A model generated the notes under the pieces. That model did no database searches and was not told the origin of the DNA. It saw nothing but the letters and a program-made list of their open reading frames with translations. Positions 1 to 64,000 of a DNA stretch of 64,000 nt are shown piece by piece; the first letter of the stretch is position 1, and every line of letters starts with the position of its first letter. Made by a program: the position numbers and the translations under genes. The DNA comes from Oenococcus sp. UCMA 16435 (GTDB taxonomy: Bacteria > Bacillota > Bacilli > Lactobacillales > Lactobacillaceae). The stretch is from the NCBI GenBank assembly GCA_004010835.2, contig CP030868.2:124001-188000 (forward strand), in the 5' to 3' direction.

Positions 1-686
<686 letters not shown>

Positions 687-744
687 TTATTTTAATAATA
701 AAAACACTTCAATATAGTTTTAAAGTGTGTACAATGATAGGTAA

Positions 745-994
745 TTATTTTCTATCCCACCTACCAGTAACATGCCATGTTCGCTGATATTCACAGCCGT
801 AGATCATATGCTCAATATATATCTGCTTAAGAAGCACTAGTTTTAAGCGTCCTGCTTTTTATGTTTCTGAGATGCGAACTTTAATTTAGGCTTCTACTTG
901 GCTATTTGAGATGGGAATAATTACAGCATTCTCAATACTGATAGTTCTATGTGCCAACTCTATTTTTCATTTTGCAAATAATTATTTCGTGCAT
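745..994 (-). pseudogene. Decayed acetolactate synthase small subunit (ilvN-like) remnant
   Basis: An ATG follows the ilvB stop with no gap (TAAATG), as expected for a coupled small subunit. The first 15 codons read MHEIIICKMKNRVGT, which resembles the start of ACT-domain IlvN proteins. Stops then interrupt the reading. A shift to another frame gives HRTISIENAVIIPIS and then, past further stops, IKVRIS and GRLKLVLLKQIYIE, which match the expected order of ACT-domain strands and helices. No intact frame spans the 250 bp. The assignment comes from position between ilvB and ilvC and motif memory, not from a search. If correct, the acetolactate synthase here lacks its usual feedback subunit. Confidence 0.45.
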
Positions 995-2731
995 TTAATC
1001 AACTCCCAGCATATTTCTGTTCGACTGACCGGGAGCAACCATTGGATAAACCTGCTCAAGAGCAGGGATATCCGCTTCTACCAAAACACTTTCTTTTTTT
1101 GTGAAAACATCTGCCAATGTTTCACGCCAGTTTTGAGGAGCAAGTTTTAATCCTTTGATATCGTATGCATGCGCGAGCTTAATGAAATCCGGTTGTTCAT
1201 TGAAAACAGTTTGAGAATGTCTTTTTTTGTAGAACAGGTCTTGCCATTGGCGAACCATTCCAAGAGCTTTGTTGTTAAGCATGACTATCTTGATATCCAA
1301 CTTATATTCTCTGATCACATCGAGCTCCTCGATCGTCATTTGAATTCCGCCATCGCCAACAAACAGAACAACTTCTTTTTCAGGAACGGCTAGCTTAGCA
1401 CCAATCGCTGCCGGAAGACCGAATCCCATTGTTCCTAGCCCTCCACTGGTAATAATTTGATGTGGACGATTGAAAGGATAATATTGTGCTACCCACATTT
1501 GATGCTGGCCGACATCGGTGACGATTGTCGCATCACCGGCAGTCAGTCTGCCAACCTCTTCAATCACTGCTTGCGGCTTAATTTTCCCTTCCTCTTCAAT
1601 GTAGTGCTGAGGATGTTTTCGTTTCCAGGTATTCAATTGTCGAAGCCATGCATTGTGCTCTTTTAACTGAAAACTACTCGTGTTTTCCAACAGCCAGTTC
1701 AAAGCTTCCTTGCCGTCAGCAGCAACTGAAAAATTGGTGGCAACTACTTTTTTAAATTCAGAATCATCTATATCTATCTGTACTACACATGCTTTTTGCG
1801 CAAATTGAGAAGTATTAGTCGCTAAGCGATCATCAAATCGTGATCCGATATTTAAGAGAAAATCACATTTGCAGAACGCCAAGTTTGCTTGATAACTACC
1901 GTGCATTCCACCCATTCCTAGTGAAAGAGGATCAGAAGACGGCATCGCTCCTAGACTCAACAAAGTTGAAACAACAGGCAGTTTGTACTTATGAGCAAAA
2001 CTTCTGAGCTCTGGAACCGCTCCTGCAGCAATCACTCCGCCACCAACAAGAATTAGTGGTTTTTTAGCCCGCAACAGTGCATCACGAATCTGTAGCATAG
2101 TAGCTGCTGCCTTTTTCTGAATAAACACTTTTTTCTGCGAGGTATCTTCGACAATTGCACTATCGCACTTGGAATCTGATAACATGGCAATCACATCTTT
2201 AGGTAGGTCAACAACGACTGGCCCCTTTCTCCCACTACCGGAAATAGCGAATGCCTTGCTAACGACTTCTGACAATTCACTAACATCACGTACCTGATAA
2301 CTTTGTTTCGTGATAGCAGCCGTAATACTCAAAATGTTCACTTCCTGAAAAGCATCCGTTCCAATGGAAGAACAATTAACTTGACCCGTAAAAATAACTA
2401 GTGGAATTGAATCGGACATGGCGTCTGCAATTCCCGTTACTGTATTTGTTGCTCCCGGTCCAGAAGTCACAAATACGACTCCTGTTTTTCCAGTTGCTTT
2501 TGCGTATCCTTCGGCCGCGTGTACTGCTCCCTGCTCATGCCGCATAAGAATGTTGTTAAACGATTGACGATAAATGGCATCATAAAGTGGCAAAATTGCA
2601 CCCCCGGGATACCCGAATACTAGCTCGACTCCTTGAAATTTCAAGGAGTCGAGAAGTATATCTGCGCCATTTCGCAGATTGCCATTTTTTTCTTGTCCTC
2701 TGTTTTCATGTTCTGTAAAAATGAATTTCAC
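995..2731 (-). CDS. ilvB: Acetolactate synthase large (catalytic) subunit
   Basis: This ThDP-dependent enzyme condenses two pyruvates, or pyruvate plus 2-oxobutanoate, at the first common step of branched-chain amino acid synthesis. The 578-residue frame has the family segments VFGYPGGAILPLYDA, RHEQGAVHAAEGYA and SGPGATN, and a C-terminal ThDP motif GDGGIQMT followed by NN. The start is unclear. The in-frame GTG at 2731 is part of the Shine-Dalgarno AAGGAGGTG itself, an in-frame stop lies just upstream, and no in-frame ATG occurs for about 60 codons. An ATT at 2722-2720 sits 8 nt after GGAGG and may be the real start. Codons about 26-36 contain a perfect 30-bp palindrome. It lies downstream of a leader-peptide attenuator. 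Confidence 0.93.
   Translation of the reverse strand: MKFIFTEHENRGQEKNGNLRNGADILLDSLKFQGVELVFGYPGGAILPLYDAIYRQSFNNILMRHEQGAVHAAEGYAKATGKTGVVFVTSGPGATNTVTGIADAMSDSIPLVIFTGQVNCSSIGTDAFQEVNILSITAAITKQSYQVRDVSELSEVVSKAFAISGSGRKGPVVVDLPKDVIAMLSDSKCDSAIVEDTSQKKVFIQKKAAATMLQIRDALLRAKKPLILVGGGVIAAGAVPELRSFAHKYKLPVVSTLLSLGAMPSSDPLSLGMGGMHGSYQANLAFCKCDFLLNIGSRFDDRLATNTSQFAQKACVVQIDIDDSEFKKVVATNFSVAADGKEALNWLLENTSSFQLKEHNAWLRQLNTWKRKHPQHYIEEEGKIKPQAVIEEVGRLTAGDATIVTDVGQHQMWVAQYYPFNRPHQIITSGGLGTMGFGLPAAIGAKLAVPEKEVVLFVGDGGIQMTIEELDVIREYKLDIKIVMLNNKALGMVRQWQDLFYKKRHSQTVFNEQPDFIKLAHAYDIKGLKLAPQNWRETLADVFTKKESVLVEADIPALEQVYPMVAPGQSNRNMLGVD
2624..2653. repeat. Perfect 30-bp palindrome inside the 5' end of ilvB
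   Basis: Fifteen bases (CTCGACTCCTTGAAA) are followed directly by their exact reverse complement. The palindrome lies in coding sequence (residues reading LDSLKFQGVEL). In mRNA it could form a hairpin about 80 nt after the start and would hide an internal AAGGAG. Confidence 0.9.
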
Positions 2732-2737
2732 CTCCTT

Positions 2738-2794
2738 TTAAACTTTTTTCTTCAAAATTCGAACACTTGTTTTGCAGTCTTGTATCCTTGGCAT
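2738..2794 (-). CDS. Possible 18-codon upstream ORF between the attenuator and ilvB
   Basis: An ATG preceded closely by AAAGGAGG starts an 18-codon frame (MPRIQDCKTSVRILKKKV). It ends in TAA just before the ilvB Shine-Dalgarno and is in frame with ilvB. The SD-to-ATG spacing is only about 2 nt, so translation is uncertain. It may couple translation into ilvB or be a chance frame. Confidence 0.25.
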   Translation of the reverse strand: MPRIQDCKTSVRILKKKV

Positions 2795-2844
2795 CGCCTC
2801 CTTTCAAGGATTGTAATGATTTAAAAGAGTGTCTCTTACTTTAC

Positions 2845-2877
2845 AAAATAAAAAGCATCCATCTTAACGATGGATGC
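2845..2877 (-). terminator. Attenuator terminator upstream of ilvB
   Basis: A 9-bp stem (GCATCCATC / GATGGATGC) with a 5-nt loop is followed on the minus strand by TTTTTATTTT. It lies after the Ile-rich leader peptide and before ilvB. A segment at 2883-2889 (minus GGTGGAT) can pair with the first arm and could act as an antiterminator. Confidence 0.85.
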
Positions 2878-2945
2878 AAAAAATCCACCACTCCAATTTC
2901 TCAGCGCGGCGTGATTAATATTCTTAGGTTATTAATTAAATTAAC

Positions 2946-3059
2946 TCAAAATAGCCCAGGCATTAAATCACACACGCGCATGATAATAATGGCTAGGATA
3001 ATTATTGCGATAACATTTTGCAGTAATTTCACATTTGAATAGCTGTTACTTGTGTCCAT
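2946..3059 (-). CDS. Branched-chain leader peptide of the ilvB attenuator (37 aa)
   Basis: The 37-residue frame starts at ATG 3059 after AAAGGA. Its core reads VIAIIILAIII, followed by MRVCDLMPGLF; 8 of 37 residues are Ile, and Leu and Val are also frequent. This is the composition of ilv leader peptides, in which ribosome stalling at scarce Ile/Leu/Val-tRNA controls a downstream terminator. The codons right after the Ile run (2966-2979) can pair with 2904-2916 in about 13 bp with one bulge, giving the protector stem expected of attenuators. A T-U-rich terminator hairpin follows at 2845-2877. No T-box motif was found upstream of ilvB. Confidence 0.85.
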   Translation of the reverse strand: MDTSNSYSNVKLLQNVIAIIILAIIIMRVCDLMPGLF

Positions 3060-3413
3060 ATGATCTAATCCTTTCTTTTTACGACTATCTAAAATACATA
3101 AATTGAATAACATTCCGTGTTTGGAGAAGTAAGCGGTTGGTATTTAGCACAGCACTGACCTTTACATTTCATCGGCAAATAGAAAATCGAATTGCAATTT
3201 CTTTCATCGAAGCATGAATGTTTTTCATGTGTGTCATGCTACACTTCACTTTCATTGGTGTCAACATCTTTTTTTAATAAAATGCATTTATTTTAGATTG
3301 CACGAAAATTTTTATTTTTTTATTTCTTTGTAATTTATTATAAATATTTTTTTAAATCCAATTTTACAAGCATGCAATTAATACTGGTGATTAGAAATTT
3401 TTTTAATTTGCTG
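3060..3413. other. Divergent intergenic region between the two leader peptides
   Basis: This A/T-rich stretch separates the ilvB leader (minus) from the transporter leader (plus). It must hold the minus-strand promoter, but I could not pick convincing -35/-10 boxes. An inverted repeat AGCATGA/TCATGCT lies at 3211-3217 and 3234-3240 and could be an operator. No gene is seen. Confidence 0.5.
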
Positions 3414-3443
3414 TTGACAAAAAAGTTTACGGCGCTGTATAGT
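3414..3443 (+). promoter_or_regulatory. Sigma-A-type promoter for the transporter leader
   Basis: TTGACA at 3414-3419 and TATAGT at 3438-3443 are separated by 18 bp. The start of transcription would fall about 25 nt before the leader peptide ATG. Confidence 0.8.
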
Positions 3444-3474
3444 TGCAAACATATTGAAAAAAGAAGTAAACGAA

Positions 3475-3534
3475 ATGTCAATAGCCAATACAAACATCAA
3501 AATTATTATTATCTTCGGCACGATTATTAATTAA
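3475..3534 (+). CDS. Isoleucine-rich leader peptide of the MFS transporter (19 aa)
   Basis: The short frame MSIANTNIKIIIIFGTIIN has 8 isoleucines in 19 residues, including four consecutive Ile codons (ATT ATT ATT ATC) and a later ATT ATT. It lies between a strong promoter and an intrinsic terminator. The RNA after it has competing stems: GCGGGC (3536-3541) pairs with GTCCGC (3555-3560), and TGTCCGC (3554-3560) can instead pair with GCGGGCA (3566-3572). This is the layout of ribosome-mediated attenuation that senses charged tRNA-Ile. The ribosome-binding site (AAGAAGT) is weak. Confidence 0.8.
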   Translation: MSIANTNIKIIIIFGTIIN

Positions 3535-3584
3535 TGCGGGCTGCATTTTGAAGTGTCCGCGAATAGCGGGCAGTGTTGGTTAAT

Positions 3585-3620
3585 AAGCCAGAGGCTGTCA
3601 CACAGTTTCTGGCTTTTTTA
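3585..3620 (+). terminator. Attenuator terminator upstream of the MFS transporter
   Basis: The stem AAGCCAGA/TCTGGCTT has a loop of about 15 nt and is followed by TTTTTTATTT. It lies 85 bp before the transporter start and after the Ile-rich leader peptide. Confidence 0.85.
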
Positions 3621-3705
3621 TTTGCTTTATTTTGGAGGCATATTCATTACAAACAAAAACACAATTTGTTTTAAAAACAGTTTTTAAATATTTAGGAGAA
3701 TTTTT

Positions 3706-5028
3706 ATGGATAACACAAATAGTCTGAGAACCACTTTCGGAGATTCCCAGACTTTCAAACGAGATTCGATAAAAACAGTAATGCTGGCATCGATGATCGG
3801 AACAGCAATTGAATTTTTTGATTTTTATGCTTACGGGACAGCAGCTGCAGCTTATTTTCCCAAAGTTTTCTTTCCTGAAGTTACCCCGGCGATTGCAACA
3901 ATTTTGAGTTTGCTAACTTTCGGAATCGCTTTTATTGCACGTCCCATGGGGTCATTTATCTTTGGCCATTTTGGAGACAGAATTGGTCAAAAACAAACAT
4001 TGATTTTTTCACTTATGTTGATGGGAACATCAACTGTCTTGATTGGTATATTACCGAGTTATGCGACCTTAGGTCTCACATCCGTTATTCTTCTGTGTAC
4101 TTGTCGCTTTATCCAAGGCATAGGTCTTGGAGGAGAATGGTCAGGTGCAGCTTTGGTGGCTACTGAAAATGCACCTGTAAGTAAAAGAGCCTTGTATGGA
4201 GCTTTTCCAGAACTTGGAGCACCACTAGGCTTTTTTCTAAGTAATGGTTTGTTTTTCTTACTTGAATCATTTTTAACTTCTGCGCAAATGCTTAATTTTG
4301 GATGGCGAGTTCCTTTCTTAGCGTCTTCCGTTTTGGTTTTTGTTGGTTTTTGGGTACGCAAGCAGATGCAAGAAACACCACTATTTCGTTTGGCCCAGAA
4401 AAAAAACGAGGTCACCAAGTCGCCCTTAAAAGTTGTCTTTAAAACCAGTTGGCGGCAAATAATCCAAGGAACATTTATAGTCTCCGTTACCTACACTCTT
4501 TTTTATACTTTAGCAACATGGTCTTTAACATATGCGACGACAAAACTTGGTTTTACCAATAAAGAATATCTTTTCATGCTAATGGGCTCAATAACTATTT
4601 TTGCCTTATTTATTGTTTTGTCTTCATCTTTTGCCGATAAGTGGGGACGTAAACATATCCTGGTAGCCTCAGCAACGGCCTTAATTATTTTTGCTTTTCT
4701 TTTCCCTTATTTACTTCAAGGATACCGCAATTTTGTCAGTGTAACCTTGTTTCTCGTTATCGGTTTTATTTTAATGGGAATTGCTTTTGGTCCTGTCGGA
4801 GCTCTTTTGCCAGAACTATTCTCAACAAAAGTTCGCTATTCAGGCGCGGGAATTGCTTATAATTTAGCGGCAATCATTGGCGCAGCATTTGCACCCACGA
4901 TTGCAAGTTGGTTGGCTGAAAATTGGGGTACTTATTCTGTTGGTATATATTTGGGCATCATGGCAATTGCATGTTTGCTGTCTTTGCTAACAATTAAAGA
5001 TACTAAAACCGTTGATTTTTCGAAATGA
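3706..5028 (+). CDS. MFS transporter of the metabolite:H+ symporter (MHS) type
   Basis: This 440-residue polytopic membrane protein has about 12 hydrophobic segments. The N-terminal segment GTAIEFFDFYAYGTAAA and the loop motif GHFGDRIGQKQ are typical of the MHS subfamily (ProP, ShiA and YhjE relatives), which import organic acids or compatible solutes with protons. The start follows AGGAG with normal spacing. The gene sits behind an Ile leader-peptide attenuator, so it should be expressed when Ile-tRNA charging is low. I infer a substrate related to isoleucine, such as Ile itself, a keto acid or a precursor; the sequence alone does not fix it. Confidence 0.85.
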   Translation: MDNTNSLRTTFGDSQTFKRDSIKTVMLASMIGTAIEFFDFYAYGTAAAAYFPKVFFPEVTPAIATILSLLTFGIAFIARPMGSFIFGHFGDRIGQKQTLIFSLMLMGTSTVLIGILPSYATLGLTSVILLCTCRFIQGIGLGGEWSGAALVATENAPVSKRALYGAFPELGAPLGFFLSNGLFFLLESFLTSAQMLNFGWRVPFLASSVLVFVGFWVRKQMQETPLFRLAQKKNEVTKSPLKVVFKTSWRQIIQGTFIVSVTYTLFYTLATWSLTYATTKLGFTNKEYLFMLMGSITIFALFIVLSSSFADKWGRKHILVASATALIIFAFLFPYLLQGYRNFVSVTLFLVIGFILMGIAFGPVGALLPELFSTKVRYSGAGIAYNLAAIIGAAFAPTIASWLAENWGTYSVGIYLGIMAIACLLSLLTIKDTKTVDFSK

Positions 5029-5044
5029 ATTTGTTTAAAAACTA

Positions 5045-5073
5045 TTGACATTTGCTAAATTCAGTTTTAACAT
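5045..5073 (+). promoter_or_regulatory. Promoter of the Ile T-box transcript
   Basis: TTGACA at 5045-5050 and TAACAT at 5068-5073 are 17 bp apart, just upstream of the T-box leader. Confidence 0.7.
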
Positions 5074-5094
5074 AACAAACTATTAGAAATAAAT

Positions 5095-5371
5095 GAGAAC
5101 AGACGTTGATGAGGAAAAGTAGTTCATGACCGCGATTTAGCGAGTTTCGTTAGGTGTAAGGAAACATCGCGGTATTGAATGAAAATCACCTCGGAGTTAT
5201 GGCACGAAGATTACAGTAACTGTCATTGGGAGCAACCATTATCTTGCTAGCGTATCGAATGACAGTATTTATTCCGTACGTGATGAGTTATGTTATGTGA
5301 GTAACATAAAAATTTGGGTGGTAACACGATTAATCGTCCCGCAAAGTAGATTTTCTACTTTGCGGTTTTTT
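5095..5371 (+). promoter_or_regulatory. T-box riboswitch, isoleucine specifier (ATC)
   Basis: The T-box motif GGGTGGTAACACG is at about 5315-5327. It is followed by an 11-bp terminator stem (5339-5349 with 5355-5365) and a run of T. At the base of stem I, GAGG-AAAAGTA (5111-5121) faces ATC-A-CCTC (5185-5192), which makes ATC the specifier and tRNA-Ile the ligand. The His T-box in this window has the same layout (TAGA-AAAAGTA facing CAC-A-TCTA), which supports the reading. Uncharged tRNA-Ile should allow readthrough into the gene at 5418. Confidence 0.9.
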
Positions 5372-5417
5372 ATTACTCTCATTTATTTCTAAAAAACTAT
5401 TTAAGGAGATAATTTTT

Positions 5418-6218
5418 ATGTCAGAAACAAATGTGCTTTCCACAAAAAATGATACAGAAAAGAAAGTTGCTAATGATCTTTACCAAGCCTTGGTAAAAAA
5501 GCAACCGTTAAAAGCGGCCGACTATGAAAAGGAAGTTGCAGATTTTGATACAGCTTATCGAGTTCAACATGCCTTCACAGACCTCAAGAATGAAGCCGTA
5601 GGAGGATATAAAGTTAGTTTAACCTCTAAAGAAACACAAAAGATGTTTGATTCCGATTCGCCGTTTTACGGTGCCGAAACAAGCAGTGCTTGGTTAAAAA
5701 ATCATACTAGTCTTCAACTCAGTGATTTGATGGACCCCTTACTTGAAGTCGAGATGGTTTTCACTGCTAAAGAAACGCTACTAGCAACTGATTCACTAAA
5801 TGAATTACTTAATAAGGTTACTGTTTCGGCGGGTGTCGAACTTCCTGATTCACGTTTTAAAGATTGGTTTCCAAGCCTGTCAAAATATTTGGTTGTTGCC
5901 GATGGAGCCGTAGGTGGCCGTGTTGTCTACACTGAACCAACTAATGATAAAGTCAGTGTTGATGATTTAGCAACTGTCACCTGCACTTTAACTCTTAATG
6001 GCAAAGAACTTGGAACTGGTAAATCATCCGAAGTTTTGGGTAATCCATTGAATTCATTACAGTGGTTGGTTAAGAAATTATCCGAACAAGGCGTTGCCTA
6101 TCCAAAGGGTACTAAAGTTTCAAGCGGTACCTTCCTCTTGCCACCACATTTACAAAAAGGTCATTATGTCGCTCATTTTGATAAATACTTTGATGATGTA
6201 ACATTAGAGGTTAAGTAG
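5418..6218 (+). CDS. 2-keto-4-pentenoate hydratase / fumarylacetoacetase-family enzyme
   Basis: The 266 residues match the length of the MhpD/DmpH hydratase-decarboxylase family. Likely divalent-metal ligands are visible as LEVEM near residue 115 and GVELPDSRF near residue 142, which correspond to the Glu-x-Glu and later Glu of the fold. Relatives hydrate 2-hydroxy-dienoates or decarboxylate oxalocrotonate and oxaloacetate-like acids. No aromatic degradation genes are nearby. The strong AAGGAG start lies directly behind an Ile T-box, which is an unusual context and suggests a role in making or salvaging an isoleucine precursor. That role is inference. Confidence 0.8.
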   Translation: MSETNVLSTKNDTEKKVANDLYQALVKKQPLKAADYEKEVADFDTAYRVQHAFTDLKNEAVGGYKVSLTSKETQKMFDSDSPFYGAETSSAWLKNHTSLQLSDLMDPLLEVEMVFTAKETLLATDSLNELLNKVTVSAGVELPDSRFKDWFPSLSKYLVVADGAVGGRVVYTEPTNDKVSVDDLATVTCTLTLNGKELGTGKSSEVLGNPLNSLQWLVKKLSEQGVAYPKGTKVSSGTFLLPPHLQKGHYVAHFDKYFDDVTLEVK

Positions 6219-6277
6219 AAAAACTAAAATTACGCAAAAAACAACTTAGATATTCAAAGATTATTTTTTCTATTAAA

Positions 6278-7728
6278 CTATTTACTGAGAAAATCCTCAG
6301 CTGCTTCTCCTGCAAGTCTTCCATAATTCCACGCAAAAGCACAGCTTAAACCCTCAATTGTTGGATAAGAATCACCGTACATGCCACCTGCTGCGGTGTT
6401 GCCTGCCGCAAATGCACCTGGGATAGCTTGATTATTAGGTGACAATACATTAAATTTTTCGTCAACAGCAACTCCATCGATAGTTCCTAGCGAAGTCGAA
6501 CAGGCTTTAATTGCATAGAAGAGTTCTTGGCCAACCGAAAATTTCATAAACTTATCTGCTTTATACAAATCGGTGTCTTTGCCAGTCGCGACTAAAGCAT
6601 TGTAATTTTTAACAGTTTCGTTCAAATTATTTATCAGTACCATCATTTTTTTGGATAAATCGATTAAGTTATCAGCTTTCCATGCAGTGTTTTCATTGAT
6701 TGCTTCCGCCAAATCAGAATTGATTTTTGCAAAGGGACCAATTTTATGAGTCATAGGCTTATGCTGCAATGTTTTAAAAGTTCTTTCGAATGAATCAGTC
6801 CAATTTAAGTTATTTTCTTTTAAATAATCGATAATTTTTTGATCAAGTAAAAAGTAATAATAACCGCCTGCGACATAAGTTGCATTCCCCCAGAGTGCAA
6901 AATCATAACAAACGTCCTCATTTGTGAAACGTTTCCCACTGCTGTCCACCCAGAGAAATGGAACATTTGTTAGCGAAAAAATAGTTTCATTATGCTATTT
7001 GGGGGTTCTTGGTGGATACAACAGATACAGCATGATTTTCAAATAAAGGTGGTTGGCTGATATGTCGGCACCAATCTTCGCCAGCATTTCAATTCCATCA
7101 CCGGTTGCTTTTCTTTCCCCCATACTGTAAAAGTTATTGAAATTAATTGTCAGATGCTGTTTGACCAATTTTTCGTTTCCAATAAATCCACCATCAGCAA
7201 TAATTATCACTTGGCATTCAATAGTTTCTTCAGTACCATTCCGAATAACTTGGATTCCTATTATTTGACCATTTTCCATCAGAATTTTTTTACCGGCAGT
7301 TTTGGTTAATAACCGGCTGCCCTTAGCTTGAAAATATTGAATTAGTTTATTAAAGCCACTGAATTTATCAATGTATTGGTGATAAGTTCGTGGCTTTTTT
7401 TGATGAACTTCTTGAGTGTTGTTAACCAACTCTGTTTGCAGGCCGTGTTGATCGAGCCAGTCAATTGTATCAGCTGATTTTTCCAAGATCGCCTGGATAT
7501 TCGGGAATTAGACCCGTGATGGGTATAATCGACCAGTTCCTTGTAAGCATCGGCGACAGTATAATCAATTTCCGTTTGATACTTGCTTCCAACAGCGAAC
7601 AATCCTTGGGCACCAAACATACTAGCGCCCTTTTCAAGTAAAATAATCCGGTAACTTTTGTCCACAAGCGTCAAAGCAGCTCCAATCCCAGCTGCTCCGG
7701 ATCCAACAACAACAATTGTTTTTAACAT
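6278..7728 (-). pseudogene. FAD-dependent fumarate reductase-like flavoprotein, broken
   Basis: Three collinear pieces make up one FAD_binding_2 flavoprotein. The N-terminal piece starts at ATG 7728 (GGAGG 8 nt upstream) and has the FAD motif VVVGSGAAGIGAALTL. Near 7505 the frame slips; restoring one A in CCCGAATATCC rejoins it to EKSADTIDWL. A second lesion is an in-frame TAG at 6995-6997, after which the same frame continues as NVPFLWVDSSGKRFTNE. The C-terminal piece has the conserved GGMYGDSYPTIEGLS and ends normally. Relatives reduce fumarate or similar enoates in the cytoplasm. Two lesions make a working product unlikely. Confidence 0.85.
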
Positions 7729-7761
7729 ATGCATAGCCTCCAAGATTTTTAATTTAAACAA

Positions 7762-8051
7762 CAGTGGGAATAATATATACGATCATATCAAAATTTTGAA
7801 TATCCTTATACCTACCGGATATTAGTCGACACTGAGTAGAAAAACATTAATTGAAAGTAAATATTTTTCCGTAGTGTTGTTGATAGTGTTTGCTAAAATT
7901 TTATAAACTATCGTTGTTGCCTTGATAAGCTACATTTCGATTGACAAAATAATAAAACTTTTCTTGTCCAATTTAACAATTATTCCATTATAAAAATTTA
8001 AAAAAGAAAATTAAAATTGTACCTTAATAAAAGAATTGTTTATATAAAAAA
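7762..8051. other. A/T-rich intergenic region
   Basis: The stretch separates the flavoprotein pseudogene from the TMEM175-like gene. I see no gene, clear promoter or strong hairpin in it. Confidence 0.5.
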
Positions 8052-8630
8052 TTATACTTTGGAAATATTTTCCTGCCAACTAGAAAAAACTAACCAGAAT
8101 AAAAGTATTGCAAATACAGAAAAAGAAGCTATAAGTGGATAAATTAGAGTCAAAAAACTGGCAAATATACCAGACAATACTAAACATAGCCTGATTTTAT
8201 TGGTTCGTTGGAAAAATTCCCTATTTTCAGATTTGACACGTTTTGTGGCGACAACACCTAATAAATATAAACAGAAGACTGATAAGACATAAATAAATAG
8301 ATAAGAAAAACTTGGAGCAACAGAATTTGGATATTCACCATGCCAGGCTGTGACTAAAGGCAACAAACTGATCGCGGAAAGCAAAACGACATTGAACCAC
8401 AGCAATGTTTTATCGACAATTTGCACTGGTGTAATAATAGTGTGATGGCTGATCCAAAAACTGGCTACAAATAAAAAACTTAATAGATAGGCTAAAAGAG
8501 TATTTACAAAGCGTGGTTTAATTAATTCAGACCAGCCGCTGCCAGCAGGAATTTTTAAATCCAGAACCATGATTGTGATAATAATTGCAAAGACGCCATC
8601 GCTGAATGCTTCTAAACGATTTTTGGAAAT
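8052..8630 (-). CDS. TMEM175-family (DUF1211) membrane protein with apparent ATT start
   Basis: The frame encodes a 192-residue protein with about six membrane segments. The family signature FSDGVFAI lies in the first helix (RLEAFSDGVFAIIITIMVLDLK). Bacterial TMEM175 proteins are potassium channels. The first in-frame ATG (8570) would remove this signature. An ATT at 8630-8628 lies about 7 nt after GGGAG, exactly where the start is expected, and the predicted N-terminus (ISKNRLEAFSDG) aligns with the family. Either ATT is used as a start or an ATG has mutated and expression is weakened. Confidence 0.75.
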   Translation of the reverse strand: MSKNRLEAFSDGVFAIIITIMVLDLKIPAGSGWSELIKPRFVNTLLAYLLSFLFVASFWISHHTIITPVQIVDKTLLWFNVVLLSAISLLPLVTAWHGEYPNSVAPSFSYLFIYVLSVFCLYLLGVVATKRVKSENREFFQRTNKIRLCLVLSGIFASFLTLIYPLIASFSVFAILLFWLVFSSWQENISKV

Positions 8631-8972
8631 AAAATCACTCCCTTTCGATAAACAACGATCAATAAAGTATAAGAAACGAGGATTTTTAAACTAGTAGAAA
8701 GCAGATGGCCTGCTGAAAAAACGTCATTTTCCAAGATCATAAAATAACTACCCTAACTATATCTGTAATAATTAATTAAATTTCACAAACGAGAAATGAC
8801 TGTCTTTTTACAATGCGGTTTGAAAAGTTTTAATTTACTAAAATCGGAAAAATTGTCTTATCTAACTATGATTAGATAAAAAAAGACAGTTAGCAAAAAC
8901 TGCCTATTGATTTATTATGAAATAAAATTATCAAAAATATCTTTTTTAATCACGTTACAAATTAGGTGCTGA
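8631..8972. other. Intergenic region after the rib operon
   Basis: It contains the rib terminator at 8877-8908. The rest, 8650-8870, is A/T-rich with no convincing gene. Confidence 0.5.
8877..8908 (-). terminator. Terminator of the riboflavin operon
   Basis: On the minus strand GGCAGTT and AACTGTC form a stem followed by a run of seven T, 65 bp after ribH. Confidence 0.8.
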
Positions 8973-9440
8973 TTACTTGATTAATTGTCTCTCAAGATAA
9001 ATTAAGTCCAGGACGCCTCGTGCACAATCGGCACCTTTATTACCAGCTTTTCCACCTGCCCTATTAATAGCCTGATCAAGTGTATTAGTTGTAAGAACAC
9101 CGAACATAACCGGAACCGGCCCATTTAAAGATTGGCTGGCAATTCCATTAGCAGTTTCTTCACACACATAATCATAATGTGAAGTTTCCCCACGAATCAC
9201 AGCTCCTAAGGCGATAATACCATCAAATTTTTTTGTTTCTGCCATTTTTTTAACAATCCGGGGAATTTCCATTGCTCCCGGAACCCAGGCAACTGTAATA
9301 TCACTCTTGTTGACCGAATATTTAAGCAATTCGCTCTCGCTTCCCTGAAGCAATTTGTTCGTCACCAGTTCGTTAAAGCGAGCAACAACAATACCAATTT
9401 TGAGGCCTTGACCCGTTATCGTCCCATTAATTTCAACCAT
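8973..9440 (-). CDS. ribH: 6,7-dimethyl-8-ribityllumazine synthase
   Basis: RibH condenses the ribityl-aminouracil with dihydroxybutanone phosphate to give lumazine, the direct riboflavin precursor. Its 155 residues are the usual length. Visible family segments are [26 protein letters not shown] and [15 protein letters not shown], whose His is the catalytic residue. It is the last gene of the rib operon. The ATG directly follows the ribBA stop (TAAATG) and AAGGAGG is upstream, so the two are translationally coupled. The operon terminator lies downstream. Confidence 0.96.
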
Positions 9441-10658
9441 TTATTCAACCTCCTTTAATAAATGATGCAATTTATCTTTTTTTGTTTGCAAGTATTTCTT
9501 ATTTTCTTTGGTCGGTTTGATTTCCAAAGGAACCCTTTCGACAACTTCGATCCCAATGCTTTGAATTTGATTGATCTTGTCGGGATTATTGGTCATTAAT
9601 TTAACGGCATTGATTCCTTTCTGTTTAAGAATTGAAGCAACCAGATCGTAATTACGCTGATCAGCCGAAAAACCTAACTTAAGATTAGCTTCGACGGTAT
9701 CCAAACCATTATCTTGCAAATGATAAGCCTTTAATTTGTTTGCCAAACCAATCCCCCGACCTTCCTGTCGAAGATATAAAACAGCTCCTTGCCCAGACTG
9801 TTCAATCATTTCTAAGGCTTTATGTAACTGGTCGCCACAATCGCATCTTCGAGAACCAAAAAGATCCCCAGTTAAGCATTCAGAATGAACTCTTAATAAC
9901 AAAGGATTTTGATGGTCAATGTTCCCCTTTGAAATTAATAAAGTCGGTTCCTTTTCATTAACGGTTGAAAAAGCTTCTAATGTAAAATTGCCATATTTTG
10001 TTGGCATGCTAACCTTGGCAATCGAAGAACAAACATCGATATTTTTGCGATAACGGTACTGAATTAATTCATCAATCGTAATAATTGGCATGTCCATTTC
10101 TTCTGAAAACTGTTTTAAATCTTTTCTTCTGGCCATCGTACCATCTTTTTTTAAAATTTCACAAATGTAGGCAACCGGAATATCCCCGGCTATTTTAGCG
10201 AGGTCAACAGCAGCTTCCGTATGTCCACCGCGTTCAATTACTCCTCCTTGACGGGCCACTAATGGAAAAACATGCCCCGGATGATAGAAGTCGTTCCAAC
10301 CACTGGTTTTTCTTGCCAATTTTTCGATTGTCCTAGAACGATCATAAGCTGATATTCCGGTAGAAGTAGTCTTTGCATCCAAGCTAACTGTAAAAGCTGT
10401 TCCATATTTATCAGTTGAATTATTAATCATTGGTAAAAGCTGCAGACGATCAGCATATTCCTCTGCCATTGGCACACAAAGTAATCCCCGAGCAGAGGTG
10501 ACCATCGTATTGACTGATTGGGGAGTTACAAATTGAGCCAAACCGACCATATCGCCTTCGGACTCTCGATTTTCAGAATCCGCGACGATGATTAAATGGC
10601 CCTTTTTTAATTCAACAATTGCATCTTCTATTTTTTTTACAAAGTCATTTTTTATCAT
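9441..10658 (-). CDS. ribBA: Bifunctional DHBP synthase / GTP cyclohydrolase II
   Basis: This 405-residue fusion supplies both branches of riboflavin synthesis. Residues 1-200 are the DHBP synthase (RibB) with DSENRESEGDMVG and GGHTEAAVDL. Residues about 205-400 are GTP cyclohydrolase II (RibA) with the zinc site GDLFGSRRCDCGDQL and LRQEGRGIGL. The start overlaps the ribE stop by 4 nt (ATGA), and the stop abuts ribH. All expected motifs are present. Confidence 0.96.
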   Translation of the reverse strand: MIKNDFVKKIEDAIVELKKGHLIIVADSENRESEGDMVGLAQFVTPQSVNTMVTSARGLLCVPMAEEYADRLQLLPMINNSTDKYGTAFTVSLDAKTTSTGISAYDRSRTIEKLARKTSGWNDFYHPGHVFPLVARQGGVIERGGHTEAAVDLAKIAGDIPVAYICEILKKDGTMARRKDLKQFSEEMDMPIITIDELIQYRYRKNIDVCSSIAKVSMPTKYGNFTLEAFSTVNEKEPTLLISKGNIDHQNPLLLRVHSECLTGDLFGSRRCDCGDQLHKALEMIEQSGQGAVLYLRQEGRGIGLANKLKAYHLQDNGLDTVEANLKLGFSADQRNYDLVASILKQKGINAVKLMTNNPDKINQIQSIGIEVVERVPLEIKPTKENKKYLQTKKDKLHHLLKEVE

Positions 10659-11251
10659 TTATCATTTCTCCTATGATCAACAACGTATTTGCCTAAAATA
10701 TCGGTTTCAATATTAACCAACTCATTTAACTGCAAACGACCTAAAATGGTTTGTTTCAATGTAAAAGGAATCAGACCAACCTGAAAATAATCCGGGGTAA
10801 CCTTAACAACGGTCAAACTGACTCCGTCGATGGCAATTGAACCTTTTTCAACAACATAGGGTTGGTATTTTTTCGTTAATGAAAAGCTCATTAATACAGA
10901 ATTTTGCTCCGCTTGTCGGCGAAGTAATTTTGCAATTGTATCAATATGGCCCAATACAATGTGACCATCCAATTTATCATTTATCCTAAGCGAACTTTCC
11001 AAATTAACCGGATCGTTAGTTTTAAGCATTGACAGATTTGTGCGCTGGATTGTTTCCGGCATAACTTCGACGTTAAAACCGTCCGAATTAAAAGCTGTGA
11101 TTGTCAGACAAATCCCATTGACAGCGATGCTATCACCCAAAGAGCCGTTTTTATTATTAATTAATTCTGATTTAATTGTGAAAGTTGCAGTTTCATTGTG
11201 TTTGTTAATAACGACAATTTTTCCGATATCCCTGATGATTCCAGTAAACAT
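10655..11251 (-). CDS. ribE: Riboflavin synthase alpha subunit
   Basis: RibE dismutates two lumazines to riboflavin plus the aminouracil. The 198-residue protein shows the internal duplication typical of the family: MFTGIIRDIGKI with NGICLTI in the first barrel and GSIAIDGVSLTVV in the second. I chose the ATG at 11251, which starts MFTGI and has GGAGG 7 nt upstream; a longer frame from 11284 lacks that signal. It lies 1 nt after the ribD stop and overlaps ribBA by 4 nt. Confidence 0.95.
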   Translation of the reverse strand: MFTGIIRDIGKIVVINKHNETATFTIKSELINNKNGSLGDSIAVNGICLTITAFNSDGFNVEVMPETIQRTNLSMLKTNDPVNLESSLRINDKLDGHIVLGHIDTIAKLLRRQAEQNSVLMSFSLTKKYQPYVVEKGSIAIDGVSLTVVKVTPDYFQVGLIPFTLKQTILGRLQLNELVNIETDILGKYVVDHRRNDK

Positions 11252-11252
11252 T

Positions 11253-12305
11253 TCAAAACCTCCTTGCACTGATACGCAAATCATTGTCCAATTGAACCGT
11301 TTTTATTTTTGAAAAATCGAGTGTCTCAGATAAGCCTTGACCGTAAACCGCTGGAAGACCTTGACCACCAATGATCTTTGGCGATAAATAGACAACTAAT
11401 TGATCAACTAATTTTTGCTTGACAAAAGCTGCCTGAATTTTGCTGCCACCTTCAACCAGTAGTGACTGAATACCGTGTGCGGACAAAAGATTGATAATTC
11501 GATTCGGTGTCCAGGAATCATCAAAAAATAGTTCGACATTCTTTGGTGTTTCACGTTCACTTTTTAAAGTAGTGAGTATCCAAATCGGTGTATCAGAATT
11601 AAAGACCTTTAACTGAAAATCCAGTTGTTCGATGTCCCTAACCAGCAAAATACGAATTGGCGGAAATTCTAACTGCTTTTTTCGAACCGTTAAGGCTGGA
11701 TTATCAATTTTAAGAGTGTTTTCACCAATCAAAATTGCTTGGCGATCAGCCCGTAAATGCTGAGAATCGAGATATGCTGCTTGACCCGTAAGGATCGTAC
11801 GCTCTTTTTTGGCCTGGTTTATTTTTCCATCTAGGGACATTGCGTATTTGAGAGTTACAAAAGGACGATGATGTTGGTAAAAGAAATTATAAAATTCATT
11901 AAGATCACCACTAGTTTGTTTTAGAACTGTGACATCGATATTTTTGGCCTTAAGCATATTAATTCCCTTTCCGCTAACCAATGGATTAGGATCTTGTTGA
12001 CCAATTACAACCTTTTTAATACCTACTTCAATTATTTTTTTAGCACAGGGTGGCGTTTTACCATAATGACTGCATGGCTCTAAAGTCACATACATGGTTG
12101 CTCCAATTGCCTGTTTGAGATCCGCTAAATTATTTAAAGCATCAATTTCAGCGTGTGGTTCACCAAAGCGATGATGATAGCCAGTTGCTAAAACCTGCTC
12201 ATTTTTAACGATCACGGCACCTACTTGTGGATTAGTCCAAGTATTTCCGTGACCTTTTTTAGCTTCCAAAAAAGCTAGATCCATAAAACGATTTTTGTTT
12301 TTCAT
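11253..12305 (-). CDS. ribD: Riboflavin-specific deaminase / reductase
   Basis: RibD deaminates and reduces the first pyrimidine intermediate. The N-terminal deaminase domain shows the zinc site HAEIDAL with PCSHYGKTPPCAKKI. The reductase domain begins near residue 145 (RPFVTLKYAMSLDGKI) and contains LLVEGG. The 350-residue length is normal. It is the first gene of the operon and lies directly behind the FMN riboswitch, so the operon order is ribD-ribE-ribBA-ribH. Confidence 0.96.
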   Translation of the reverse strand: MKNKNRFMDLAFLEAKKGHGNTWTNPQVGAVIVKNEQVLATGYHHRFGEPHAEIDALNNLADLKQAIGATMYVTLEPCSHYGKTPPCAKKIIEVGIKKVVIGQQDPNPLVSGKGINMLKAKNIDVTVLKQTSGDLNEFYNFFYQHHRPFVTLKYAMSLDGKINQAKKERTILTGQAAYLDSQHLRADRQAILIGENTLKIDNPALTVRKKQLEFPPIRILLVRDIEQLDFQLKVFNSDTPIWILTTLKSERETPKNVELFFDDSWTPNRIINLLSAHGIQSLLVEGGSKIQAAFVKQKLVDQLVVYLSPKIIGGQGLPAVYGQGLSETLDFSKIKTVQLDNDLRISARRF

Positions 12306-12312
12306 TTAATTA

Positions 12313-12549
12313 CCCAATAAAAAAAGCTCCGTTAACCCGGGGCTTAATAACTGACGCTTCAAATAAAATTCCATATTTAATATCCGGTAAAACCGGCATT
12401 AAAAATACGAAATAATTATTCATTTCTTCTTCCATCCAGACTATACTGTCGGTCCCAGACTTTCACTGGGTCCACCGCTTATGCGGGTCACGGACTTCAA
12501 CAAATTGTTGTTACCGTCGGTTGGGAATTACACCCTGCCCCGAAGAAAT
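12313..12549 (-). promoter_or_regulatory. FMN riboswitch (RFN element) with terminator
   Basis: The aptamer occupies about 12424-12549. On the minus strand it opens with CTTCGGGGCAGGGTG and closes with CCGACAGTATAGTCTGGATG, both hallmark RFN segments. A terminator stem (AAGCCCCG/CGGAGCTT with one mismatch, then TTTTTTT) lies at 12313-12346, just before ribD. FMN binding should stop transcription. A TATAAT -10 box is visible upstream at 12570-12575; its -35 is weak. Confidence 0.95.
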
Positions 12550-12734
12550 TTATTTAATTACCAAAAGTAATTATACTACCGCAGAATATAAAAGAATTGA
12601 AAAGATTGTGATTTATTTGGTAAATTGTAAAAAAGAAAAGCTTGCAGGGCTTGACAAAGGAAAACAACAGGATAATTCAGATTTTTTTAATCTTCAAAAC
12701 AATCAAGTCGCCAGACTAAAATGGAAACCCTAAT
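12550..12734. other. Intergenic region between folP and the FMN riboswitch
   Basis: It holds the rib promoter -10 box (TATAAT, minus strand, 12570-12575). I see no clear terminator for the upstream fol operon, so some readthrough from folP into the riboswitch is possible. Confidence 0.4.
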
Positions 12735-13889
12735 CTAAATTGGAATCATTCCTAAAATAAAGCGGCTAACAAGCACTATTATTTTTTTTGGCAATTCCAT
12801 ATTATTATGATAAATTTGATAAATATCAATCATTTCTTTAGTTTCCTTTACGTCATGAACCCGTAAAATTCTACCGCCGCTTTCTAACATGTTGTTTTCA
12901 AACAATAACGTTGGAAGCAAACGATCTTTGAGCTCTAATTGAAAAAGTTTTTCCAGAAAACTTTTTCTGGAAATTGCGATCATAACCGGGCTGCCGGAAA
13001 AAGCAAGGGTTGAAATGACCTGCATTTTTAAAAGATCCAGTTGCAGGAATTTTTTAGCCTTTGAAAAGCCAACCCCTGGATCAAGAACAATATTTTGTTG
13101 ATTTAAACCACAATCTTCGAGATCCTGGACAGATTTTTTTAAAAAATCTGTCAGTTGTATTGAGAGATTGTCAGCTTTCTCGGAAAAATTTCTGCCGTTG
13201 TACATCGTGACCACTGAAGGTTGATAATTCCGAACTAATTCCAACTTCTTTTTGGAATTAAAACCATCAATATCATTAATTATGTCCACTCCTTGATCTA
13301 AAGCTTTTTCAATGACTTGCTCGGTATTTGAATCGATCGCCAAAACAAGCTTCGGAAATTGTTTTTTGATTGCTTTAATATAAGGAGCAATTCGTTCCCA
13401 CTCTTGATTGGCCGTGATATCTTTAAAGTTCGGTCGTGATGATTTACCGCCAAGTTCAAAAATATCAGCTCCCTGAACTTTTTCTTTTTCGATCCGTTTT
13501 AAGACTGAATCAATGCTAGTATTAATTCCTCCATCATAAAACGAGTCAGGAGTGATATTTAGGATTGAATAAATTAACGGTCTAAAAGTAATATCAAAGC
13601 TGAAGTTTTGCCCTTTAAAAAATACTCTTTGATTGTCAAGAATTTTTTGAAGTTGCTTTTTATTCCTTTTAAAAGTTATTGGCCAGTTTAAAATTAAATT
13701 TTTGAGTTGTTCCTTATTGACCAACGCCACGGCTCGGTTTCCGTTTAACCAAAAAACCGTGACGAACTTGTCAATCAAGGGCCTCAGTTTCAAAATTTCT
13801 TTTTTAGAGTCAGTAAATTCAAGAGTGATAAGTTTACCAAAATAACTTGTTTGGCTGGTAATCGCATTAGTTATTTCGTTAATTTCCAA
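12735..13889 (-). CDS. folP: Dihydropteroate synthase with N-terminal extension
   Basis: FolP joins p-aminobenzoate to the pterin pyrophosphate. The catalytic barrel starts near residue 105 (YSILNITPDSFYDGG) and includes FELGGKSSRP, IVLDPGVGFSK and SRKSFL. About 100 residues precede the barrel. Such extensions occur in Lactobacillales FolP, but the function is unknown to me. It is the last gene of the fol operon and overlaps folC by 11 nt. Confidence 0.93.
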   Translation of the reverse strand: MEINEITNAITSQTSYFGKLITLEFTDSKKEILKLRPLIDKFVTVFWLNGNRAVALVNKEQLKNLILNWPITFKRNKKQLQKILDNQRVFFKGQNFSFDITFRPLIYSILNITPDSFYDGGINTSIDSVLKRIEKEKVQGADIFELGGKSSRPNFKDITANQEWERIAPYIKAIKKQFPKLVLAIDSNTEQVIEKALDQGVDIINDIDGFNSKKKLELVRNYQPSVVTMYNGRNFSEKADNLSIQLTDFLKKSVQDLEDCGLNQQNIVLDPGVGFSKAKKFLQLDLLKMQVISTLAFSGSPVMIAISRKSFLEKLFQLELKDRLLPTLLFENNMLESGGRILRVHDVKETKEMIDIYQIYHNNMELPKKIIVLVSRFILGMIPI

Positions 13890-15201
13890 GTTTTTCAGTC
13901 TCCTTTCCTGTACGCGTTTTTAAATATGTTCGAACTATTTTTAATAAATAAAACGATCCAACAATTAAGATTAGATCATCTGTTCGTTTTTCATTTAAAG
14001 CATAATCCAAAGCCTGATGTGGATCAGAAAAGCTTTGATAAAAATGGCCGTTAAGCTGATAGAAAACTTGTTGTAGCTTATCGGCTGATAATTTTCTTTC
14101 TTGTTGATCGGGTTCTGTAGGAATAAAAATTGTTGATTTTAAGTTTAAAAGTTCTGCTACACATTTTTCAAAATCTTTATCCTTTAAAAAAGCAACTAAA
14201 ACTTTCTTTTTAGAATTTGGATATAGGCAGTTAACAGTTGAAACAAATTGTTTGATGCCAGCTGGATTGTGAGCCCCATCGCAAATAATTTCGGGTTTTT
14301 GGCTAAGCAATTCAAAACGTCCCGGGATTGTTAAATTAGCCAGCGTATTGGACAAGAGTTTTTTCAAATCAAAATCATTTATTGGTTTTGCTTTAATAAA
14401 ATCAATCAGCCAAGTCAGAGCGGTCATTAAATTCAATATTTGATAACTGCCAACCAAAGAAAAGCGAAAATCGATTAATTTATTGTGCAGTTTCAAATTA
14501 ATAATCTCAGCTGTTTTTGTTCTTTTGGCAATTGTTAATTTCAAATCGTCAGCCAAAAATAGACGGGCATTTTTTAAGCGAGCTTCTTTTAAAAGAACTT
14601 TTTGGGCAGCTGTGTCTTGTTTGGGAGCAATTACGACCTTTGCATTTTGCCGAATAATTTTTGCTTTGGTTTGGGCGATCTCTGAAATGGTTTTACCTAG
14701 GATATTTGTGTGGTCAAGACTTATATTTGTAAAAATAGAATAATCGGTCTTGTCAACAGCATTGGTCGCATCTAGTTTTCCACCCAGTCCGCATTCGAGT
14801 ACTACGTAGTCAACGCCCTGATCAGAAAAATAAAGCATGGCGATTAGGAACAGTTTTTCAAATTGGGATAACTGATCAGTTTCAAAAGAATGTTGATTTT
14901 CTAACTGATCAATGATCTGAAAATATTCGTCTAAAATATCACTGTTAATCGCCTCCTGATCAATTCGAATCATTTCATTCACGTTTCCAATAAAGGGGCT
15001 GGTGAATAAACCAACTTTATATTTCAATCCAGTCAACAGGGCTGCAATCATTGTGCTTGTCGAGCCTTTGCCATTAGTGCCGCAAACATGAATGATTGAA
15101 AAATTTCGATCAGGGTGATTTAAATATTGTAAAAATTTTTTTAATAAAGCAATCCGGTCGCCTTGCCCGTATAAAGATCCCGGTAGTTTTTTAATCACCA
15201 T
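13879..15201 (-). CDS. folC: Folylpolyglutamate synthase / dihydrofolate synthase
   Basis: FolC adds glutamate to dihydropteroate or folates. The 440-residue protein has the Mur-ligase-type ATP loop HVCGTNGKGSTS near residue 40, with LFTSPFIG following, and SIFTNISLDHTNILG and CDGAHNPAG further on. It lies 15 bp after folKE and overlaps folP. All motifs of an active enzyme are present. Confidence 0.94.
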   Translation of the reverse strand: MVIKKLPGSLYGQGDRIALLKKFLQYLNHPDRNFSIIHVCGTNGKGSTSTMIAALLTGLKYKVGLFTSPFIGNVNEMIRIDQEAINSDILDEYFQIIDQLENQHSFETDQLSQFEKLFLIAMLYFSDQGVDYVVLECGLGGKLDATNAVDKTDYSIFTNISLDHTNILGKTISEIAQTKAKIIRQNAKVVIAPKQDTAAQKVLLKEARLKNARLFLADDLKLTIAKRTKTAEIINLKLHNKLIDFRFSLVGSYQILNLMTALTWLIDFIKAKPINDFDLKKLLSNTLANLTIPGRFELLSQKPEIICDGAHNPAGIKQFVSTVNCLYPNSKKKVLVAFLKDKDFEKCVAELLNLKSTIFIPTEPDQQERKLSADKLQQVFYQLNGHFYQSFSDPHQALDYALNEKRTDDLILIVGSFYLLKIVRTYLKTRTGKETEKLGN

Positions 15202-15216
15202 TATTCGAGTCCTCTT

Positions 15217-16272
15217 CTACTTTTGCTCAAGCATTTTTAAAAATTGTGTTTGTAACTGCGACTGGCTATCAAAAAGACCACTAAAATAAGTCATTTGAGT
15301 AGTTTCGCCGATTTTTTTTATTCCCCGCATTTCCATACACATATGCCGGGCATTGGTCAAAACGGCCACTCCTTTTGGTTGCAGGATTTCGTTAAAAATT
15401 TCAGCAATGTTAGCTGTCATTTTTTCCTGGATATTTAGTCGATGAGAGACAAAATCGATTAATCGGGGAATTTTGCTTAAACCAATTATTTTGCCATCTT
15501 TGGGAATATAGGCTAGACTGACTTTGCCGAAAAAAGGCAATAAATGATGTTCACAGACCGAATTAAAGCGAATATCTTTGATTAAAATCATTTGTGGATT
15601 ATCAGTTTCCGGTATTTGAAAAATTTTATAATCCGTAAATTCATCAATTCCTTGTGCTGAAAAAATTTCCTGATACATCCTGGCTACGCGAGTTGGAGTC
15701 TCGGTTAAACCCGGTCGCTTAGGGTCTTCACCAATTGCTTCAAGTAACTGTTTGACAGCTTGTTCAATTTTTTGTTGGCCAAATTCTTCTTTTCTAACTA
15801 TCCTGATTTTTTGTTGGCCATTTTTTAATTCCTTGATACTTTCTTTGATCTCTTGATAATAAATTAAATTTGTATCGCAGATTTCAAGGATTGGTTCCAA
15901 GACAAAGAGGCGCTTAAAAGTTTCCGGATGAGGAATGATTAATTTAGAATCACTAATAGTTTGTTTACCAAAAAAAATAATGTCAATGTCTAGAGTTCTT
16001 GGCCCCCAATGAATTTCTCTGGTACGCTTTAGTTTTGTTTCGATTTGATGAATATATAAAAGTAGTTCCCGGGGCGATAATTTCGTGCAAATTTTAACCG
16101 CCATATTTAAAAAATTAGCTTGGTCCAAATTTCCCACAGGAGAAGTCTCGTAGTAACTGGAAGCAGTCTCAATAAGAATATTTTCATTCTGTCCCAAATA
16201 CTTGATTGCTCTTTGCAGATTTAACTGTCGGTTACCCAAATTACTGCCCAAACTTAAAAAGACATTTTCCAT
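15217..16272 (-). CDS. folKE: FolK-FolE fusion (HPPK / GTP cyclohydrolase I)
   Basis: Two folate enzymes share one 351-residue chain. Residues 1-160 are the pterin pyrophosphokinase, with LSLGSNLGNR, YETSPVGNLDQANFLN and GPRTLDIDIIFFG. Residues about 168-351 are GTP cyclohydrolase I, with EDPKRPGLTETPTRVA, SVCEHHLLPFFG (zinc ligands Cys and His) and ARHMCMEMRG. A bifunctional FolKE is known from Lactococcus lactis. The fusion keeps the entry enzyme and a later kinase in fixed ratio. It starts 2 nt after folB. Confidence 0.95.
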   Translation of the reverse strand: MENVFLSLGSNLGNRQLNLQRAIKYLGQNENILIETASSYYETSPVGNLDQANFLNMAVKICTKLSPRELLLYIHQIETKLKRTREIHWGPRTLDIDIIFFGKQTISDSKLIIPHPETFKRLFVLEPILEICDTNLIYYQEIKESIKELKNGQQKIRIVRKEEFGQQKIEQAVKQLLEAIGEDPKRPGLTETPTRVARMYQEIFSAQGIDEFTDYKIFQIPETDNPQMILIKDIRFNSVCEHHLLPFFGKVSLAYIPKDGKIIGLSKIPRLIDFVSHRLNIQEKMTANIAEIFNEILQPKGVAVLTNARHMCMEMRGIKKIGETTQMTYFSGLFDSQSQLQTQFLKMLEQK

Positions 16273-16274
16273 TT

Positions 16275-16625
16275 CTATAGCTCCATTTCTATTTCGACGT
16301 TATCGAAAATACCTTCGATTGGAACGGCTAGTTTTCTAATTTTGATTTTGCTGGCCAAAATTTTATTGCTATCGAGTTGTTTGACTTTTTTTAAAATCAT
16401 ACTGGCCAGTGATTCAATTAAATCAACCTTGTTTTCTTGAATCGTTTGAGAAACAACTTTATAAATTTTTCCATAATCAATTGTTTCTGTCAGTTCGTCG
16501 GCGAGTTTTTCACTTTTTATTTGAACTTCTAAATCTACCTCAAGTTTTTGACCAAGCTTTTTTTCTTCCTGGTAGACGCCGATATGGCCGTAAAACTTCA
16601 TATTGTTAATGCGTATTTTGTACAT
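16275..16625 (-). CDS. folB: Dihydroneopterin aldolase
   Basis: FolB cleaves dihydroneopterin to the hydroxymethyl pterin used by FolK. The 116 residues have the usual length and the segments FYGHIGVYQEEKKLGQ and DYGKIYKV, plus VDLIESLA, whose Glu lies in the pterin pocket. It is the first gene of the fol operon (folB-folKE-folC-folP) and sits directly behind the ZTP riboswitch. Confidence 0.93.
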   Translation of the reverse strand: MYKIRINNMKFYGHIGVYQEEKKLGQKLEVDLEVQIKSEKLADELTETIDYGKIYKVVSQTIQENKVDLIESLASMILKKVKQLDSNKILASKIKIRKLAVPIEGIFDNVEIEMEL

Positions 16626-16720
16626 GAAAACCTCCTCACAATTTAAAAATTGCTTTATTTGAAAACAGGATTGAAAATAAAAATCAACGTTAGTTAGAGA
16701 AGCATGGTTAATAATCAGAA

Positions 16721-16826
16721 TATAAAAGGCGCCCCTAATTAACTAGAAGTGCCCAGGCGATCGGCTTAAATAGATTACGCTTCCTTGTGGTTACCCACTA
16801 TTTCGCCAGTCACATAACCCTTTGAT
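16721..16826 (-). promoter_or_regulatory. ZTP (pfl) riboswitch controlling the folate operon
   Basis: On the minus strand the region contains GTGACTGGCG, then ACCACAAGG, then CGCCTGGGCA, the three conserved parts of the ZTP/ZMP-sensing pfl motif in the right order. The aptamer 3' end overlaps a terminator stem (16728-16753, GGCACTTCTA/TAGGGGCGCC) followed by TTTTATATT. ZTP accumulates when 10-formyl-tetrahydrofolate is short, so it should switch on folate synthesis, which fits the genes downstream. Confidence 0.88.
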
Positions 16827-17053
16827 TTTCAATCTTAACAATACATCAAAGCCAGTTAAATAATAAAGAGTCTATTCAAAAATAGCCAAACAAAAAACTT
16901 TCAACGAAATATCATTTGAATTCGGTATTAATCATAATCCACAATCATTTTGAATTAAATAATATCTTGCCGACATACTTTTCTAGCAATGATTAAAATA
17001 ATTTTTAATCCTGAGAATAGTCAATACGGAAAGATAAATGCGATTTTAAAAAA
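16827..17053. other. A/T-rich intergenic region upstream of the ZTP riboswitch
   Basis: It must contain the fol promoter, but no box pair stands out. No gene is seen. Confidence 0.4.
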
Positions 17054-18058
17054 TCAATTCAAATTTAAAATATCTTCATTGTCTTCGACTGGAAAAGAAA
17101 GATAATCTGTATGAGAAAGTAACTTTTCTGACAGGGAAACTTTTCTGATTCTCTGATTTCCGTATGTCGAAAAATAATACGATTGAGTTTGTGCAGACAT
17201 GTAGCTGCTATAGCAAGTGTAATCAGATTTATTTTCTTCATTAATAACGATGCCCTTGGGAATACTGACAGACTTTAAAATATTGGCTGCAATATTCACT
17301 GCATGAGTTTCGTCCTTCGGTTTTTCAACGAAATTCCTTAAAAAAGCTGCCCGAATAAATCTCGATGTAGGTGTGTAATCACCTGGTAAACCAAATGATC
17401 CGGAACCTTGACTGAAGGGATTCAAAGTTTTTCCAAGCCAATTTACTGATTGATGTTGATTAGGATTTATTGTCAAATAATTTCTTAAATTAGTTTCATG
17501 CCAGGGGTAATCGGGACTATTTGTCATTACTCCGACCGAATGATCATAAATTTTGATTCCGTTTTCTGTAGGTTCAACAATTAGGGCCTTTCCACTTTTG
17601 TCCATAAAAATATAATGTAAAGGCGCTGTTAAACCAAGTATTGGATTTTGACGATCAACAATTGTAATTTCTGTTTCGAATGCTTTTTTAGTGTCTTGGA
17701 TTGTCTTACAGTTAGCCAAGATAAAACTGATTACTTTATCAGGAGAAACAGCGAGCTTATTTGCTTCCTTTGCTTTTTTATATGAAGCATACCTTGGGAA
17801 ATACAAAGTTGCAGCTGTCAGTCCAGCCTGATTTACTCCATCGAAAGTAACTGGACCATCATCAGGCATCTGGATACCCATGCCGATAAAGGGAAGCTTA
17901 CTGATATAAAAATCGTCTTCCCCGTAGCTTGAAGCTATCTTCTTTTCCTTGGGTGTGTATACAACGTTTTTAGCCATTTCTATTGTAAAGTCCATTGTTC
18001 TGGCAAGAACGTTTGTATTGTCCATAGTGTTTATAACAAAACTAGTACATCCGATCAT
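17054..18058 (-). CDS. Penicillin V acylase-like / choloylglycine hydrolase family Ntn-hydrolase
   Basis: The ATG at 18058 begins MIGCTSF, with AAAGGAG upstream. A longer frame from 18091 adds 11 residues without a signal. The short MIG prefix before Cys resembles Bacillus penicillin V acylase, where the prefix is cleaved to expose the Cys nucleophile. Other active-site segments are ARTMDF, FDGVNQAGL, GVMTNSPDYPWH and SRFIRAAF. Family members cleave penicillin V, bile salts or acyl-homoserine lactones. No signal peptide is present, so it is probably cytoplasmic. The substrate is not predictable. Confidence 0.88.
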   Translation of the reverse strand: MIGCTSFVINTMDNTNVLARTMDFTIEMAKNVVYTPKEKKIASSYGEDDFYISKLPFIGMGIQMPDDGPVTFDGVNQAGLTAATLYFPRYASYKKAKEANKLAVSPDKVISFILANCKTIQDTKKAFETEITIVDRQNPILGLTAPLHYIFMDKSGKALIVEPTENGIKIYDHSVGVMTNSPDYPWHETNLRNYLTINPNQHQSVNWLGKTLNPFSQGSGSFGLPGDYTPTSRFIRAAFLRNFVEKPKDETHAVNIAANILKSVSIPKGIVINEENKSDYTCYSSYMSAQTQSYYFSTYGNQRIRKVSLSEKLLSHTDYLSFPVEDNEDILNLN

Positions 18059-18120
18059 TTTTTTAAAATCTCCTTTGTTATCTAGCGGCATTTCTTTTAA
18101 ATCGATTATATTAAACTAAA

Positions 18121-18161
18121 AATAATAAAAATACCTTCACCCAATTTTTCGCGAAGGTATT
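18121..18161 (-). terminator. Terminator of pdxST
   Basis: On the minus strand AATACCTTC and GAAGGTATT pair across a 14-nt loop and are followed by TTTTATTATTT, just after the pdxT stop. Confidence 0.8.
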
Positions 18162-18169
18162 TGTAAAAA

Positions 18170-18745
18170 CTATTTGTTCTCCTCTGTTATTTTCACAAAA
18201 TATTTGTGAAAACGTGTATCTCCGGTTAATTCAGGATGAAAAGCACAGGTTAGAAAGCGTCCTTGCCGGCAAGCAACGACATGGTGATCATAAGTTGATA
18301 AAACTTCAACTTCAGGACCAACATTTTTAATATATGGGGCCCTGATAAAAATTCCATCAAAAGAATCGGCTACATGACCAATTTTCAAATTAGCCTCAAA
18401 ACTATCTACTTGGCTACCAAAGGCGTTTCGTTTAACGTCAATATCGAGCAAACCAAGATGAGGTCCTTTTCGACCCTCTATTTTTTTCGCCATCAAGATC
18501 AATCCGGCACAAGTTCCGAAAACTGCTTTTTTGTCAGCGAAAGTTTTGATTGCATCAAATAATCCGTACTTATCCATCAAACGGCGCATCGTTGTGCTTT
18601 CGCCACCTGGTAAAATCAAACCATCTAAATCTTTTAATTGATTGGCATCTTTAACGGCAATAGTTTCAGCACCGGAATCTCTCAAGGCATTCATGTGCTC
18701 ACTGACCGCACCCTGGAGAGCAAGAACTCCAATTTTAACTGTCAT
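18170..18745 (-). CDS. pdxT: Glutaminase subunit of pyridoxal 5'-phosphate synthase
   Basis: PdxT releases ammonia from glutamine for PdxS. The start at 18745 gives the family N-terminus MTVKIGVLALQGAVSEH. The class I amidotransferase nucleophile is the Cys in FGTCAGLI, and the partner His-Glu is in FHPELTGD; LPGGEST is also present. A longer frame from 18775 would overlap pdxS. It lies 19 bp after pdxS. Confidence 0.95.
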   Translation of the reverse strand: MTVKIGVLALQGAVSEHMNALRDSGAETIAVKDANQLKDLDGLILPGGESTTMRRLMDKYGLFDAIKTFADKKAVFGTCAGLILMAKKIEGRKGPHLGLLDIDVKRNAFGSQVDSFEANLKIGHVADSFDGIFIRAPYIKNVGPEVEVLSTYDHHVVACRQGRFLTCAFHPELTGDTRFHKYFVKITEENK

Positions 18746-18764
18746 ATTTTTATTACCGTCCTTA

Positions 18765-19649
18765 TCAGATACCACGTTCTTGCATATGCTCGGTTGGTTG
18801 AAGAACGCTCATATCGATGCCTTTCATTGGCTCACCGAGACCTTTTGATAATTCGGCAATTCGTGCATAATCTTTATAGTAAGTAGTTGCTTCGACAATT
18901 GCTTTAGCAAATTTGGCTGGATTTTCCGACTTGAACACTCCAGAACCAACGAAAACTCCATCGGCCCCCAATTCCATCATCAAAGCAGCATCTGCTGGTG
19001 TTGCGACACCGCCAGCGGCAAAGTTAACAACTGGTAAATGGCCAATTTTTTTGATCTCTAGTAGAACATCGTATGGTGCACCCAATTCCTTGGCAAAAAC
19101 CATAATTTCTTCTGGAGACATTCCCAATACTTTATTAACCTGATTGTTAACCAAACGCATATGACGGACTGCTTCGACAATATTTCCTGTTCCAGGTTCT
19201 CCTTTTGTTCGAAGCATCGCTGCCCCTTCGCCAATTCTTCTTGCTGCTTCGCCTAAATCTCGGCATCCACATACAAAAGGAATTGTAAATGATTTTTTAT
19301 CAATATGATAAACATCGTCAGCAGGTGTCAGTACTTCACTTTCATCAATATAATCAACTTTCATTGACTCAAGCACTCTTGCTTCGACAATGTGCCCAAT
19401 TCTTGCTTTAGCCATTACTGGAATCGAAACAGCATTTTGAACCGCTTCGACAATTGCAGGATCAGCCATCCTAGCAACACCACCTGCCTTACGTATATCC
19501 GAAGGTACACGCTCCAACGCCATTACAGCAGTGGCCCCTGCATCTTCAGCGACTTTTGCTTGTTCTGCATTGACAACATCCATAATGACGCCGCCCTTTT
19601 GCATTTCAGCCATTCCTCTTTTAACTACATCTGTTCCTTTTTCAGCCAA
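18765..19649 (-). CDS. pdxS: Pyridoxal 5'-phosphate synthase, lyase subunit
   Basis: PdxS makes PLP from ribose 5-phosphate, glyceraldehyde 3-phosphate and ammonia. The 294-residue barrel contains the catalytic Lys segments VMAKARIGH and [13 protein letters not shown], plus [10 protein letters not shown]. The start codon is TTG at 19649 with GGAGG placed correctly. Together with pdxT it gives complete de novo vitamin B6 synthesis. A near-consensus cre site lies about 155 bp upstream. No pdxR regulator gene is adjacent. Confidence 0.96.
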
Positions 19650-19802
19650 TTGATTCCTCCATAAAAATAGCTTCCATCTCAGATGCTACAAAGAAAAAAA
19701 GAATTATCATTTCTTATTTATCTTTCGCACCCGCAAGATTCGATGAATTATTCGTAAATTCATTAGAATTAATTCTAATACAGTCTACTTAATAAGAGTT
19801 GC

Positions 19803-19816
19803 TGAAAACGTTTTCT
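19803..19816. promoter_or_regulatory. Possible cre (CcpA) site upstream of pdxS
   Basis: TGAAAACGTTTTCT matches the cre consensus TGWNANCGNTNWCA at all but the last base and is nearly palindromic. CcpA binding is inference. Confidence 0.4.
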
Positions 19817-19854
19817 ACGCCCAATCATGAACCAATTCATAATTTACATTAGAT

Positions 19855-20040
19855 TCAAAAAAATTTATCGACGTTATTTTTTTCAGATCTTCCTCTTTTA
19901 ACTGCGTCCTTGGCCGAATGCAACGCATAGCCTAAAGCCAATCCTAAAATTATATTTCCAGTTGCAAAACCAATGACGTTTTTAACAGTTAATCCAGTTT
20001 CAACAACAAAGCCAACGCCTTTGTCTGTTTTTCTGTGCAT
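19855..20040 (-). CDS. Small membrane protein of unknown function (61 aa)
   Basis: The ATG at 20040 has AAGGAGG 7 nt upstream, so I use it rather than the longer frame from 20121. The protein has one hydrophobic segment (VIGFATGNIILGLALGYALH) followed by a basic tail with KRGR. I do not recognise a family. It is monocistronic in appearance. Confidence 0.6.
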   Translation of the reverse strand: MHRKTDKGVGFVVETGLTVKNVIGFATGNIILGLALGYALHSAKDAVKRGRSEKNNVDKFF

Positions 20041-20193
20041 ATCAATGCCTCCTTGTGAATCATTAGCGATTTTCAAATATGAAAAGGTATTATCAACAAG
20101 TAATTGGACAATTGAGATCAATTTGTATTTAGAAAATTGAAAGATAGATCTCTCAAAATCCTATTCTTAGTTTAACATTCCAAAAAAAATAAT

Positions 20194-20207
20194 TGATAAC
20201 GCTTTCA
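20194..20207. promoter_or_regulatory. Possible cre (CcpA) site between divergent small membrane genes
   Basis: TGATAACGCTTTCA fits TGWNANCGNTNWCA fully. It lies between the 61-aa gene (minus) and the GlsB-like gene (plus). Binding is not shown. Confidence 0.5.
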
Positions 20208-20317
20208 ATAATGAGTTAAACAGCATTTGCCATTTAAAAGGTTGAGGATATTTTAGTGGACTACAATTAATTTGTACAATAGTTTTTAATTAGAAAAAAT
20301 GAGAGAGGAGATATTTA

Positions 20318-20566
20318 ATGCATTTAATTTGGGAGTTAATCGTTGGGGCTATTATTGGTGCAATTGCTGGAGCACTGACCAGTAAAGGCCAAGCGATGGG
20401 ATGGATTGCAAATATTGTTGCAGGATTGGTTGGTTCTTGGCTTGGCGAAAGTTTGTTAGGAAGTTGGGGCCCTACTGTTGCCGGAATGGCGTTAATTCCG
20501 TCAATTATTGGTGCTGTGATTGTGGTTATAATTGTTTCTTGGGTTGTCGGTCGTTCAAATCGCTGA
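20318..20566 (+). CDS. GlsB/YeaQ/YmgE-family stress membrane protein
   Basis: This 82-residue protein has three hydrophobic segments and the family pattern IVGAIIGAIAGAL with GWIANIVAGLVGSWLG. The family (transglycosylase-associated) is linked to stress responses, but its biochemistry is unknown. GAGAGGAG precedes the ATG. It is a single gene with a strong terminator. Confidence 0.85.
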   Translation: MHLIWELIVGAIIGAIAGALTSKGQAMGWIANIVAGLVGSWLGESLLGSWGPTVAGMALIPSIIGAVIVVIIVSWVVGRSNR

Positions 20567-20602
20567 TTTATCTGTTATTTGATTCATAAAATATGTTCGA
20601 TT

Positions 20603-20635
20603 AAAAAACAGCTGTATAAATACAGCTGTTTTTTA
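20603..20635. terminator. Bidirectional terminator
   Basis: AAAAAACAGCTGTA and TACAGCTGTTTTTT form a symmetric stem between the convergent genes at 20318 (plus) and 20651 (minus), with T runs on both strands. Confidence 0.88.
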
Positions 20636-20650
20636 TATGAATTAATTGAA

Positions 20651-21025
20651 TTAATGATAAGCAATAAAAACTATTATCAAAGTCAAAATAGACGGCAATC
20701 CCTGACTGAATATAATTTTTTTGTTAGCAGTTAGCGATCCGAAAACTGCAGCGATTACAACAAATCCGATAAACAGCATTAATCCAGGAAAGATTATATT
20801 AGTTTGAGAATAATATCTGATTAATAGAATTGAAACCCCAAGAAAACCATTATACAAACCTTGATTTGCCATTGAAATTCTAGCTTCTTTTTGCAATAAA
20901 TATTTTCGACTCAGATTAAAAACATTTCTTGCAAATTTTGTCTGCGTTCCAAACATCTCCAAAAGCATAATAAACAATGATTCCAAAGCAACAATGATTA
21001 TCAAAATATCTGCGAATAACTTCAT
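20651..21025 (-). CDS. DUF1304-family membrane protein
   Basis: The 124 residues contain four hydrophobic segments with the DUF1304 pattern: ALESLFIMLLEMF near the start and ANQGLYNGFLG in the middle. Function is unknown. It starts with GGAG upstream and ends in the bidirectional terminator. Confidence 0.75.
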   Translation of the reverse strand: MKLFADILIIIVALESLFIMLLEMFGTQTKFARNVFNLSRKYLLQKEARISMANQGLYNGFLGVSILLIRYYSQTNIIFPGLMLFIGFVVIAAVFGSLTANKKIIFSQGLPSILTLIIVFIAYH

Positions 21026-21105
21026 TTCAGGATCTCCTAGTTAAAAGGCTACGTACTCATCCTAATTCAATTCCCACAAATTAAATTACAAACTCTAATC
21101 ATGTT

Positions 21106-21738
21106 TTAATTCAAAATAGTCTTAATCTGATTGATCAACAGATTAATTCCGACTTGATTACTTTTCCCTTCCGGAATAATTACGTCAGCATACCTTTTGG
21201 TTGGCTCGACAAATTGGTGATACATGGGTTTTACGGTTTTCAGATATTGATCGATGATCGAGTTGGTTGTCCGACCCCGTTCGGAAATATCTCTTTTCAA
21301 ACGTCTGATAAATCGAATATCGTCATCTGCATCTACATAAATTTTTATATCTAATAATTTTCTAATTCGCTCATCTACGAATAATAGTACGCCTTCGACA
21401 ATAATAACTCTTGCTGGATTAATTAAAATTGTTTTGTTAGAACGAGTATATTTTTCATAATCATAAATCGGTAACTCAATTGCTTGTTTATTTTTTAATT
21501 TTAACAGGTCGGCATAAAATAAATCGCTGTCAAAAGAATCCGGATGATCGTAATTAACCTTTTTTCTTTGCTCGATTGACATTGACGATTGGTCGTTATA
21601 AAAAGCGTCCTGAGGGACAATGGATACAGATTGTTTCTTTAGTTGGTGGTAAATATCTCGAGCAATCGATGTCTTGCCGGAACCCGATCCACCAGTGATT
21701 CCGATAATGATTACAGGTTGATCTTTGTCATTTTGCAT
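21106..21738 (-). CDS. udk: Uridine kinase
   Basis: Udk phosphorylates uridine or cytidine in pyrimidine salvage. The 210 residues carry the P-loop GITGGSGSGKTS near residue 15, then the segments YDHPDSFD and YDYEKYTRS, and EGVLLFVDERIR. The length is usual for the family. It has no obvious operon partner. Confidence 0.93.
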   Translation of the reverse strand: MQNDKDQPVIIIGITGGSGSGKTSIARDIYHQLKKQSVSIVPQDAFYNDQSSMSIEQRKKVNYDHPDSFDSDLFYADLLKLKNKQAIELPIYDYEKYTRSNKTILINPARVIIVEGVLLFVDERIRKLLDIKIYVDADDDIRFIRRLKRDISERGRTTNSIIDQYLKTVKPMYHQFVEPTKRYADVIIPEGKSNQVGINLLINQIKTILN

Positions 21739-21821
21739 TACTTGTACATTTTTCTATTCTCTTGGGTAACTGTCAAGAAAAAATATTCGTAAAATAAAAA
21801 AAATCCAATAATCGAAACTTT

Positions 21822-22037
<216 letters not shown>

Positions 22038-22184
22038 TCATTAATTAAATTATCAAATAAAGGTATTCACTATTTGCCAACTTTTTAAAGACAAAAGAAA
22101 AACTAAACAATATGTTTTATTCATTGAATTTAATTAACATAAGCGTTTTCAATTTTTTTAACAAAAAAATCGTTTTGAAAATTA

Positions 22185-23483
22185 TCAATTTTTTTTATGC
22201 CTAAAAGCAGTCAAAAAATAAAAAGGAACAGCAACGATCAAGGCGCCAAAACCCCAAATCAATTCTTGGATATTTGTTTGAATTAAAAGCCAAAGGCTCA
22301 CAACCAAAGCAATTATTGGAATTACTGGTCCAAATGGAATCTGAAAATTCATCGGCTGATATTTTTTCGTTCGAGCAAATACCAATACAGCGATAATTGT
22401 TGGAATATATTGGGCAAAACGAGAAATAGCTGAAATCAGTGCCAGATCGGCAAAGGTTGAATTAAACAGAGCAATCACTAATGACACGATTGCTGAAATA
22501 ATAATAGCAACATACGGAGCATTTCTCTTGTTTTTCTTGGCTAAAATTTTTGGCATCATCTTATTTTCTGCTAAAGCTACTCCTGAACGCGGAGTGATAA
22601 ACGAGGAAGCAACTAACAAACCACCGATTGAAATTAAGGATCCGGCTGTGATTAAATCCTTTCCAAAGTTACCGGTTACTTTTGCTAAGGCGTCCATTAA
22701 AGGAGTGGGCGATCCAGTTAATTTATAGCCCATAATACCGATTGCCGTTAATTGAATCAGCACATAAATTAGAGTTACAGTACCAACGATTATAATCATT
22801 GCCTTCGGCAGATTCTTTTTTGGATTATTCATTTCACCAGCAGCAACAGCAATTCCCTCAAATCCTGTAAAGGCAAAAAACATTGTCAGAGCTGATTGAC
22901 CAAAACTGCCAGATGTATACTTTCCATCCGGAAAAAAAGGAGTAAAACTCGTCCCTTTGATAAAAAATATTCCAATTGCGATAAATATAATTAAAGGAAC
23001 CAATTTTCCAACGGTGACAATATTATTGACAATTTTTGTCAACCGAACACCTGATATGTTCATGAGTGCCAAAGCAGTAATCAAAACCGCAATTACTATT
23101 GAACGAACATTTGAATTTGATAAATTTGGAAAAAAAGATCCCAAAACAGTAGCAAAACCAAAAGCGGCAGCGGCTTCTGCGATCATTCTAATTGCCCAAG
23201 TTACAAAACCAACTTCATAACCGACAAAATCACCAAAAGCATCCTTCGCATAAAGATAAGGGCCACCATTTTCATCAAAAAAATTAGCATCCTGAGCAAA
23301 GCATAAAGCGATAGTGATTACTAAAAAAGCATCAAACAGTAAAACAAAAATACTGCCTACACCAATTAATTTCATCGGAGCACTTGGCAGTAAAAAAATA
23401 CCCGATCCAATAATTCCATTAATACCAAATAAAATAATGCTCCAGAAACCTAATTTTTGCCTGCTCTCCCCTTTGTTTTTCAT
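22185..23483 (-). CDS. APC-superfamily amino acid permease
   Basis: The 432-residue polytopic protein has about 12 membrane segments. The first helix shows GINGIIGSGIFLLPS, the APC substrate-binding signature, and FFAFTGFEGIAVAAGEM marks helix 6. Substrate specificity is not visible. Its start shares one base with the stop of the C26 peptidase gene (TGATG), so the two form an operon, and a gamma-glutamyl or amine-related substrate is possible. Confidence 0.88.
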   Translation of the reverse strand: MKNKGESRQKLGFWSIILFGINGIIGSGIFLLPSAPMKLIGVGSIFVLLFDAFLVITIALCFAQDANFFDENGGPYLYAKDAFGDFVGYEVGFVTWAIRMIAEAAAAFGFATVLGSFFPNLSNSNVRSIVIAVLITALALMNISGVRLTKIVNNIVTVGKLVPLIIFIAIGIFFIKGTSFTPFFPDGKYTSGSFGQSALTMFFAFTGFEGIAVAAGEMNNPKKNLPKAMIIIVGTVTLIYVLIQLTAIGIMGYKLTGSPTPLMDALAKVTGNFGKDLITAGSLISIGGLLVASSFITPRSGVALAENKMMPKILAKKNKRNAPYVAIIISAIVSLVIALFNSTFADLALISAISRFAQYIPTIIAVLVFARTKKYQPMNFQIPFGPVIPIIALVVSLWLLIQTNIQELIWGFGALIVAVPFYFLTAFRHKKN

Positions 23484-24220
23484 CAGTTACCCGCTCTTTT
23501 GACCAAGTTTTCAAACAATTTTAATTGATCAGGAAAAACCTGCCACAGACTTTCCGGATGCCACTGAACCGCGATAATTTGATCAGAATCCTTCGACTCG
23601 ATCCCTTCAATCACACCATCACTGGCAGTTGCCGTAATTTTTAAATTTTTTCCCAAATCTTTAACAGCTTGGTGATGACGAGAATTAACAAAACTCTCAT
23701 CACCGATTATTTTTGCCAATTGACTATCTTTTCCAATATTAACTTTATGAGTAGGGAAAGATCCTTCTGTTGGAAATTGGCTATGCTTAATTTTTAAATC
23801 TGGATATTGTTTTGCTAAATCTTGATAAACATTCCCACCAAAAGCAATGTTAATTACTTGAATTCCTCGACAAATTCCTAAAATGGCTTTGCCGGATTTT
23901 TGAGCTTCCTGAATTAAAGGAATCTCAAACTGATCCCGTTCATAAAAAATAGCGCCAATTTCAGGAATTGCTTCCTCGTTAAAAAATTTTGGATCAACAT
24001 CCGGGCCACCGGGAATCAAAAGACCATCGAAAGTATTAATCAATTCTTCAAAATTTGTATCTTCAACATATGTTGGTGCAGGCAAAATAATTGGAATCCC
24101 ACCGACCTTATAAATTGCTCGTAAGATATCCCTTGGCGTATAGTCGATCGCTTGATCGTTAGATGACATTGAGGAAAAGCGGGAAATGTCTGAAGTGATT
24201 GCAATTATTGGTTTTTTCAT
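23483..24220 (-). CDS. Gamma-glutamyl-gamma-aminobutyrate hydrolase-family peptidase (C26)
   Basis: This 245-residue class I amidotransferase-like hydrolase has its nucleophile in ILGICRGIQVINIAFGG and the catalytic His in VQWHPES. The N-terminal part contains LLIPGGPDVDP. Family members (PuuD-like) cleave gamma-glutamyl amides. No other putrescine pathway genes are seen. It is translationally coupled to the permease downstream. Confidence 0.88.
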   Translation of the reverse strand: MKKPIIAITSDISRFSSMSSNDQAIDYTPRDILRAIYKVGGIPIILPAPTYVEDTNFEELINTFDGLLIPGGPDVDPKFFNEEAIPEIGAIFYERDQFEIPLIQEAQKSGKAILGICRGIQVINIAFGGNVYQDLAKQYPDLKIKHSQFPTEGSFPTHKVNIGKDSQLAKIIGDESFVNSRHHQAVKDLGKNLKITATASDGVIEGIESKDSDQIIAVQWHPESLWQVFPDQLKLFENLVKRAGN

Positions 24221-24253
24221 GATTCAGGCAATCTTAACAAAACTTTGAAAAAA

Positions 24254-24305
24254 AATAAACTAAAAACACTGAAAAAAATTAAAATTCAGTGTTTTTAGTT
24301 TATTT
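24254..24305. terminator. Long inverted-repeat terminator after rpsN
   Basis: AATAAACTAAAAACACTGAA and its near-perfect complement form a stem of about 20 bp with a short A/T loop. It separates rpsN from the C26 peptidase gene and could act in both directions. Confidence 0.75.
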
Positions 24306-24338
24306 TATATAACAAAAAAACGATTCGAAAATCGCTTT

Positions 24339-24608
24339 TTACCAACTAGCTTTTCTAACGCCAGGAATTTGTCCCTTATGAGCCAACTGACGGAAATTTA
24401 AACGACTTAATCCAAACGCACGCATATATGCATGAGGACGGCCATCGGTTAAATCACGATGATGAGCACGAACTGGAGATGCATCACGAGGAAGCTTTGA
24501 AAGGCCCTGATAGTCACCAGCGGCTTTTAAAGCAGCACGCTTTGCAGCATACTTTGCAACAGTTGCTTCAATTCTTTTTTCTTTTTCAATCTTAGACTTC
24601 TTAGCCAT
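24339..24608 (-). CDS. rpsN: Ribosomal protein S14, zinc-independent type
   Basis: The 89-residue form contains the S14 core [35 protein letters not shown] segments and ends GVRKASW. It has no cysteines and so no CxxC zinc ribbon: it is the C-minus paralogue. It shares one base with rpmG upstream (TAATG). Confidence 0.95.
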
Positions 24609-24772
24609 TACTTCACCTCCTTAAACTCAACAACTTTTTGTAATTTTGGTGAGTACTTTTTCAAAACAAGACGATCAGGTGTATTACGACGATTCTTACT
24701 CGTCAAATAAATACGTTCACCTGTTTGATCATTGCCAAGAATTACGTGATCTCTTTGTCCTTTACCTGCCAT
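24608..24772 (-). CDS. rpmG: Ribosomal protein L33, zinc-independent type
   Basis: The 54 residues start [13 protein letters not shown] and contain [17 protein letters not shown], typical of L33. Cysteines are absent, so it does not bind zinc. GGAG precedes the ATG. It forms a two-gene operon with a cysteine-free S14. In related bacteria such pairs are often induced by zinc shortage, but here they may simply be the only or main copies. I saw no clear AdcR/Zur operator. Confidence 0.93.
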
Positions 24773-24822
24773 GTTTTCTCCTAAATAGTATATTAATCAA
24801 AGTCAATTCAGTACAAGTAAAC

Positions 24823-24851
24823 ATTATACACAAGCGGAAAATACTTGTAAA
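24823..24851 (-). promoter_or_regulatory. Promoter of rpmG-rpsN
   Basis: On the minus strand TTTACA and TATAAT are 17 bp apart, about 50 bp before rpmG. Confidence 0.85.
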
Positions 24852-24869
24852 GTGCAATTTGTATATTTA

Positions 24870-25790
24870 TCAGTTAAATAGATCTGTTAATGGTGGAACA
24901 ACTTGTTTCTTTCGTGAAACAATACCGGGAAGATCGATCGAATCATCTACTAATTGTTTGTTAAAAGCAGAAGCAATTTTATTAGCTTCTGTGCCGTAAT
25001 AAAGGGCCTTCGAATTTGAATTAAGAATATCGGTAATCACGAATAGAAAACCATCAAAGCCCTGCTTCTCATTTTCCGTTATTATTGCCTTTTTAAGAGC
25101 TTCTTTACGATTCAGGACGCTCGGGATGTCAACTGTATTAACTTGACCAATCCTAAAAGTTTTTCCGGCAAATTTAAATGTTTTAGCGTCGCCATCGATC
25201 AAATCCTGTTCACTTTTTTTGGATAAATTCGTACCAGCTTTTAATAAATCAAGGCCATAAGCATTTACATCATCGATTTCGGAAATTGATGCTAATTTAG
25301 TGATCACATCGCGATCGACATCGGTTGTTGTTGGGCTCTTTAACAATAAAGTATCAGAAATCAGTGCCGAAAGCATTAGCCCAGCAATCTTTTTTGGAAT
25401 TTCAATTCCATCTTTTTTGAAAAAACCATACAAAATAGTTGAAGTAGATCCAAGCGCTTCGGCATGATAAAACAAAGGAACACTCGTTTTGAAGTCAATC
25501 TTATGATGATCAAAAACGTGAGTTACAGTCAGATCTTCAATATTAGAAACAGATTGAGCTGCTTCATTATGATCAACCAAAACAACTTCTTTGGTATCTG
25601 CTTTTTCAATAACTCTAGGTGCTTTTACGGAAAAATAATTAAGAGCAAAATTTGTTTCGTCGTTCACTTTTCCCAAAGCAACCGCCTCGGTATCCATTCC
25701 CTTTTTATTTAAATAATAAGATGCCGCTATAGCAGCAGCGATAGCATCTGTATCAGGATTTTGATGCCCAAAAACTAATTCTTTAGCCAT
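24870..25790 (-). CDS. ppaC: Manganese-dependent inorganic pyrophosphatase
   Basis: This family II pyrophosphatase (DHH superfamily) hydrolyses PPi in the cytoplasm. The start at 25790 gives MAKELVFGHQNPDTDAI, with the metal-binding GHxNPDTD motif. VLVDHNE and VFDHHKID supply further ligands, and SRKKQ near the C-terminus binds phosphate. The start overlaps the parC end by 8 nt, an unusual but clear coupling. Confidence 0.95.
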   Translation of the reverse strand: MAKELVFGHQNPDTDAIAAAIAASYYLNKKGMDTEAVALGKVNDETNFALNYFSVKAPRVIEKADTKEVVLVDHNEAAQSVSNIEDLTVTHVFDHHKIDFKTSVPLFYHAEALGSTSTILYGFFKKDGIEIPKKIAGLMLSALISDTLLLKSPTTTDVDRDVITKLASISEIDDVNAYGLDLLKAGTNLSKKSEQDLIDGDAKTFKFAGKTFRIGQVNTVDIPSVLNRKEALKKAIITENEKQGFDGFLFVITDILNSNSKALYYGTEANKIASAFNKQLVDDSIDLPGIVSRKKQVVPPLTDLFN

Positions 25791-28218
25791 TTTCAATTAC
25801 CTCTCGTTTTAATCTAACCTTTACAATCATACTATTTTTTGCAACCTTGACTTTACGCTTGAACTCATCATCTAATCCAGAAACATTATTTGGATTAACA
25901 GAAAAATCGAGCATCTTATTATCATTCGTAATTGCCTGGAGTTCGCTTTTTTCTGTTCGGGAAATTGCTTGTGCCCCTCCAATTATTTCATCGGTCATGA
26001 AAATTGTTTCTGCTTTTTGAACTGAATTAACCGTTGAAATAGGTATCTCGAGTGGGTTGACAATCTTCAAATGTCCCCGATCGCTAATAAGTGCTATTAA
26101 ATCTTCGGAATCTATTAAATCCATTGAAACAATTCGATCCTTCTTTGAAATTTTAGCCGGTTTGGCTCCAGACGATTTAGCCGTCATGAGTGCTATCTCA
26201 CTTATTGGAAACTTGTAAAGATAGCCTTTTTGTGTGGTCATGATAACCAATTGATTCTGTGAAGCAGCAAAAGCAACAGAAACCAAGACATTTTTTCCTT
26301 TTATTGCAATTGCTTTACTAGCTCTTTTTTTATAATACTTGGTCGGATTCAATGAACTTTTGTCAACCTGTTTAATAAAAGCGTCGCTACTGGTAAAGAC
26401 AAAGCTTCCTTTTTGTTTGAGGTCGTTGAAATCAAAAACCTTGATTACGATTTCATCCTCGGTTAGTCCGGAAATTTCTTGTGATAAATGTTCGCCAATA
26501 TCCTTCCATTTCGTATCGGCAAGTTCATAAACCTGGCGATAAATCAAATTACCTTTATTGGTAAAAATGAATAGGCTGCTTAATGTATTTACTTCAGCCA
26601 AATAGACAGGATAATCGTCATCGGTTAAGCCATTATCATCAGTTGCTTTATATGACCGAAAAGAAGCTCTTTTTGCATAACCGTTCTTTGTGATTTGAAC
26701 AATCACGTCTTCATTAGCAACCATTACAGCGGTGTCTATTTTCAATTGACTGATCTCTGCCTGAATTTGGCTTCGTCGCGGATTAGAGTATTTTTTTTCA
26801 ATTTCCTTTAATTCGCCTTTTAGAACTTTATTTAATTCTTTTGTCTCTTTTAAAATCGAATTAAATTCAGAAATTTGTTTTGCCAATTGATCATTCTCAT
26901 TTTGTAGGGCAACGACATCCGTATTTGTAAGACGATAAAGCTGCAAAGTAACGATCGCTTCAGCTTGGGGATCACTAAATTGGAATTTTTTGATTAGATT
27001 GTCCTTGGCATTTTTGCGACTTTCAGAAGCCCTGATAGTTGCTACAACTTCGTCGAGGATACTTAACATTTTGATCAAACCCTCAACAATTTCTTGACGA
27101 GCTCGGGCTTTTTTTAATTCAAACTCAGTTCTCCGCCGAATAACTTCTTTACGAAAATCTAGAAAAGCCGATAAAGCCTGTTTTAGGCCAACAGAGACTG
27201 GTCTTTGTTTATCGATAGTCGTCATATTAAAGTTGTAGGCAATCTGTAAATCGGTTTTTTTAAACAGATAATCCAAAATACCTGTGGCATTAGCATCTTT
27301 TGAGAGTTCAATTGCGATTAGTAAGCCTTCGCGACTGGTATCATCCCGTACTTCTATAATTCCGTTGGCATCCTTATTAAGACGAATTTCATCTATACGG
27401 GCAACGAGTGCCGATTTGTTAACTTCATAAGGGAGTTCCGTAATCTCAATTTGTTTTTTACCGGCTCTAAGTTGCTTAATTTTCGTCTTTGCCCGCAAAT
27501 AGATCTTTCCCCGACCACTTGTATAAGCATCTTTAATACCATCCAAACCCTGGATAATACCGCCGGTGGGGAAATCCGGTCCGCTTACGTATTGCATCAA
27601 ATCCTCTAAAGAAGCAGCAGGATGCGATAATAGGTAAATCAAAGCATTAATTACTTCACCCAAATTATGAGGTGGTATCTCGGTTGCGTAACCAGCGGAA
27701 ATTCCCGAGGCACCGTTGACCAGCAAATTGGGAATTCGGCTTGGTAGAACCGTTGGTTCATAACGGGTATCATCAAAATTAAGCACCATATCAACTGCTT
27801 GTTGATCAAGATCGGTTAACATATCACCGGCAATCATAGAAAGCCTTGCCTCGGTATAACGCATTGCCGCCGGTGGATCATTATCGATCGAACCATTATT
27901 TCCGTTCATATCGATTAATGGTTCCCGCATTTTCCAATTTTGGCTCATGCGCACTAAAGCATCATAAATCGATGAATCACCGTGTGGGTGGTAATTACCC
28001 ATTACGTTGCCAACTGCCTTCGCTGACTTCCTATAGGCATGTTGATAGGTATTCCCATCCTCATTCATAGCGAAGAGAATTCGTCTTTGAACTGGTTTTA
28101 AACCATCTCTAATGTCTGGTAGAGCTCGTTCTTGAATAATATATTTCGAGTACCGACCAAAACGCTCGCCCATAACGTCTTCAAGACTCAGTTCTTGGAT
28201 TCGTGACTCGTCAGCCAT
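25783..28218 (-). CDS. parC: DNA topoisomerase IV subunit A
   Basis: ParC breaks and rejoins DNA for chromosome decatenation. The 811 residues start with ERFGRYSKYIIQERALPDIRDGLKPVQRRIL. The catalytic Tyr is in DPPAAMRYTEARLS near residue 120. A six-bladed C-terminal region follows from about residue 490; I see no GyrA-box, which supports topo IV rather than gyrase. It shares one base with parE. Confidence 0.95.
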   Translation of the reverse strand: MADESRIQELSLEDVMGERFGRYSKYIIQERALPDIRDGLKPVQRRILFAMNEDGNTYQHAYRKSAKAVGNVMGNYHPHGDSSIYDALVRMSQNWKMREPLIDMNGNNGSIDNDPPAAMRYTEARLSMIAGDMLTDLDQQAVDMVLNFDDTRYEPTVLPSRIPNLLVNGASGISAGYATEIPPHNLGEVINALIYLLSHPAASLEDLMQYVSGPDFPTGGIIQGLDGIKDAYTSGRGKIYLRAKTKIKQLRAGKKQIEITELPYEVNKSALVARIDEIRLNKDANGIIEVRDDTSREGLLIAIELSKDANATGILDYLFKKTDLQIAYNFNMTTIDKQRPVSVGLKQALSAFLDFRKEVIRRRTEFELKKARARQEIVEGLIKMLSILDEVVATIRASESRKNAKDNLIKKFQFSDPQAEAIVTLQLYRLTNTDVVALQNENDQLAKQISEFNSILKETKELNKVLKGELKEIEKKYSNPRRSQIQAEISQLKIDTAVMVANEDVIVQITKNGYAKRASFRSYKATDDNGLTDDDYPVYLAEVNTLSSLFIFTNKGNLIYRQVYELADTKWKDIGEHLSQEISGLTEDEIVIKVFDFNDLKQKGSFVFTSSDAFIKQVDKSSLNPTKYYKKRASKAIAIKGKNVLVSVAFAASQNQLVIMTTQKGYLYKFPISEIALMTAKSSGAKPAKISKKDRIVSMDLIDSEDLIALISDRGHLKIVNPLEIPISTVNSVQKAETIFMTDEIIGGAQAISRTEKSELQAITNDNKMLDFSVNPNNVSGLDDEFKRKVKVAKNSMIVKVRLKREVIENG

Positions 28219-30221
28219 TAATTTGTCTCCTTTTTATCTAGTTCCGGATGATAAGTGCCATCGTTTCCATTGACTGTATCAAGAATCGATCCAGCCTCAT
28301 CCAAAGAAAACGCAACATTGTCTTCAATCCATTTACGACGTGGAGCCACCTGGTCGCCCATTAAGACTGTGACTCTTTTTTCAGCTAAAGCTGCGTCTTC
28401 GATCTTGACTCTAATCAAGGTTCTTTGGTCTGGATCCATGGTTGTTTCCCATAATAGGTTGGCGTCCATCTCACCAAGGCCTTTATAACGAGTAATCGCA
28501 TATCCTCGAGCAGCTTTTTTTGTTAACTTTGCCAGTTCCTCGTTCGTCCAGGCAAAGTCTTCTTTTTTATTTTTCTTTGCACCGGAAGTGACTTTGTACA
28601 AAGGTGGCAATGCAATATAAACCCGGCCAGCTTCCACTAAAGGACGCATGTATTTATAAAAGAAAGTCAATAACAACGTCTGAATATGGGCACCATCATC
28701 ATCGGCATCGGTCATAATAATGATTTTGTTATAAGCGGCATCTTTGATATTGAAATCTGTACCGACACCAGCGCCGATTGTATAAATCATTGTGCTAATC
28801 TCTTCATTTTTTAAAAGTTCTTCCAAACCGGCTTTTTCTGTATTTAAAACTTTTCCACGAAGTGGCAAGACGGCCTGGAACTTACGGGATCGCCCTTGTT
28901 TAGCAGAGCCACCGGCAGAATCACCCTCGACAAGGAATAATTCTTTTTTTGAAGCATCTTTGGATTGAGCCGGAGTCAGTTTTCCAGAAAGCAGAAATTC
29001 TTTTCCTTTTTTCTTTTTCCCTGATCGCGATTCGTCTCTGGCCTTACGGGCAGCCTGCCTCGCTTCCCGAGCCCGCAAAGCTTTTCGAACGAGATTTTGA
29101 GCAAAATCTCCGTTTTCCATTAAATAACGACCAAGTTGTTCCTCAATTACAGAACCAACAGCAGATCGTGCTTCAATTGTTCCAAGCTTTTCCTTTGTTT
29201 GACCTTCAAATTGAAGAATATTTTCAGGAACTCGCAAATTAATAACAGCCGAAAGCCCTTCACGAACATCCGAACCATCGAAATTAGGATCTTTATCTTT
29301 TAGAAGTCCAGCTTTTCGGGCATAGTCGTTAAAAGCTTTTGTCCAAGAGACTTTCATTCCTGTTTCATGAGTTCCGCCATCCGGAGTACGAACATTATTA
29401 ACAAAAGAGAGCAATGTTTCCGAATAACCGTCATTATATTGAGCAGCAACTTCAACTTCGATTCCCTGTTGTTCTCCGTCGAAATACATCACCTTTCCAA
29501 TGGCAGCCTTGCCCTCATTTAAATAATCGACAAATTCTTTGATTCCGTCTTTATACTGATATTCTTCAGTAATCTGAGGGTCGGTTCTTTCGTCGATTAA
29601 AATTATTTTAATTCCCTTAAGTAGAAAAGCCGACTCACGCAAACGGTCAGCGATTGTCTGAAATTTGTAAACAGTTGTTGAAAAAATCGTCGGATCCGGC
29701 TTAAAGGTAATTGTCGTGCCTGTTTGATCCCTGGTTTTACCAATTTTTTTTAAACTGCCAACTGGTTTTCCACCATTTTCGAAATTTTCTCTATATTTAT
29801 AACCATCACGATTAATTTCGACAGTTAAATGTTCCGAAAGTGCATTAACAACAGAAGAACCAACACCGTGTAAGCCACCGGCGGTTTTGTAACCACCTTG
29901 GCCAAATTTTCCTCCAGCGTGAAGAACTGTCAAAATAACTTCGGGAGTCGGTTTGCCAGAAGCATGCATACCAACTGGCATACCACGTCCATGATCAATA
30001 ACAGTAATTGAATTATCTTGGTGAATTATTACTTTAATCGAATCGCCATAACCAGCGAGAATTTCGTCAACAGCATTATCGACAATTTCCCAAACTAAGT
30101 GGTGTAATCCGCGTGTATCGGTCGAACCAATATACATTCCCGGGCGAACTCGAACAGCTTCAAGGCCTTCTAAAATTTTTATATCTGATTCATTGTAAGA
30201 AATTTCTTTTTTTTTCGTCAT
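28218..30221 (-). CDS. parE: DNA topoisomerase IV subunit B
   Basis: ParE is the ATPase subunit of topoisomerase IV. The start at 30221 (MTKKKEISYNESDIKILEGLEAVR) is preferred over a longer frame from 30242. GHKL motifs are visible: EIVDNAVDE, DHGRGMPVG and GGLHGVGSSVVNALS. The TOPRIM segment is LVEGDSAGGSAKQGR with DADDDGAHI. A basic K/R-rich insert lies near residues 400-425. ATG shares a base with the next gene, parC. Confidence 0.95.
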   Translation of the reverse strand: MTKKKEISYNESDIKILEGLEAVRVRPGMYIGSTDTRGLHHLVWEIVDNAVDEILAGYGDSIKVIIHQDNSITVIDHGRGMPVGMHASGKPTPEVILTVLHAGGKFGQGGYKTAGGLHGVGSSVVNALSEHLTVEINRDGYKYRENFENGGKPVGSLKKIGKTRDQTGTTITFKPDPTIFSTTVYKFQTIADRLRESAFLLKGIKIILIDERTDPQITEEYQYKDGIKEFVDYLNEGKAAIGKVMYFDGEQQGIEVEVAAQYNDGYSETLLSFVNNVRTPDGGTHETGMKVSWTKAFNDYARKAGLLKDKDPNFDGSDVREGLSAVINLRVPENILQFEGQTKEKLGTIEARSAVGSVIEEQLGRYLMENGDFAQNLVRKALRAREARQAARKARDESRSGKKKKGKEFLLSGKLTPAQSKDASKKELFLVEGDSAGGSAKQGRSRKFQAVLPLRGKVLNTEKAGLEELLKNEEISTMIYTIGAGVGTDFNIKDAAYNKIIIMTDADDDGAHIQTLLLTFFYKYMRPLVEAGRVYIALPPLYKVTSGAKKNKKEDFAWTNEELAKLTKKAARGYAITRYKGLGEMDANLLWETTMDPDQRTLIRVKIEDAALAEKRVTVLMGDQVAPRRKWIEDNVAFSLDEAGSILDTVNGNDGTYHPELDKKETN

Positions 30222-30323
30222 AAATAAAATCCGGGCGAACATTCATTCGTCTATCAGTCTGTAAAGATACACTATTTAAGCTGTTTTTTGCAAGTCAGCC
30301 GTCTTGCAAGCTATAATAACTAA

Positions 30324-30948
30324 GTGGTTTTTAAAACGATTATATTTATTATTCTTGCTTATTTAATTGGATCTCTAATGTCTGGCTATTGGATTGGCAA
30401 GTACTTCTATCACAAAGATATTCGTGATTTAGGTTCTGGAAATGTCGGAACAACTAATGCTTTTCGAACTCTTGGTGTGATGCCGGGTATTCTTGTGATG
30501 TTTCTCGATATTCTCAAGGGTGTGATTGCGACATTATTACCTGTTTTTTTTTGGCTTCACAGCGATTAATCCGTTATTCATCGGCATTTTTGCAGTGCTT
30601 GGCCACTGTTTTTCAATTTTTATGCATTTCCACGGAGGTAAAGCAGTAGCAACATCAGCTGGGGTAATTCTTGGTTATAACTGGCAGTTTTTCTTATTTT
30701 GCGTGGCCGTCATATTAATTACACTTTTGCTTACTTCAATGATGAGTGTTGCTTCGATTACTACTTTTGTATTTGGAACGCTATACGCTTTCTTTTTCCT
30801 CCATGATTACTTTCTCTTTATTTTTGGAATAATCTCAACTATCGTTATGCTTTATGCTCATCGCGAAAATTTGAAAAGAATCAAAAAAGGAACCGAATCG
30901 ACTATACCTTTTGGTTTAAATTATTGGTTTTCAAAGAAAACTCATTGA
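30324..30948 (+). pseudogene. plsY: Glycerol-3-phosphate acyltransferase with a 1-nt frameshift
   Basis: PlsY acylates glycerol 3-phosphate from acyl-phosphate at the first step of phospholipid synthesis. A GTG start at 30324 gives [15 protein letters not shown] and [16 protein letters not shown], both conserved. The frame ends early at a TAA after a run of nine T (30544-30552). With eight T the frame runs on through GHCFSIFMHFHGGKAVATSAG to a normal end at 30948, giving about 207 residues. PlsY is normally essential in Gram-positives, so a sequence error, slippage or phase variation at the T run is more likely than true loss. The 3' end overlaps the next gene by 18 bp on opposite strands. 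Confidence 0.88.
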
Positions 30949-31824
30949 ATATTCAAAGTTTTCTTTTTCTCCGGATGAAAGCGTGTTACTGCCGAATTTG
31001 TTTTCCAGTCTCTGATTGCTGCTAATTGTGTCTGCAACTCCCCACCATGGCTCAATTGCGACAAAATTAGCGTTACCATCACTTTTTGACCAAATGCCAA
31101 AAAACTTTAAATTTTTAGCAGCAACCGCGATCCTTGTACTGCGGCCCATCGTTGCTTTATCTGTTCCCCTGTCAGGAACATTGGTCTGAAGGAATAATTC
31201 GGTCAATTCTTTATCTGCTTTTAAAATAATCGCGTCATTAAAAAAGTCGGATCTTGAAATTTTGTGGGCTGACGAAAAATTAAATTTACCTACCGATGAA
31301 GGATTTAAATAATTTCCATTTAAAACATATCGATTAAATTCTTGCTGATTAGCAGATATACTTGTATTTTCAAGATTGGCATTAAAAGCAGGATGACCGC
31401 CAATTGAAAATATCATTTTTTTGTCATCAATATTTTTCACTATATAGTTAACTTTTAATTCAAAATTTTTTAATTCGTAGACAACCTGAAGGATAAATTT
31501 AAAAGGATAGTTAGATAAAGTTTCTTTAGAGGATTCTAATTGCAAAACCAATTTACTGCTGGTTTTTTCAATTAAACTCCATTCCATATCACGAGCAAAA
31601 CCATGTTGCGGTAAATGATATTTTATGCCATCAAAATTATAGGTATCATCTTTTAGACGTCCAACATTCGGAAAAAGGATTGGCGCGTGTCTTTTCCAAA
31701 TTTTAGGATCAGCCTGCCACAAATATTCATAATCACCGTTATTCGCTTTTACCGAGGTCAGTTCAGCACCGATTCCCGTAACGGTTACGGTTAAAAATTT
31801 ATTAATTAATTTATAATTATTCAT
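30931..31824 (-). CDS. Aldose 1-epimerase family protein (LacX-like)
   Basis: The ATG at 31824 overlaps the xerC stop by 8 nt; the much longer frame from 31962 lies inside xerC and is not used. The 297-residue product has HAPILFPNVGRLKDD, LPQHGFARD and IGGHPAFN, which match galactose mutarotase-like folds and their catalytic His and Arg. The sugar is unknown. Its tail overlaps plsY. Confidence 0.85.
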   Translation of the reverse strand: MNNYKLINKFLTVTVTGIGAELTSVKANNGDYEYLWQADPKIWKRHAPILFPNVGRLKDDTYNFDGIKYHLPQHGFARDMEWSLIEKTSSKLVLQLESSKETLSNYPFKFILQVVYELKNFELKVNYIVKNIDDKKMIFSIGGHPAFNANLENTSISANQQEFNRYVLNGNYLNPSSVGKFNFSSAHKISRSDFFNDAIILKADKELTELFLQTNVPDRGTDKATMGRSTRIAVAAKNLKFFGIWSKSDGNANFVAIEPWWGVADTISSNQRLENKFGSNTLSSGEKENFEYSMSFL

Positions 31825-32740
31825 CACGTTTAATTTTAGCCCGATCAAAGAATTTTTTGTAGTTTTCTTGTAGATTCTCAGTTGTAATATGTGTATATAT
31901 TTGTGTTGTTGATAAACTAGCATGGCCCAATAGTTCTTGAACAGTCCTGATATCGGCACCATTATTTAATAAATGTGTTGCAAAAGAATGTCTGAGCATA
32001 TGGGGATGGACATTAGCTGTCAATTTAGATCTTTTGGATACCTGCTTTAAAATATATTCGGCACCAGTTTCGGTTAATTGTTTCCCTCTAGTATTTATAA
32101 AAACATAAGGATGTTTTTCCAAAAACTTTTGCATAACTTTTTCACGCCAGGGAAGATATTTTTTTAAAGACGTTAAGGCGGGTTTTCCAAAAGGAATGAT
32201 GCGTTGTTTTTTGCCTTTTCCGGTAATATCAACGATTTGATTATTAAAATCTATTTGCGAAAAAGTTAAATTTGTAATTTCGAATATTCTCATCCCGGTT
32301 GCATATAACAGTTCTATTAAAGCGGAATTTCGAAGATGCTGATCGTTTTTTGAATCAGCTGCTGCTTTCAAATACTCAAGAACTTCCGCTGGATATAGAA
32401 ATTCTGGCAATTTTCTGTCATTAGAACGAAATTCAACGTTGACAAAAGGATTTTTTGGAGCCAAATTATTTTCGATTAAAAAATGGTAAAAACTTCTTAA
32501 ACTTGATATTTTGCGAGCTATAGAGGTCTTGGCTAATTGCCTTTCATAAAGATCATTTAAGTAGATACGAACATCAAATCGATCAATGGCCGAAAAATCC
32601 TTAAGGCCACCGTTTTCTGAAAAGAAATCGACAAACTCACCTATATCCTCGTGATAAGCTTTGATAGTAAGAGCAGAGTACTGACGTTCTGCTTGCAAAT
32701 ATTCTTCATACTTCTTAACTTGTGAAGTAATCAGACTCAC
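31817..32740 (-). CDS. xerC: Tyrosine recombinase XerC
   Basis: The 307 residues have the SAM-like N-terminal domain and the catalytic set: Arg in ATGMRIFEI, Lys in GKGKKQR, HxxR in HMLRHSFATHLL, His in LLGHASLSTTQ and the nucleophile Tyr in IYTHI. It resolves chromosome dimers together with XerD (58665-59573 here). In relatives xerC adjoins topA; here the his operon separates them. Confidence 0.9.
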   Translation of the reverse strand: MSLITSQVKKYEEYLQAERQYSALTIKAYHEDIGEFVDFFSENGGLKDFSAIDRFDVRIYLNDLYERQLAKTSIARKISSLRSFYHFLIENNLAPKNPFVNVEFRSNDRKLPEFLYPAEVLEYLKAAADSKNDQHLRNSALIELLYATGMRIFEITNLTFSQIDFNNQIVDITGKGKKQRIIPFGKPALTSLKKYLPWREKVMQKFLEKHPYVFINTRGKQLTETGAEYILKQVSKRSKLTANVHPHMLRHSFATHLLNNGADIRTVQELLGHASLSTTQIYTHITTENLQENYKKFFDRAKIKRDE

Positions 32741-32876
32741 ATTTCAAGTATAGTTTTTTGATTGGGAAAACCGAAGTTTGGGAAATTATCTTATGAATTT
32801 GTAAAAGTATTTAAACGTTCTCTAATGATTTAGTGCAGTAAGGGTTCGTCATATAAACTTGTTCTTAAGAGAAAAA

Positions 32877-33206
32877 ATGGAAAAAAGACCAAGTATCAAT
32901 CCAATTGAAAATATTCGTCTTAGTAGCGAACTTTGGCGAGAAAATGTTCAACATACTTTATCAAAATTAAGACAATTACTTATTAATCTCTGTGACCGGA
33001 CTTTAATTAATCAGGTTAACTTTATAGACAGAATGAAAAGAAATGCAGAAATTGCTACCGATTTTCAAACAGAGAATGCTTCCAGCCTTGTCGAAACCAA
33101 TTCAGCATCTGCTGAAAAAGATTTTTTGGCTTCGATGTCTTTTGCTGATGGAAAGCACTTAAAAACTCATCGATATAGAAATCTTAAAAATTTCAAAAAA
33201 CAATGA
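32877..33206 (+). CDS. Hypothetical protein (109 aa)
   Basis: The frame starts MEKRPSINPIENIRLSSEL after AAGAGA and is rich in charged and polar residues, with no membrane segment. I do not recognise a family. It is one of few plus-strand frames in a boundary region next to the his operon and may not be expressed. Confidence 0.35.
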   Translation: MEKRPSINPIENIRLSSELWRENVQHTLSKLRQLLINLCDRTLINQVNFIDRMKRNAEIATDFQTENASSLVETNSASAEKDFLASMSFADGKHLKTHRYRNLKNFKKQ

Positions 33207-33414
33207 CGTCGTGTCCTTTTTATCCAATTCAATGATATTTTCATATTGTGTGAAAGCCATTCACTTAATACTGATTTTGTTATCCTAAATCAACCGCGGT
33301 AACCTTTAGGCTAATAACACAATCGATAATGAACGACACTGATAATTACGTAGATTTAATCATGCGTTTCGTTTACTGTTTTAACAGTTAAGATGCGAAA
33401 CTTATACTACTATC

Positions 33415-33447
33415 TAAAAAACTTGAGATCTATTCTCAAGTTTTTTT
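33415..33447. terminator. Terminator at the end of the his operon
   Basis: AAAAAACTTGAGA and TCTCAAGTTTTTTT form a stem with a 4-nt loop directly after the hisC stop. It has T runs on both strands. Confidence 0.88.
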
Positions 33448-33457
33448 GTTCAAGTAC

Positions 33458-34534
33458 TCAAGGTACCAACATAAATTTTTGTATTAATTCTCTTAATATT
33501 TCATTATCTGAGGAAGTCGCAATTGTCATTCGTAACCAGTTTGGCCGCAAGCCAATACGTATTAAATACCCGTGATGCAATAAATAATCTGCCAGCTGAT
33601 TGGCACCATTATATTTAAAGAAGATAAAGTTAGCGCCGCTGTGATCATAAGTAATTCCTTGTTGTTCAAAGAACGTATGCCATTGAACACGTTCAGCCGC
33701 ATTATTTGCCACAGTTGTTTGGACAAACTGAGAATCTTGTAAGGCCGCTAACGCTGCCACTTGCGCTAATGAATTAACGTTATAGGGCAAGCGTATCGCC
33801 TGCATCGTTGCTGAATATTTTTTATTGAATACAGCATAGCCAACCCGAAAATTTGCCAAGCCGTAGGCCTTAGAAAATGTCCGCATCACCACCACATTTT
33901 CATACTTAGACGGTAATTGCATGGCAGTAGCTTTGCCAGCATTCGGAGCAAAATCAATATAAGCTTCATCAATTAAGACCATTGTTTCAGTTGAAACTTT
34001 TTGCACAAAGGCTTCGATGTCTGCTAATGATTCTACTGTGCCAGTTGGATTGTTCGGATTGCATAACCATAATATCTTCACAGCTGGTGTTAATGCATTG
34101 GCCAGTGCCGTAAAGTCAACGTGATCATTGGCCAAAGTTGGGACGCTCACCAGTTCAGCACCCTCAATTTTGGCATGTAAACCATATTCGGAAAAAGTTG
34201 GCGTCGATACAAGCACTTGATCACCAGGTGCTAAAAACGTGCGTGAAATCATGACGATCATTTCATCTAAACCAACACTAAATACCAATGAAGCTGGATC
34301 AATACTTTGCTGAAAAGCAATTGCCTGCCGCAGTGCTTTGGCATTGGCATCCGGATACTGGTTGGTCTTGGTGAAGTCCCAGGCTTTGATTGCCTCAGCC
34401 ACAGCCGGCGAGGTGCCGTATGGATTTTCATTGGCTGATAGACGTACCAATTTAGTTAGTCCTAATTCAGCTTGTAAAGACGCAAGTGGTTTCTCAGGTA
34501 CATATGGTTGTAACTGTTGAATGCTTGTTTTCAT
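33458..34534 (-). CDS. hisC: Histidinol-phosphate aminotransferase
   Basis: HisC transfers an amino group to imidazole-acetol phosphate using PLP. The 358 residues show LSANENPYGTSP at the N-terminus, LCNPNNPTGT and DEAYIDF, and the PLP-lysine segment RTFSKAYGLANFRVGY. It is the last gene of the his operon. The gene lies 11 bp after hisE and is followed by a terminator. Confidence 0.95.
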   Translation of the reverse strand: MKTSIQQLQPYVPEKPLASLQAELGLTKLVRLSANENPYGTSPAVAEAIKAWDFTKTNQYPDANAKALRQAIAFQQSIDPASLVFSVGLDEMIVMISRTFLAPGDQVLVSTPTFSEYGLHAKIEGAELVSVPTLANDHVDFTALANALTPAVKILWLCNPNNPTGTVESLADIEAFVQKVSTETMVLIDEAYIDFAPNAGKATAMQLPSKYENVVVMRTFSKAYGLANFRVGYAVFNKKYSATMQAIRLPYNVNSLAQVAALAALQDSQFVQTTVANNAAERVQWHTFFEQQGITYDHSGANFIFFKYNGANQLADYLLHHGYLIRIGLRPNWLRMTIATSSDNEILRELIQKFMLVP

Positions 34535-34545
34535 CCAGTAAGCTC

Positions 34546-34866
34546 CTATAAATTCCTGATTTCAGACCGATCTTTATAATCACTCATTTTATCTTCGCGT
34601 TTTGCTAATTCTTCCCTAATTTGATCAAAGCTGACGCCTCGTTCAACTAGTAAAACCAACACATGATAAAACAAATCAGCCGTTTCGTAAGTTAACTCAT
34701 TATCACCTGGATTTTTAGCGGCAACGATAACTTCAGTTGACTCTTCACCAATCTTTTTTAAAATTTTGTCCAATCCTTTGGTGAATAAATAATCCGTGTA
34801 GGAGCCCTTCTTCGGATTCTTTTTACGATCTGCGATTATTGCGTATAGTTCTTCCATGTTTTGCAT
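34546..34866 (-). CDS. hisE: Phosphoribosyl-ATP pyrophosphatase
   Basis: HisE hydrolyses phosphoribosyl-ATP. The 106-residue protein contains [22 protein letters not shown] with EVIVAAKN, the helical core with metal-binding Glu and Asp residues. The start overlaps hisI by about 40 nt. ATG codons at 34866 and 34857 are both possible. It is separate from HisI, not fused. Confidence 0.93.
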
Positions 34867-35197
34867 ATTCAACACCACTTTCTTCTATTTCTATATCGTT
34901 AAAAAAACAACTTTGGTGCCCCGTATGGCAAGCCGGTCCGTGCGGATTAACAGCAATTAGCAATGTATCTTGGTCACAATCGAGTTTGATACTGACCACA
35001 TCTTGTAAATTACCACTGCTTGCACCTTTGTGCCATAACGTTTTTCTTGAGCGTGACCAGAACCACGTTTGTCCAGTCGCTAATGTGCGACGATAACTTT
35101 CAGTATTCATCCAAGCTACCATTAAAACGTCCTTAGTTATGGCATCAATCACCACCGTGGTCACCAAACCATTGTTTTTTTCAAAATCTGGTTTCAT
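34823..35197 (-). CDS. hisI: Phosphoribosyl-AMP cyclohydrolase
   Basis: HisI opens the adenine ring of phosphoribosyl-AMP. The 124 residues contain [22 protein letters not shown] and the metal-binding LDCDQDTLL with CHTGHQSCF. It overlaps hisF by 4 nt (ATGA) and hisE at its end. Confidence 0.94.
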
Positions 35198-35952
35198 CGG
35201 ACCACTACCCCCGCTGATGCTAATGCTTGCTTGACGTCAGCAATCGTTAATTCGCCATAGTGGAATATCGAAGCAGCCAGAGCACCATCCACTGGACTTT
35301 TGGTAAAAACATTGACAAAATCTTGCAATTGCCCAGCACCACCGCTAGCAATTATCGGAACGTTAACAGCATTCCCCAATCGTTGATATAATCGAGTATC
35401 AAAACCGATTTTAGTTCCATCACGATCCATACTTGTTACTAATAATTCACCAGCACCTAACCCCACTGCTTGTTTAGCCCAAGTAACAGCATCAAGTGCG
35501 GTTGCTCGTTGGCCACCATGCGTGTACACTCGATACATTTGAGCTTCTTCATCCCATGCCGCGTCAATAGCAACAATAATACATTGATTACCAAACTTTT
35601 CAGCGCCGGCAGCAATCAATTGAGGGTTGGAAACCGCTGCTGAATTAATCGCAATTTTATCAGCACCTGCCCGCAAAATGTGTTGCATGTCAGTGATGCT
35701 GGTAATTCCGCCACCGATCGTTAATGGCATAAAAACTTGGGAAGAAACTTGTTCTACCATGGCAGTTATCGTTTCACGATGTTCATTTGTAGCTGCGATG
35801 TCTAAGAAAACGAGTTCATCAGCACCTTGCTTTTGATAAGCCGCCGCGATTACGACCGGGTCACCGACATCTACTAAATTAACAAAGTTGATCCCTTTTT
35901 TAACGCGACCATTCGCGACATCCAAACAGGGAATAATTCGTTTTGCTAACAT
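35194..35952 (-). CDS. hisF: Imidazole glycerol phosphate synthase, cyclase subunit
   Basis: HisF cyclises PRFAR with ammonia from HisH. The 252-residue barrel has the catalytic Asp in [15 protein letters not shown] and [10 protein letters not shown] near residue 130-180, plus PLTIGGGI and IASGGAG phosphate sites. It overlaps hisA by 7 nt and hisI by 4 nt. Confidence 0.95.
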
Positions 35953-36671
35953 TCTTTCACCTCCGCTAAATCGGTTAACGTCACGGTACCAACCGCTAAT
36001 GCCTTACCAATAATTATGTCTGGTAAACCGAGTGCTTGTAACGTTTGGATATCTGTCATGTTACGCACGCCTCCACTAGCAATCAGGTTGGCAATTGGCA
36101 GCTCATTGTGTAATGCCTTGTAGAGATCTAAGTTGGGGCCCTGCATGGTGCCATCGCGCGCAACATCAGTGACAATAAAATTTTTGGCGCCGCTAGCAAG
36201 CATTGTTTTCATCAATGTGATCATCCTTGTTTGAGATTGATCTAACCATCCGTTTATGGCCACATAACCATTTTGGCCATCGATGCCAATGACGATACGG
36301 TCACCACCAAATTCGGCTAATAGCCGTTTGACCAGTGCTGGATTCGTTAAGGCAATTGATCCGAGAATTAAACGATCAATACCTAACTTTAGATACCGGG
36401 TTGCTAAGTTGTAATTGCGAATCCCACCTCCAAGTTCCAACATGCCATTAAAAGCGTTACGAATAGCGGCAATTGTCGGATAATTTTTGGGTTGGCCGTT
36501 CTTGGCACCATCTAAATCGACTAAATGCAGCTGCTGTAACCCTGCTGAATTAATTTGTTGCGCTTGCACCACGGGATCCGGATTAATTAACGTTGCTTGA
36601 TTAAAGTCACCTTGGTACAGCCGAACACTCTGTCCGACATGTAAATCAATTGCTGGAAAAATCATTTGCAC
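35946..36671 (-). CDS. hisA: ProFAR isomerase
   Basis: HisA isomerises ProFAR to PRFAR. The 241 residues match HisF in fold, with [26 protein letters not shown], the second Asp in [13 protein letters not shown] and IASGGVRN. The start (MQM) overlaps the hisH end by about 26 nt. Confidence 0.95.
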
Positions 36672-37272
36672 TCACCATTTCCTTAAAAATTGCTAATTGC
36701 GCCAAACCAGCTCGGTCACTTTTTTCCGGGTGAAACTGCATGCCAACTACGTTTTGTCGTTGTACAACGCTGGGAACAGTCACTCCATGTTCGACCGTAG
36801 CAACTACTTCTTCAGCAGGGCATACAGCATAATATGAATGCACAAAATAGGTATAAGCTTTGTCAATACTAGCAAACGGGCTAGTGGAACGGCGTATTTG
36901 GTTGGCGTTCCACCCCATCTGAGGTACCTTCACACCTCGATCAGGCGGCAACGCTTCAATATGGCCACTCAGTAGTCCTAAACCAGGATGAACACCATAC
37001 TCAGAACTATTTTCAAATAATAACTGCATGCCTAGACAAATTCCTAAAATTGGTTTACCAGCGCGCGCCAATTGTTGTAATAAACTTACCAACTGACGGT
37101 TTTTTAATGCGTCCATTGCAGCCGCAAACGCTCCCACACCAGGTAGAATAAGTGCGTCGGAGGCCGCTAATTGTTGTGCGTCAGCCGTCAATATAGTAGG
37201 AACGTTTAAATAATAAAAAGCCTTCTTCAAATTTCGGGTATTGCCAGTATCGTAATCCACAATTGCAAACAT
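36646..37272 (-). CDS. hisH: Imidazole glycerol phosphate synthase, glutaminase subunit
   Basis: HisH feeds ammonia to HisF. The class I amidotransferase nucleophile is in PILGICLGMQLLFE, with the His-Glu pair in MQFHPEKS, and the N-terminus FAIVDYDTGNTRNL is typical. The 208 residues are full length. The ATG follows the hisB stop directly (TAAATG). Confidence 0.95.
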   Translation of the reverse strand: MFAIVDYDTGNTRNLKKAFYYLNVPTILTADAQQLAASDALILPGVGAFAAAMDALKNRQLVSLLQQLARAGKPILGICLGMQLLFENSSEYGVHPGLGLLSGHIEALPPDRGVKVPQMGWNANQIRRSTSPFASIDKAYTYFVHSYYAVCPAEEVVATVEHGVTVPSVVQRQNVVGMQFHPEKSDRAGLAQLAIFKEMVSANDFSSN

Positions 37273-37857
37273 TTAAATCACACCCTTTGTCGAGTTGATC
37301 CCTTTGATTTCCGGATTAATTGTAATTGCCGCCCGCATTGCTCGACCGAATGCTTTGAACAAGCTCTCAACCTTGTGGTGCGTGTTTCTACCGTACAAGA
37401 TGCGTGCGTGTAAGTTCATTTCAGCCGCAAATGCCACGGCCTGAAAAAAATCTTCGACCGTTTCAGTATCTAAGCCGCCTAACCGGGGGTTTGTTAATTC
37501 AGCATTAAATACTAAGTAAGGACGTCCACTCAAATCGACACTGACCTGACCCAAAGTTTCATCCATCGGCACAAATTCGCTTCCGTAGCGTTCAATTCCC
37601 GTCTTATTGTCAAGGGCTTGTTTAAAACATTCGCCCAGCACAATCCCGATATCTTCGGTCGTATGGTGTGGATCTACATTGAGATCGCCATGACATTTGA
37701 CAACCAACCCAAAGCGGCCGTGCTTAGCAAATAAATTCAACATGTGATTTAAAAATCCGATACCAGTATCAATATCAATGCCACTCTGTTCGTCTAAGTT
37801 CAAACTGATTTTAATTTGTGTTTCTTTGGTTTCTCGTTTAATCATTGCTTTGCGCAT
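37273..37857 (-). CDS. hisB: Imidazoleglycerol-phosphate dehydratase
   Basis: HisB dehydrates imidazoleglycerol phosphate. The 194-residue monofunctional form has the manganese-binding pairs in [31 protein letters not shown] and [16 protein letters not shown]. The start may be ATG 37857 or the later ATG 37845. The phosphatase half found in enterobacteria is absent; HisK supplies it. Confidence 0.95.
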
Positions 37858-37869
37858 AAATCCAATCTC

Positions 37870-39156
37870 CTAATCGTAATAAGTATCAAACCGACTTTCA
37901 ATCGCGCGAGCATGTCCCTCTAGCCCCTCGACGCGGGCCAAGGTAGTAATTGCTGACGCTTCTTTAGCTAATGCTGCTTTTGTATATTGAATAAATGATG
38001 TTCGCTTAATAAAATCATAGACACCCAATGGCGATGAGAACCGTGCCGTTCCACTAGTAGGCAGGATGTGATTGGGTCCTGCAATGTAATCGCCAAGTGG
38101 TTCAGACGCGTATTTCCCTAAGAAAACCGAACCTGCATTCCGAATCAGGTGTAGGTATTGCGTTGGATTAGCTAGCTGAACTTCTAAGTGTTCTGGTGCT
38201 ACCGTGTTCATCAACGTAAACATGTCGGACACTTGATTTACTACGGCGATGAAACCTTTTTCTTTTACCGAAGCACTGGCAATCGTTGTACGTGGTAATA
38301 CTTTCAACTGACGGTCAACATTATCACTCACGGATTGAGCCAGCGTAAGACTATTCGTAACTAGAATTGGTCGCGCCCGCTTATCGTGTTCCGCTTGGCT
38401 TAATAAATCAGCAGCCAGTTGCTTAGGATCGGCAGTATCATCAGCAATAATGCCAATTTCCGATGGACCTGCCACCATGTCGATGGCGACTTGGCCGAAA
38501 ACTTGCTTTTTGGCAGTTGCAACAAAGATATTGCCGGGGCCAATAATTTTATCGACAGCCGGAATCGATTTAGTTCCATATGCTAGAGCAGCGATGGCTT
38601 AAGCCCCACCAACTTGATAAATTGCATCAACGCCCGCAATTTTGGCAGCTGCCAGCACGGCGGGGTTAATGCCATTCTTCTGCGGCGGTGTGACCATAAT
38701 CACCTCTTTGACGCCTGCAATTTTGGCAGGTAATGCACTCATTAACAAAGTCGATGGATAAGCAGCAGTCCCACCTGGTACATATAAACCGACCCGTTTT
38801 AAAGGCAGTAGTTTTTGTCCACGCAATACCCCGACTTGTTCGGCATCGACAAATCCCACTGCCTTTTCCTTCTCGTGAAAACTAGTAATGTTACGTTTAG
38901 CAAGCAGCAGGGCATCTTTAACTTGTAGTTCTAATTCGTTGTACGCCGTATCGATCACACTTTGCGGTAGTTTAAAATCGGCAACTGTGATGTTATCGAA
39001 TTGCTGTTCATAATCCTTAACCGCAGCGTCGCCCTTAGCGATGACGTTAATGATAATGTCTCGCACAGTGGCTTCAACTTTTAAGTCCGTTAATTGTTGG
39101 GTTTTCTTTTGGACTAGTTTAATTAAACTAGGTAGGTCTTCATTAATAATTTTCAT
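37870..39156 (-). pseudogene. hisD: Histidinol dehydrogenase interrupted by one in-frame stop
   Basis: HisD oxidises histidinol to histidine in the last two steps. The frame is open from ATG 39156 to 37870 (428 codons) except for one TAA at 38598-38596, within the conserved motif GGAQAIAALAYGT, where Gln (CAA) reads TAA. The N-terminal part has GLYVPGGTAAYPS. The part after the stop continues in frame with IIGPGNIFVATAKKQVFG, VAGPSEIGIIAD and PEHLEVQ. A single C-to-T change explains the lesion. Unless the stop is read through or is an error, the strain cannot finish histidine synthesis with this gene. Confidence 0.92.
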
Positions 39157-39812
39157 GGCTTAAGCTCCTTTATTTTCAGTGGTTCCACAACATTAGCTAG
39201 GCGATCAACTAAGTCAAAGATAGCCTGTTGCTGTTGTTTAAGTGCTAACCGGTTCACAACCAGGCGCGTTGAAACGAGTTGCAAGTAATCATAAATTTTT
39301 AAATTATTCTCGTTTAGCGTCGTGCCGGTTTCAGTGATATCAACAATGGCATCCGCCAAGCCGGTCAATGGTGCTAGTTCAACCGAACCTTCGATTTTAA
39401 CAATTTCAACATCCTGACCAAGCTGGTCGAAATAACGCTGCGTAATTAATGGATACTTAGTACCAATAATTTTGCGCCGCGGTGCCAGCGGATCAAAATC
39501 AGCGGTTGAAGCCAAAACGAACTGGCACCGACCCACGACTAGATCAAGTAATTCATACTGTGTGCTCTGATGTTCAGCCAAGATATCGCTACCGACAATC
39601 CCGATATCTGCTGCCCCACGTTCCAAAAAAGTCGTAACATCCGGTCCTTTCGCTAAAATAAACTCATATGGTTGTTGCTTAGAATCAAAGATTAACCGAC
39701 GCTGTTTATGCCGAACCTGGGTACAATCAATACCTGCTGCTTCCAAAAGCGGCAATACTTCCTGTTCAACGCGTCCTTTTGTCAGAGCAATTTTTAAACG
39801 TTTCTCATTCAT
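39153..39812 (-). CDS. hisG: ATP phosphoribosyltransferase, short catalytic form
   Basis: HisG starts the pathway from ATP and PRPP. At 219 residues it is the short form, which lacks the regulatory C-terminal domain and needs HisZ. Visible segments are LTKGRVEQEVLPLL, ERGAADIGIVGSD and the PRPP loop DAIVDITETGTTL. It overlaps hisD by 4 nt and hisZ by 8 nt. Confidence 0.95.
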   Translation of the reverse strand: MNEKRLKIALTKGRVEQEVLPLLEAAGIDCTQVRHKQRRLIFDSKQQPYEFILAKGPDVTTFLERGAADIGIVGSDILAEHQSTQYELLDLVVGRCQFVLASTADFDPLAPRRKIIGTKYPLITQRYFDQLGQDVEIVKIEGSVELAPLTGLADAIVDITETGTTLNENNLKIYDYLQLVSTRLVVNRLALKQQQQAIFDLVDRLANVVEPLKIKELKP

Positions 39813-40956
39813 TCGGTGTGCCTCTCGTCAAATCGACTAACTGGGCATCAAATCGTTCAGCTTGCGCTTGTGCTTGCGCCAAAGACTCCGCTAAACTTAA
39901 CGTAACTTGTGAATGCTCCGCGAGATATTTTTCAGTTGCCGGCCACTGATCAGTTTCAAAATAAAGCAAGGTCGGCTGATTTGTTTGGGACTGTTTAGCG
40001 GCCAACGTTGTTAACAAATCAACGTTAAGGCCTATACCAACCGCAGGTTCTGATTGTGCCTGGAAGTTAGACAGCAATTGATCGTAACGTCCACCACTGA
40101 ATAAATAACCGCCACCTGCTTGCGAATAGCCCCGAAAAGTCAAACCGGTGTAATACTTTTGCGGTGCTTGACTACTGAGATCAAGTGAAACAGCTTGATG
40201 CGGCATCGTTTGTTGCATCCATCTCACCACTTTTTTCAACCGCTGAATACCTGGTTGGACATTAACTGATAACGGGGCCGCTGCTATGCGCTTAAAGATG
40301 GCTTGTGGTTGGCTAAATAATCGTGGCCAAGCTTTGAGAAATGGATAAATAGTTCGTTGCCGATAAGCCGAGATCAATGTTTGATATCGCGGAATCTTTT
40401 TATCGAATAAAGTTTGCAAGATGGCCGCTTGAATTTGTTGATTGGTTGTTAAACTGGCCACAATTTGCTGGGCAAACTGAGCATCACCTAACTCAATTTC
40501 AACTGTATCGGCGATTAGTTCGGTGCTTAACTGATGGGCAATTGTCAAACACTCAAATTCTGCTTTTAGTGAAGCATAACCAATCAGCTCAACGCCAGCC
40601 TGCGTTATCTGGTTATAAGAACCTGATAGCTGGCGACTAACACGGAAAATATCTCCAACATAACAAAATTTTTGTGGAAGTGGCACTTTAGTAGCACTAA
40701 TAAATCGTGCAATCGGCAAGGTTAAATCCGGACGCAAAACTAAAGTGCGACCATTATTACTCAGTAAACGATAAAACTGGTAATTACCCATCTGGTATGG
40801 GTCAAAGACTGCTTCATTTTCTAATAACGGCGTTGTAATCGGTGCTAGCCCGCGTTGTTTAAAATGGGCCTGGATCGCCTCAATCAATTGTTGCTTTGTA
40901 CGAGCCCGAGCGCCAAATTCGTCACGCGTTCCTAATGGTAATAAATGTTGTAACAT
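39805..40956 (-). CDS. hisZ: ATP phosphoribosyltransferase regulatory subunit
   Basis: HisZ is a histidyl-tRNA synthetase paralogue that lacks tRNA charging and allosterically controls short HisG. The 383 residues show class II synthetase-like motif 2 (LRPDLTLPIARF) and GGRYDQLLSNF, while the anticodon-binding domain is missing. It is the first gene after the His T-box. Confidence 0.93.
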   Translation of the reverse strand: MLQHLLPLGTRDEFGARARTKQQLIEAIQAHFKQRGLAPITTPLLENEAVFDPYQMGNYQFYRLLSNNGRTLVLRPDLTLPIARFISATKVPLPQKFCYVGDIFRVSRQLSGSYNQITQAGVELIGYASLKAEFECLTIAHQLSTELIADTVEIELGDAQFAQQIVASLTTNQQIQAAILQTLFDKKIPRYQTLISAYRQRTIYPFLKAWPRLFSQPQAIFKRIAAAPLSVNVQPGIQRLKKVVRWMQQTMPHQAVSLDLSSQAPQKYYTGLTFRGYSQAGGGYLFSGGRYDQLLSNFQAQSEPAVGIGLNVDLLTTLAAKQSQTNQPTLLYFETDQWPATEKYLAEHSQVTLSLAESLAQAQAQAERFDAQLVDLTRGTPNE

Positions 40957-41032
40957 CTTAACGCCTCCTAAAACGTTGTTATTTAACCAATTCGCCTGCT
41001 AATAAACTCTCAATTTCATTAATTGATAAAAC

Positions 41033-41282
41033 AAAAACGCCCTCTTAGCAAGTTTGCTAAAAGGACGTTTTCACGTGGTTCCACCTTATTTCGTTCGCTG
41101 CTCACACAGCGAACCTCATGTTGACAAAAAGTCAACTTGGATAACGAAACCAATTCGGCTAGGGCTAATACAAGCAGTTCACCCTAGCGGTTCATAGATG
41201 TGTTTTCATTAAGTCTATCTGCCCGATTCGCAGCTACTCGGACTCTCTGGATGAGGAAAACTTAATTACTTTTTCTAATCAC
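41033..41282 (-). promoter_or_regulatory. T-box riboswitch, histidine specifier (CAC)
   Basis: On the minus strand the T-box motif AAGGTGGAACCACG is at 41074-41087, followed by a terminator stem (41033-41073, AAACGTCCTTTTAGCAA with its complement) and a T run. At the base of stem I, TAGA-AAAAGTA (41277 down) faces CAC-A-TCTA, with the specifier CAC at 41202-41200. CAC is a His codon, matching the operon it controls. Confidence 0.93.
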
Positions 41283-41324
41283 AACCGTTTATTAAAATTT
41301 GATTAGTTATTTAATTTAATGTTT

Positions 41325-41353
41325 ATTCTAGTGAGTAAGTTTGGAAATGTCAA
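41325..41353 (-). promoter_or_regulatory. Promoter of the his operon
   Basis: On the minus strand TTGACA (41353-41348) and TAGAAT (41330-41325) are 17 bp apart, just upstream of the T-box. The -35 box overlaps the hisK stop codon. Confidence 0.9.
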
Positions 41354-42195
41354 TCGTTAATTAATTTTTTTACCAAGTGTTGGCCACGACCAACGCTCAT
41401 AACATCATGGGCATCTGAACCGTAGACCAGCGGAATATCCAGCTTTCGAGCATGCCTTAAAATCTGCTTTCCAGGGTAAAAATCATTACAAAATGGCTTG
41501 TATAGCCCAGCTAAATTTAAATCTAATTCCCGTTGTTGCTGATGAATCAGATTTAAAATTTGATCTATTATTGCCAAATTGTCCGTATTCAAAGGATCTG
41601 TTAACCCAAAAAAATCTTGATACTTTCGCACTAAACTCATGTGTCCAATACGTTGCGGGGCGTAATTTCCTAGGTCAGCACGTACAGATGCAAGTACTGT
41701 TTTGTAGTATTGCGCAAATACCCGTTGTGGTTGTGCTAACCATTTTCCAAAGCCCGTTTTAAAATCATCTGTCGACATATCTATGCACCAAAAATGGTCG
41801 TCACGCCCCTGCATAAAATGCACTGATAAAATATTTTCCTGAGTCTGTGTACCGTAAACATCCAAAAAGTGTCGCGTCCAAGCCACATGATCAGGTAAAA
41901 AATCAACCTCAAAGCCAACCGAAATATCAAGTTGATTAGCGTATTTGTGTTGTAACCCGTTGGCTAACCGCAAGTAGTCATCGACTTGGTCTAAGCGTAA
42001 AGCAGCCTCTTTAAACCCCGCTGGAGTTCCCGCGTATTGAGCTGCAAATTCCGGTGACAACGGTGCATGTTCGGTAATGCAATAGCGCTGCATTCCAAGC
42101 TGAATCGCTCTTTGAATCATTTGTTCAGTAGATTCCCCACTGCCGTGCGGGCATAATTCGGTATGGGTATGACCGTCCATTAACATTTTACTCAC
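41350..42195 (-). CDS. hisK: Histidinol-phosphatase, PHP family
   Basis: HisK removes phosphate from histidinol phosphate. The 281-residue PHP-fold protein has metal-binding HTHTELCPHG, CITEHAPL, GFEVDF and YGSDAHD motifs. It lies upstream of the his promoter, so it is transcribed separately or from readthrough of topA's end. It completes the operon's enzyme set except for the damaged hisD. Confidence 0.93.
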   Translation of the reverse strand: MSKMLMDGHTHTELCPHGSGESTEQMIQRAIQLGMQRYCITEHAPLSPEFAAQYAGTPAGFKEAALRLDQVDDYLRLANGLQHKYANQLDISVGFEVDFLPDHVAWTRHFLDVYGTQTQENILSVHFMQGRDDHFWCIDMSTDDFKTGFGKWLAQPQRVFAQYYKTVLASVRADLGNYAPQRIGHMSLVRKYQDFFGLTDPLNTDNLAIIDQILNLIHQQQRELDLNLAGLYKPFCNDFYPGKQILRHARKLDIPLVYGSDAHDVMSVGRGQHLVKKLIND

Positions 42196-42256
42196 ATCAC
42201 TTTCTCATAATTTATGCTTATTCAAACATATTTTCAGCCCCCTGGCAACCTTGCCC

Positions 42257-42285
42257 AAATAAAAAGACCGGAATTTTTCCAGTCT
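42257..42285 (-). terminator. Terminator of topA
   Basis: On the minus strand AGACTGGAA and TTCCGGTCT pair (one G-U) and are followed by TTTTATTT. It lies about 100 bp after topA and before hisK. Confidence 0.8.
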
Positions 42286-42382
42286 AGTTTGCTAACTATT
42301 ATTCATTTATCATGCATTACGCTTTTACTTGAGCAACAGAATACTGGGCCAACTTTTCTGACTGACATCCAGAATTCTTTTT

Positions 42383-44383
42383 TTAGTTTGTCGTACTATC
42401 CTCTTCAGGTTTTTTAGGTTTCGTCCAACTTGCAAAATCACAATCCGGGTAGCGAGAGCATCCATAAAAAATGCGTCCTCGTTTTGTTCTTTTGACAACA
42501 ACTTCCCCAATTCCACATTTTGGACATTTCATGCCGATTTCTTCAACGATTGATTTAGTTCCATGGCAATCAGGAAAACGGGAACAAGCATAAAACTCTC
42601 CTCTTCTTGAACGGCGTATAACCATTAAGCTGCCGCATATTTCGCATAATTCAGGAGCAATTCGGTCATAAATTGGGACTTTTTCAAGATTCTCTATAGC
42701 TGCATCAACTTCTTTGCTGAATGGCTTGTAAAATTCATCAATAACTTTTTGCCATTTGACATTTCCGGTCTCGACTTTATCCAATTCATCTTCTATCTTT
42801 GAAGTAAATTGTTTGTCTGTCACCTCCGGGAATGATTTAACAACAACGTCTTGAACAATATCTCCTAAATCAGTCGGCACAATTTTCTTTTGATCAAAAC
42901 CAATATAGCCTCTTCGCTGAATTGTGTCCATTGTTGGAGCGTAAGTAGACGGCCGCCCGACTCCAAGCTCTTCTAGAGCTCTAATTAGACTAGCTTCCGT
43001 ATATCTGGCTGGTGGTTGGGTAAAATGCTGTTCAGGAAGATTATTGATCATTTGAACAAGATCGCCAATTTTAAGCGATGGCAAAATATTATTCTTAGTT
43101 GAAGATGTTTTTAAAGCTTTTGTCCAACCATCAAAAAGAACTTTGATTCCCGTAGCACGCCAAACAACTTTGTTTTGTTCAATCATTAAGGACTGATTTT
43201 CGAGTTTTTGTTCGGACATTTGGCTTGCTATAAAACGCGACCAAATCAAATTGTATAAACGATATTGGTCACGCGTTAAAATTTCTTTTAACGATTCCGG
43301 TGTCCTCTCAGCATCTGTTGGTCGGATTGCTTCATGGGCGTCCTGAACATTTTCTGATTTTTTAACCACATTGTGCCGGTGATAATATTCATTACCGAAT
43401 TTTTCGATAATGAATTTTTTAGCCATCTCTTGAGCTGTTTCGGATAGCCGGGTTGAATCAGTACGCATATAGGTGATTAAACCAACGTGACCAATTTTCG
43501 GCAAACTAATACCTTCATAAAGACCTTGAGCTATCTGCATTGTTTTTCGGGCGTGATAATTCAATTGCGAGTTAGCTGTTTGTTGAAGAGTAGAAGTTGT
43601 AAACGGATTGGGTGCATTTCGCTTGGAATCCTTTGTGGAAATATCGGTAATCTGAAAGTCTTTGTTACTATCAATTTTCTTTAAAATCTCGGAAACTGAT
43701 TGTTGATTATCTAATTTAGCCTTTTTTCCATTAGTACCGTAAAATTCGGCCGAAAACTCCTTTTTGCCGGCTTTGAAATCGGCATTCAAACTCCAATATT
43801 CCTTTGGAACAAAAGCAGCAATTTCTTTTTCTTTATCAAGAATCAAGCCAAGAGCAACTGATTGCACACGACCTGCGGATAAACCTCTTTTAACTTTTTG
43901 CCATAAAATCGGACTAATTGAATAGCCAACTAGGCGATCTAAAACACGTCGTGCTTGTTGAGCATCAACTAAATCCTGTTCGATCCCACGAGGATGCTTA
44001 AAAGCTTCTTTAACCGCCGGCTTTGTTATTTCATTGAAAGTTACTCGATTTTTCCCATCGTCCGGCAAACCGAGAATATGCCCCAAATGCCAGGCGATCG
44101 CCTCGCCTTCACGATCCGGATCTGAAGCCACGTAAACAGCCGACGCTGATTTGGCCGCTTTTTTTAGTGAATTTATTAATGGAGCTTTCCCACGAATATT
44201 AATGTATCTTGGCTCATAATTGTGTTCGGTGTCAACACCTAATTGCGATTTTGGTAAATCACGAATATGGCCCATTGAGGCCAAAACTTCGTAATCCTTT
44301 CCCAAATAATTTTCAATCGTGCGAGCCTTAGCCGGACTTTCTACAATTACTAACTTCTTTGCTTTTTTCTTTTTAGTTACCAC
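42383..44383 (-). CDS. topA: DNA topoisomerase I
   Basis: TopA relaxes negative supercoils. The 666 residues include the TOPRIM segment VIVESPAKARTIENYLG, DPDREGEAIAWHL, and the active-site Tyr in GLITYMRTDSTRLS. Two C-terminal zinc ribbons are visible (CEICG...CSRFPDC and CPKCG...CSRYPDC), fewer than in many enzymes. It follows dprA, as in relatives. Confidence 0.95.
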   Translation of the reverse strand: MVTKKKKAKKLVIVESPAKARTIENYLGKDYEVLASMGHIRDLPKSQLGVDTEHNYEPRYINIRGKAPLINSLKKAAKSASAVYVASDPDREGEAIAWHLGHILGLPDDGKNRVTFNEITKPAVKEAFKHPRGIEQDLVDAQQARRVLDRLVGYSISPILWQKVKRGLSAGRVQSVALGLILDKEKEIAAFVPKEYWSLNADFKAGKKEFSAEFYGTNGKKAKLDNQQSVSEILKKIDSNKDFQITDISTKDSKRNAPNPFTTSTLQQTANSQLNYHARKTMQIAQGLYEGISLPKIGHVGLITYMRTDSTRLSETAQEMAKKFIIEKFGNEYYHRHNVVKKSENVQDAHEAIRPTDAERTPESLKEILTRDQYRLYNLIWSRFIASQMSEQKLENQSLMIEQNKVVWRATGIKVLFDGWTKALKTSSTKNNILPSLKIGDLVQMINNLPEQHFTQPPARYTEASLIRALEELGVGRPSTYAPTMDTIQRRGYIGFDQKKIVPTDLGDIVQDVVVKSFPEVTDKQFTSKIEDELDKVETGNVKWQKVIDEFYKPFSKEVDAAIENLEKVPIYDRIAPELCEICGSLMVIRRSRRGEFYACSRFPDCHGTKSIVEEIGMKCPKCGIGEVVVKRTKRGRIFYGCSRYPDCDFASWTKPKKPEEDSTTN

Positions 44384-44424
44384 GAATAACAGTCTACACT
44401 AGCTGTCAAGTTTCTAAATTGGTA

Positions 44425-45312
44425 TTAGTAACAAATTATTTCGTTTAAAATGTCGTCGACTTTCAAAATGGCCTTTGCACCATCAGCGATCAATTTATTT
44501 GTCCCATTTGAATTATCATGGTTTAAATTACCTGGAACTGCCAAAACATTCCGATTTTCCTGTGTTGCATAAGCAGCAGTTATCAAACTACCCGATCTTT
44601 CCTTTGCTTCAACAACCAGCGTGGCAGAAGTTAAACCAGCCAAAATTCTGTTTCTAGCCGGAAAATGATATTGTTTCGGACGACTTTTTGGAAAATATTC
44701 CGATAACAACAAACCGTTATCGATGATTTGTCTTTGGGTAGACTGATTTTCCAGCGGGTAATTAACGTTTGTTCCGTTTCCAATAACGGCAATCGCCGTT
44801 CCCTTGTTTGACAAAACCAGTTGATGAGCGAAAACATCAATTCCTTTTGCCAATCCGGAAACAACTGTAATCCCAGCATTAATTATTTTTGGTATAAATT
44901 CCTCTAATATTTTTTTGCCATAGTCAGTCATTGTGCGTGTACCCACAATTGTTAACATTGGAGATTTAAGAAAGTTAGGATTTCCTTCATAAAACAGAAT
45001 GACCGGTGCCTGGTAAATTTCTTTTAACTGTCTTGGATACTCTTTATCACAAATAGCCAAAAATTTTAAGCTTTGATATTTTTCGTATTCATTGATAAAA
45101 TCTTCTAAAAAAACAGTATATTCTTTAACAACTGTCCCCTGTAAAAATTGATAATTTGCATATTTGGCCAGCAAATTAGTAAAATCCCTTTGGCTTAAAG
45201 GAAGATCATTTTCAGATAATTGATTATTTAATATGTACTTATAAAAATAATGTTCTTGTTGAGACGTCTTTAAGACTGCATGTAAAACAAACAAGTAATC
45301 GCGTAATTTCAT
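44425..45312 (-). CDS. dprA: DNA processing protein DprA
   Basis: DprA loads RecA on incoming single-stranded DNA during transformation. The 295 residues contain the Rossmann core VGTRTMTDYGKKI, VSGLAKGIDVFAHQ, IGNGTNVNYPLENQ and ARNRILAGLTSATLVVEAKERSGSL. Length is normal. Its presence hints at past or present competence, but no com genes are in this window. Confidence 0.94.
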   Translation of the reverse strand: MKLRDYLFVLHAVLKTSQQEHYFYKYILNNQLSENDLPLSQRDFTNLLAKYANYQFLQGTVVKEYTVFLEDFINEYEKYQSLKFLAICDKEYPRQLKEIYQAPVILFYEGNPNFLKSPMLTIVGTRTMTDYGKKILEEFIPKIINAGITVVSGLAKGIDVFAHQLVLSNKGTAIAVIGNGTNVNYPLENQSTQRQIIDNGLLLSEYFPKSRPKQYHFPARNRILAGLTSATLVVEAKERSGSLITAAYATQENRNVLAVPGNLNHDNSNGTNKLIADGAKAILKVDDILNEIICY

Positions 45313-45341
45313 ATTACCTCCTACTTATTTGATACGAATAT

Positions 45342-45971
45342 TTAAATTAGTTTTGAAATCGGGGCAAAACTTTTTCGATGAATCGGTGTAATTCCGTACT
45401 TTAAAAGCGCTTTCTTAGCTTCACTTGTCAAATATCCGGCATTACGTTCAAAACCGTATTCAGGGTATTTTTCGGCCATTTGAACCATAATTCGATCACG
45501 ATAGCATTTCGCCAAAATAGAAGCAGCTGCAACAGAATTAGACAATTGATCGCCATGAATAATTTTTAGCTGTTTCAAATTTAAATCGATATCCATTGCG
45601 TCAATCAATAAAGCATCAGGAATCTGTAAAAGATTCATAACCGATCTTTTCATAGCCAATCTAGCAGACTGATATATATTTATTTGATCTATTTCCGTTG
45701 CCGAAGCTTGACCAAAAGCATAAGAACAGGATGAATTTTTTATTCTCTCTTCCAATAAAAGTCGTTGTTTTTTATTAAAACGCTTCGAATCATATGTTTC
45801 GGATACATTAAAATCGGTTGATAAAATACAAGAACAAGCAACAACTGGTCCTGCAACACAGCCCCTTCCAACTTCGTCGATTCCAGCAATAATTCGATAT
45901 CCTTCGTTTTTTAATTCATTTTCAAACTTAAAACGAGTTTTAAAAGAGATGCTTATCTCATTCAGCTTCAT
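45342..45971 (-). CDS. rnhB: Ribonuclease HII
   Basis: RNase HII nicks RNA in DNA, including single ribonucleotides. The 209 residues contain IAGIDEVGRGCVAGPVV with the first catalytic Asp-Glu pair, then DAMDIDL and KIIHGDQLSNSVAAASILAK. It lies 2 bp after rbgA in the dprA cluster. Confidence 0.95.
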   Translation of the reverse strand: MKLNEISISFKTRFKFENELKNEGYRIIAGIDEVGRGCVAGPVVACSCILSTDFNVSETYDSKRFNKKQRLLLEERIKNSSCSYAFGQASATEIDQINIYQSARLAMKRSVMNLLQIPDALLIDAMDIDLNLKQLKIIHGDQLSNSVAAASILAKCYRDRIMVQMAEKYPEYGFERNAGYLTSEAKKALLKYGITPIHRKSFAPISKLI

Positions 45972-45972
45972 A

Positions 45973-46821
45973 TTAATTATCTAAATAATCATCACCATAA
46001 AAATCAAGTGATATCAGCCCAAATTTGCCGCTTCTAAAGTCATTTATCAATCGTTGACTAGCACTTTCAAAATCCTGCCGCAGGCCTAATTGACTGGTTA
46101 TAGACATCAAAGCAGCGACCGGGTTATCTAAAGGAAAATGGCTTATTTTATAACGAGTTGCGATCGCAGTTGGATAATTTTTTTGAAGAAAAGAAATTAA
46201 CCAAAGAGCTAAATCGTCGGATGCCAACAAATTATCTTTTATTCCACCTAGAATTCCTATTTTTGTAGCAATCTCCTGATCCTCGAATTTTGGCCAAAGC
46301 AATCCTGGTGTGTCCAAAAAAACAAGGTTATAACGGGTTCTAATCCAATACAGAAAATGAGTAACTCCTGGTTTGTTAGCTGTCCTGGCAATATTTTTAC
46401 CGGCTAAATGATTAATAAAAGTCGATTTACCAACATTCGGTGTTCCGACGACCAATGCTTTTAAATTAGCAGCTATATTTTTTTCCGATAAATCAGAAAA
46501 AACAGAATTATTTTTTAATTGACGAAGAAAATCTTTTGAAAGAACACCCATTTTTGCATCAGTCGTCAAAATACCGGAAAATTTGTCTTTATTACCGTTA
46601 ATGAATTTCGTGACTTGACGAGGATCCGCTAAGTCGATTTTGTTTAAAACAAGAAAAACCGGTTTTACAGAAATCATCTCCATAATTTGTGGATTTTGAG
46701 TCGTCTGAGGGGCACGGGCATCAACGATTTCCAAACTAAAATCAACTAATTTCATCTGTTCGCCAATTTCTCGAATCGTTTTTGCCATATGGCCCGGAAA
46801 CCATTGAATTTGTTGTGTCAT
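45973..46821 (-). CDS. rbgA: Ribosome biogenesis GTPase RbgA (YlqF)
   Basis: RbgA assists 50S subunit maturation. The start at 46821 begins MTQQIQWFPGHMAKT, the family signature, and shares ATGA with the yozE stop; a frame from 46854 is longer without a signal. GTPase motifs are circularly permuted: LNKIDL precedes GTPNVGKSTFIN and DTPG. Confidence 0.95.
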   Translation of the reverse strand: MTQQIQWFPGHMAKTIREIGEQMKLVDFSLEIVDARAPQTTQNPQIMEMISVKPVFLVLNKIDLADPRQVTKFINGNKDKFSGILTTDAKMGVLSKDFLRQLKNNSVFSDLSEKNIAANLKALVVGTPNVGKSTFINHLAGKNIARTANKPGVTHFLYWIRTRYNLVFLDTPGLLWPKFEDQEIATKIGILGGIKDNLLASDDLALWLISFLQKNYPTAIATRYKISHFPLDNPVAALMSITSQLGLRQDFESASQRLINDFRSGKFGLISLDFYGDDYLDN

Positions 46822-47048
46822 AATTCTTCCTCCGAAGCAAGAAAGCGCCGCCAAGCTTCATCGAATACCTCCATGCTCATTAAATAAGTTGCATTTTCTT
46901 CTAAATATTTTGAGATTTCATCAAAATTCTGTGACTGTTTAGGGAATTCTGAATCAAAAAAAGCTGCGTTGGCAAATTCTTGGACTTCGTCCGCATTTTC
47001 TGGTTTTCTCTGCGTCATTAACCACTCGTAAAAACCCCGACTTCTCAT
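46818..47048 (-). CDS. YozE-like (UPF0346) protein
   Basis: The 76-residue protein starts RGFYEWLMTQR and contains LMSMEVFDEAWRRF, which matches the YozE SAM-like family. Function is unknown. It overlaps its neighbours by 4 nt on both sides. Confidence 0.8.
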   Translation of the reverse strand: MRSRGFYEWLMTQRKPENADEVQEFANAAFFDSEFPKQSQNFDEISKYLEENATYLMSMEVFDEAWRRFLASEEEL

Positions 47049-47629
47049 TTTAAACCACCTTGAAAAATTATTTTGTTTTCGGGAAGATTAATCGTTTTAG
47101 CTTTAAAAGCTAATAAATTACCTGTTTTCATTTTTGCTAGATTTATCGATATATCCTTTTTCGACGGATCGATACCAATAAAGCTCGGTAGACTTGTTGT
47201 TGCTTTGATATAACTCATTACCGTCCCAATCGGCAGTGGCATAGAACCAGCCACCAATTTTTTAGCTTCTAGTAAAACGTTACCGTTCTTTGTAACGCTC
47301 GGATCGAAAGCTACGCCTACATTAAGTTTGGATCCAAGAAATTTTATATCACCGTATACATAAACCTGTTTGGAATCGGCTGAAATTGATAAGTTTTTTA
47401 TCTTTTGCTCCTTAAGGAATTTAGCTGAAATTGCATTCACTTGTTTTCTAGTTAATACAACATTAAAAGTTGCATCGCTATCACGAATTGATGAATGGGA
47501 ATCTGTCGATTGATAGCTGTCACTGAAAAGAGCTAAAAATACAGCAAAAATCGTTATTAAAATAATCGCAAATAACGACCAAAATGCCCAAAACCATTTA
47601 TTTTTTTTAATCTTTATTTTTTTTGCCAT
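47045..47629 (-). CDS. YpmS-like membrane-anchored protein (DUF2140)
   Basis: The 194 residues begin with a Lys-rich tail and one membrane helix (WFWAFWSLFAIILITIFAVFLAL), followed by an outside domain with VLLEAKKLVAGSMPLPIGTV typical of YpmS. Function is unknown. It overlaps the SGNH lipase gene by 16 nt, a pairing also seen in Bacillus (ypmR-ypmS). Confidence 0.82.
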   Translation of the reverse strand: MAKKIKIKKNKWFWAFWSLFAIILITIFAVFLALFSDSYQSTDSHSSIRDSDATFNVVLTRKQVNAISAKFLKEQKIKNLSISADSKQVYVYGDIKFLGSKLNVGVAFDPSVTKNGNVLLEAKKLVAGSMPLPIGTVMSYIKATTSLPSFIGIDPSKKDISINLAKMKTGNLLAFKAKTINLPENKIIFQGGLK

Positions 47630-48516
47630 GTATTATTATTATTTATTGCCTTAAATAGTTCTTTTGCCATATAATCGTAACCTAAATTATTGGGATGAAA
47701 ATGATCAGCCTGAGAAATATAATCATTCTTTATTTTAATGCTTCCAGACAAAACTGATTTTTGAGTCTTATTGCCGACTTTACCATTTGCAATGAGATCC
47801 TCGGCAGTTAGTTTGCTTATTTCTTCGCTCGTCTGATACTGCCCATAGGTTAATTGACGAAAAATCGATACATAAAATCCATTAGACTGCTGTTTGACTA
47901 ATTTTTCATTAATTGCATTGTAAAGTTTTACATCTTGATTGATGTCTGTTCGACTTGCCATATTAACAAAAGTTGGATTGTAATTGCCGAAAATAAAAAG
48001 TGACGATTTACTCTTTCTTAAGTTGGCAACTCCTTTCAATAAATTGTTCAGAGAAGTTTTATATTTAGTACTGCTTTTTTTCACTGAATTTGTTAAACTG
48101 GTTGAACTTTTCGTATCAACATTTTTTAACAGTTCCTGTCTTAAATCATTTCCTCCAACTGTCATTATTATTAAATCGGCTTTTTTTAACAATTGCTGTT
48201 GTTTCGTTGATTGATTGATTCGCTTTAAAATTTGATCGGAACGATCACCTGGTTTTCCGAAATCATATGAAGAAAATTTATATTGGGGATAAGTTTTTTT
48301 TAGAAGCTTCATTACGCGTCCCGTATATCCATGTTCTCCAGCGGTATCACCAACACCAAAAGTTAACGAATCACCTAAAAAAACAACTGTAATGCTGCGA
48401 CTAGTTGCCTGTTTTGCATCGTTACTACTTTTAGGCGTTAAAAAAACGATTGAAACTATAAAAACACCAATAAAACCAAGGATTATAGCCGTCAAAATTT
48501 TTAGAAAAGCCTTCAT
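47614..48516 (-). CDS. SGNH/GDSL-family hydrolase (YpmR-like), membrane anchored
   Basis: The 300-residue protein has an N-terminal membrane helix (ILTAIILGFIGVFIVSIVFL), then the serine motif FLGDSLTFGVGD, GGNDLR and the Asp-His pair in QADHFHPNNLGY. It is likely an extracellular esterase or lipase. Substrate is unknown. It is coupled to the YpmS-like gene. Confidence 0.88.
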   Translation of the reverse strand: MKAFLKILTAIILGFIGVFIVSIVFLTPKSSNDAKQATSRSITVVFLGDSLTFGVGDTAGEHGYTGRVMKLLKKTYPQYKFSSYDFGKPGDRSDQILKRINQSTKQQQLLKKADLIIMTVGGNDLRQELLKNVDTKSSTSLTNSVKKSSTKYKTSLNNLLKGVANLRKSKSSLFIFGNYNPTFVNMASRTDINQDVKLYNAINEKLVKQQSNGFYVSIFRQLTYGQYQTSEEISKLTAEDLIANGKVGNKTQKSVLSGSIKIKNDYISQADHFHPNNLGYDYMAKELFKAINNNNTWQKK

Positions 48517-48518
48517 AA

Positions 48519-49367
48519 TTATTCACCGTAATACAAAATACAAAGCGTGCCAATTCCAGTATGAGTCGCAACAATTGGCGAAGTACTAAATGTAATAATC
48601 GGAGTATTAGGAAAAAGTTTCCTTAAACGATTTGAAAGTTCTTCAGCCTCTGTATCGGCATCAACATGCGAAACCCCAATTGAGTATATTTTCTTTAACT
48701 TTTGCATTCCGTCAATGACCTGATCATAAAACTTACCAATTGATTTTTCACCGCGACCTTTGGAAATTGTTTTAATCGAATCATCAATAAATTCAAGACC
48801 GACTTTAATGTTCAACAGGGAGCCAACCAGACCAGAGGCACGACTAATTCTTCCTCCGGCGATTAAATTTTTTAAGGACTCAAGGCTGAGAAAAATTTTC
48901 GTCTGATCTTTAATTTTTGTTAGAAGAGATATTATTTCTTCAATAGTTTTGCCTTCTTCGGCCATTCTTGCTGCCGCTAATACTTGAAAAGAAAGACCAC
49001 GATCAATTGAATGTGAATCAACAAAAATAACTTTTCCATTAAAATCTTTTGCTACAGTTGCAGCCGTCTGCCCTGTTCCGGATAAACCACCGCTAAGATG
49101 AATACTGAGAATTTGAGCCTTTGGATTTTCCCTTAAAATACCTTCGTAAGTATCATAAAAATTTATTACCGCCGGCTGGCTCGAAGTAGGAAGCTTTTTA
49201 GTAATTTCCATTTTTTTAAAAAATTCATTACGAGATATATCAACGCCGTCTAAATAATTATGATCGTTAATTGAAACCTGTAATGGAACAACACCAATAT
49301 CATATTTTTTAATTTCTTCGTCCGTGAGGGCAGCTGAAGAATCGGTAACAATTTTAATTATTGACAT
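48519..49367 (-). CDS. DegV-family fatty acid-binding protein
   Basis: DegV proteins (FakB-like) bind fatty acids for phosphorylation by FakA. The 282 residues contain VTDSSAALT, KLPTSQPAVINFYDTYE and LSGGLSGTGQTA, the lipid-head-binding segments, and a C-terminal THTGIGTLCILYY. It is grouped with dfrA and cca. Confidence 0.9.
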   Translation of the reverse strand: MSIIKIVTDSSAALTDEEIKKYDIGVVPLQVSINDHNYLDGVDISRNEFFKKMEITKKLPTSSQPAVINFYDTYEGILRENPKAQILSIHLSGGLSGTGQTAATVAKDFNGKVIFVDSHSIDRGLSFQVLAAARMAEEGKTIEEIISLLTKIKDQTKIFLSLESLKNLIAGGRISRASGLVGSLLNIKVGLEFIDDSIKTISKGRGEKSIGKFYDQVIDGMQKLKKIYSIGVSHVDADTEAEELSNRLRKLFPNTPIITFSTSPIVATHTGIGTLCILYYGE

Positions 49368-49375
49368 AATTAAAA

Positions 49376-49888
49376 TTATACTTGATCGTTTTTATTTTTC
49401 CTCTCATAAGTCAAAAAATCAAAGGAATAGGTGTGCTTCTGGTCCTGAATATGATGTCGTTGAGAGATTAAATTAAAAGATTCTTCACTAAAATCTGGCG
49501 CAAATGTATCTCCTTTAATATTAGCGTCTATTAAAGTAATCAATAATCGGTCCGCCATACTCATAAAACTTTTGTAAACACTCGCCCCACCAATTACGTA
49601 AAGTGGTAATTGTTTTTCCTTTGCAATGTCGACAGCTTCCCTTGGAGAATGAGCAATCCTTACTTTTGGATTGTCGCTTTTAAAAGCCATATTAGAAGTT
49701 AAAATAATGTTTAAACGTTTTGGCAATGCTCTTGAGCCAAAGGATTGATAGGTTTTACGGCCCATCACAATTGCCTTATTTTGAGTCTCTTGGCGAAAAA
49801 AATTTAAATCGTCTGGTAAAGACCATGGCAAACTATTGTTGTTACCAATCACATTATTTTTTGACTGTGCCCATATCAATGTAATCAT
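49376..49888 (-). CDS. dfrA: Dihydrofolate reductase
   Basis: DfrA makes tetrahydrofolate and completes the folate pathway encoded at 12.7-16.6 kb. The 170 residues contain AQSKNNVIGNNNSLPWSLPDDLNFF, GRKTYQSFG and YVIGGASVYK. Its start lies 35 nt inside the cca end. Confidence 0.95.
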   Translation of the reverse strand: MITLIWAQSKNNVIGNNNSLPWSLPDDLNFFRQETQNKAIVMGRKTYQSFGSRALPKRLNIILTSNMAFKSDNPKVRIAHSPREAVDIAKEKQLPLYVIGGASVYKSFMSMADRLLITLIDANIKGDTFAPDFSEESFNLISQRHHIQDQKHTYSFDFLTYERKNKNDQV

Positions 49889-51053
49889 TCTCTGCCTCCG
49901 TTATTAATCTTTGCTTGTTATTATTAATTTTTCCGAGAACAACTTTTTCTTTTAAATCTTCAATAATTTTTCCGTAAGCCGGACCGATCGGTATCCCGAT
50001 ATTTTTTAAATCCATGCCACTAATCTTGAGTTCCGAAACATTATGAATTGCTAAATTATCATAATCAGTTAATAACTCATCCTTATCAGTTCTTTCAATT
50101 GCTGTCAGAGCGATTGATATTTCTGGACCTATATCGAATAAATCAAGATTGTTCGGTTGATCTTTTTTTAAAAAATTAATCGATTTGAAAATTTGTTTTT
50201 TTAATTGGTTACTCATTTTCCAACTGTTGAGATATTTTGTTAAATTAGAACTTTTTAAATCACTAAAAAAAATGAATCTGGTCCAATTAATTGCGTCATT
50301 TGATGATTGAATTCCAGAATAACACTTAAACAAATTAAACTGATCTTTAATCAATTTATGTCCAGGCAGAAAATCAACAATTCCTAAATCATACATTTGT
50401 TTCAGGGACCTTGTCGGATTTTTACCGGCTAACAATTTTGAAAACTCAACAAATATTCTTTCCGTGGCAATATCCCTTAGATTTGCTTCAATTTTTTGAC
50501 TTGCTTTCAGGGTTTCTTCTTCAATCTTAAAATCAAGTTGACTGGAAAAACGGAAGGCACGAAGAATTCTTAAGGCATCCTCTGAAAAACGTTGTTTTGC
50601 TTCACCAACCGTTCTAATGATTTGCTTTTTTATATCGTCAAGACCTGAAAAATAATCAAAAAGTTCTCCTGCCCGATTCATTGCAAAAGCGTTTATTGTA
50701 AAATCTCGTCGTGATAAATCCTCTTTTAGATTTTTTGTGAAGGATACGTTTTTCGGATGACGATTATCTAAATACTTACCATCGATACGAAAAGTTGTGA
50801 CTTCATAATTTTTTCCGTTTAGAAAAACTAAGTCGGTTCCGTGCTTTTCGCCAGCATAATTATCGGCTGTTTTAAAAATTTTTTTCATTTCGGTTGGCAA
50901 AGCATCGGTTGTGATATCAACATCGTGAATAGGTCTTCCAAGAATTGAGTCACGGACCGACCCGCCGACAAAGTAAGCTTGATAACCAAATTTTTCCAAA
51001 CAATCAAGCACAGGAATCGCTTCTTTAAATTCTTTTGTTAATCTAATTATCAT
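49854..51053 (-). CDS. cca: CCA tRNA nucleotidyltransferase
   Basis: This enzyme adds or repairs the CCA end of tRNAs. The 399-residue protein has the class II polymerase motif YFVGGSVRDSILGRPIHDVDI, RDFTINAFAMN and EDALRILRAFRFSSQL. The ATG shares one base with the TPR gene stop (TAATG). Confidence 0.95.
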   Translation of the reverse strand: MIIRLTKEFKEAIPVLDCLEKFGYQAYFVGGSVRDSILGRPIHDVDITTDALPTEMKKIFKTADNYAGEKHGTDLVFLNGKNYEVTTFRIDGKYLDNRHPKNVSFTKNLKEDLSRRDFTINAFAMNRAGELFDYFSGLDDIKKQIIRTVGEAKQRFSEDALRILRAFRFSSQLDFKIEEETLKASQKIEANLRDIATERIFVEFSKLLAGKNPTRSLKQMYDLGIVDFLPGHKLIKDQFNLFKCYSGIQSSNDAINWTRFIFFSDLKSSNLTKYLNSWKMSNQLKKQIFKSINFLKKDQPNNLDLFDIGPEISIALTAIERTDKDELLTDYDNLAIHNVSELKISGMDLKNIGIPIGPAYGKIIEDLKEKVVLGKINNNKQRLITEAENDYIDMGTVKK

Positions 51054-52294
51054 TAAATTAAATAACTTTCCATTTCAAAGTCTTCCGGAACAATCCGTAA
51101 ATACTTTTTTAAATAATTCTGAGCTGTATCAATGTTAGTGTTTTTAAAAACAAAAAAGGCATCTTTGAGAAAAGACGGTTCTTTAGAAAAATATTCGTCA
51201 ACTTGTTCAAAGGCATTCTCCGCCTGCTTTTGTTGATCGGAATTAAAATAAGCAAGACCCAAATACCAAAAATAATGCTGATCAATTTCATCATCTTCAA
51301 TATGCTCATTGATCAAATTAATGGCTTGGCTATATTCTTTTTCCTGAAGAAAATTATATGCAAGCAAACTAATTGCGTTAGTCTGTGATGGATCTTTTTC
51401 GCTAATAAAATTGAGTTCCTTGTTCGAACTTACATAATCGCCAAGATTGCTTTGGAGCAATGCTAATTTAAAACGAGTAAGTAGATTAAAAGGATCGAAA
51501 CTCTTTGCTAACTGAAGAGTGCGAAGTTGTTCCTTGGAATTTCCTTGTTTTTCATAAATAGAAGCTAAATTCAAATAATCGTCAAGCTCTGCTTCTTGAT
51601 TATCGATATTTTCTTCGATCAACTGCTGAGATTTTTCACGATCGCCCGACTGAAGATAAGCCTGTGCCAGACTGCTAATTTCTTTTCCGGACAAATTTTT
51701 TAGTCCAACTTTTTGAAACTCGGCAATTGATTCTTCAAATTCTCCATTTGAAGCAAGAGCCATTGCTAAACGAGCATGCAAATTTATTTGATTAATCGAT
51801 TCGTGTCCTTGGTTAAGCAAGTAATCGTAAAGTTGAGCTGATTTGCCATTCTCTCCTTCAGCATCATAAAATTCTGCTAATGCAAAGCGAATAATTGGAT
51901 CGTCACTAATATTTTGCAAATCAAGTAAAACTCCTTCAGCTGATTCTGCCAAGCCCTCGGATTCATACAAATCTGCCTTAACAATTTGAGCTGACAAATA
52001 TAAGGGGGCTTTTTGCTCTATCTTATCCAAGCAATTAAGGGATTGATCATCATTTCCTTCATCGAGATATATTTCAGCAAGATCGAGATTAATCTGGTCA
52101 TTTGTATCATCTTTTTCATTCAAATGTTCCAGTATACCTTTGGCATCATCAATAAAGCCCTGTATAATTAACGATTCTGCTAAATTAATTAATTCATTTT
52201 CAGAATCACTGACAATTGCTTTATTTATCAGGTCTTGATTATTAAATTTCGAATCAGCAATATTTTGTAAGATTTGTTTCGAGTAATTAACCAT
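51053..52294 (-). CDS. TPR-repeat protein (YpiA-like)
   Basis: The 413 residues are almost wholly alpha-helical with several 34-residue TPR units, for example ANDDQSLNCLDKIEQKAP-type and KEYSQAINLINEHIED. It is highly acidic and lacks a signal peptide or membrane helix. Function is unknown; relatives sit next to cca or hup in Lactobacillales. Confidence 0.82.
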   Translation of the reverse strand: MVNYSKQILQNIADSKFNNQDLINKAIVSDSENELINLAESLIIQGFIDDAKGILEHLNEKDDTNDQINLDLAEIYLDEGNDDQSLNCLDKIEQKAPLYLSAQIVKADLYESEGLAESAEGVLLDLQNISDDPIIRFALAEFYDAEGENGKSAQLYDYLLNQGHESINQINLHARLAMALASNGEFEESIAEFQKVGLKNLSGKEISSLAQAYLQSGDREKSQQLIEENIDNQEAELDDYLNLASIYEKQGNSKEQLRTLQLAKSFDPFNLLTRFKLALLQSNLGDYVSSNKELNFISEKDPSQTNAISLLAYNFLQEKEYSQAINLINEHIEDDEIDQHYFWYLGLAYFNSDQQKQAENAFEQVDEYFSKEPSFLKDAFFVFKNTNIDTAQNYLKKYLRIVPEDFEMESYLI

Positions 52295-52305
52295 AAATCA
52301 ATTCT

Positions 52306-52334
52306 AATAAAAAACCAGTCGATTGACTGGTTTG
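52306..52334 (-). terminator. Terminator of the HU gene
   Basis: On the minus strand AACCAGTC and GACTGGTT form a stem with a 4-nt loop followed by TTTTTATT, just after the HU stop. Confidence 0.88.
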
Positions 52335-52341
52335 AAGATGA

Positions 52342-52617
52342 TTACTTAACAGTGTCCTTTAAGGCCTTGCCAGGTTTAAAAGCCGGAACTTTCGATGCAG
52401 GGATTTTAATCTCAGCACCAGTTTGTGGATTACGGCCTGTGCGAGCTGCGCGATCACGAACTTCAAAGTTACCAAAGCCAATCAACTGAACTTTTTCGCC
52501 TTTTTTCAAATAACTTGCAATTGAATCAAAGACTGCGTCAACTGCAGCCGTTGCATCTTTTTTGGTTAGATCAGTTGCCTTTGCAACTGAATCAACTAGT
52601 TCTTGCTTATTTGCCAT
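52342..52617 (-). CDS. hup: DNA-binding protein HU
   Basis: HU bends and compacts DNA. The start at 52617 gives [21 protein letters not shown] and has AGGAG upstream; a frame from 52665 adds 16 residues without a signal. The 91 residues include [25 protein letters not shown], the DNA-binding arm. It is a single gene with its own terminator. Confidence 0.95.
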
Positions 52618-52781
52618 TAATTTCTCCTGTTTATTATTTTTGTAAAATTCACGGCTACCATGCATTTCACTAATAAAAATTTAACACAAAATGACCATGA
52701 AAAGTTAAAAAGATGCCTCAAAAGCCTGTCATAGCGCTAATTGTAACCTGTTTGTCACAGAAAAAGCGAAAATTTAGCCAG

Positions 52782-54110
52782 CTATTTCCTTGCACGAATT
52801 CTTAAGCGAATCGGTGTTCCGGCAAAATCAAAATTTTCACGAATCTGATTTTCCAAATATCTTTGATAACTAAAGTGCATTAACTCAGGATCGTTAACGA
52901 AAATAGCAAAAGTTGGTGGTGCAACGGCCACTTCGGTTGCATAGTATACTCGCAAGCGTTTTCCATTTTTTGTCGGTGTTGGATGAAGTGCAATCGCGTC
53001 AAGAATCGTTTGATTAAGAATCGAAGATTGGATCCTCATTTTATGATTATTATCAACTTTAATAACCATTTCAGGAATTTGGTTAAGTCTTTGGTTTGTT
53101 TTAGCAGAAACGAACATAATCGGTGCATAGTCCAAAAACTTAAATTCTTCCCGAATCTGTTCTGTAAACTGTTTCATAGAATAATTATCTTTTTCAATGG
53201 CATCCCACTTATTGACGACAATTACGACGGCCCGCCCTTCTTCAGTTGCAAGACCGGCAATATGTTTATCTTGATCTTGGATTCCGGTTGAAGCATCAAT
53301 TACGACTAAGATCACATCAGCATTTTCAATTGCCATTTGAGCCCTCAAAACAGCATATTTTTCGGTACTCTCAATTACTTTTCCAGATTTCCTGATTCCA
53401 GCAGTGTCAGTGATCGTGAAAATGCGTCCCTGATTATCTTCGAATTGTGAATCAACCGTATCACGTGTCGTTCCTTGAACGTTGCTAACAATTGAACGAT
53501 TTTGTTTGATCAAAGAATTAAAAATTGATGATTTTCCAACATTTGGGCGACCAATAATCGCAATTTTAATTTGGTCTTCCTGGTCCTGATCAATCGTCTC
53601 AACATTAACTTCATTTTTGAAAACATCAACGATCTCGTCTAAAAGGTCACCGACCCCATTACCATGAACAGCAGAAATTGGATAAGGATCACCAAAACCG
53701 AGTGAATAAAAATCATAGATTAAATCATGTTGTTCGATATTATCCAAGTGATTTACAGCTAAATAAATTGGTTGTTTTGATTGATAAAGAACTTTCGCAA
53801 CCAATTGATCATCTTTCGTAATACCATTGTGGCCATCAACAACAAAAATAATCGCATCAGCTTCTTTAATTGCTAATTCGGCCTGTTCCTTAATTTCTTT
53901 AATAAAAACATCATTTGATGCCGATATTCCGCCAGTATCGATAACGGAAAACTTGCTTCCATTCCATTCCGCTTTTTCATATAGACGATCGCGGGTAACA
54001 CCGGATAAATTATTCACGATTGCCTTTCTTGTACCAACAATTCGATTAAATAAAGTTGATTTCCCAACATTCGGTCTTCCAACTATTGCAATTGTATATT
54101 TTTTACTCAT
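52782..54110 (-). CDS. der: Ribosome biogenesis GTPase Der (EngA)
   Basis: Der has two tandem GTPase domains and assists 50S assembly. The start at 54110 gives MSKKYTIAIVGRPNVGKSTLFN. The second domain begins near residue 175 (IAIIGRPNVGKSSIFN), with DTAGIRKSG and VNKWD, and a C-terminal KH-like domain follows. It lies 28 bp after cmk, across a hairpin. Confidence 0.95.
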   Translation of the reverse strand: MSKKYTIAIVGRPNVGKSTLFNRIVGTRKAIVNNLSGVTRDRLYEKAEWNGSKFSVIDTGGISASNDVFIKEIKEQAELAIKEADAIIFVVDGHNGITKDDQLVAKVLYQSKQPIYLAVNHLDNIEQHDLIYDFYSLGFGDPYPISAVHGNGVGDLLDEIVDVFKNEVNVETIDQDQEDQIKIAIIGRPNVGKSSIFNSLIKQNRSIVSNVQGTTRDTVDSQFEDNQGRIFTITDTAGIRKSGKVIESTEKYAVLRAQMAIENADVILVVIDASTGIQDQDKHIAGLATEEGRAVVIVVNKWDAIEKDNYSMKQFTEQIREEFKFLDYAPIMFVSAKTNQRLNQIPEMVIKVDNNHKMRIQSSILNQTILDAIALHPTPTKNGKRLRVYYATEVAVAPPTFAIFVNDPELMHFSYQRYLENQIRENFDFAGTPIRLRIRARK

Positions 54111-54126
54111 CTTTATAAGCATACAG

Positions 54127-54152
54127 AAAACACGCGATCATGCGCGTGTTTT
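54127..54152 (-). repeat. Hairpin over the cmk stop codon
   Basis: AAAACACGCG and CGCGTGTTTT pair across a 6-nt loop that contains the cmk stop region. The T tract after it is only four bases, so it may be a weak terminator, an attenuator or an mRNA end stabiliser between cmk and der. Confidence 0.65.
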
Positions 54153-54797
54153 GACAATTTCCAAAATTTTATTAACGACTTGATCAATCGACAATTCACT
54201 CGTGTCAATTTCGACCGCATCATCCGCTTTTCTTAAAGGACTGATCAAACGATGAGAGTCCTTATAATCTCGAGCAATGATTTCCTTTTTTATATCGTCC
54301 AAAGTGGCAGTGCTACCTTGGGCTTTATTCTCTTTAAAACGACGAATTGCTCTCTGATTCACACTAGCAATTAAAAATATTTTGGCTTCAGCGTTTGGCA
54401 ACACAGTTGTACCAATATCACGTCCATCCATAACAACTGAGGAATTCTCAGTCATTTGTCTTTGCCTTTCAGTCATTTCATCACGAACTTTTTGATATGA
54501 AGATACCAGTGAAACATTGTTGGTTATTTCTTTAGATCTTATTGCCTCAGTGACATCCTGGCCATTGAGAATGACCCTCTGGACGGGGTCTGCTGGAATA
54601 AAATTCAAAGAAATTAGAGGAACTTTTTCAGATATTTCTTGCTCGTCTTCATAATCTATTTGATTTATTTTTGCATAAAGTGTCACTGCTCTGTACATTG
54701 CACCGGTATCTACATAAACAAAATTAAATTTTTTTGCAACGATTTTTGCAACTGTGGATTTACCTGACCCGGCAGGTCCGTCAATAGCAACCTGCAT
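54138..54797 (-). CDS. cmk: Cytidylate kinase
   Basis: Cmk phosphorylates CMP and dCMP. The 219 residues contain AIDGPAGSGKSTVAKIVAK, YVDTGAMYRAVT and VVMDGRDIGTTVLP, with the usual REA-like C-terminal helices. It starts 1 nt after the LysM-protein stop. A hairpin overlaps its end. Confidence 0.95.
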   Translation of the reverse strand: MQVAIDGPAGSGKSTVAKIVAKKFNFVYVDTGAMYRAVTLYAKINQIDYEDEQEISEKVPLISLNFIPADPVQRVILNGQDVTEAIRSKEITNNVSLVSSYQKVRDEMTERQRQMTENSSVVMDGRDIGTTVLPNAEAKIFLIASVNQRAIRRFKENKAQGSTATLDDIKKEIIARDYKDSHRLISPLRKADDAVEIDTSELSIDQVVNKILEIVKTRA

Positions 54798-54798
54798 G

Positions 54799-56466
54799 CT
54801 AATTTCCGTTAACCTTTAGCACTTGTCCCGGAAGAAGAGTTGATCCAGAAGTCAAACCATTCAATTCATAAAGCTCCTCGACAGTTAAACCATAAAGGGA
54901 TGCAATATGATACGCACTATCACCAGATTGAACTGTGTAAGTCGTTGCCGTGGAAGAAGAACTGGTTGTAGCACTACTGCTTTCTGCTACTGAACTAGAA
55001 GATTCTGCAGCCGCAATTGACGAAGAATCAGCAGCTGCTGCCGCAGATGAAGATGCATCCGTAGAACTACTCTGGCTGCTGCTTGCAGTACTGCTTGATG
55101 ATACTGCCGATGAACTACTTTTCTTAGTAATCGACGCTTTTGAACTTGCAACACTTTTACTACTGTCACCCTTCTTGGCAATTGAACCAATCGTAGGAAT
55201 TGCCAGCAAAATTACGAGCGTTGCAATAGCAAATGCAATAACCATCTTGCTATTAAGCTTAGTCAAAAAGCTAGTATTGTTTTTTTGGTTATTTGTTTTA
55301 TCTTGTCTTGAATTAGCTTGATAATTGTTAGGATTATAATTATTTTTCGGTTTACCGAAATTACTCTGATCTTGATATTGTGCCTGGCTTTGTTGCTGAG
55401 GCTGATTAGAAGTAGAAGATTCCGGTTCCTGACTTGCTTGATTATATCGACTTGACGCAAAAAATGGTCCCGGTTGATCAGAAGAATTCTGTTGTCCTTG
55501 ATCATTAAATTGCTGATAAAAACTTTGATTTTGTTCAGCTGAATTCTGACCAAAATTGAAATCCTGGCTATTATCAGCTCGATTGTTATTATTTCCTTGG
55601 TCTTGACGAGCTTGGTTGAAAGAATCAGAAGAATTCTGTTGTCCTTGATCATTAAATTGCTGATAAAAACTTTGATTTTGTTCAGCTGAATTCTGACCAA
55701 AATTGAAATCCTGGCTATTATCAGCTCGATTGTTATTATTTCCTTGGTCTTGACGAGCTTGGTTGAAAGAATCAGAAGAATTCTGTTGTCCTTGATCATT
55801 AAATTGCTGATAAAAACTTTGATTTTGTTCAGCTGAATTCTGACCAAAATTGAAATCCTGGCTATTATCAGCTCGATTGTTATTATTTCCTTGGTCTTGA
55901 CGAGCTTGGTTGAAAGAATCAGAAGAATTCTGTTGTCCTTGATCATTAAATTGCTGATAAAAACTTTGATTTTGTTCAGCTGAATTCTGACCAAAATTGA
56001 AATCCTGGCTATTATCAGCTCGATTGTTATTATTTCCTTGGTCTTGACGAGCTTGGTTGAAAGAATCAGAAGAATTCTGTTGTCCTTGATCATTAAATTG
56101 CTGATAAAAACTTTGATTTTGTTCAGCTGAATTCTGACCAAAATTGAAATCCTGGCTATTATCAGCTCGATTGTTATTATTTCCTTGGTCTTGACGAGCT
56201 TGGTTGAAAGAATCAAAGGGCGAGGAAGAATTAAACGATTTAAAAAGATCATCTTCAGAAGCTGAATCTGCCGATTTAAAATTAAAAACATCATCCTGTT
56301 CTGAAGTTATTGAATTACTATTTGGATTAAAAGGCTGGTAAGCCCGTGTATCTTCAGAAGAATCAGAATTGCCACTACTTAAAGGCGGAAAAGGTGCCGA
56401 ACTTGATTTTTTAGGATTTCTATCTTTATTGTCTTCGTTTGGATCATATGGTTGAAAGTCACTCAT
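54799..56466 (-). CDS. LysM membrane protein with repetitive Q/N-rich cytoplasmic domain
   Basis: The ATG at 56466 has GAGGT upstream. The first ~90 residues are polar, Ser/Asp-rich. Residues about 85-330 are five identical 49-residue repeats rich in Gln, Asn and Ser (unit starts SFNQARQDQGNNNN). A membrane helix follows (MVIAFAIATLVILLAIPTIG, about residue 407), then a Ser/Ala-rich linker and a C-terminal LysM domain (TYTVQSGDSAYHIASLYG) expected to bind peptidoglycan outside the cell. The topology, with an N-terminal disordered part inside, is inferred. In Bacillus a LysM protein (YpbE) sits in a similar context. The repeat region is unlike its neighbours. Confidence 0.85.
   Translation of the reverse strand: MSDFQPYDPNEDNKDRNPKKSSSAPFPPLSSGNSDSSEDTRAYQPFNPNSNSITSEQDDVFNFKSADSASEDDLFKSFNSSSPFDSFNQARQDQGNNNNRADNSQDFNFGQNSAEQNQSFYQQFNDQGQQNSSDSFNQARQDQGNNNNRADNSQDFNFGQNSAEQNQSFYQQFNDQGQQNSSDSFNQARQDQGNNNNRADNSQDFNFGQNSAEQNQSFYQQFNDQGQQNSSDSFNQARQDQGNNNNRADNSQDFNFGQNSAEQNQSFYQQFNDQGQQNSSDSFNQARQDQGNNNNRADNSQDFNFGQNSAEQNQSFYQQFNDQGQQNSSDQPGPFFASSRYNQASQEPESSTSNQPQQQSQAQYQDQSNFGKPKNNYNPNNYQANSRQDKTNNQKNNTSFLTKLNSKMVIAFAIATLVILLAIPTIGSIAKKGDSSKSVASSKASITKKSSSSAVSSSSTASSSQSSSTDASSSAAAAADSSSIAAAESSSSVAESSSATTSSSSTATTYTVQSGDSAYHIASLYGLTVEELYELNGLTSGSTLLPGQVLKVNGN
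55478..56212 (-). repeat. Five tandem 147-bp direct repeats in the LysM protein gene
   Basis: The unit (49 codons) recurs at 55478, 55625, 55772, 55919 and 56066. By eye the copies are the same at every base, including third codon positions, which points to recent expansion or ongoing homogenisation. The unit length is a multiple of 3, so copy-number change keeps the frame. Confidence 0.93.
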
Positions 56467-56592
56467 TTTTACCTCGTACAACAATTTATTCTATCATAGC
56501 CGCTTGGAGAAAAATTACCTAAAAGTTCGCTCAGCTTAGTTAATAAACGAGTTTTCTGATAGACCTTTAAAAAAATTATTAGCGTTTTTTAA

Positions 56593-57306
56593 TTATCGTT
56601 TGATTTTTTCGATTTCTTTATCGGACAAAGAACGGTATTGTCCTTCTTTTAAGTTTCCAGTTGTTATTCCATCAAACATATCACGATTTAATTTAATCAC
56701 TGGATGACCAATAAAATTCAGGATTTTTTTAATTTCATGGTTTTTGCCCTCTGCAATTGTAATCTCCATCAAACTTTCGTGACGTTTTTGATCGGTTTTT
56801 AAAACTCGAGCTGCCTGCGGAAAATAAATTTCTCCATCGAAACGCATAGGTTTGGTTAATTGATCAAGTTCGCTTTCATTAACGATTCCTTTGACCCACG
56901 CGCCATAGGTCCTTTTAATTCGATGTTTGGGATGAGTTAATTTTTGAGTTAATTCACCATCATTGGTTAACAACAAAACACCAGTCGTATCCTGATCTAA
57001 TCGACCAACTGAAAAAATTCTCGTTTTCGTTTTAATGAGTTCAATAACGCTGGGCTGATTAGGATAGCTTCTGTTGGAAGAAACATAACCAGCCGGTTTA
57101 TTTAAAAGATAATATTCAAAAATTTCCTCATTTATTTTCTTATCATTAACATAAACGACGTCATCAGAAGAAACCTTTTTTCCAAGTTTTGTGATCGTCT
57201 TACCATTGACTTTCACCTGACCATTGACAATCATTTCTTCTGCTTTTCTTCTGGAAGCCACCCCTGCTTGGGCAATTCTTTTTTGCAGTCTTTCTAATTG
57301 AGCCAT
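56593..57306 (-). CDS. rluB: Ribosomal large subunit pseudouridine synthase B
   Basis: RluB modifies 23S rRNA. The 237 residues begin with an S4 domain (LQKRIAQAGVASRRKAEEMI) and have the catalytic Asp in FSVGRLDQDTTGVLLLTND. The start is within the scpB stop by one base. About 125 bp with no feature lie between it and the LysM gene. Confidence 0.93.
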   Translation of the reverse strand: MAQLERLQKRIAQAGVASRRKAEEMIVNGQVKVNGKTITKLGKKVSSDDVVYVNDKKINEEIFEYYLLNKPAGYVSSNRSYPNQPSVIELIKTKTRIFSVGRLDQDTTGVLLLTNDGELTQKLTHPKHRIKRTYGAWVKGIVNESELDQLTKPMRFDGEIYFPQAARVLKTDQKRHESLMEITIAEGKNHEIKKILNFIGHPVIKLNRDMFDGITTGNLKEGQYRSLSDKEIEKIKR

Positions 57307-57896
57307 TAATTTTTACTTTCTCTTTTTTTGTGTTTTTGAAACAATTCTATTTGATCATCATCGATATTATCTAAATTCTCAGGATCTGGTAATTCCGGCA
57401 AATCGTCAATTTTTTTTAATCCAAAATAATCGAGAAAAAAATTGGTTGTAGTATACAAAACTGGCCGGCCAACCTCGGCTTTTCTTCCAGATTCTTGAAT
57501 AAGTTCTCTGGAAATAAGTCGAGAAATCGCTCCCGATGAATTAACTCCACGAATTTTATCAACCTCGATTCTTGTAACAGGTTGCTTGTAAGCGATTATT
57601 GTCAAAGTTTCCAAACTCGCTTTAGATAGGCTATTAGCGACCGGTGTTTGATAATATTTTTTTAAAAGTGATGCAAACGCACTTTTTGTTATTAAACGAT
57701 AGACTTGATCATTCTCGATTAGCTTTATTGGATTTTGTCGATCTCGTTCCAATTGGTCAGACAAATGGTCCAAACTATCTTGTACTGCTGATCTATCGAA
57801 ACCGGTTACTCTACTAATACTTTGAAGATCGATGCCATCGTCTCCAGCGACAAAAACCAAAGCAAACAATTGTGCCATTTGATCAAGATCAGGCAT
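57306..57896 (-). CDS. scpB: Segregation and condensation protein B
   Basis: ScpB is the winged-helix kite subunit of the SMC complex. The 196 residues show LSKASLETLTIIAYKQPVTRIEVDKIRGVNS-type family segments and end in a charged tail. It overlaps scpA by 8 nt and rluB by 1 nt. Confidence 0.94.
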   Translation of the reverse strand: MPDLDQMAQLFALVFVAGDDGIDLQSISRVTGFDRSAVQDSLDHLSDQLERDRQNPIKLIENDQVYRLITKSAFASLLKKYYQTPVANSLSKASLETLTIIAYKQPVTRIEVDKIRGVNSSGAISRLISRELIQESGRKAEVGRPVLYTTTNFFLDYFGLKKIDDLPELPDPENLDNIDDDQIELFQKHKKRESKN

Positions 57897-58659
57897 TCAT
57901 TTCTCCTTTTATTAAAAATATTTGTTGTTCATCGTTTTGGCTAAGCAAAACAAAGTGATCTTTTGCTAATTCAAGAATCGCCAAAAAAGTAGTGATCATT
58001 TCATCATTGCTTGAAGATAATTTGAACAAATATTGGAATTTAACTTTTGAATCTATTTTCTTTTGATTAAAGAAAGTTTTTATCTCATTAATTTTGTCTG
58101 CAACTGAAAAATTTTCTTTTTCAATCATGCGTTTTTTTGGATGTAAATCGTTTTGCCGATTGGCAATTTCAAGAAAAGCTTCCTGCAAATCTTTTAAAGT
58201 TACACCGACCGACAAAGGTTTAATTTTAATATTTTCCGGAATTTTTGCAACCGGACGAGTAAAAGATAAGGAACGAGAATGCTCTAGCTTAGACATATCA
58301 TTAGTAACAGCCTGATAACATTCATATTCTATCAGAGCATTGACCAATTCCGTTCTTGGATCGTCCTCTTCCTCTTCCTCTTCCTCTTGTTCATTTTTTA
58401 CAGTTGGCAATAAAAAACGAGATTTTATTTTAATTAGCGTAGATGCCATGTATAAATATTCACCAGCTGAATCGAGTGAAGGACTTAATTGATCGTCAAT
58501 AAAAGTCAAGAATTGGTCGGTAACTTTTGCAATCGGAAGATCAAAAATATCTAATTCTTGTGTCCGAATCAAATGTAATAGCAGGTCCAAAGGACCGCTA
58601 AAATCGTCCAAGGAAATTGTTAATTTTTTATCGTTCACGCAAACAATTTTAGCATTCAA
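57889..58659 (-). CDS. scpA: Segregation and condensation protein A
   Basis: ScpA is the kleisin that bridges SMC heads. The 256 residues contain DDFSGPLDLLLHLIRTQELDIFDLPI and the C-terminal winged helix TTFLAILELAKDHFVLLSQ. An acidic run of Glu lies near residue 93. It lies 5 bp after xerD. Confidence 0.94.
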   Translation of the reverse strand: MNAKIVCVNDKKLTISLDDFSGPLDLLLHLIRTQELDIFDLPIAKVTDQFLTFIDDQLSPSLDSAGEYLYMASTLIKIKSRFLLPTVKNEQEEEEEEEDDPRTELVNALIEYECYQAVTNDMSKLEHSRSLSFTRPVAKIPENIKIKPLSVGVTLKDLQEAFLEIANRQNDLHPKKRMIEKENFSVADKINEIKTFFNQKKIDSKVKFQYLFKLSSSNDEMITTFLAILELAKDHFVLLSQNDEQQIFLIKGEMNA

Positions 58660-58664
58660 ATAGT

Positions 58665-59573
58665 TTAATTTGCCCGTGGATGAAACCTGTCATACTGTTC
58701 CCTTAAATGTTTTTGACTGACATGTGTATATATTTGTGTTGTACTGATATCAGAATGGCCCAATAATTCTTGAACGATTCTTAAATCGGCACCATTTTCC
58801 AACAAATGTGTTGCAAAAGAATGGCGTAAGGTGTGAGGACTGATATTTTTATTAATACCAGATTTAATAGCAATTTCCTTAACAAGTTTAAAAATTCCCT
58901 GTCGAGAAATCCGATAACCATGATCATTGACAAATAAATATGGACTTTCTCTGTCCTTAAGCAAAATCGGTCTTGATTCTCTGAAATATTTAGAAATATA
59001 AAGCAAAGAAATCTCGCCAATAGGAACTATTCGTTGTTTTTGCCCTTTTCCGATAGTTGTGATTAAGCCTAATTCGTCATGAAGATCAGCCAGTTTTAAA
59101 TTACAGATTTCGGAAACTCGAAAACCGGTTGCATACATCGTTTCTAATAAAGCTCGATTTCTTAATCCTAGAATTGTGGAAATATCAGGAACTGACAAAA
59201 CAGCTTCAATTTCTGTAGCTGTCAAAACTTGTGGCAAATGAGAATTTTTCTTTGGCGTAGTGACTTTTAGCATTGGATCAATTTTAATTTGTTGATCATC
59301 AGTAAGATAAGCAAAGAACTTTCGTAAAGAGCTAACCATATGTACAATCGAATTATTCGATTTACCATCATTTTGGAGGGAATTAAGCCAATCCAGTATT
59401 GTGAAACGGTCAACATTCGCTAAGAAAATATTTTCCTTTTGAATATAAGACCCGAATTCCGATAAATCCTGTTTGTAGCTTTTGATCGAATTTTCCAGCA
59501 AACCTCGTTCGGTGCGCAAATATCTTGTATAATCCAATAAAATATTCTCAAATTGACTTTTTTTAGTTAACAT
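58665..59573 (-). CDS. xerD: Tyrosine recombinase XerD
   Basis: The 302 residues have the XerC/D layout, with catalytic Arg in ATGFRVSEI, Lys in GKGQKQR, HTLRHSFATHLL, LLGHSDISTTQ and Tyr in IYTHV. The scpA/scpB/rluB context identifies it as XerD. It works with XerC at dif; no dif site was seen here. Confidence 0.93.
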   Translation of the reverse strand: MLTKKSQFENILLDYTRYLRTERGLLENSIKSYKQDLSEFGSYIQKENIFLANVDRFTILDWLNSLQNDGKSNNSIVHMVSSLRKFFAYLTDDQQIKIDPMLKVTTPKKNSHLPQVLTATEIEAVLSVPDISTILGLRNRALLETMYATGFRVSEICNLKLADLHDELGLITTIGKGQKQRIVPIGEISLLYISKYFRESRPILLKDRESPYLFVNDHGYRISRQGIFKLVKEIAIKSGINKNISPHTLRHSFATHLLENGADLRIVQELLGHSDISTTQIYTHVSQKHLREQYDRFHPRAN

Positions 59574-59590
59574 AACCTATTCAAGTGTAC

Positions 59591-59617
59591 AAAAAAATAA
59601 CCACTAAAGTGGTTATT
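59591..59617 (-). terminator. Terminator of pyk
   Basis: On the minus strand AATAACCAC and GTGGTTATT pair across a 4-nt loop and are followed by seven T. Confidence 0.9.
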
Positions 59618-59636
59618 AACTAATAAATAATCAAAA

Positions 59637-61070
59637 TTAAAGTTTTACAACATGAATCAAATTAGTTGTTCCAGGTTTTTTAATTGGAAGGCCGGCGGTA
59701 ACAACAATCGTATCGCCTCTCTTGGCTAATTTTTCTTCATGAACTGTTTTCTTGGCTAATTCAATCAAATCGTCTGTTGTTTCTGGGGCGTCTTTAATAA
59801 CCGGGTAAACAGCATAATTAACGGTCAACGACCTTGCAACTTGTTCATCGTAGGTAATTGCCAAGATTGGCATATCAGGACGATATTTAGAAATCAAACG
59901 AGCTGTATATCCAGAAGCTGTAGAAGCAACGATAACTTTTGCACCAGCTTCACGTGCAGCATCAACAGCAGCTTGAGCCAAAACTTCTGTGTCGCTGGAT
60001 TTTGGTTCGTTTCTCAAATCAATTCTATTGCCATCGTCATGGACGTGATTTTCAGCGTACTCGTTAGACGTAGACATTGTCTTAACAGCCTCAACTGGCC
60101 AGCTGCCATTAGCAGACTCACCAGAGAGCATCGTTGCATCGGTTCCATCCCAAACAGCATTTTCAACATCATTGATCTCGGCACGAGTTGCACGAGGATT
60201 TTCAATCATTGAATCAAGCATTTGAGTAGCAGTAATAACTGGTTTGCCAAGACGATTCATGTAACGAATCATCATTTTTTGAATTACAGGTACTTCCTCA
60301 TATGGAATTTCAACTCCCATATCACCACGAGGCACCATCAAACCGTCAGAAACAGCAATGATTGCTTCAAAGTTATCAATTCCTTCTTGGGATTCGATCT
60401 TAGGAAAAATCATAACGTGATTTTCTTGATGATGCTTCTTCAATAATTTACGAATATCAAGAACATCTTGGGCTTTACGAACAAAGGAAGCGGCAATAAA
60501 GTCAATTCCTTGCTCTAAACCAAACTCAATGTCTGATTTGTCCTTCTTAGTAATCCCAGGAAGATTAATAGCAACACCAGGAGCGTTAACACCTTTTCTT
60601 CCACCAAGCACTCCATCGTTATCAACTTGAACAAGCAGTTCCTTAGTTTCGGGATCTTTGCTGGTAACAGTCATTTCAATGATTCCATCATCGAACAAAA
60701 CTTTACCGCCGATTTTTACATCGTCATAGAGTCCTTTATAAGTAACGGCTATCTTTTCTTTTGTGCCCTTAATCTTTTCGTTCATTGAAATGCGAAGTTT
60801 ATCGCCTTTCTTGAAGTCAATTTTACCGTTCGGTGTATCTTGAACAGTTGTGCGAATCTCCGCACCTTTCGTATCAAGCATAAATCCAATTAACTTACCG
60901 GTCTTTTTTTCAGCGTCGTGAACCAAAGCCATACGAGCAGCATGTTCATCATGGTCACCATGACTGAAATTAAAACGGGCAACATTAATCCCATTATTTA
61001 TTAATGCGGAAATAATCTTTAGATCGTTGGATGCGGGACCTAAAGTAGAAACAATCTTTGTCTTTTTCAT
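59637..61070 (-). CDS. pyk: Pyruvate kinase
   Basis: Pyruvate kinase makes pyruvate and ATP from PEP. The 477 residues contain KIVSTLGPASND, INVARFNFSHGDHDEH, IFPKIESQEGIDNF, the metal site VPRGDMGVEIP and TQMLDSMIENPRATRAE. The extra C-terminal PEP-utiliser domain present in Bacillus is absent. It follows dnaE by 64 bp and may be cotranscribed. Confidence 0.96.
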   Translation of the reverse strand: MKKTKIVSTLGPASNDLKIISALINNGINVARFNFSHGDHDEHAARMALVHDAEKKTGKLIGFMLDTKGAEIRTTVQDTPNGKIDFKKGDKLRISMNEKIKGTKEKIAVTYKGLYDDVKIGGKVLFDDGIIEMTVTSKDPETKELLVQVDNDGVLGGRKGVNAPGVAINLPGITKKDKSDIEFGLEQGIDFIAASFVRKAQDVLDIRKLLKKHHQENHVMIFPKIESQEGIDNFEAIIAVSDGLMVPRGDMGVEIPYEEVPVIQKMMIRYMNRLGKPVITATQMLDSMIENPRATRAEINDVENAVWDGTDATMLSGESANGSWPVEAVKTMSTSNEYAENHVHDDGNRIDLRNEPKSSDTEVLAQAAVDAAREAGAKVIVASTASGYTARLISKYRPDMPILAITYDEQVARSLTVNYAVYPVIKDAPETTDDLIELAKKTVHEEKLAKRGDTIVVTAGLPIKKPGTTNLIHVVKL

Positions 61071-61134
61071 TCAATGCTCCTGTTTTTGTTTATCATTTGA
61101 CAAAACACTTTTATCTTAACATTTTTCTCACGAA

Positions 61135-64000
61135 TCAATGGCCGATCTGCTGGATCTTATTGGCAATAATATTAATTTCATCATTCCTTAACTGAGTTCT
61201 GCCAATCAAAGCGATTAATGATCCATTTTTCAAAATACTTGATATTTGACTGTACTCACGAGCGAAAACTGTTAAAGAACTCTCCCCGGTTCCATCGGAA
61301 ATCGAAACAAAAGCCATCTGATTACCGTTTTTGTCACGAGTTGTCCTAATCGAATCGATCATAACGGCCATCTTAACCGGTTGATCAGCTTTTAAATCAC
61401 TAATCTGTGTGTATCCTTTTGTAACGATTTCTTTTCTCAAACTATCAATCGGATGGCCGGAGATAGTAAAACCAAGAACCTCTTTTTCGTGTGCAAGACG
61501 ATCCAATAAAGATAATTCTTTGCTAGCACTTATCTTCGTTTCGTTTAAAAGGCTGCCGCCAAATCCCATTGCAGTAATTAAGGAACCGGCGTTCGTTTTC
61601 AATTCTTGACGATTATATCCAAAATGATCAAGCGAGCCAGCATAAGTCAACTGAATAATATCATTTTCGCTGATATCGCTTCCAGCCATTCTTTGAAGAA
61701 AATCAGTTAAACTGGAGAATAAGCCGCGTGAATCCCTTTCTTTGATAATTTCGTCGATCACTTTTCGATTTAATCCTTTTATTTTACCGAATCCAACATA
61801 AATAGCCCCGTTGTCGCTTATAAAACCGCGTTCTGCGTGATTGATATCTGGTCCTAGAAGCTTGATTCCTTTATTTTTAATATCCTGCAGATAGGTGTTC
61901 TTGGCGTCGTAATTAAGTAGAACGCTGAAAAATTCCAATGGAAAATAGATTTTTAAATAAGCCATTTCAAAAGCTAATTTGCTGTATGCAACGGCATGAC
62001 TTTTGTTAAACCCATAATTTGCAAATCGTTCGATGTATGCAAATATCTTTCCCGCTTGTTCTTGCTGATGGCCCTTTTTAACTGCACCTTTGATAAATGC
62101 ATCATGTTGCGCAAATAATTTTTCTTCATTCTTATGTCCAATCGCTGCTCGAAAAACATCGGCCTCTCCTAGAGTGAAACCGGCATAAATCTGTGCAATC
62201 TGCATAACCTGTTCTTGATAAATAATTACGCCATAAGTAGGTAGGAGGATTTTTTGCAAACTTTCATCAATAATCTCAATATGATTAGGGTCTCTTTTTC
62301 CTTGAGCATAGATTGGAATATTTTCTGATGGACCCGGGCGATTCAAAGCATTCACTGCCACGACATCATCAAAACTGCTAACGGCAACCTGTTTTAGAGC
62401 ACTTTTCGCTGATTCCGATTCGAATTGAAAAATTCCATTAGTCTGAAGCTTTCTAAACAGATCAAGAACTTGTTTGTCATCAAGATTAACGTTGTCTAAA
62501 TTAATTTTCTTCCCGTAGCGCTGTTCAATCAAAAAACGAATATCTGCAATCATATCCAAATTGGTTAGACGCAGTAAATCGAATTTAACTAAGCCAATCG
62601 CTTCGACATCATCCTTATCAAACTGAGTGACAGTGATTTCAGAAACCTGATTCAAAGGAACATAGTCTACTAATTTTTCCGGGCTTAAAACAATTCCAGC
62701 GGCATGAATTCCAACATGTCGAGGCAACCCGGAAATAGATTGTGCCAAGGAAATAATTTCCGAAGAATGTGGAAGTTCTGCAATAGTTTCCGGTAAGCTG
62801 TTTGGATCAGCGTCTTCTAAAGCGTCGTTGTTCTGTGCCATGAATCGTGAAAAACGTTTCAAAGTTCCTTCGCTACTAGCAAAAATTCTTGCGCTATCGC
62901 GAACAGCCAATCTTCTTTTAAAAGTATCAAAGGTGCCAATTTGAGAAAATTTATCAAGCGAATATTTTTTCTGTAGATATTCAACAATTTCCTGGCGCCT
63001 GTTTCCAGGCACATCAATATCTATATCGGGAAGCTGGACCCGCTTCGGATTCAAAAAACGTTCGAAATAAAGATCATATTTAATCGGGTCAATAGTTGTT
63101 ATGTATAAGGCATATGCAACCAATGATCCGACCGCCGACCCTCTGCCGGCACCGAGTTGGATATTTTCATGACGAGCAAAATTGATAATGTCCCAAACTA
63201 CCAAAAAATAATCTGCCAAATCTAATTGGAAAATAGTCTTTAGTTCTCGATCAATCCGATTCTGATAAATTTCCGGAATATTCCTATTATTAAAACGATT
63301 TTCTAGACCGAGCTTAACCAGTTTGCTTAGATATTTTTTTGGATTATTTTCCGTGCTCGGTAATGGAAAAATTGGCAAATGTTTTTCGCTCTTCGGCCAA
63401 TCGTCCACTATATCGGCAACGAAGCGTTCGTTGTTTTTTAACGTTTCCGCCGATAAATTATTTTCATAAAGGTTTTCATCTTTTAAATATTCTCCAGTGA
63501 TTTCTGATTGTCCGGCAAAATTCAACTCATTTTTTTCAATGTGTTGGAGAGCACTTGCAATAATAGAATCATCAGTTTTAACCCAATCGATTGGGAAATA
63601 ACCTAACTGTCCGCGAGTAAAGCTGCTCGAATTCTTAATTTCGACTCGTTGATCGTCTTGAAATATTAGCGCTAAGTCGGAAAAGTCTAAATCATTTTCT
63701 TCGAAAATAAACTGTGAATTTTGATTGAAAGCCAGATGCGTGCTAATTTTCATTAAGTTTTGATAACCAGAATAATTTTTCGATACAACAATTACTTCAC
63801 CATGATTGGTATTGCTTATCGTTAAGCCGATAATTGGTTGAATGTTGGCTAAAATTGCGGCTTTACGGAATTTTTCAACTCCGTAGAGATAATCATGGTT
63901 TGCTAAAACAGCTGCTTGAAATCCTCTTTTTTTAAGAGCATTCACAAGGTCAGTTGTTGAATCAGGATTTTTTAACAAATCGTATTCGCTGAATACTTGT
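61135..64000 (-). CDS. dnaE: DNA polymerase III alpha subunit DnaE (start beyond the window)
   Basis: The frame is open to base 64000; about 954 residues are visible and probably only a few are missing. The N-terminal PHP region (AAVLANHDYLYGVEKF) is short, and the polymerase core begins near residue 205, about 55 earlier than I recall for Bacillus DnaE. The palm has GAGRGSAVGSLVAYAL and the catalytic LPDIDIDVPGNRR. VGIHAAGIVL, KSHAVAYSKLAFEMAYLK and a C-terminal OB-fold follow. The protein ends soon after the OB-fold, so it is shorter than the usual ~1100 residues. Confidence 0.93.
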   Translation of the reverse strand, partial: QVFSEYDLLKNPDSTTDLVNALKKRGFQAAVLANHDYLYGVEKFRKAAILANIQPIIGLTISNTNHGEVIVVSKNYSGYQNLMKISTHLAFNQNSQFIFEENDLDFSDLALIFQDDQRVEIKNSSSFTRGQLGYFPIDWVKTDDSIIASALQHIEKNELNFAGQSEITGEYLKDENLYENNLSAETLKNNERFVADIVDDWPKSEKHLPIFPLPSTENNPKKYLSKLVKLGLENRFNNRNIPEIYQNRIDRELKTIFQLDLADYFLVVWDIINFARHENIQLGAGRGSAVGSLVAYALYITTIDPIKYDLYFERFLNPKRVQLPDIDIDVPGNRRQEIVEYLQKKYSLDKFSQIGTFDTFKRRLAVRDSARIFASSEGTLKRFSRFMAQNNDALEDADPNSLPETIAELPHSSEIISLAQSISGLPRHVGIHAAGIVLSPEKLVDYVPLNQVSEITVTQFDKDDVEAIGLVKFDLLRLTNLDMIADIRFLIEQRYGKKINLDNVNLDDKQVLDLFRKLQTNGIFQFESESAKSALKQVAVSSFDDVVAVNALNRPGPSENIPIYAQGKRDPNHIEIIDESLQKILLPTYGVIIYQEQVMQIAQIYAGFTLGEADVFRAAIGHKNEEKLFAQHDAFIKGAVKKGHQQEQAGKIFAYIERFANYGFNKSHAVAYSKLAFEMAYLKIYFPLEFFSVLLNYDAKNTYLQDIKNKGIKLLGPDINHAERGFISDNGAIYVGFGKIKGLNRKVIDEIIKERDSRGLFSSLTDFLQRMAGSDISENDIIQLTYAGSLDHFGYNRQELKTNAGSLITAMGFGGSLLNETKISASKELSLLDRLAHEKEVLGFTISGHPIDSLRKEIVTKGYTQISDLKADQPVKMAVMIDSIRTTRDKNGNQMAFVSISDGTGESSLTVFAREYSQISSILKNGSLIALIGRTQLRNDEINIIANKIQQIGH

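Follow-up and report, generated by a model that had tools for sequence, protein, structure and literature searches.

Two adjacent genes of the window (the whole 64,000-nucleotide stretch of Oenococcus sp. UCMA 16435 DNA that was analysed) are preceded by isoleucine-responsive leaders, a peptide attenuator upstream of an MHS-type transporter gene and a T-box upstream of a gene for a hydratase-like enzyme of the FAH superfamily, and isoleucine control of both genes is confirmed as genuine and conserved. A role in isoleucine supply or salvage is the best reading for both. Our leading interpretation of the enzyme, to which we assign a probability of roughly 0.45, is that of a metal-dependent FAH-fold protein that acts on branched-chain 2-oxo acids, is made when charged tRNA-Ile is short, and most likely serves as a C3-epimerase of 3-methyl-2-oxopentanoate (KMV).

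Table 1. Features of the locus; positions are those of the window except for ilvA, which is numbered on locus L098.
Feature	Position	Strand	Basis or remark
ilvC	1..665	-	runs past window edge
ilvA, outside window, directly downstream of ilvC	L098 10266-11597	-	NF006390 635 bits, cut-off 421
ilvB, acetolactate synthase large subunit	995..2731	-	TIGR00118 711 bits, over cut-off
Terminator hairpin separating ilvB from its leader	2855..2877	-	read from sequence
Ile-rich leader peptide of ilvB, 7 Ile in 37 residues	2946..3059	-	read from sequence
Promoter-like elements upstream of the Ile leader, -35 TTGACA (3414-3419) and -10 TATAGT (3438-3443)	3414..3443	+	consensus match only
Ile leader peptide MSIANTNIKIIIIFGTIIN, 8 Ile in 19 residues	3475..3534	+	read from sequence; terminator 3' of the ORF
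Attenuator segments 1 (3536-3541), 2 (3554-3560) and 3 (3566-3572), pairing 1:2 or 2:3	3536..3572	+	
Antiterminator, 3571-3579 with 3588-3597 (the terminator 5' arm)	3571..3597	+	
Attenuator intrinsic terminator, hairpin 3587-3613 and T-run 3614-3619	3587..3619	+	
MHS-type MFS transporter, 440 aa	3706..5028	+	Pfam Sugar_tr and MFS_1 over cut-off
Ile T-box leader; terminator hairpin and T-run at 5339-5371	5097..5344	+	Rfam RF00230 111.1 bits, gathering score 93
FAH-superfamily hydratase/decarboxylase-like enzyme, 266 aa	5418..6218	+	profile, PDB and structure matches

The complete attenuator of the transporter gene spans window positions 3475-3619 and combines a codon-rich leader, mutually exclusive helices and a terminator with its U-run, the features of a peptide-type attenuator. 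Compensatory change was counted on 18 of the 23 leaders found, with the helices defined and counted on one and the same alignment; on it, helix 2:3 is 97.6% paired with both-sided changes at 4 of 7 pairs, helix 1:2 is 94.4% paired (2 of 6), the antiterminator helix 88.8% (4 of 8) and the terminator helix 89.6% (8 of 11). By eye, an Ile leader was recognised at 23 of 27 MHS genes. A stricter test, requiring at least four Ile within six codons upstream of the gene, was passed by 19 of the 27, compared with 37 of 1080 dinucleotide-shuffled sequences and with 27 of 273 regions upstream of other genes at the same loci; the 19 include L131, a weak candidate that is left out of the leader count, and the test overlooked the leaders seen by eye at L142, L147, L149, L152 and L153. 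Ile-rich stretches upstream of MHS genes exceed chance.

The specifier of the window T-box is ATC (5185-5187), and an ATC T-box stands at 86 of the 100 loci of the hydratase-like gene; 84 of these come from the alignment, while L229 and L231 were read individually. Rfam placed a T-box directly 5' of the hydratase-like gene in all six genomes tested, two of them over the gathering score. At six further loci, falling at two places on the tree, an Ile-rich leader peptide substitutes for the T-box, which brings the loci with an Ile leader of either type to 92 of 100; L226 and L227 have a single Ile leader common to EIIC_2, BCAT and hydratase-like genes, and no Ile leader was found directly 5' of the gene in three Streptococcus loci, L228 and L235. 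T-box regulons were read by eye in G088 (26 of 26 matches), G006 (11 of 14) and G012 (11 of 20), and besides the hydratase-like gene no Ile-specified enzyme was recognised except in G088, whose Ile regulon extends to ileS and a peptide-binding protein. The link of the hydratase-like gene to isoleucine is well supported, and to judge by these leaders the gene would be switched on at isoleucine shortage in many lactic acid bacteria. Both leader assignments of the preliminary description are correct, and leaders of Ile type recur elsewhere with both gene families. The RNA architecture and specifier logic are those of the Gram-positive Ile T-boxes and leader attenuators described in the main text of PMC2494555, where the target genes differ and the word hydratase is absent.

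That description had also treated the two genes as a pair, and here the result is divided. Among 201 sampled genomes of the family the hydratase-like gene occurs in 88 and MHS orthologues (at least 600 bits) in 26, 22 of which also have the hydratase-like gene; 66 of the 88 hydratase genomes have no MHS gene. The two genes do co-occur, but the window is the only one among the 149 stretches checked to carry both, which rules out a fixed MHS-hydratase operon; in G018 they lie on one contig about 12 kb apart. In some other genomes the neighbours of the MHS gene are ilv genes or BCAT, and the hydratase-like gene of Lactobacillaceae sits mostly amid unrelated genes, which, as far as neighbours were read, give no functional cue. 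A BCAT gene is present in 72 of the 88 hydratase genomes as against 44 of the 113 without the hydratase-like gene (p 8e-10; this and the other co-occurrence figures carry no correction for shared descent or gene transfer). In the window genome it is located away from the hydratase-like gene (G000 C1:1879631), and the 16 of 88 hydratase genomes that gave no TIGR01123 BCAT match would need another aminotransferase.

Operon partners become visible outside Lactobacillaceae, where 20 loci were fetched. In 11 of them BCAT lies just upstream of the hydratase-like gene on the same strand; seven of these 11 operons have an L-2-hydroxyisocaproate dehydrogenase (HicDH)-like gene between the two, and four have a Liv-type binding protein gene after the hydratase-like gene. 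The two dehydrogenases tested, L281 and L230, score 398 and 368 bits against 1hyh, compared with 184 and 173 bits for the best lactate dehydrogenase. An Ile T-box or Ile leader belongs to 10 of the 11 BCAT operons: an ATC T-box precedes BCAT in six of the seven HicDH-containing operons (five via Rfam at 66-75 bits, under the gathering score of 93, and L283 via a pattern), and an Ile leader peptide was found in all four operons with the Liv-type gene. In L286 BCAT is present and a T-box was not detected, and at nine of the 20 loci neither a BCAT neighbour nor a T-box was found. The leaders of these outside loci stand before the first operon gene, with none within 500 bases of the hydratase-like gene itself. 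Because Ile T-boxes and leaders head these operons, we raised the odds of the epimerase from 0.40 to 0.45 and slightly lowered the already small odds of the route through 2-oxobutanoate taken up below.

Database names for the enzyme are those of an aromatic-degradation hydratase. Its best NCBIfam model is TIGR03220, at 91.3 bits, far under the cut-off of 408.8; the other hydratase equivalogs are also missed (74.3 against 351.5 and 69.2 against 350 bits), as is the 4-oxalocrotonate decarboxylase model TIGR03218 (68.8 against 350.55). The protein matches MhpD (2wqt) in the PDB with an E value of 1.8e-17, and its predicted structure (pLDDT 94.1) matches 2eb6 with an E value of 4.8e-24 and a TM score of 0.88, placing it in the hydratase/decarboxylase branch of the FAH-like fold. 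With the 2-oxo-4-enoate hydratases MhpD and HpcG of E. coli it shares the fold (TM 0.84-0.89), the metal-binding Glu triad and the Lys, but only 23-24% identity in structural alignment, and the present family has PL/FYG where those enzymes have PDY/FG. The window enzyme keeps Lys65, Glu110, Glu112 and Glu141, residues invariant in 38 of 38 alignment rows, and has Phe83 at the hydratase Asp site, where all 38 rows, like all 109 sequences that could be read, have Leu or Phe. Asp79 of HpcG, which follows the proline of the PDY/FG motif, is presumably catalytic in hydratases. The 4-oxalocrotonate decarboxylase NahK has the same fold (TM 0.84-0.85), and its PIYG likewise puts a hydrophobic residue where hydratases have the Asp. 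The enzyme probably belongs to isoleucine metabolism, and its hydratase name is probably wrong.

We infer the substrate, the epimerisation and the transported compound as follows. Among the oxo acids of isoleucine, leucine and valine, only that of isoleucine, KMV, has a stereocentre at C3, which would explain control by isoleucine only; BCAT and HicDH act on saturated oxo acids, which leaves nothing to hydrate. KMV would be bound via Mg2+ or Mn2+ held by Glu110, Glu112 and Glu141, and Lys65 would help to take off and return the C3 proton, turning (R)-KMV into (S)-KMV, which BCAT would convert to L-Ile. Together with BCAT and, in some genomes, the hydroxy acid dehydrogenase, this would render racemic KMV, L-allo-Ile and 2-hydroxy-3-methylpentanoate usable as sources of isoleucine. 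The transporter, which scores 402.2 bits against TIGR00883, under the cut-off of 443.45, probably imports KMV or a relative. More tentatively, the parts may form one salvage path in lactic acid bacteria and relatives, in which the Ile-attenuated MHS transporter would bring in racemic KMV, the misnamed FAH-fold enzyme would epimerise C3 and BCAT would make L-Ile, with or without the ilv pathway.

Precedents for such chemistry exist by analogy. According to PMC7459860, a Streptomyces aminotransferase and isomerase pair of the desotamide and marfomycin pathways inverts the beta-carbon of isoleucine to give L-allo-Ile. A BCAT partner gene is common to that pair and to the present family (11 of the 20 outside loci, and L226 and L227), but the Streptomyces pair serves antibiotic synthesis rather than a response to isoleucine starvation. 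The Streptomyces isomerase is probably of a fold unlike FAH. Enolisation of a 2-oxo acid within the FAH family is known from the FAHD1-type oxaloacetate tautomerases, as presented in PMC10825186 and PMC12176266; these tautomerases belong, however, to another branch of the fold family (FAHD1 TM 0.55-0.59) and act on oxaloacetate. The titles and abstract openings listed by literature searches yielded no tie of the hydratase-like enzyme to isoleucine; one L. plantarum copy appears in an expression table of PMC9019972.

Of the other explanations, the one that survives best, unlikely as we judge it, is a keto-enol tautomerase or a decarboxylase of general type, which would repair branched-chain 2-oxo acids or clear them away, as FAHD1 does with oxaloacetate, and would have no stereochemical role. 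The shared fold family and core residues, the operons with BCAT and HicDH-like genes, and the hydrophobic residue after the proline, as in NahK, all agree with it, but control by isoleucine rather than leucine or valine is left unexplained, a simple 2-oxo acid offers no beta-carboxylate for removal, and induction by isoleucine starvation suits the making of isoleucine, not the removal of oxo acids. An aldol bypass is improbable. The enzyme would here dehydrate 4-hydroxy-3-methyl-2-oxopentanoate, formed from acetaldehyde and 2-oxobutanoate, and a reductase would then yield KMV, giving isoleucine without IlvBCD. Such a step is akin to the known hydratase reaction run backwards, and many genomes that lack ilvC or ilvD do carry the gene; against it, the hydratase Asp is missing in every readable sequence, inspection of the ORF lists by eye revealed no ene-reductase next to the gene, and the meta-cleavage aldolase model TIGR03217 reached its cut-off in 0 of 201 genomes, although 0 of 14 control genomes reached it either.

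The preliminary description suggested that the enzyme turns an imported precursor acid into, for example, 2-oxobutanoate, which would feed the ilv pathway. This accords with the presence of the hydratase-like gene in 28 of 29 ilvD genomes and 22 of 23 ilvC genomes, and with the divergent arrangement of the MHS gene and ilvB seen in the window and in G192, G212 and G170. However, an ilvD match is missing from 60 of the 88 hydratase genomes, and 2-oxobutanoate could not become isoleucine there via the known route; an ilvC match is missing from 66 of the 88, and the BCAT and HicDH-like genes in Ile-controlled operons also argue against it. Absence of ilvA is ruled out, the gene lying beside ilvC in this genome. 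A supply or salvage role, which fits the conserved Ile control, is thus retained, whereas 2-oxobutanoate as the product is very doubtful. Finally, a true 2-keto-4-pentenoate hydratase of aromatic meta-cleavage with incidental Ile control, as the database names and the nearest solved structures (MhpD and HpcG) would have it, is scarcely credible given the missed equivalog cut-off, the missing Asp and the Ile leader at 92 of 100 loci. An aromatic pathway role is not supported, with the proviso that the TIGR03217 aldolase search had no passing control.

In 88 of the 201 sampled genomes of the family there is a gene whose name comes from the breakdown of aromatic compounds but whose regulation and operon neighbours speak for isoleucine. 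If the KMV epimerase is real, it would explain a possible use of racemised oxo acid and allo-isoleucine, and the more tentative salvage path would make isoleucine available from oxo acid of the wrong hand, from hydroxy acid and from L-allo-Ile. The epimerase would also have consequences for how auxotrophy for branched-chain amino acids is predicted and for the branched-chain flavour chemistry of fermented foods, and core amino acid metabolism would contain a FAH-fold enzyme with a stereochemical function.

Both genes proved to lie behind isoleucine leaders (table), as the preliminary description had it: the MHS-type transporter (MHS) gene follows a peptide attenuator, and the gene for an FAH-superfamily protein resembling 2-keto-4-pentenoate hydratase/decarboxylase, here the hydratase, follows a T-box. 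An isoleucine specifier was read by eye at two of the 17 T-box matches of the source genome, those of the hydratase and of ileS (itself named by eye). ilvA, whose absence had been considered, is present; a match to ilvD lies elsewhere in the genome, apart from ilvB, ilvC and ilvA. In the fetched stretch reaching past the window (L098), an ABC ATPase-like gene separates ilvA from a downstream Rid-family gene (9005-9391, minus strand; TIGR00004, 159 bits, cut-off 106). Adjoining the hydratase at 6278-7761 of the window, minus strand, is a reductase-like gene of FAD-dependent type that matches the vinylphenol reductase family below its cut-off; it lies in several frames and looks broken. A second strong T-box (119 bits; 41058-41291, minus strand) precedes a gene reading like hisZ.

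Isoleucine leaders and associated genes in and beside the window
Feature	Position	Strand	Remarks
Ile leader peptide	3475-3534	+	19 residues, eight Ile codons; then inverted repeats and terminator
MHS-type transporter	3706-5028	+	downstream of the leader's terminator
T-box, ATC specifier	5097-5344	+	Rfam 111.1 bits; precedes hydratase-family gene
Hydratase-family protein	5418-6218	+	266 residues; behind the ATC T-box
ilvB	opposite strand, upstream	-	own Ile-rich leader
ilvC, then ilvA	beyond ilvB, opposite strand; ilvA outside the window	-	ilvA scores 635 bits on NF006390 (threonine ammonia-lyase; cut-off 421)

Isoleucine leaders of both genes recur in other genomes. Among 100 hydratase loci (the window, the best 80 of 226 from the genome collection and 19 further loci, with the distant paralogue of L237 left out), surveyed by pattern and alignment, ATC was read in all 84 aligned T-boxes, two loci (L229, L231) have an ATC T-box by pattern, and six (L070, L226, L227, L233, L234, L241) have an Ile-rich leader peptide instead, the loci not being independent events because several are near copies (Apilactobacillus kunkeei strains; L077 and L238, whose contigs are equally long). 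Neither leader type is seen directly upstream in the Streptococcus loci L058, L068 and L082 or in L228 and L235, the upstream region of L022 is cut by a contig end, and no leader was detected at the broken genes of L239 and L242. In all six genomes on which the Rfam model was run, it placed a T-box immediately before the hydratase, in two of them above gathering score. The leader-peptide type needs two changes on the protein tree, a single origin being less likely. Within the window's genus, in which placement also puts G006, the hydratase is broken in L025 (Oenococcus oeni DSM 20252), which retains its ATC T-box, and in L242 (genome G003); G002 and G003 have no ilvC or ilvD match. At L197 (G088 C1:102026-102768), three tandem T-boxes with a specifier reading like CGT (Arg) precede an amino acid ABC transporter-like gene.

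Clear MHS orthologues (600 bits or more) number 27 genes in 26 of the 201 Lactobacillaceae genomes sampled, and 23 genes have an Ile-rich leader; the four without an accepted one are L131 (the second copy of G221), L145 and L146 (both close to contig ends) and L154. Eighteen of the 23 leaders can be aligned from end to end. In their resting structure (2:3 helix and terminator), 92.8% of cells are paired and 12 of 18 pairs show two-sided changes (0 of 500 shuffles as high), with a pair-type count no better than shuffled (316/500). The alternative (1:2 helix and antiterminator) is 91.2% paired with two-sided changes at 6 of 14 pairs (16/500 shuffles as high); shuffles equalled its changed cells and covariation score in 0/500 and its pair types in 52/500. 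From this anatomy, ribosome position likely selects between 2:3 and 1:2. With isoleucine plentiful, the ribosome would reach the leader stop codon and cover segment 1, so that 2:3 pairs and the terminator forms; with isoleucine short, it would stall on the Ile codons, 1:2 would form, and segment 3 would be freed and the terminator opened. That isoleucine controls both genes is close to certain. In L152 a divergent branched-chain aminotransferase (BCAT) gene lies 565 bases from the transporter gene, and in L149 the distance to such a gene is about 2.4 kb. The transporter's substrate may be 3-methyl-2-oxopentanoate (KMV), a different oxo acid, a hydroxy acid or isoleucine itself. The window's hydratase groups with Loigolactobacillus on the protein tree (100/96), and the window's MHS shares 87% identity with the MHS of G192, a genome of another genus; gene transfer is suggested.

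The preliminary description suggested that MHS and the hydratase import a precursor acid and convert it, for example to 2-oxobutanoate or a related keto acid, for isoleucine supply. Among the 201 genomes, the hydratase was matched in 88 (broken copies, as in G002, G003, G152 and others, scored as present), ilvD in 29, ilvC in 23 and BCAT TIGR01123 in 116 (two below its cut-off). The hydratase accompanies ilvD in 28 of 29 genomes (p 1e-10), MHS in 22 of 26 (p 8e-6) and BCAT in 72 of 116 (p 8e-10), by tests that ignore shared descent, and ilvC in 22 of 23, an overlap counted from the separate match lists. A 2-oxobutanoate route is excluded as the general function of the hydratase, because 60 of the 88 hydratase genomes have no ilvD match. 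The name itself is doubtful. The AlphaFold model (pLDDT 94.1) resembles the folds of HpcG, MhpD and NahK (TM 0.84-0.89), and Lys65, Glu110, Glu112 and Glu141 are invariant in the alignment rows examined; true hydratases have P-D-Y/F-G, with an Asp (Asp79 of HpcG) that we take to be catalytic, whereas all 38 rows of the subfamily show P-L/F-Y/F-G; at this site, P-I-Y-G is the motif of the decarboxylase NahK.

At E 1e-20 or better, the hydratase is matched in 48 of 395 genomes of the order, 29 of them outside Lactobacillaceae, from which 20 loci were fetched. BCAT lies just upstream on the same strand in 11 of these, in the order BCAT, L-2-hydroxyisocaproate dehydrogenase (HicDH)-like gene, hydratase in seven, and BCAT, hydratase, Liv-type branched-chain amino acid binding protein in four, with protein families checked on one example of each type; in L278, BCAT lies in two frames. 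Against 1hyh, the two dehydrogenases tested, that of L281 and that of L230 (which lies after a hydratase of Lactobacillaceae), score 398 and 368 bits, roughly double the score for the best lactate dehydrogenase. Before the first gene of the dehydrogenase-type operons, Rfam finds a T-box with ATC at the specifier position in five (L281, L282, L284, L287, L291; 66.4-74.5 bits with E of at most 3e-12, under the gathering score), L283 has one by pattern, and none was detected in L286. All four Liv-type operons have an Ile-rich leader peptide (e.g. MKTFSTHTFKLATIISIIR, MMNLNTAQFNTAIIISIIG) and terminator before BCAT; the remaining nine loci show neither a BCAT neighbour nor a T-box. The Ile-leader region before BCAT matches RF02863 (Enterococcus sRNA 2410) in L276 (2744-2923) and L278 (5970-6151, minus strand) at 47.2 and 48.9, below the gathering score of 61, which makes it possible that this 'sRNA' is the leader of an amino acid attenuator.

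In two Lactobacillaceae loci, L226 and L227, genes for a PTS_EIIC_2 membrane protein, BCAT and the hydratase (incomplete in L227) stand in series under one Ile leader. At L073, the PTS_EIIC_2 gene, found elsewhere in an operon with BCAT and hydratase, follows a T-box whose specifier near 1981 (minus strand) was read by eye as Leu-like CTC; this hints that PTS_EIIC_2 proteins of this kind carry branched-chain compounds. The distant paralogue at L237 (G060 C1:316000-328000) is clustered with class IV aminotransferase, ketopantoate reductase-like, zinc alcohol dehydrogenase and MFS genes, and in L236 the hydratase is followed by genes for an aminotransferase and a protein like ketopantoate reductase.

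BCAT and HicDH act on saturated branched 2-oxo acids, and their genes in the hydratase operons are, as read from the leaders, predicted to be induced on isoleucine shortage. A role for the hydratase in branched-chain oxo acid metabolism has a probability of roughly 85%. Racemic KMV and allo-isoleucine arise via spontaneous enolisation. Among the branched-chain oxo acids, only that of isoleucine has a C3 stereocentre, which matches the control of the hydratase/BCAT operons by isoleucine. A metal-dependent FAH-fold enzyme would be able to enolise a saturated branched 2-oxo acid, and enolising KMV would exchange or invert C3. The pairing of BCAT with an isomerase is described for Streptomyces (PMC7459860), and oxaloacetate tautomerases (PMC10825186, PMC12176266) are a precedent for enolisation in the FAH superfamily. 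Tentatively, and at a little short of even odds, the hydratase would be a C3-epimerase of KMV.
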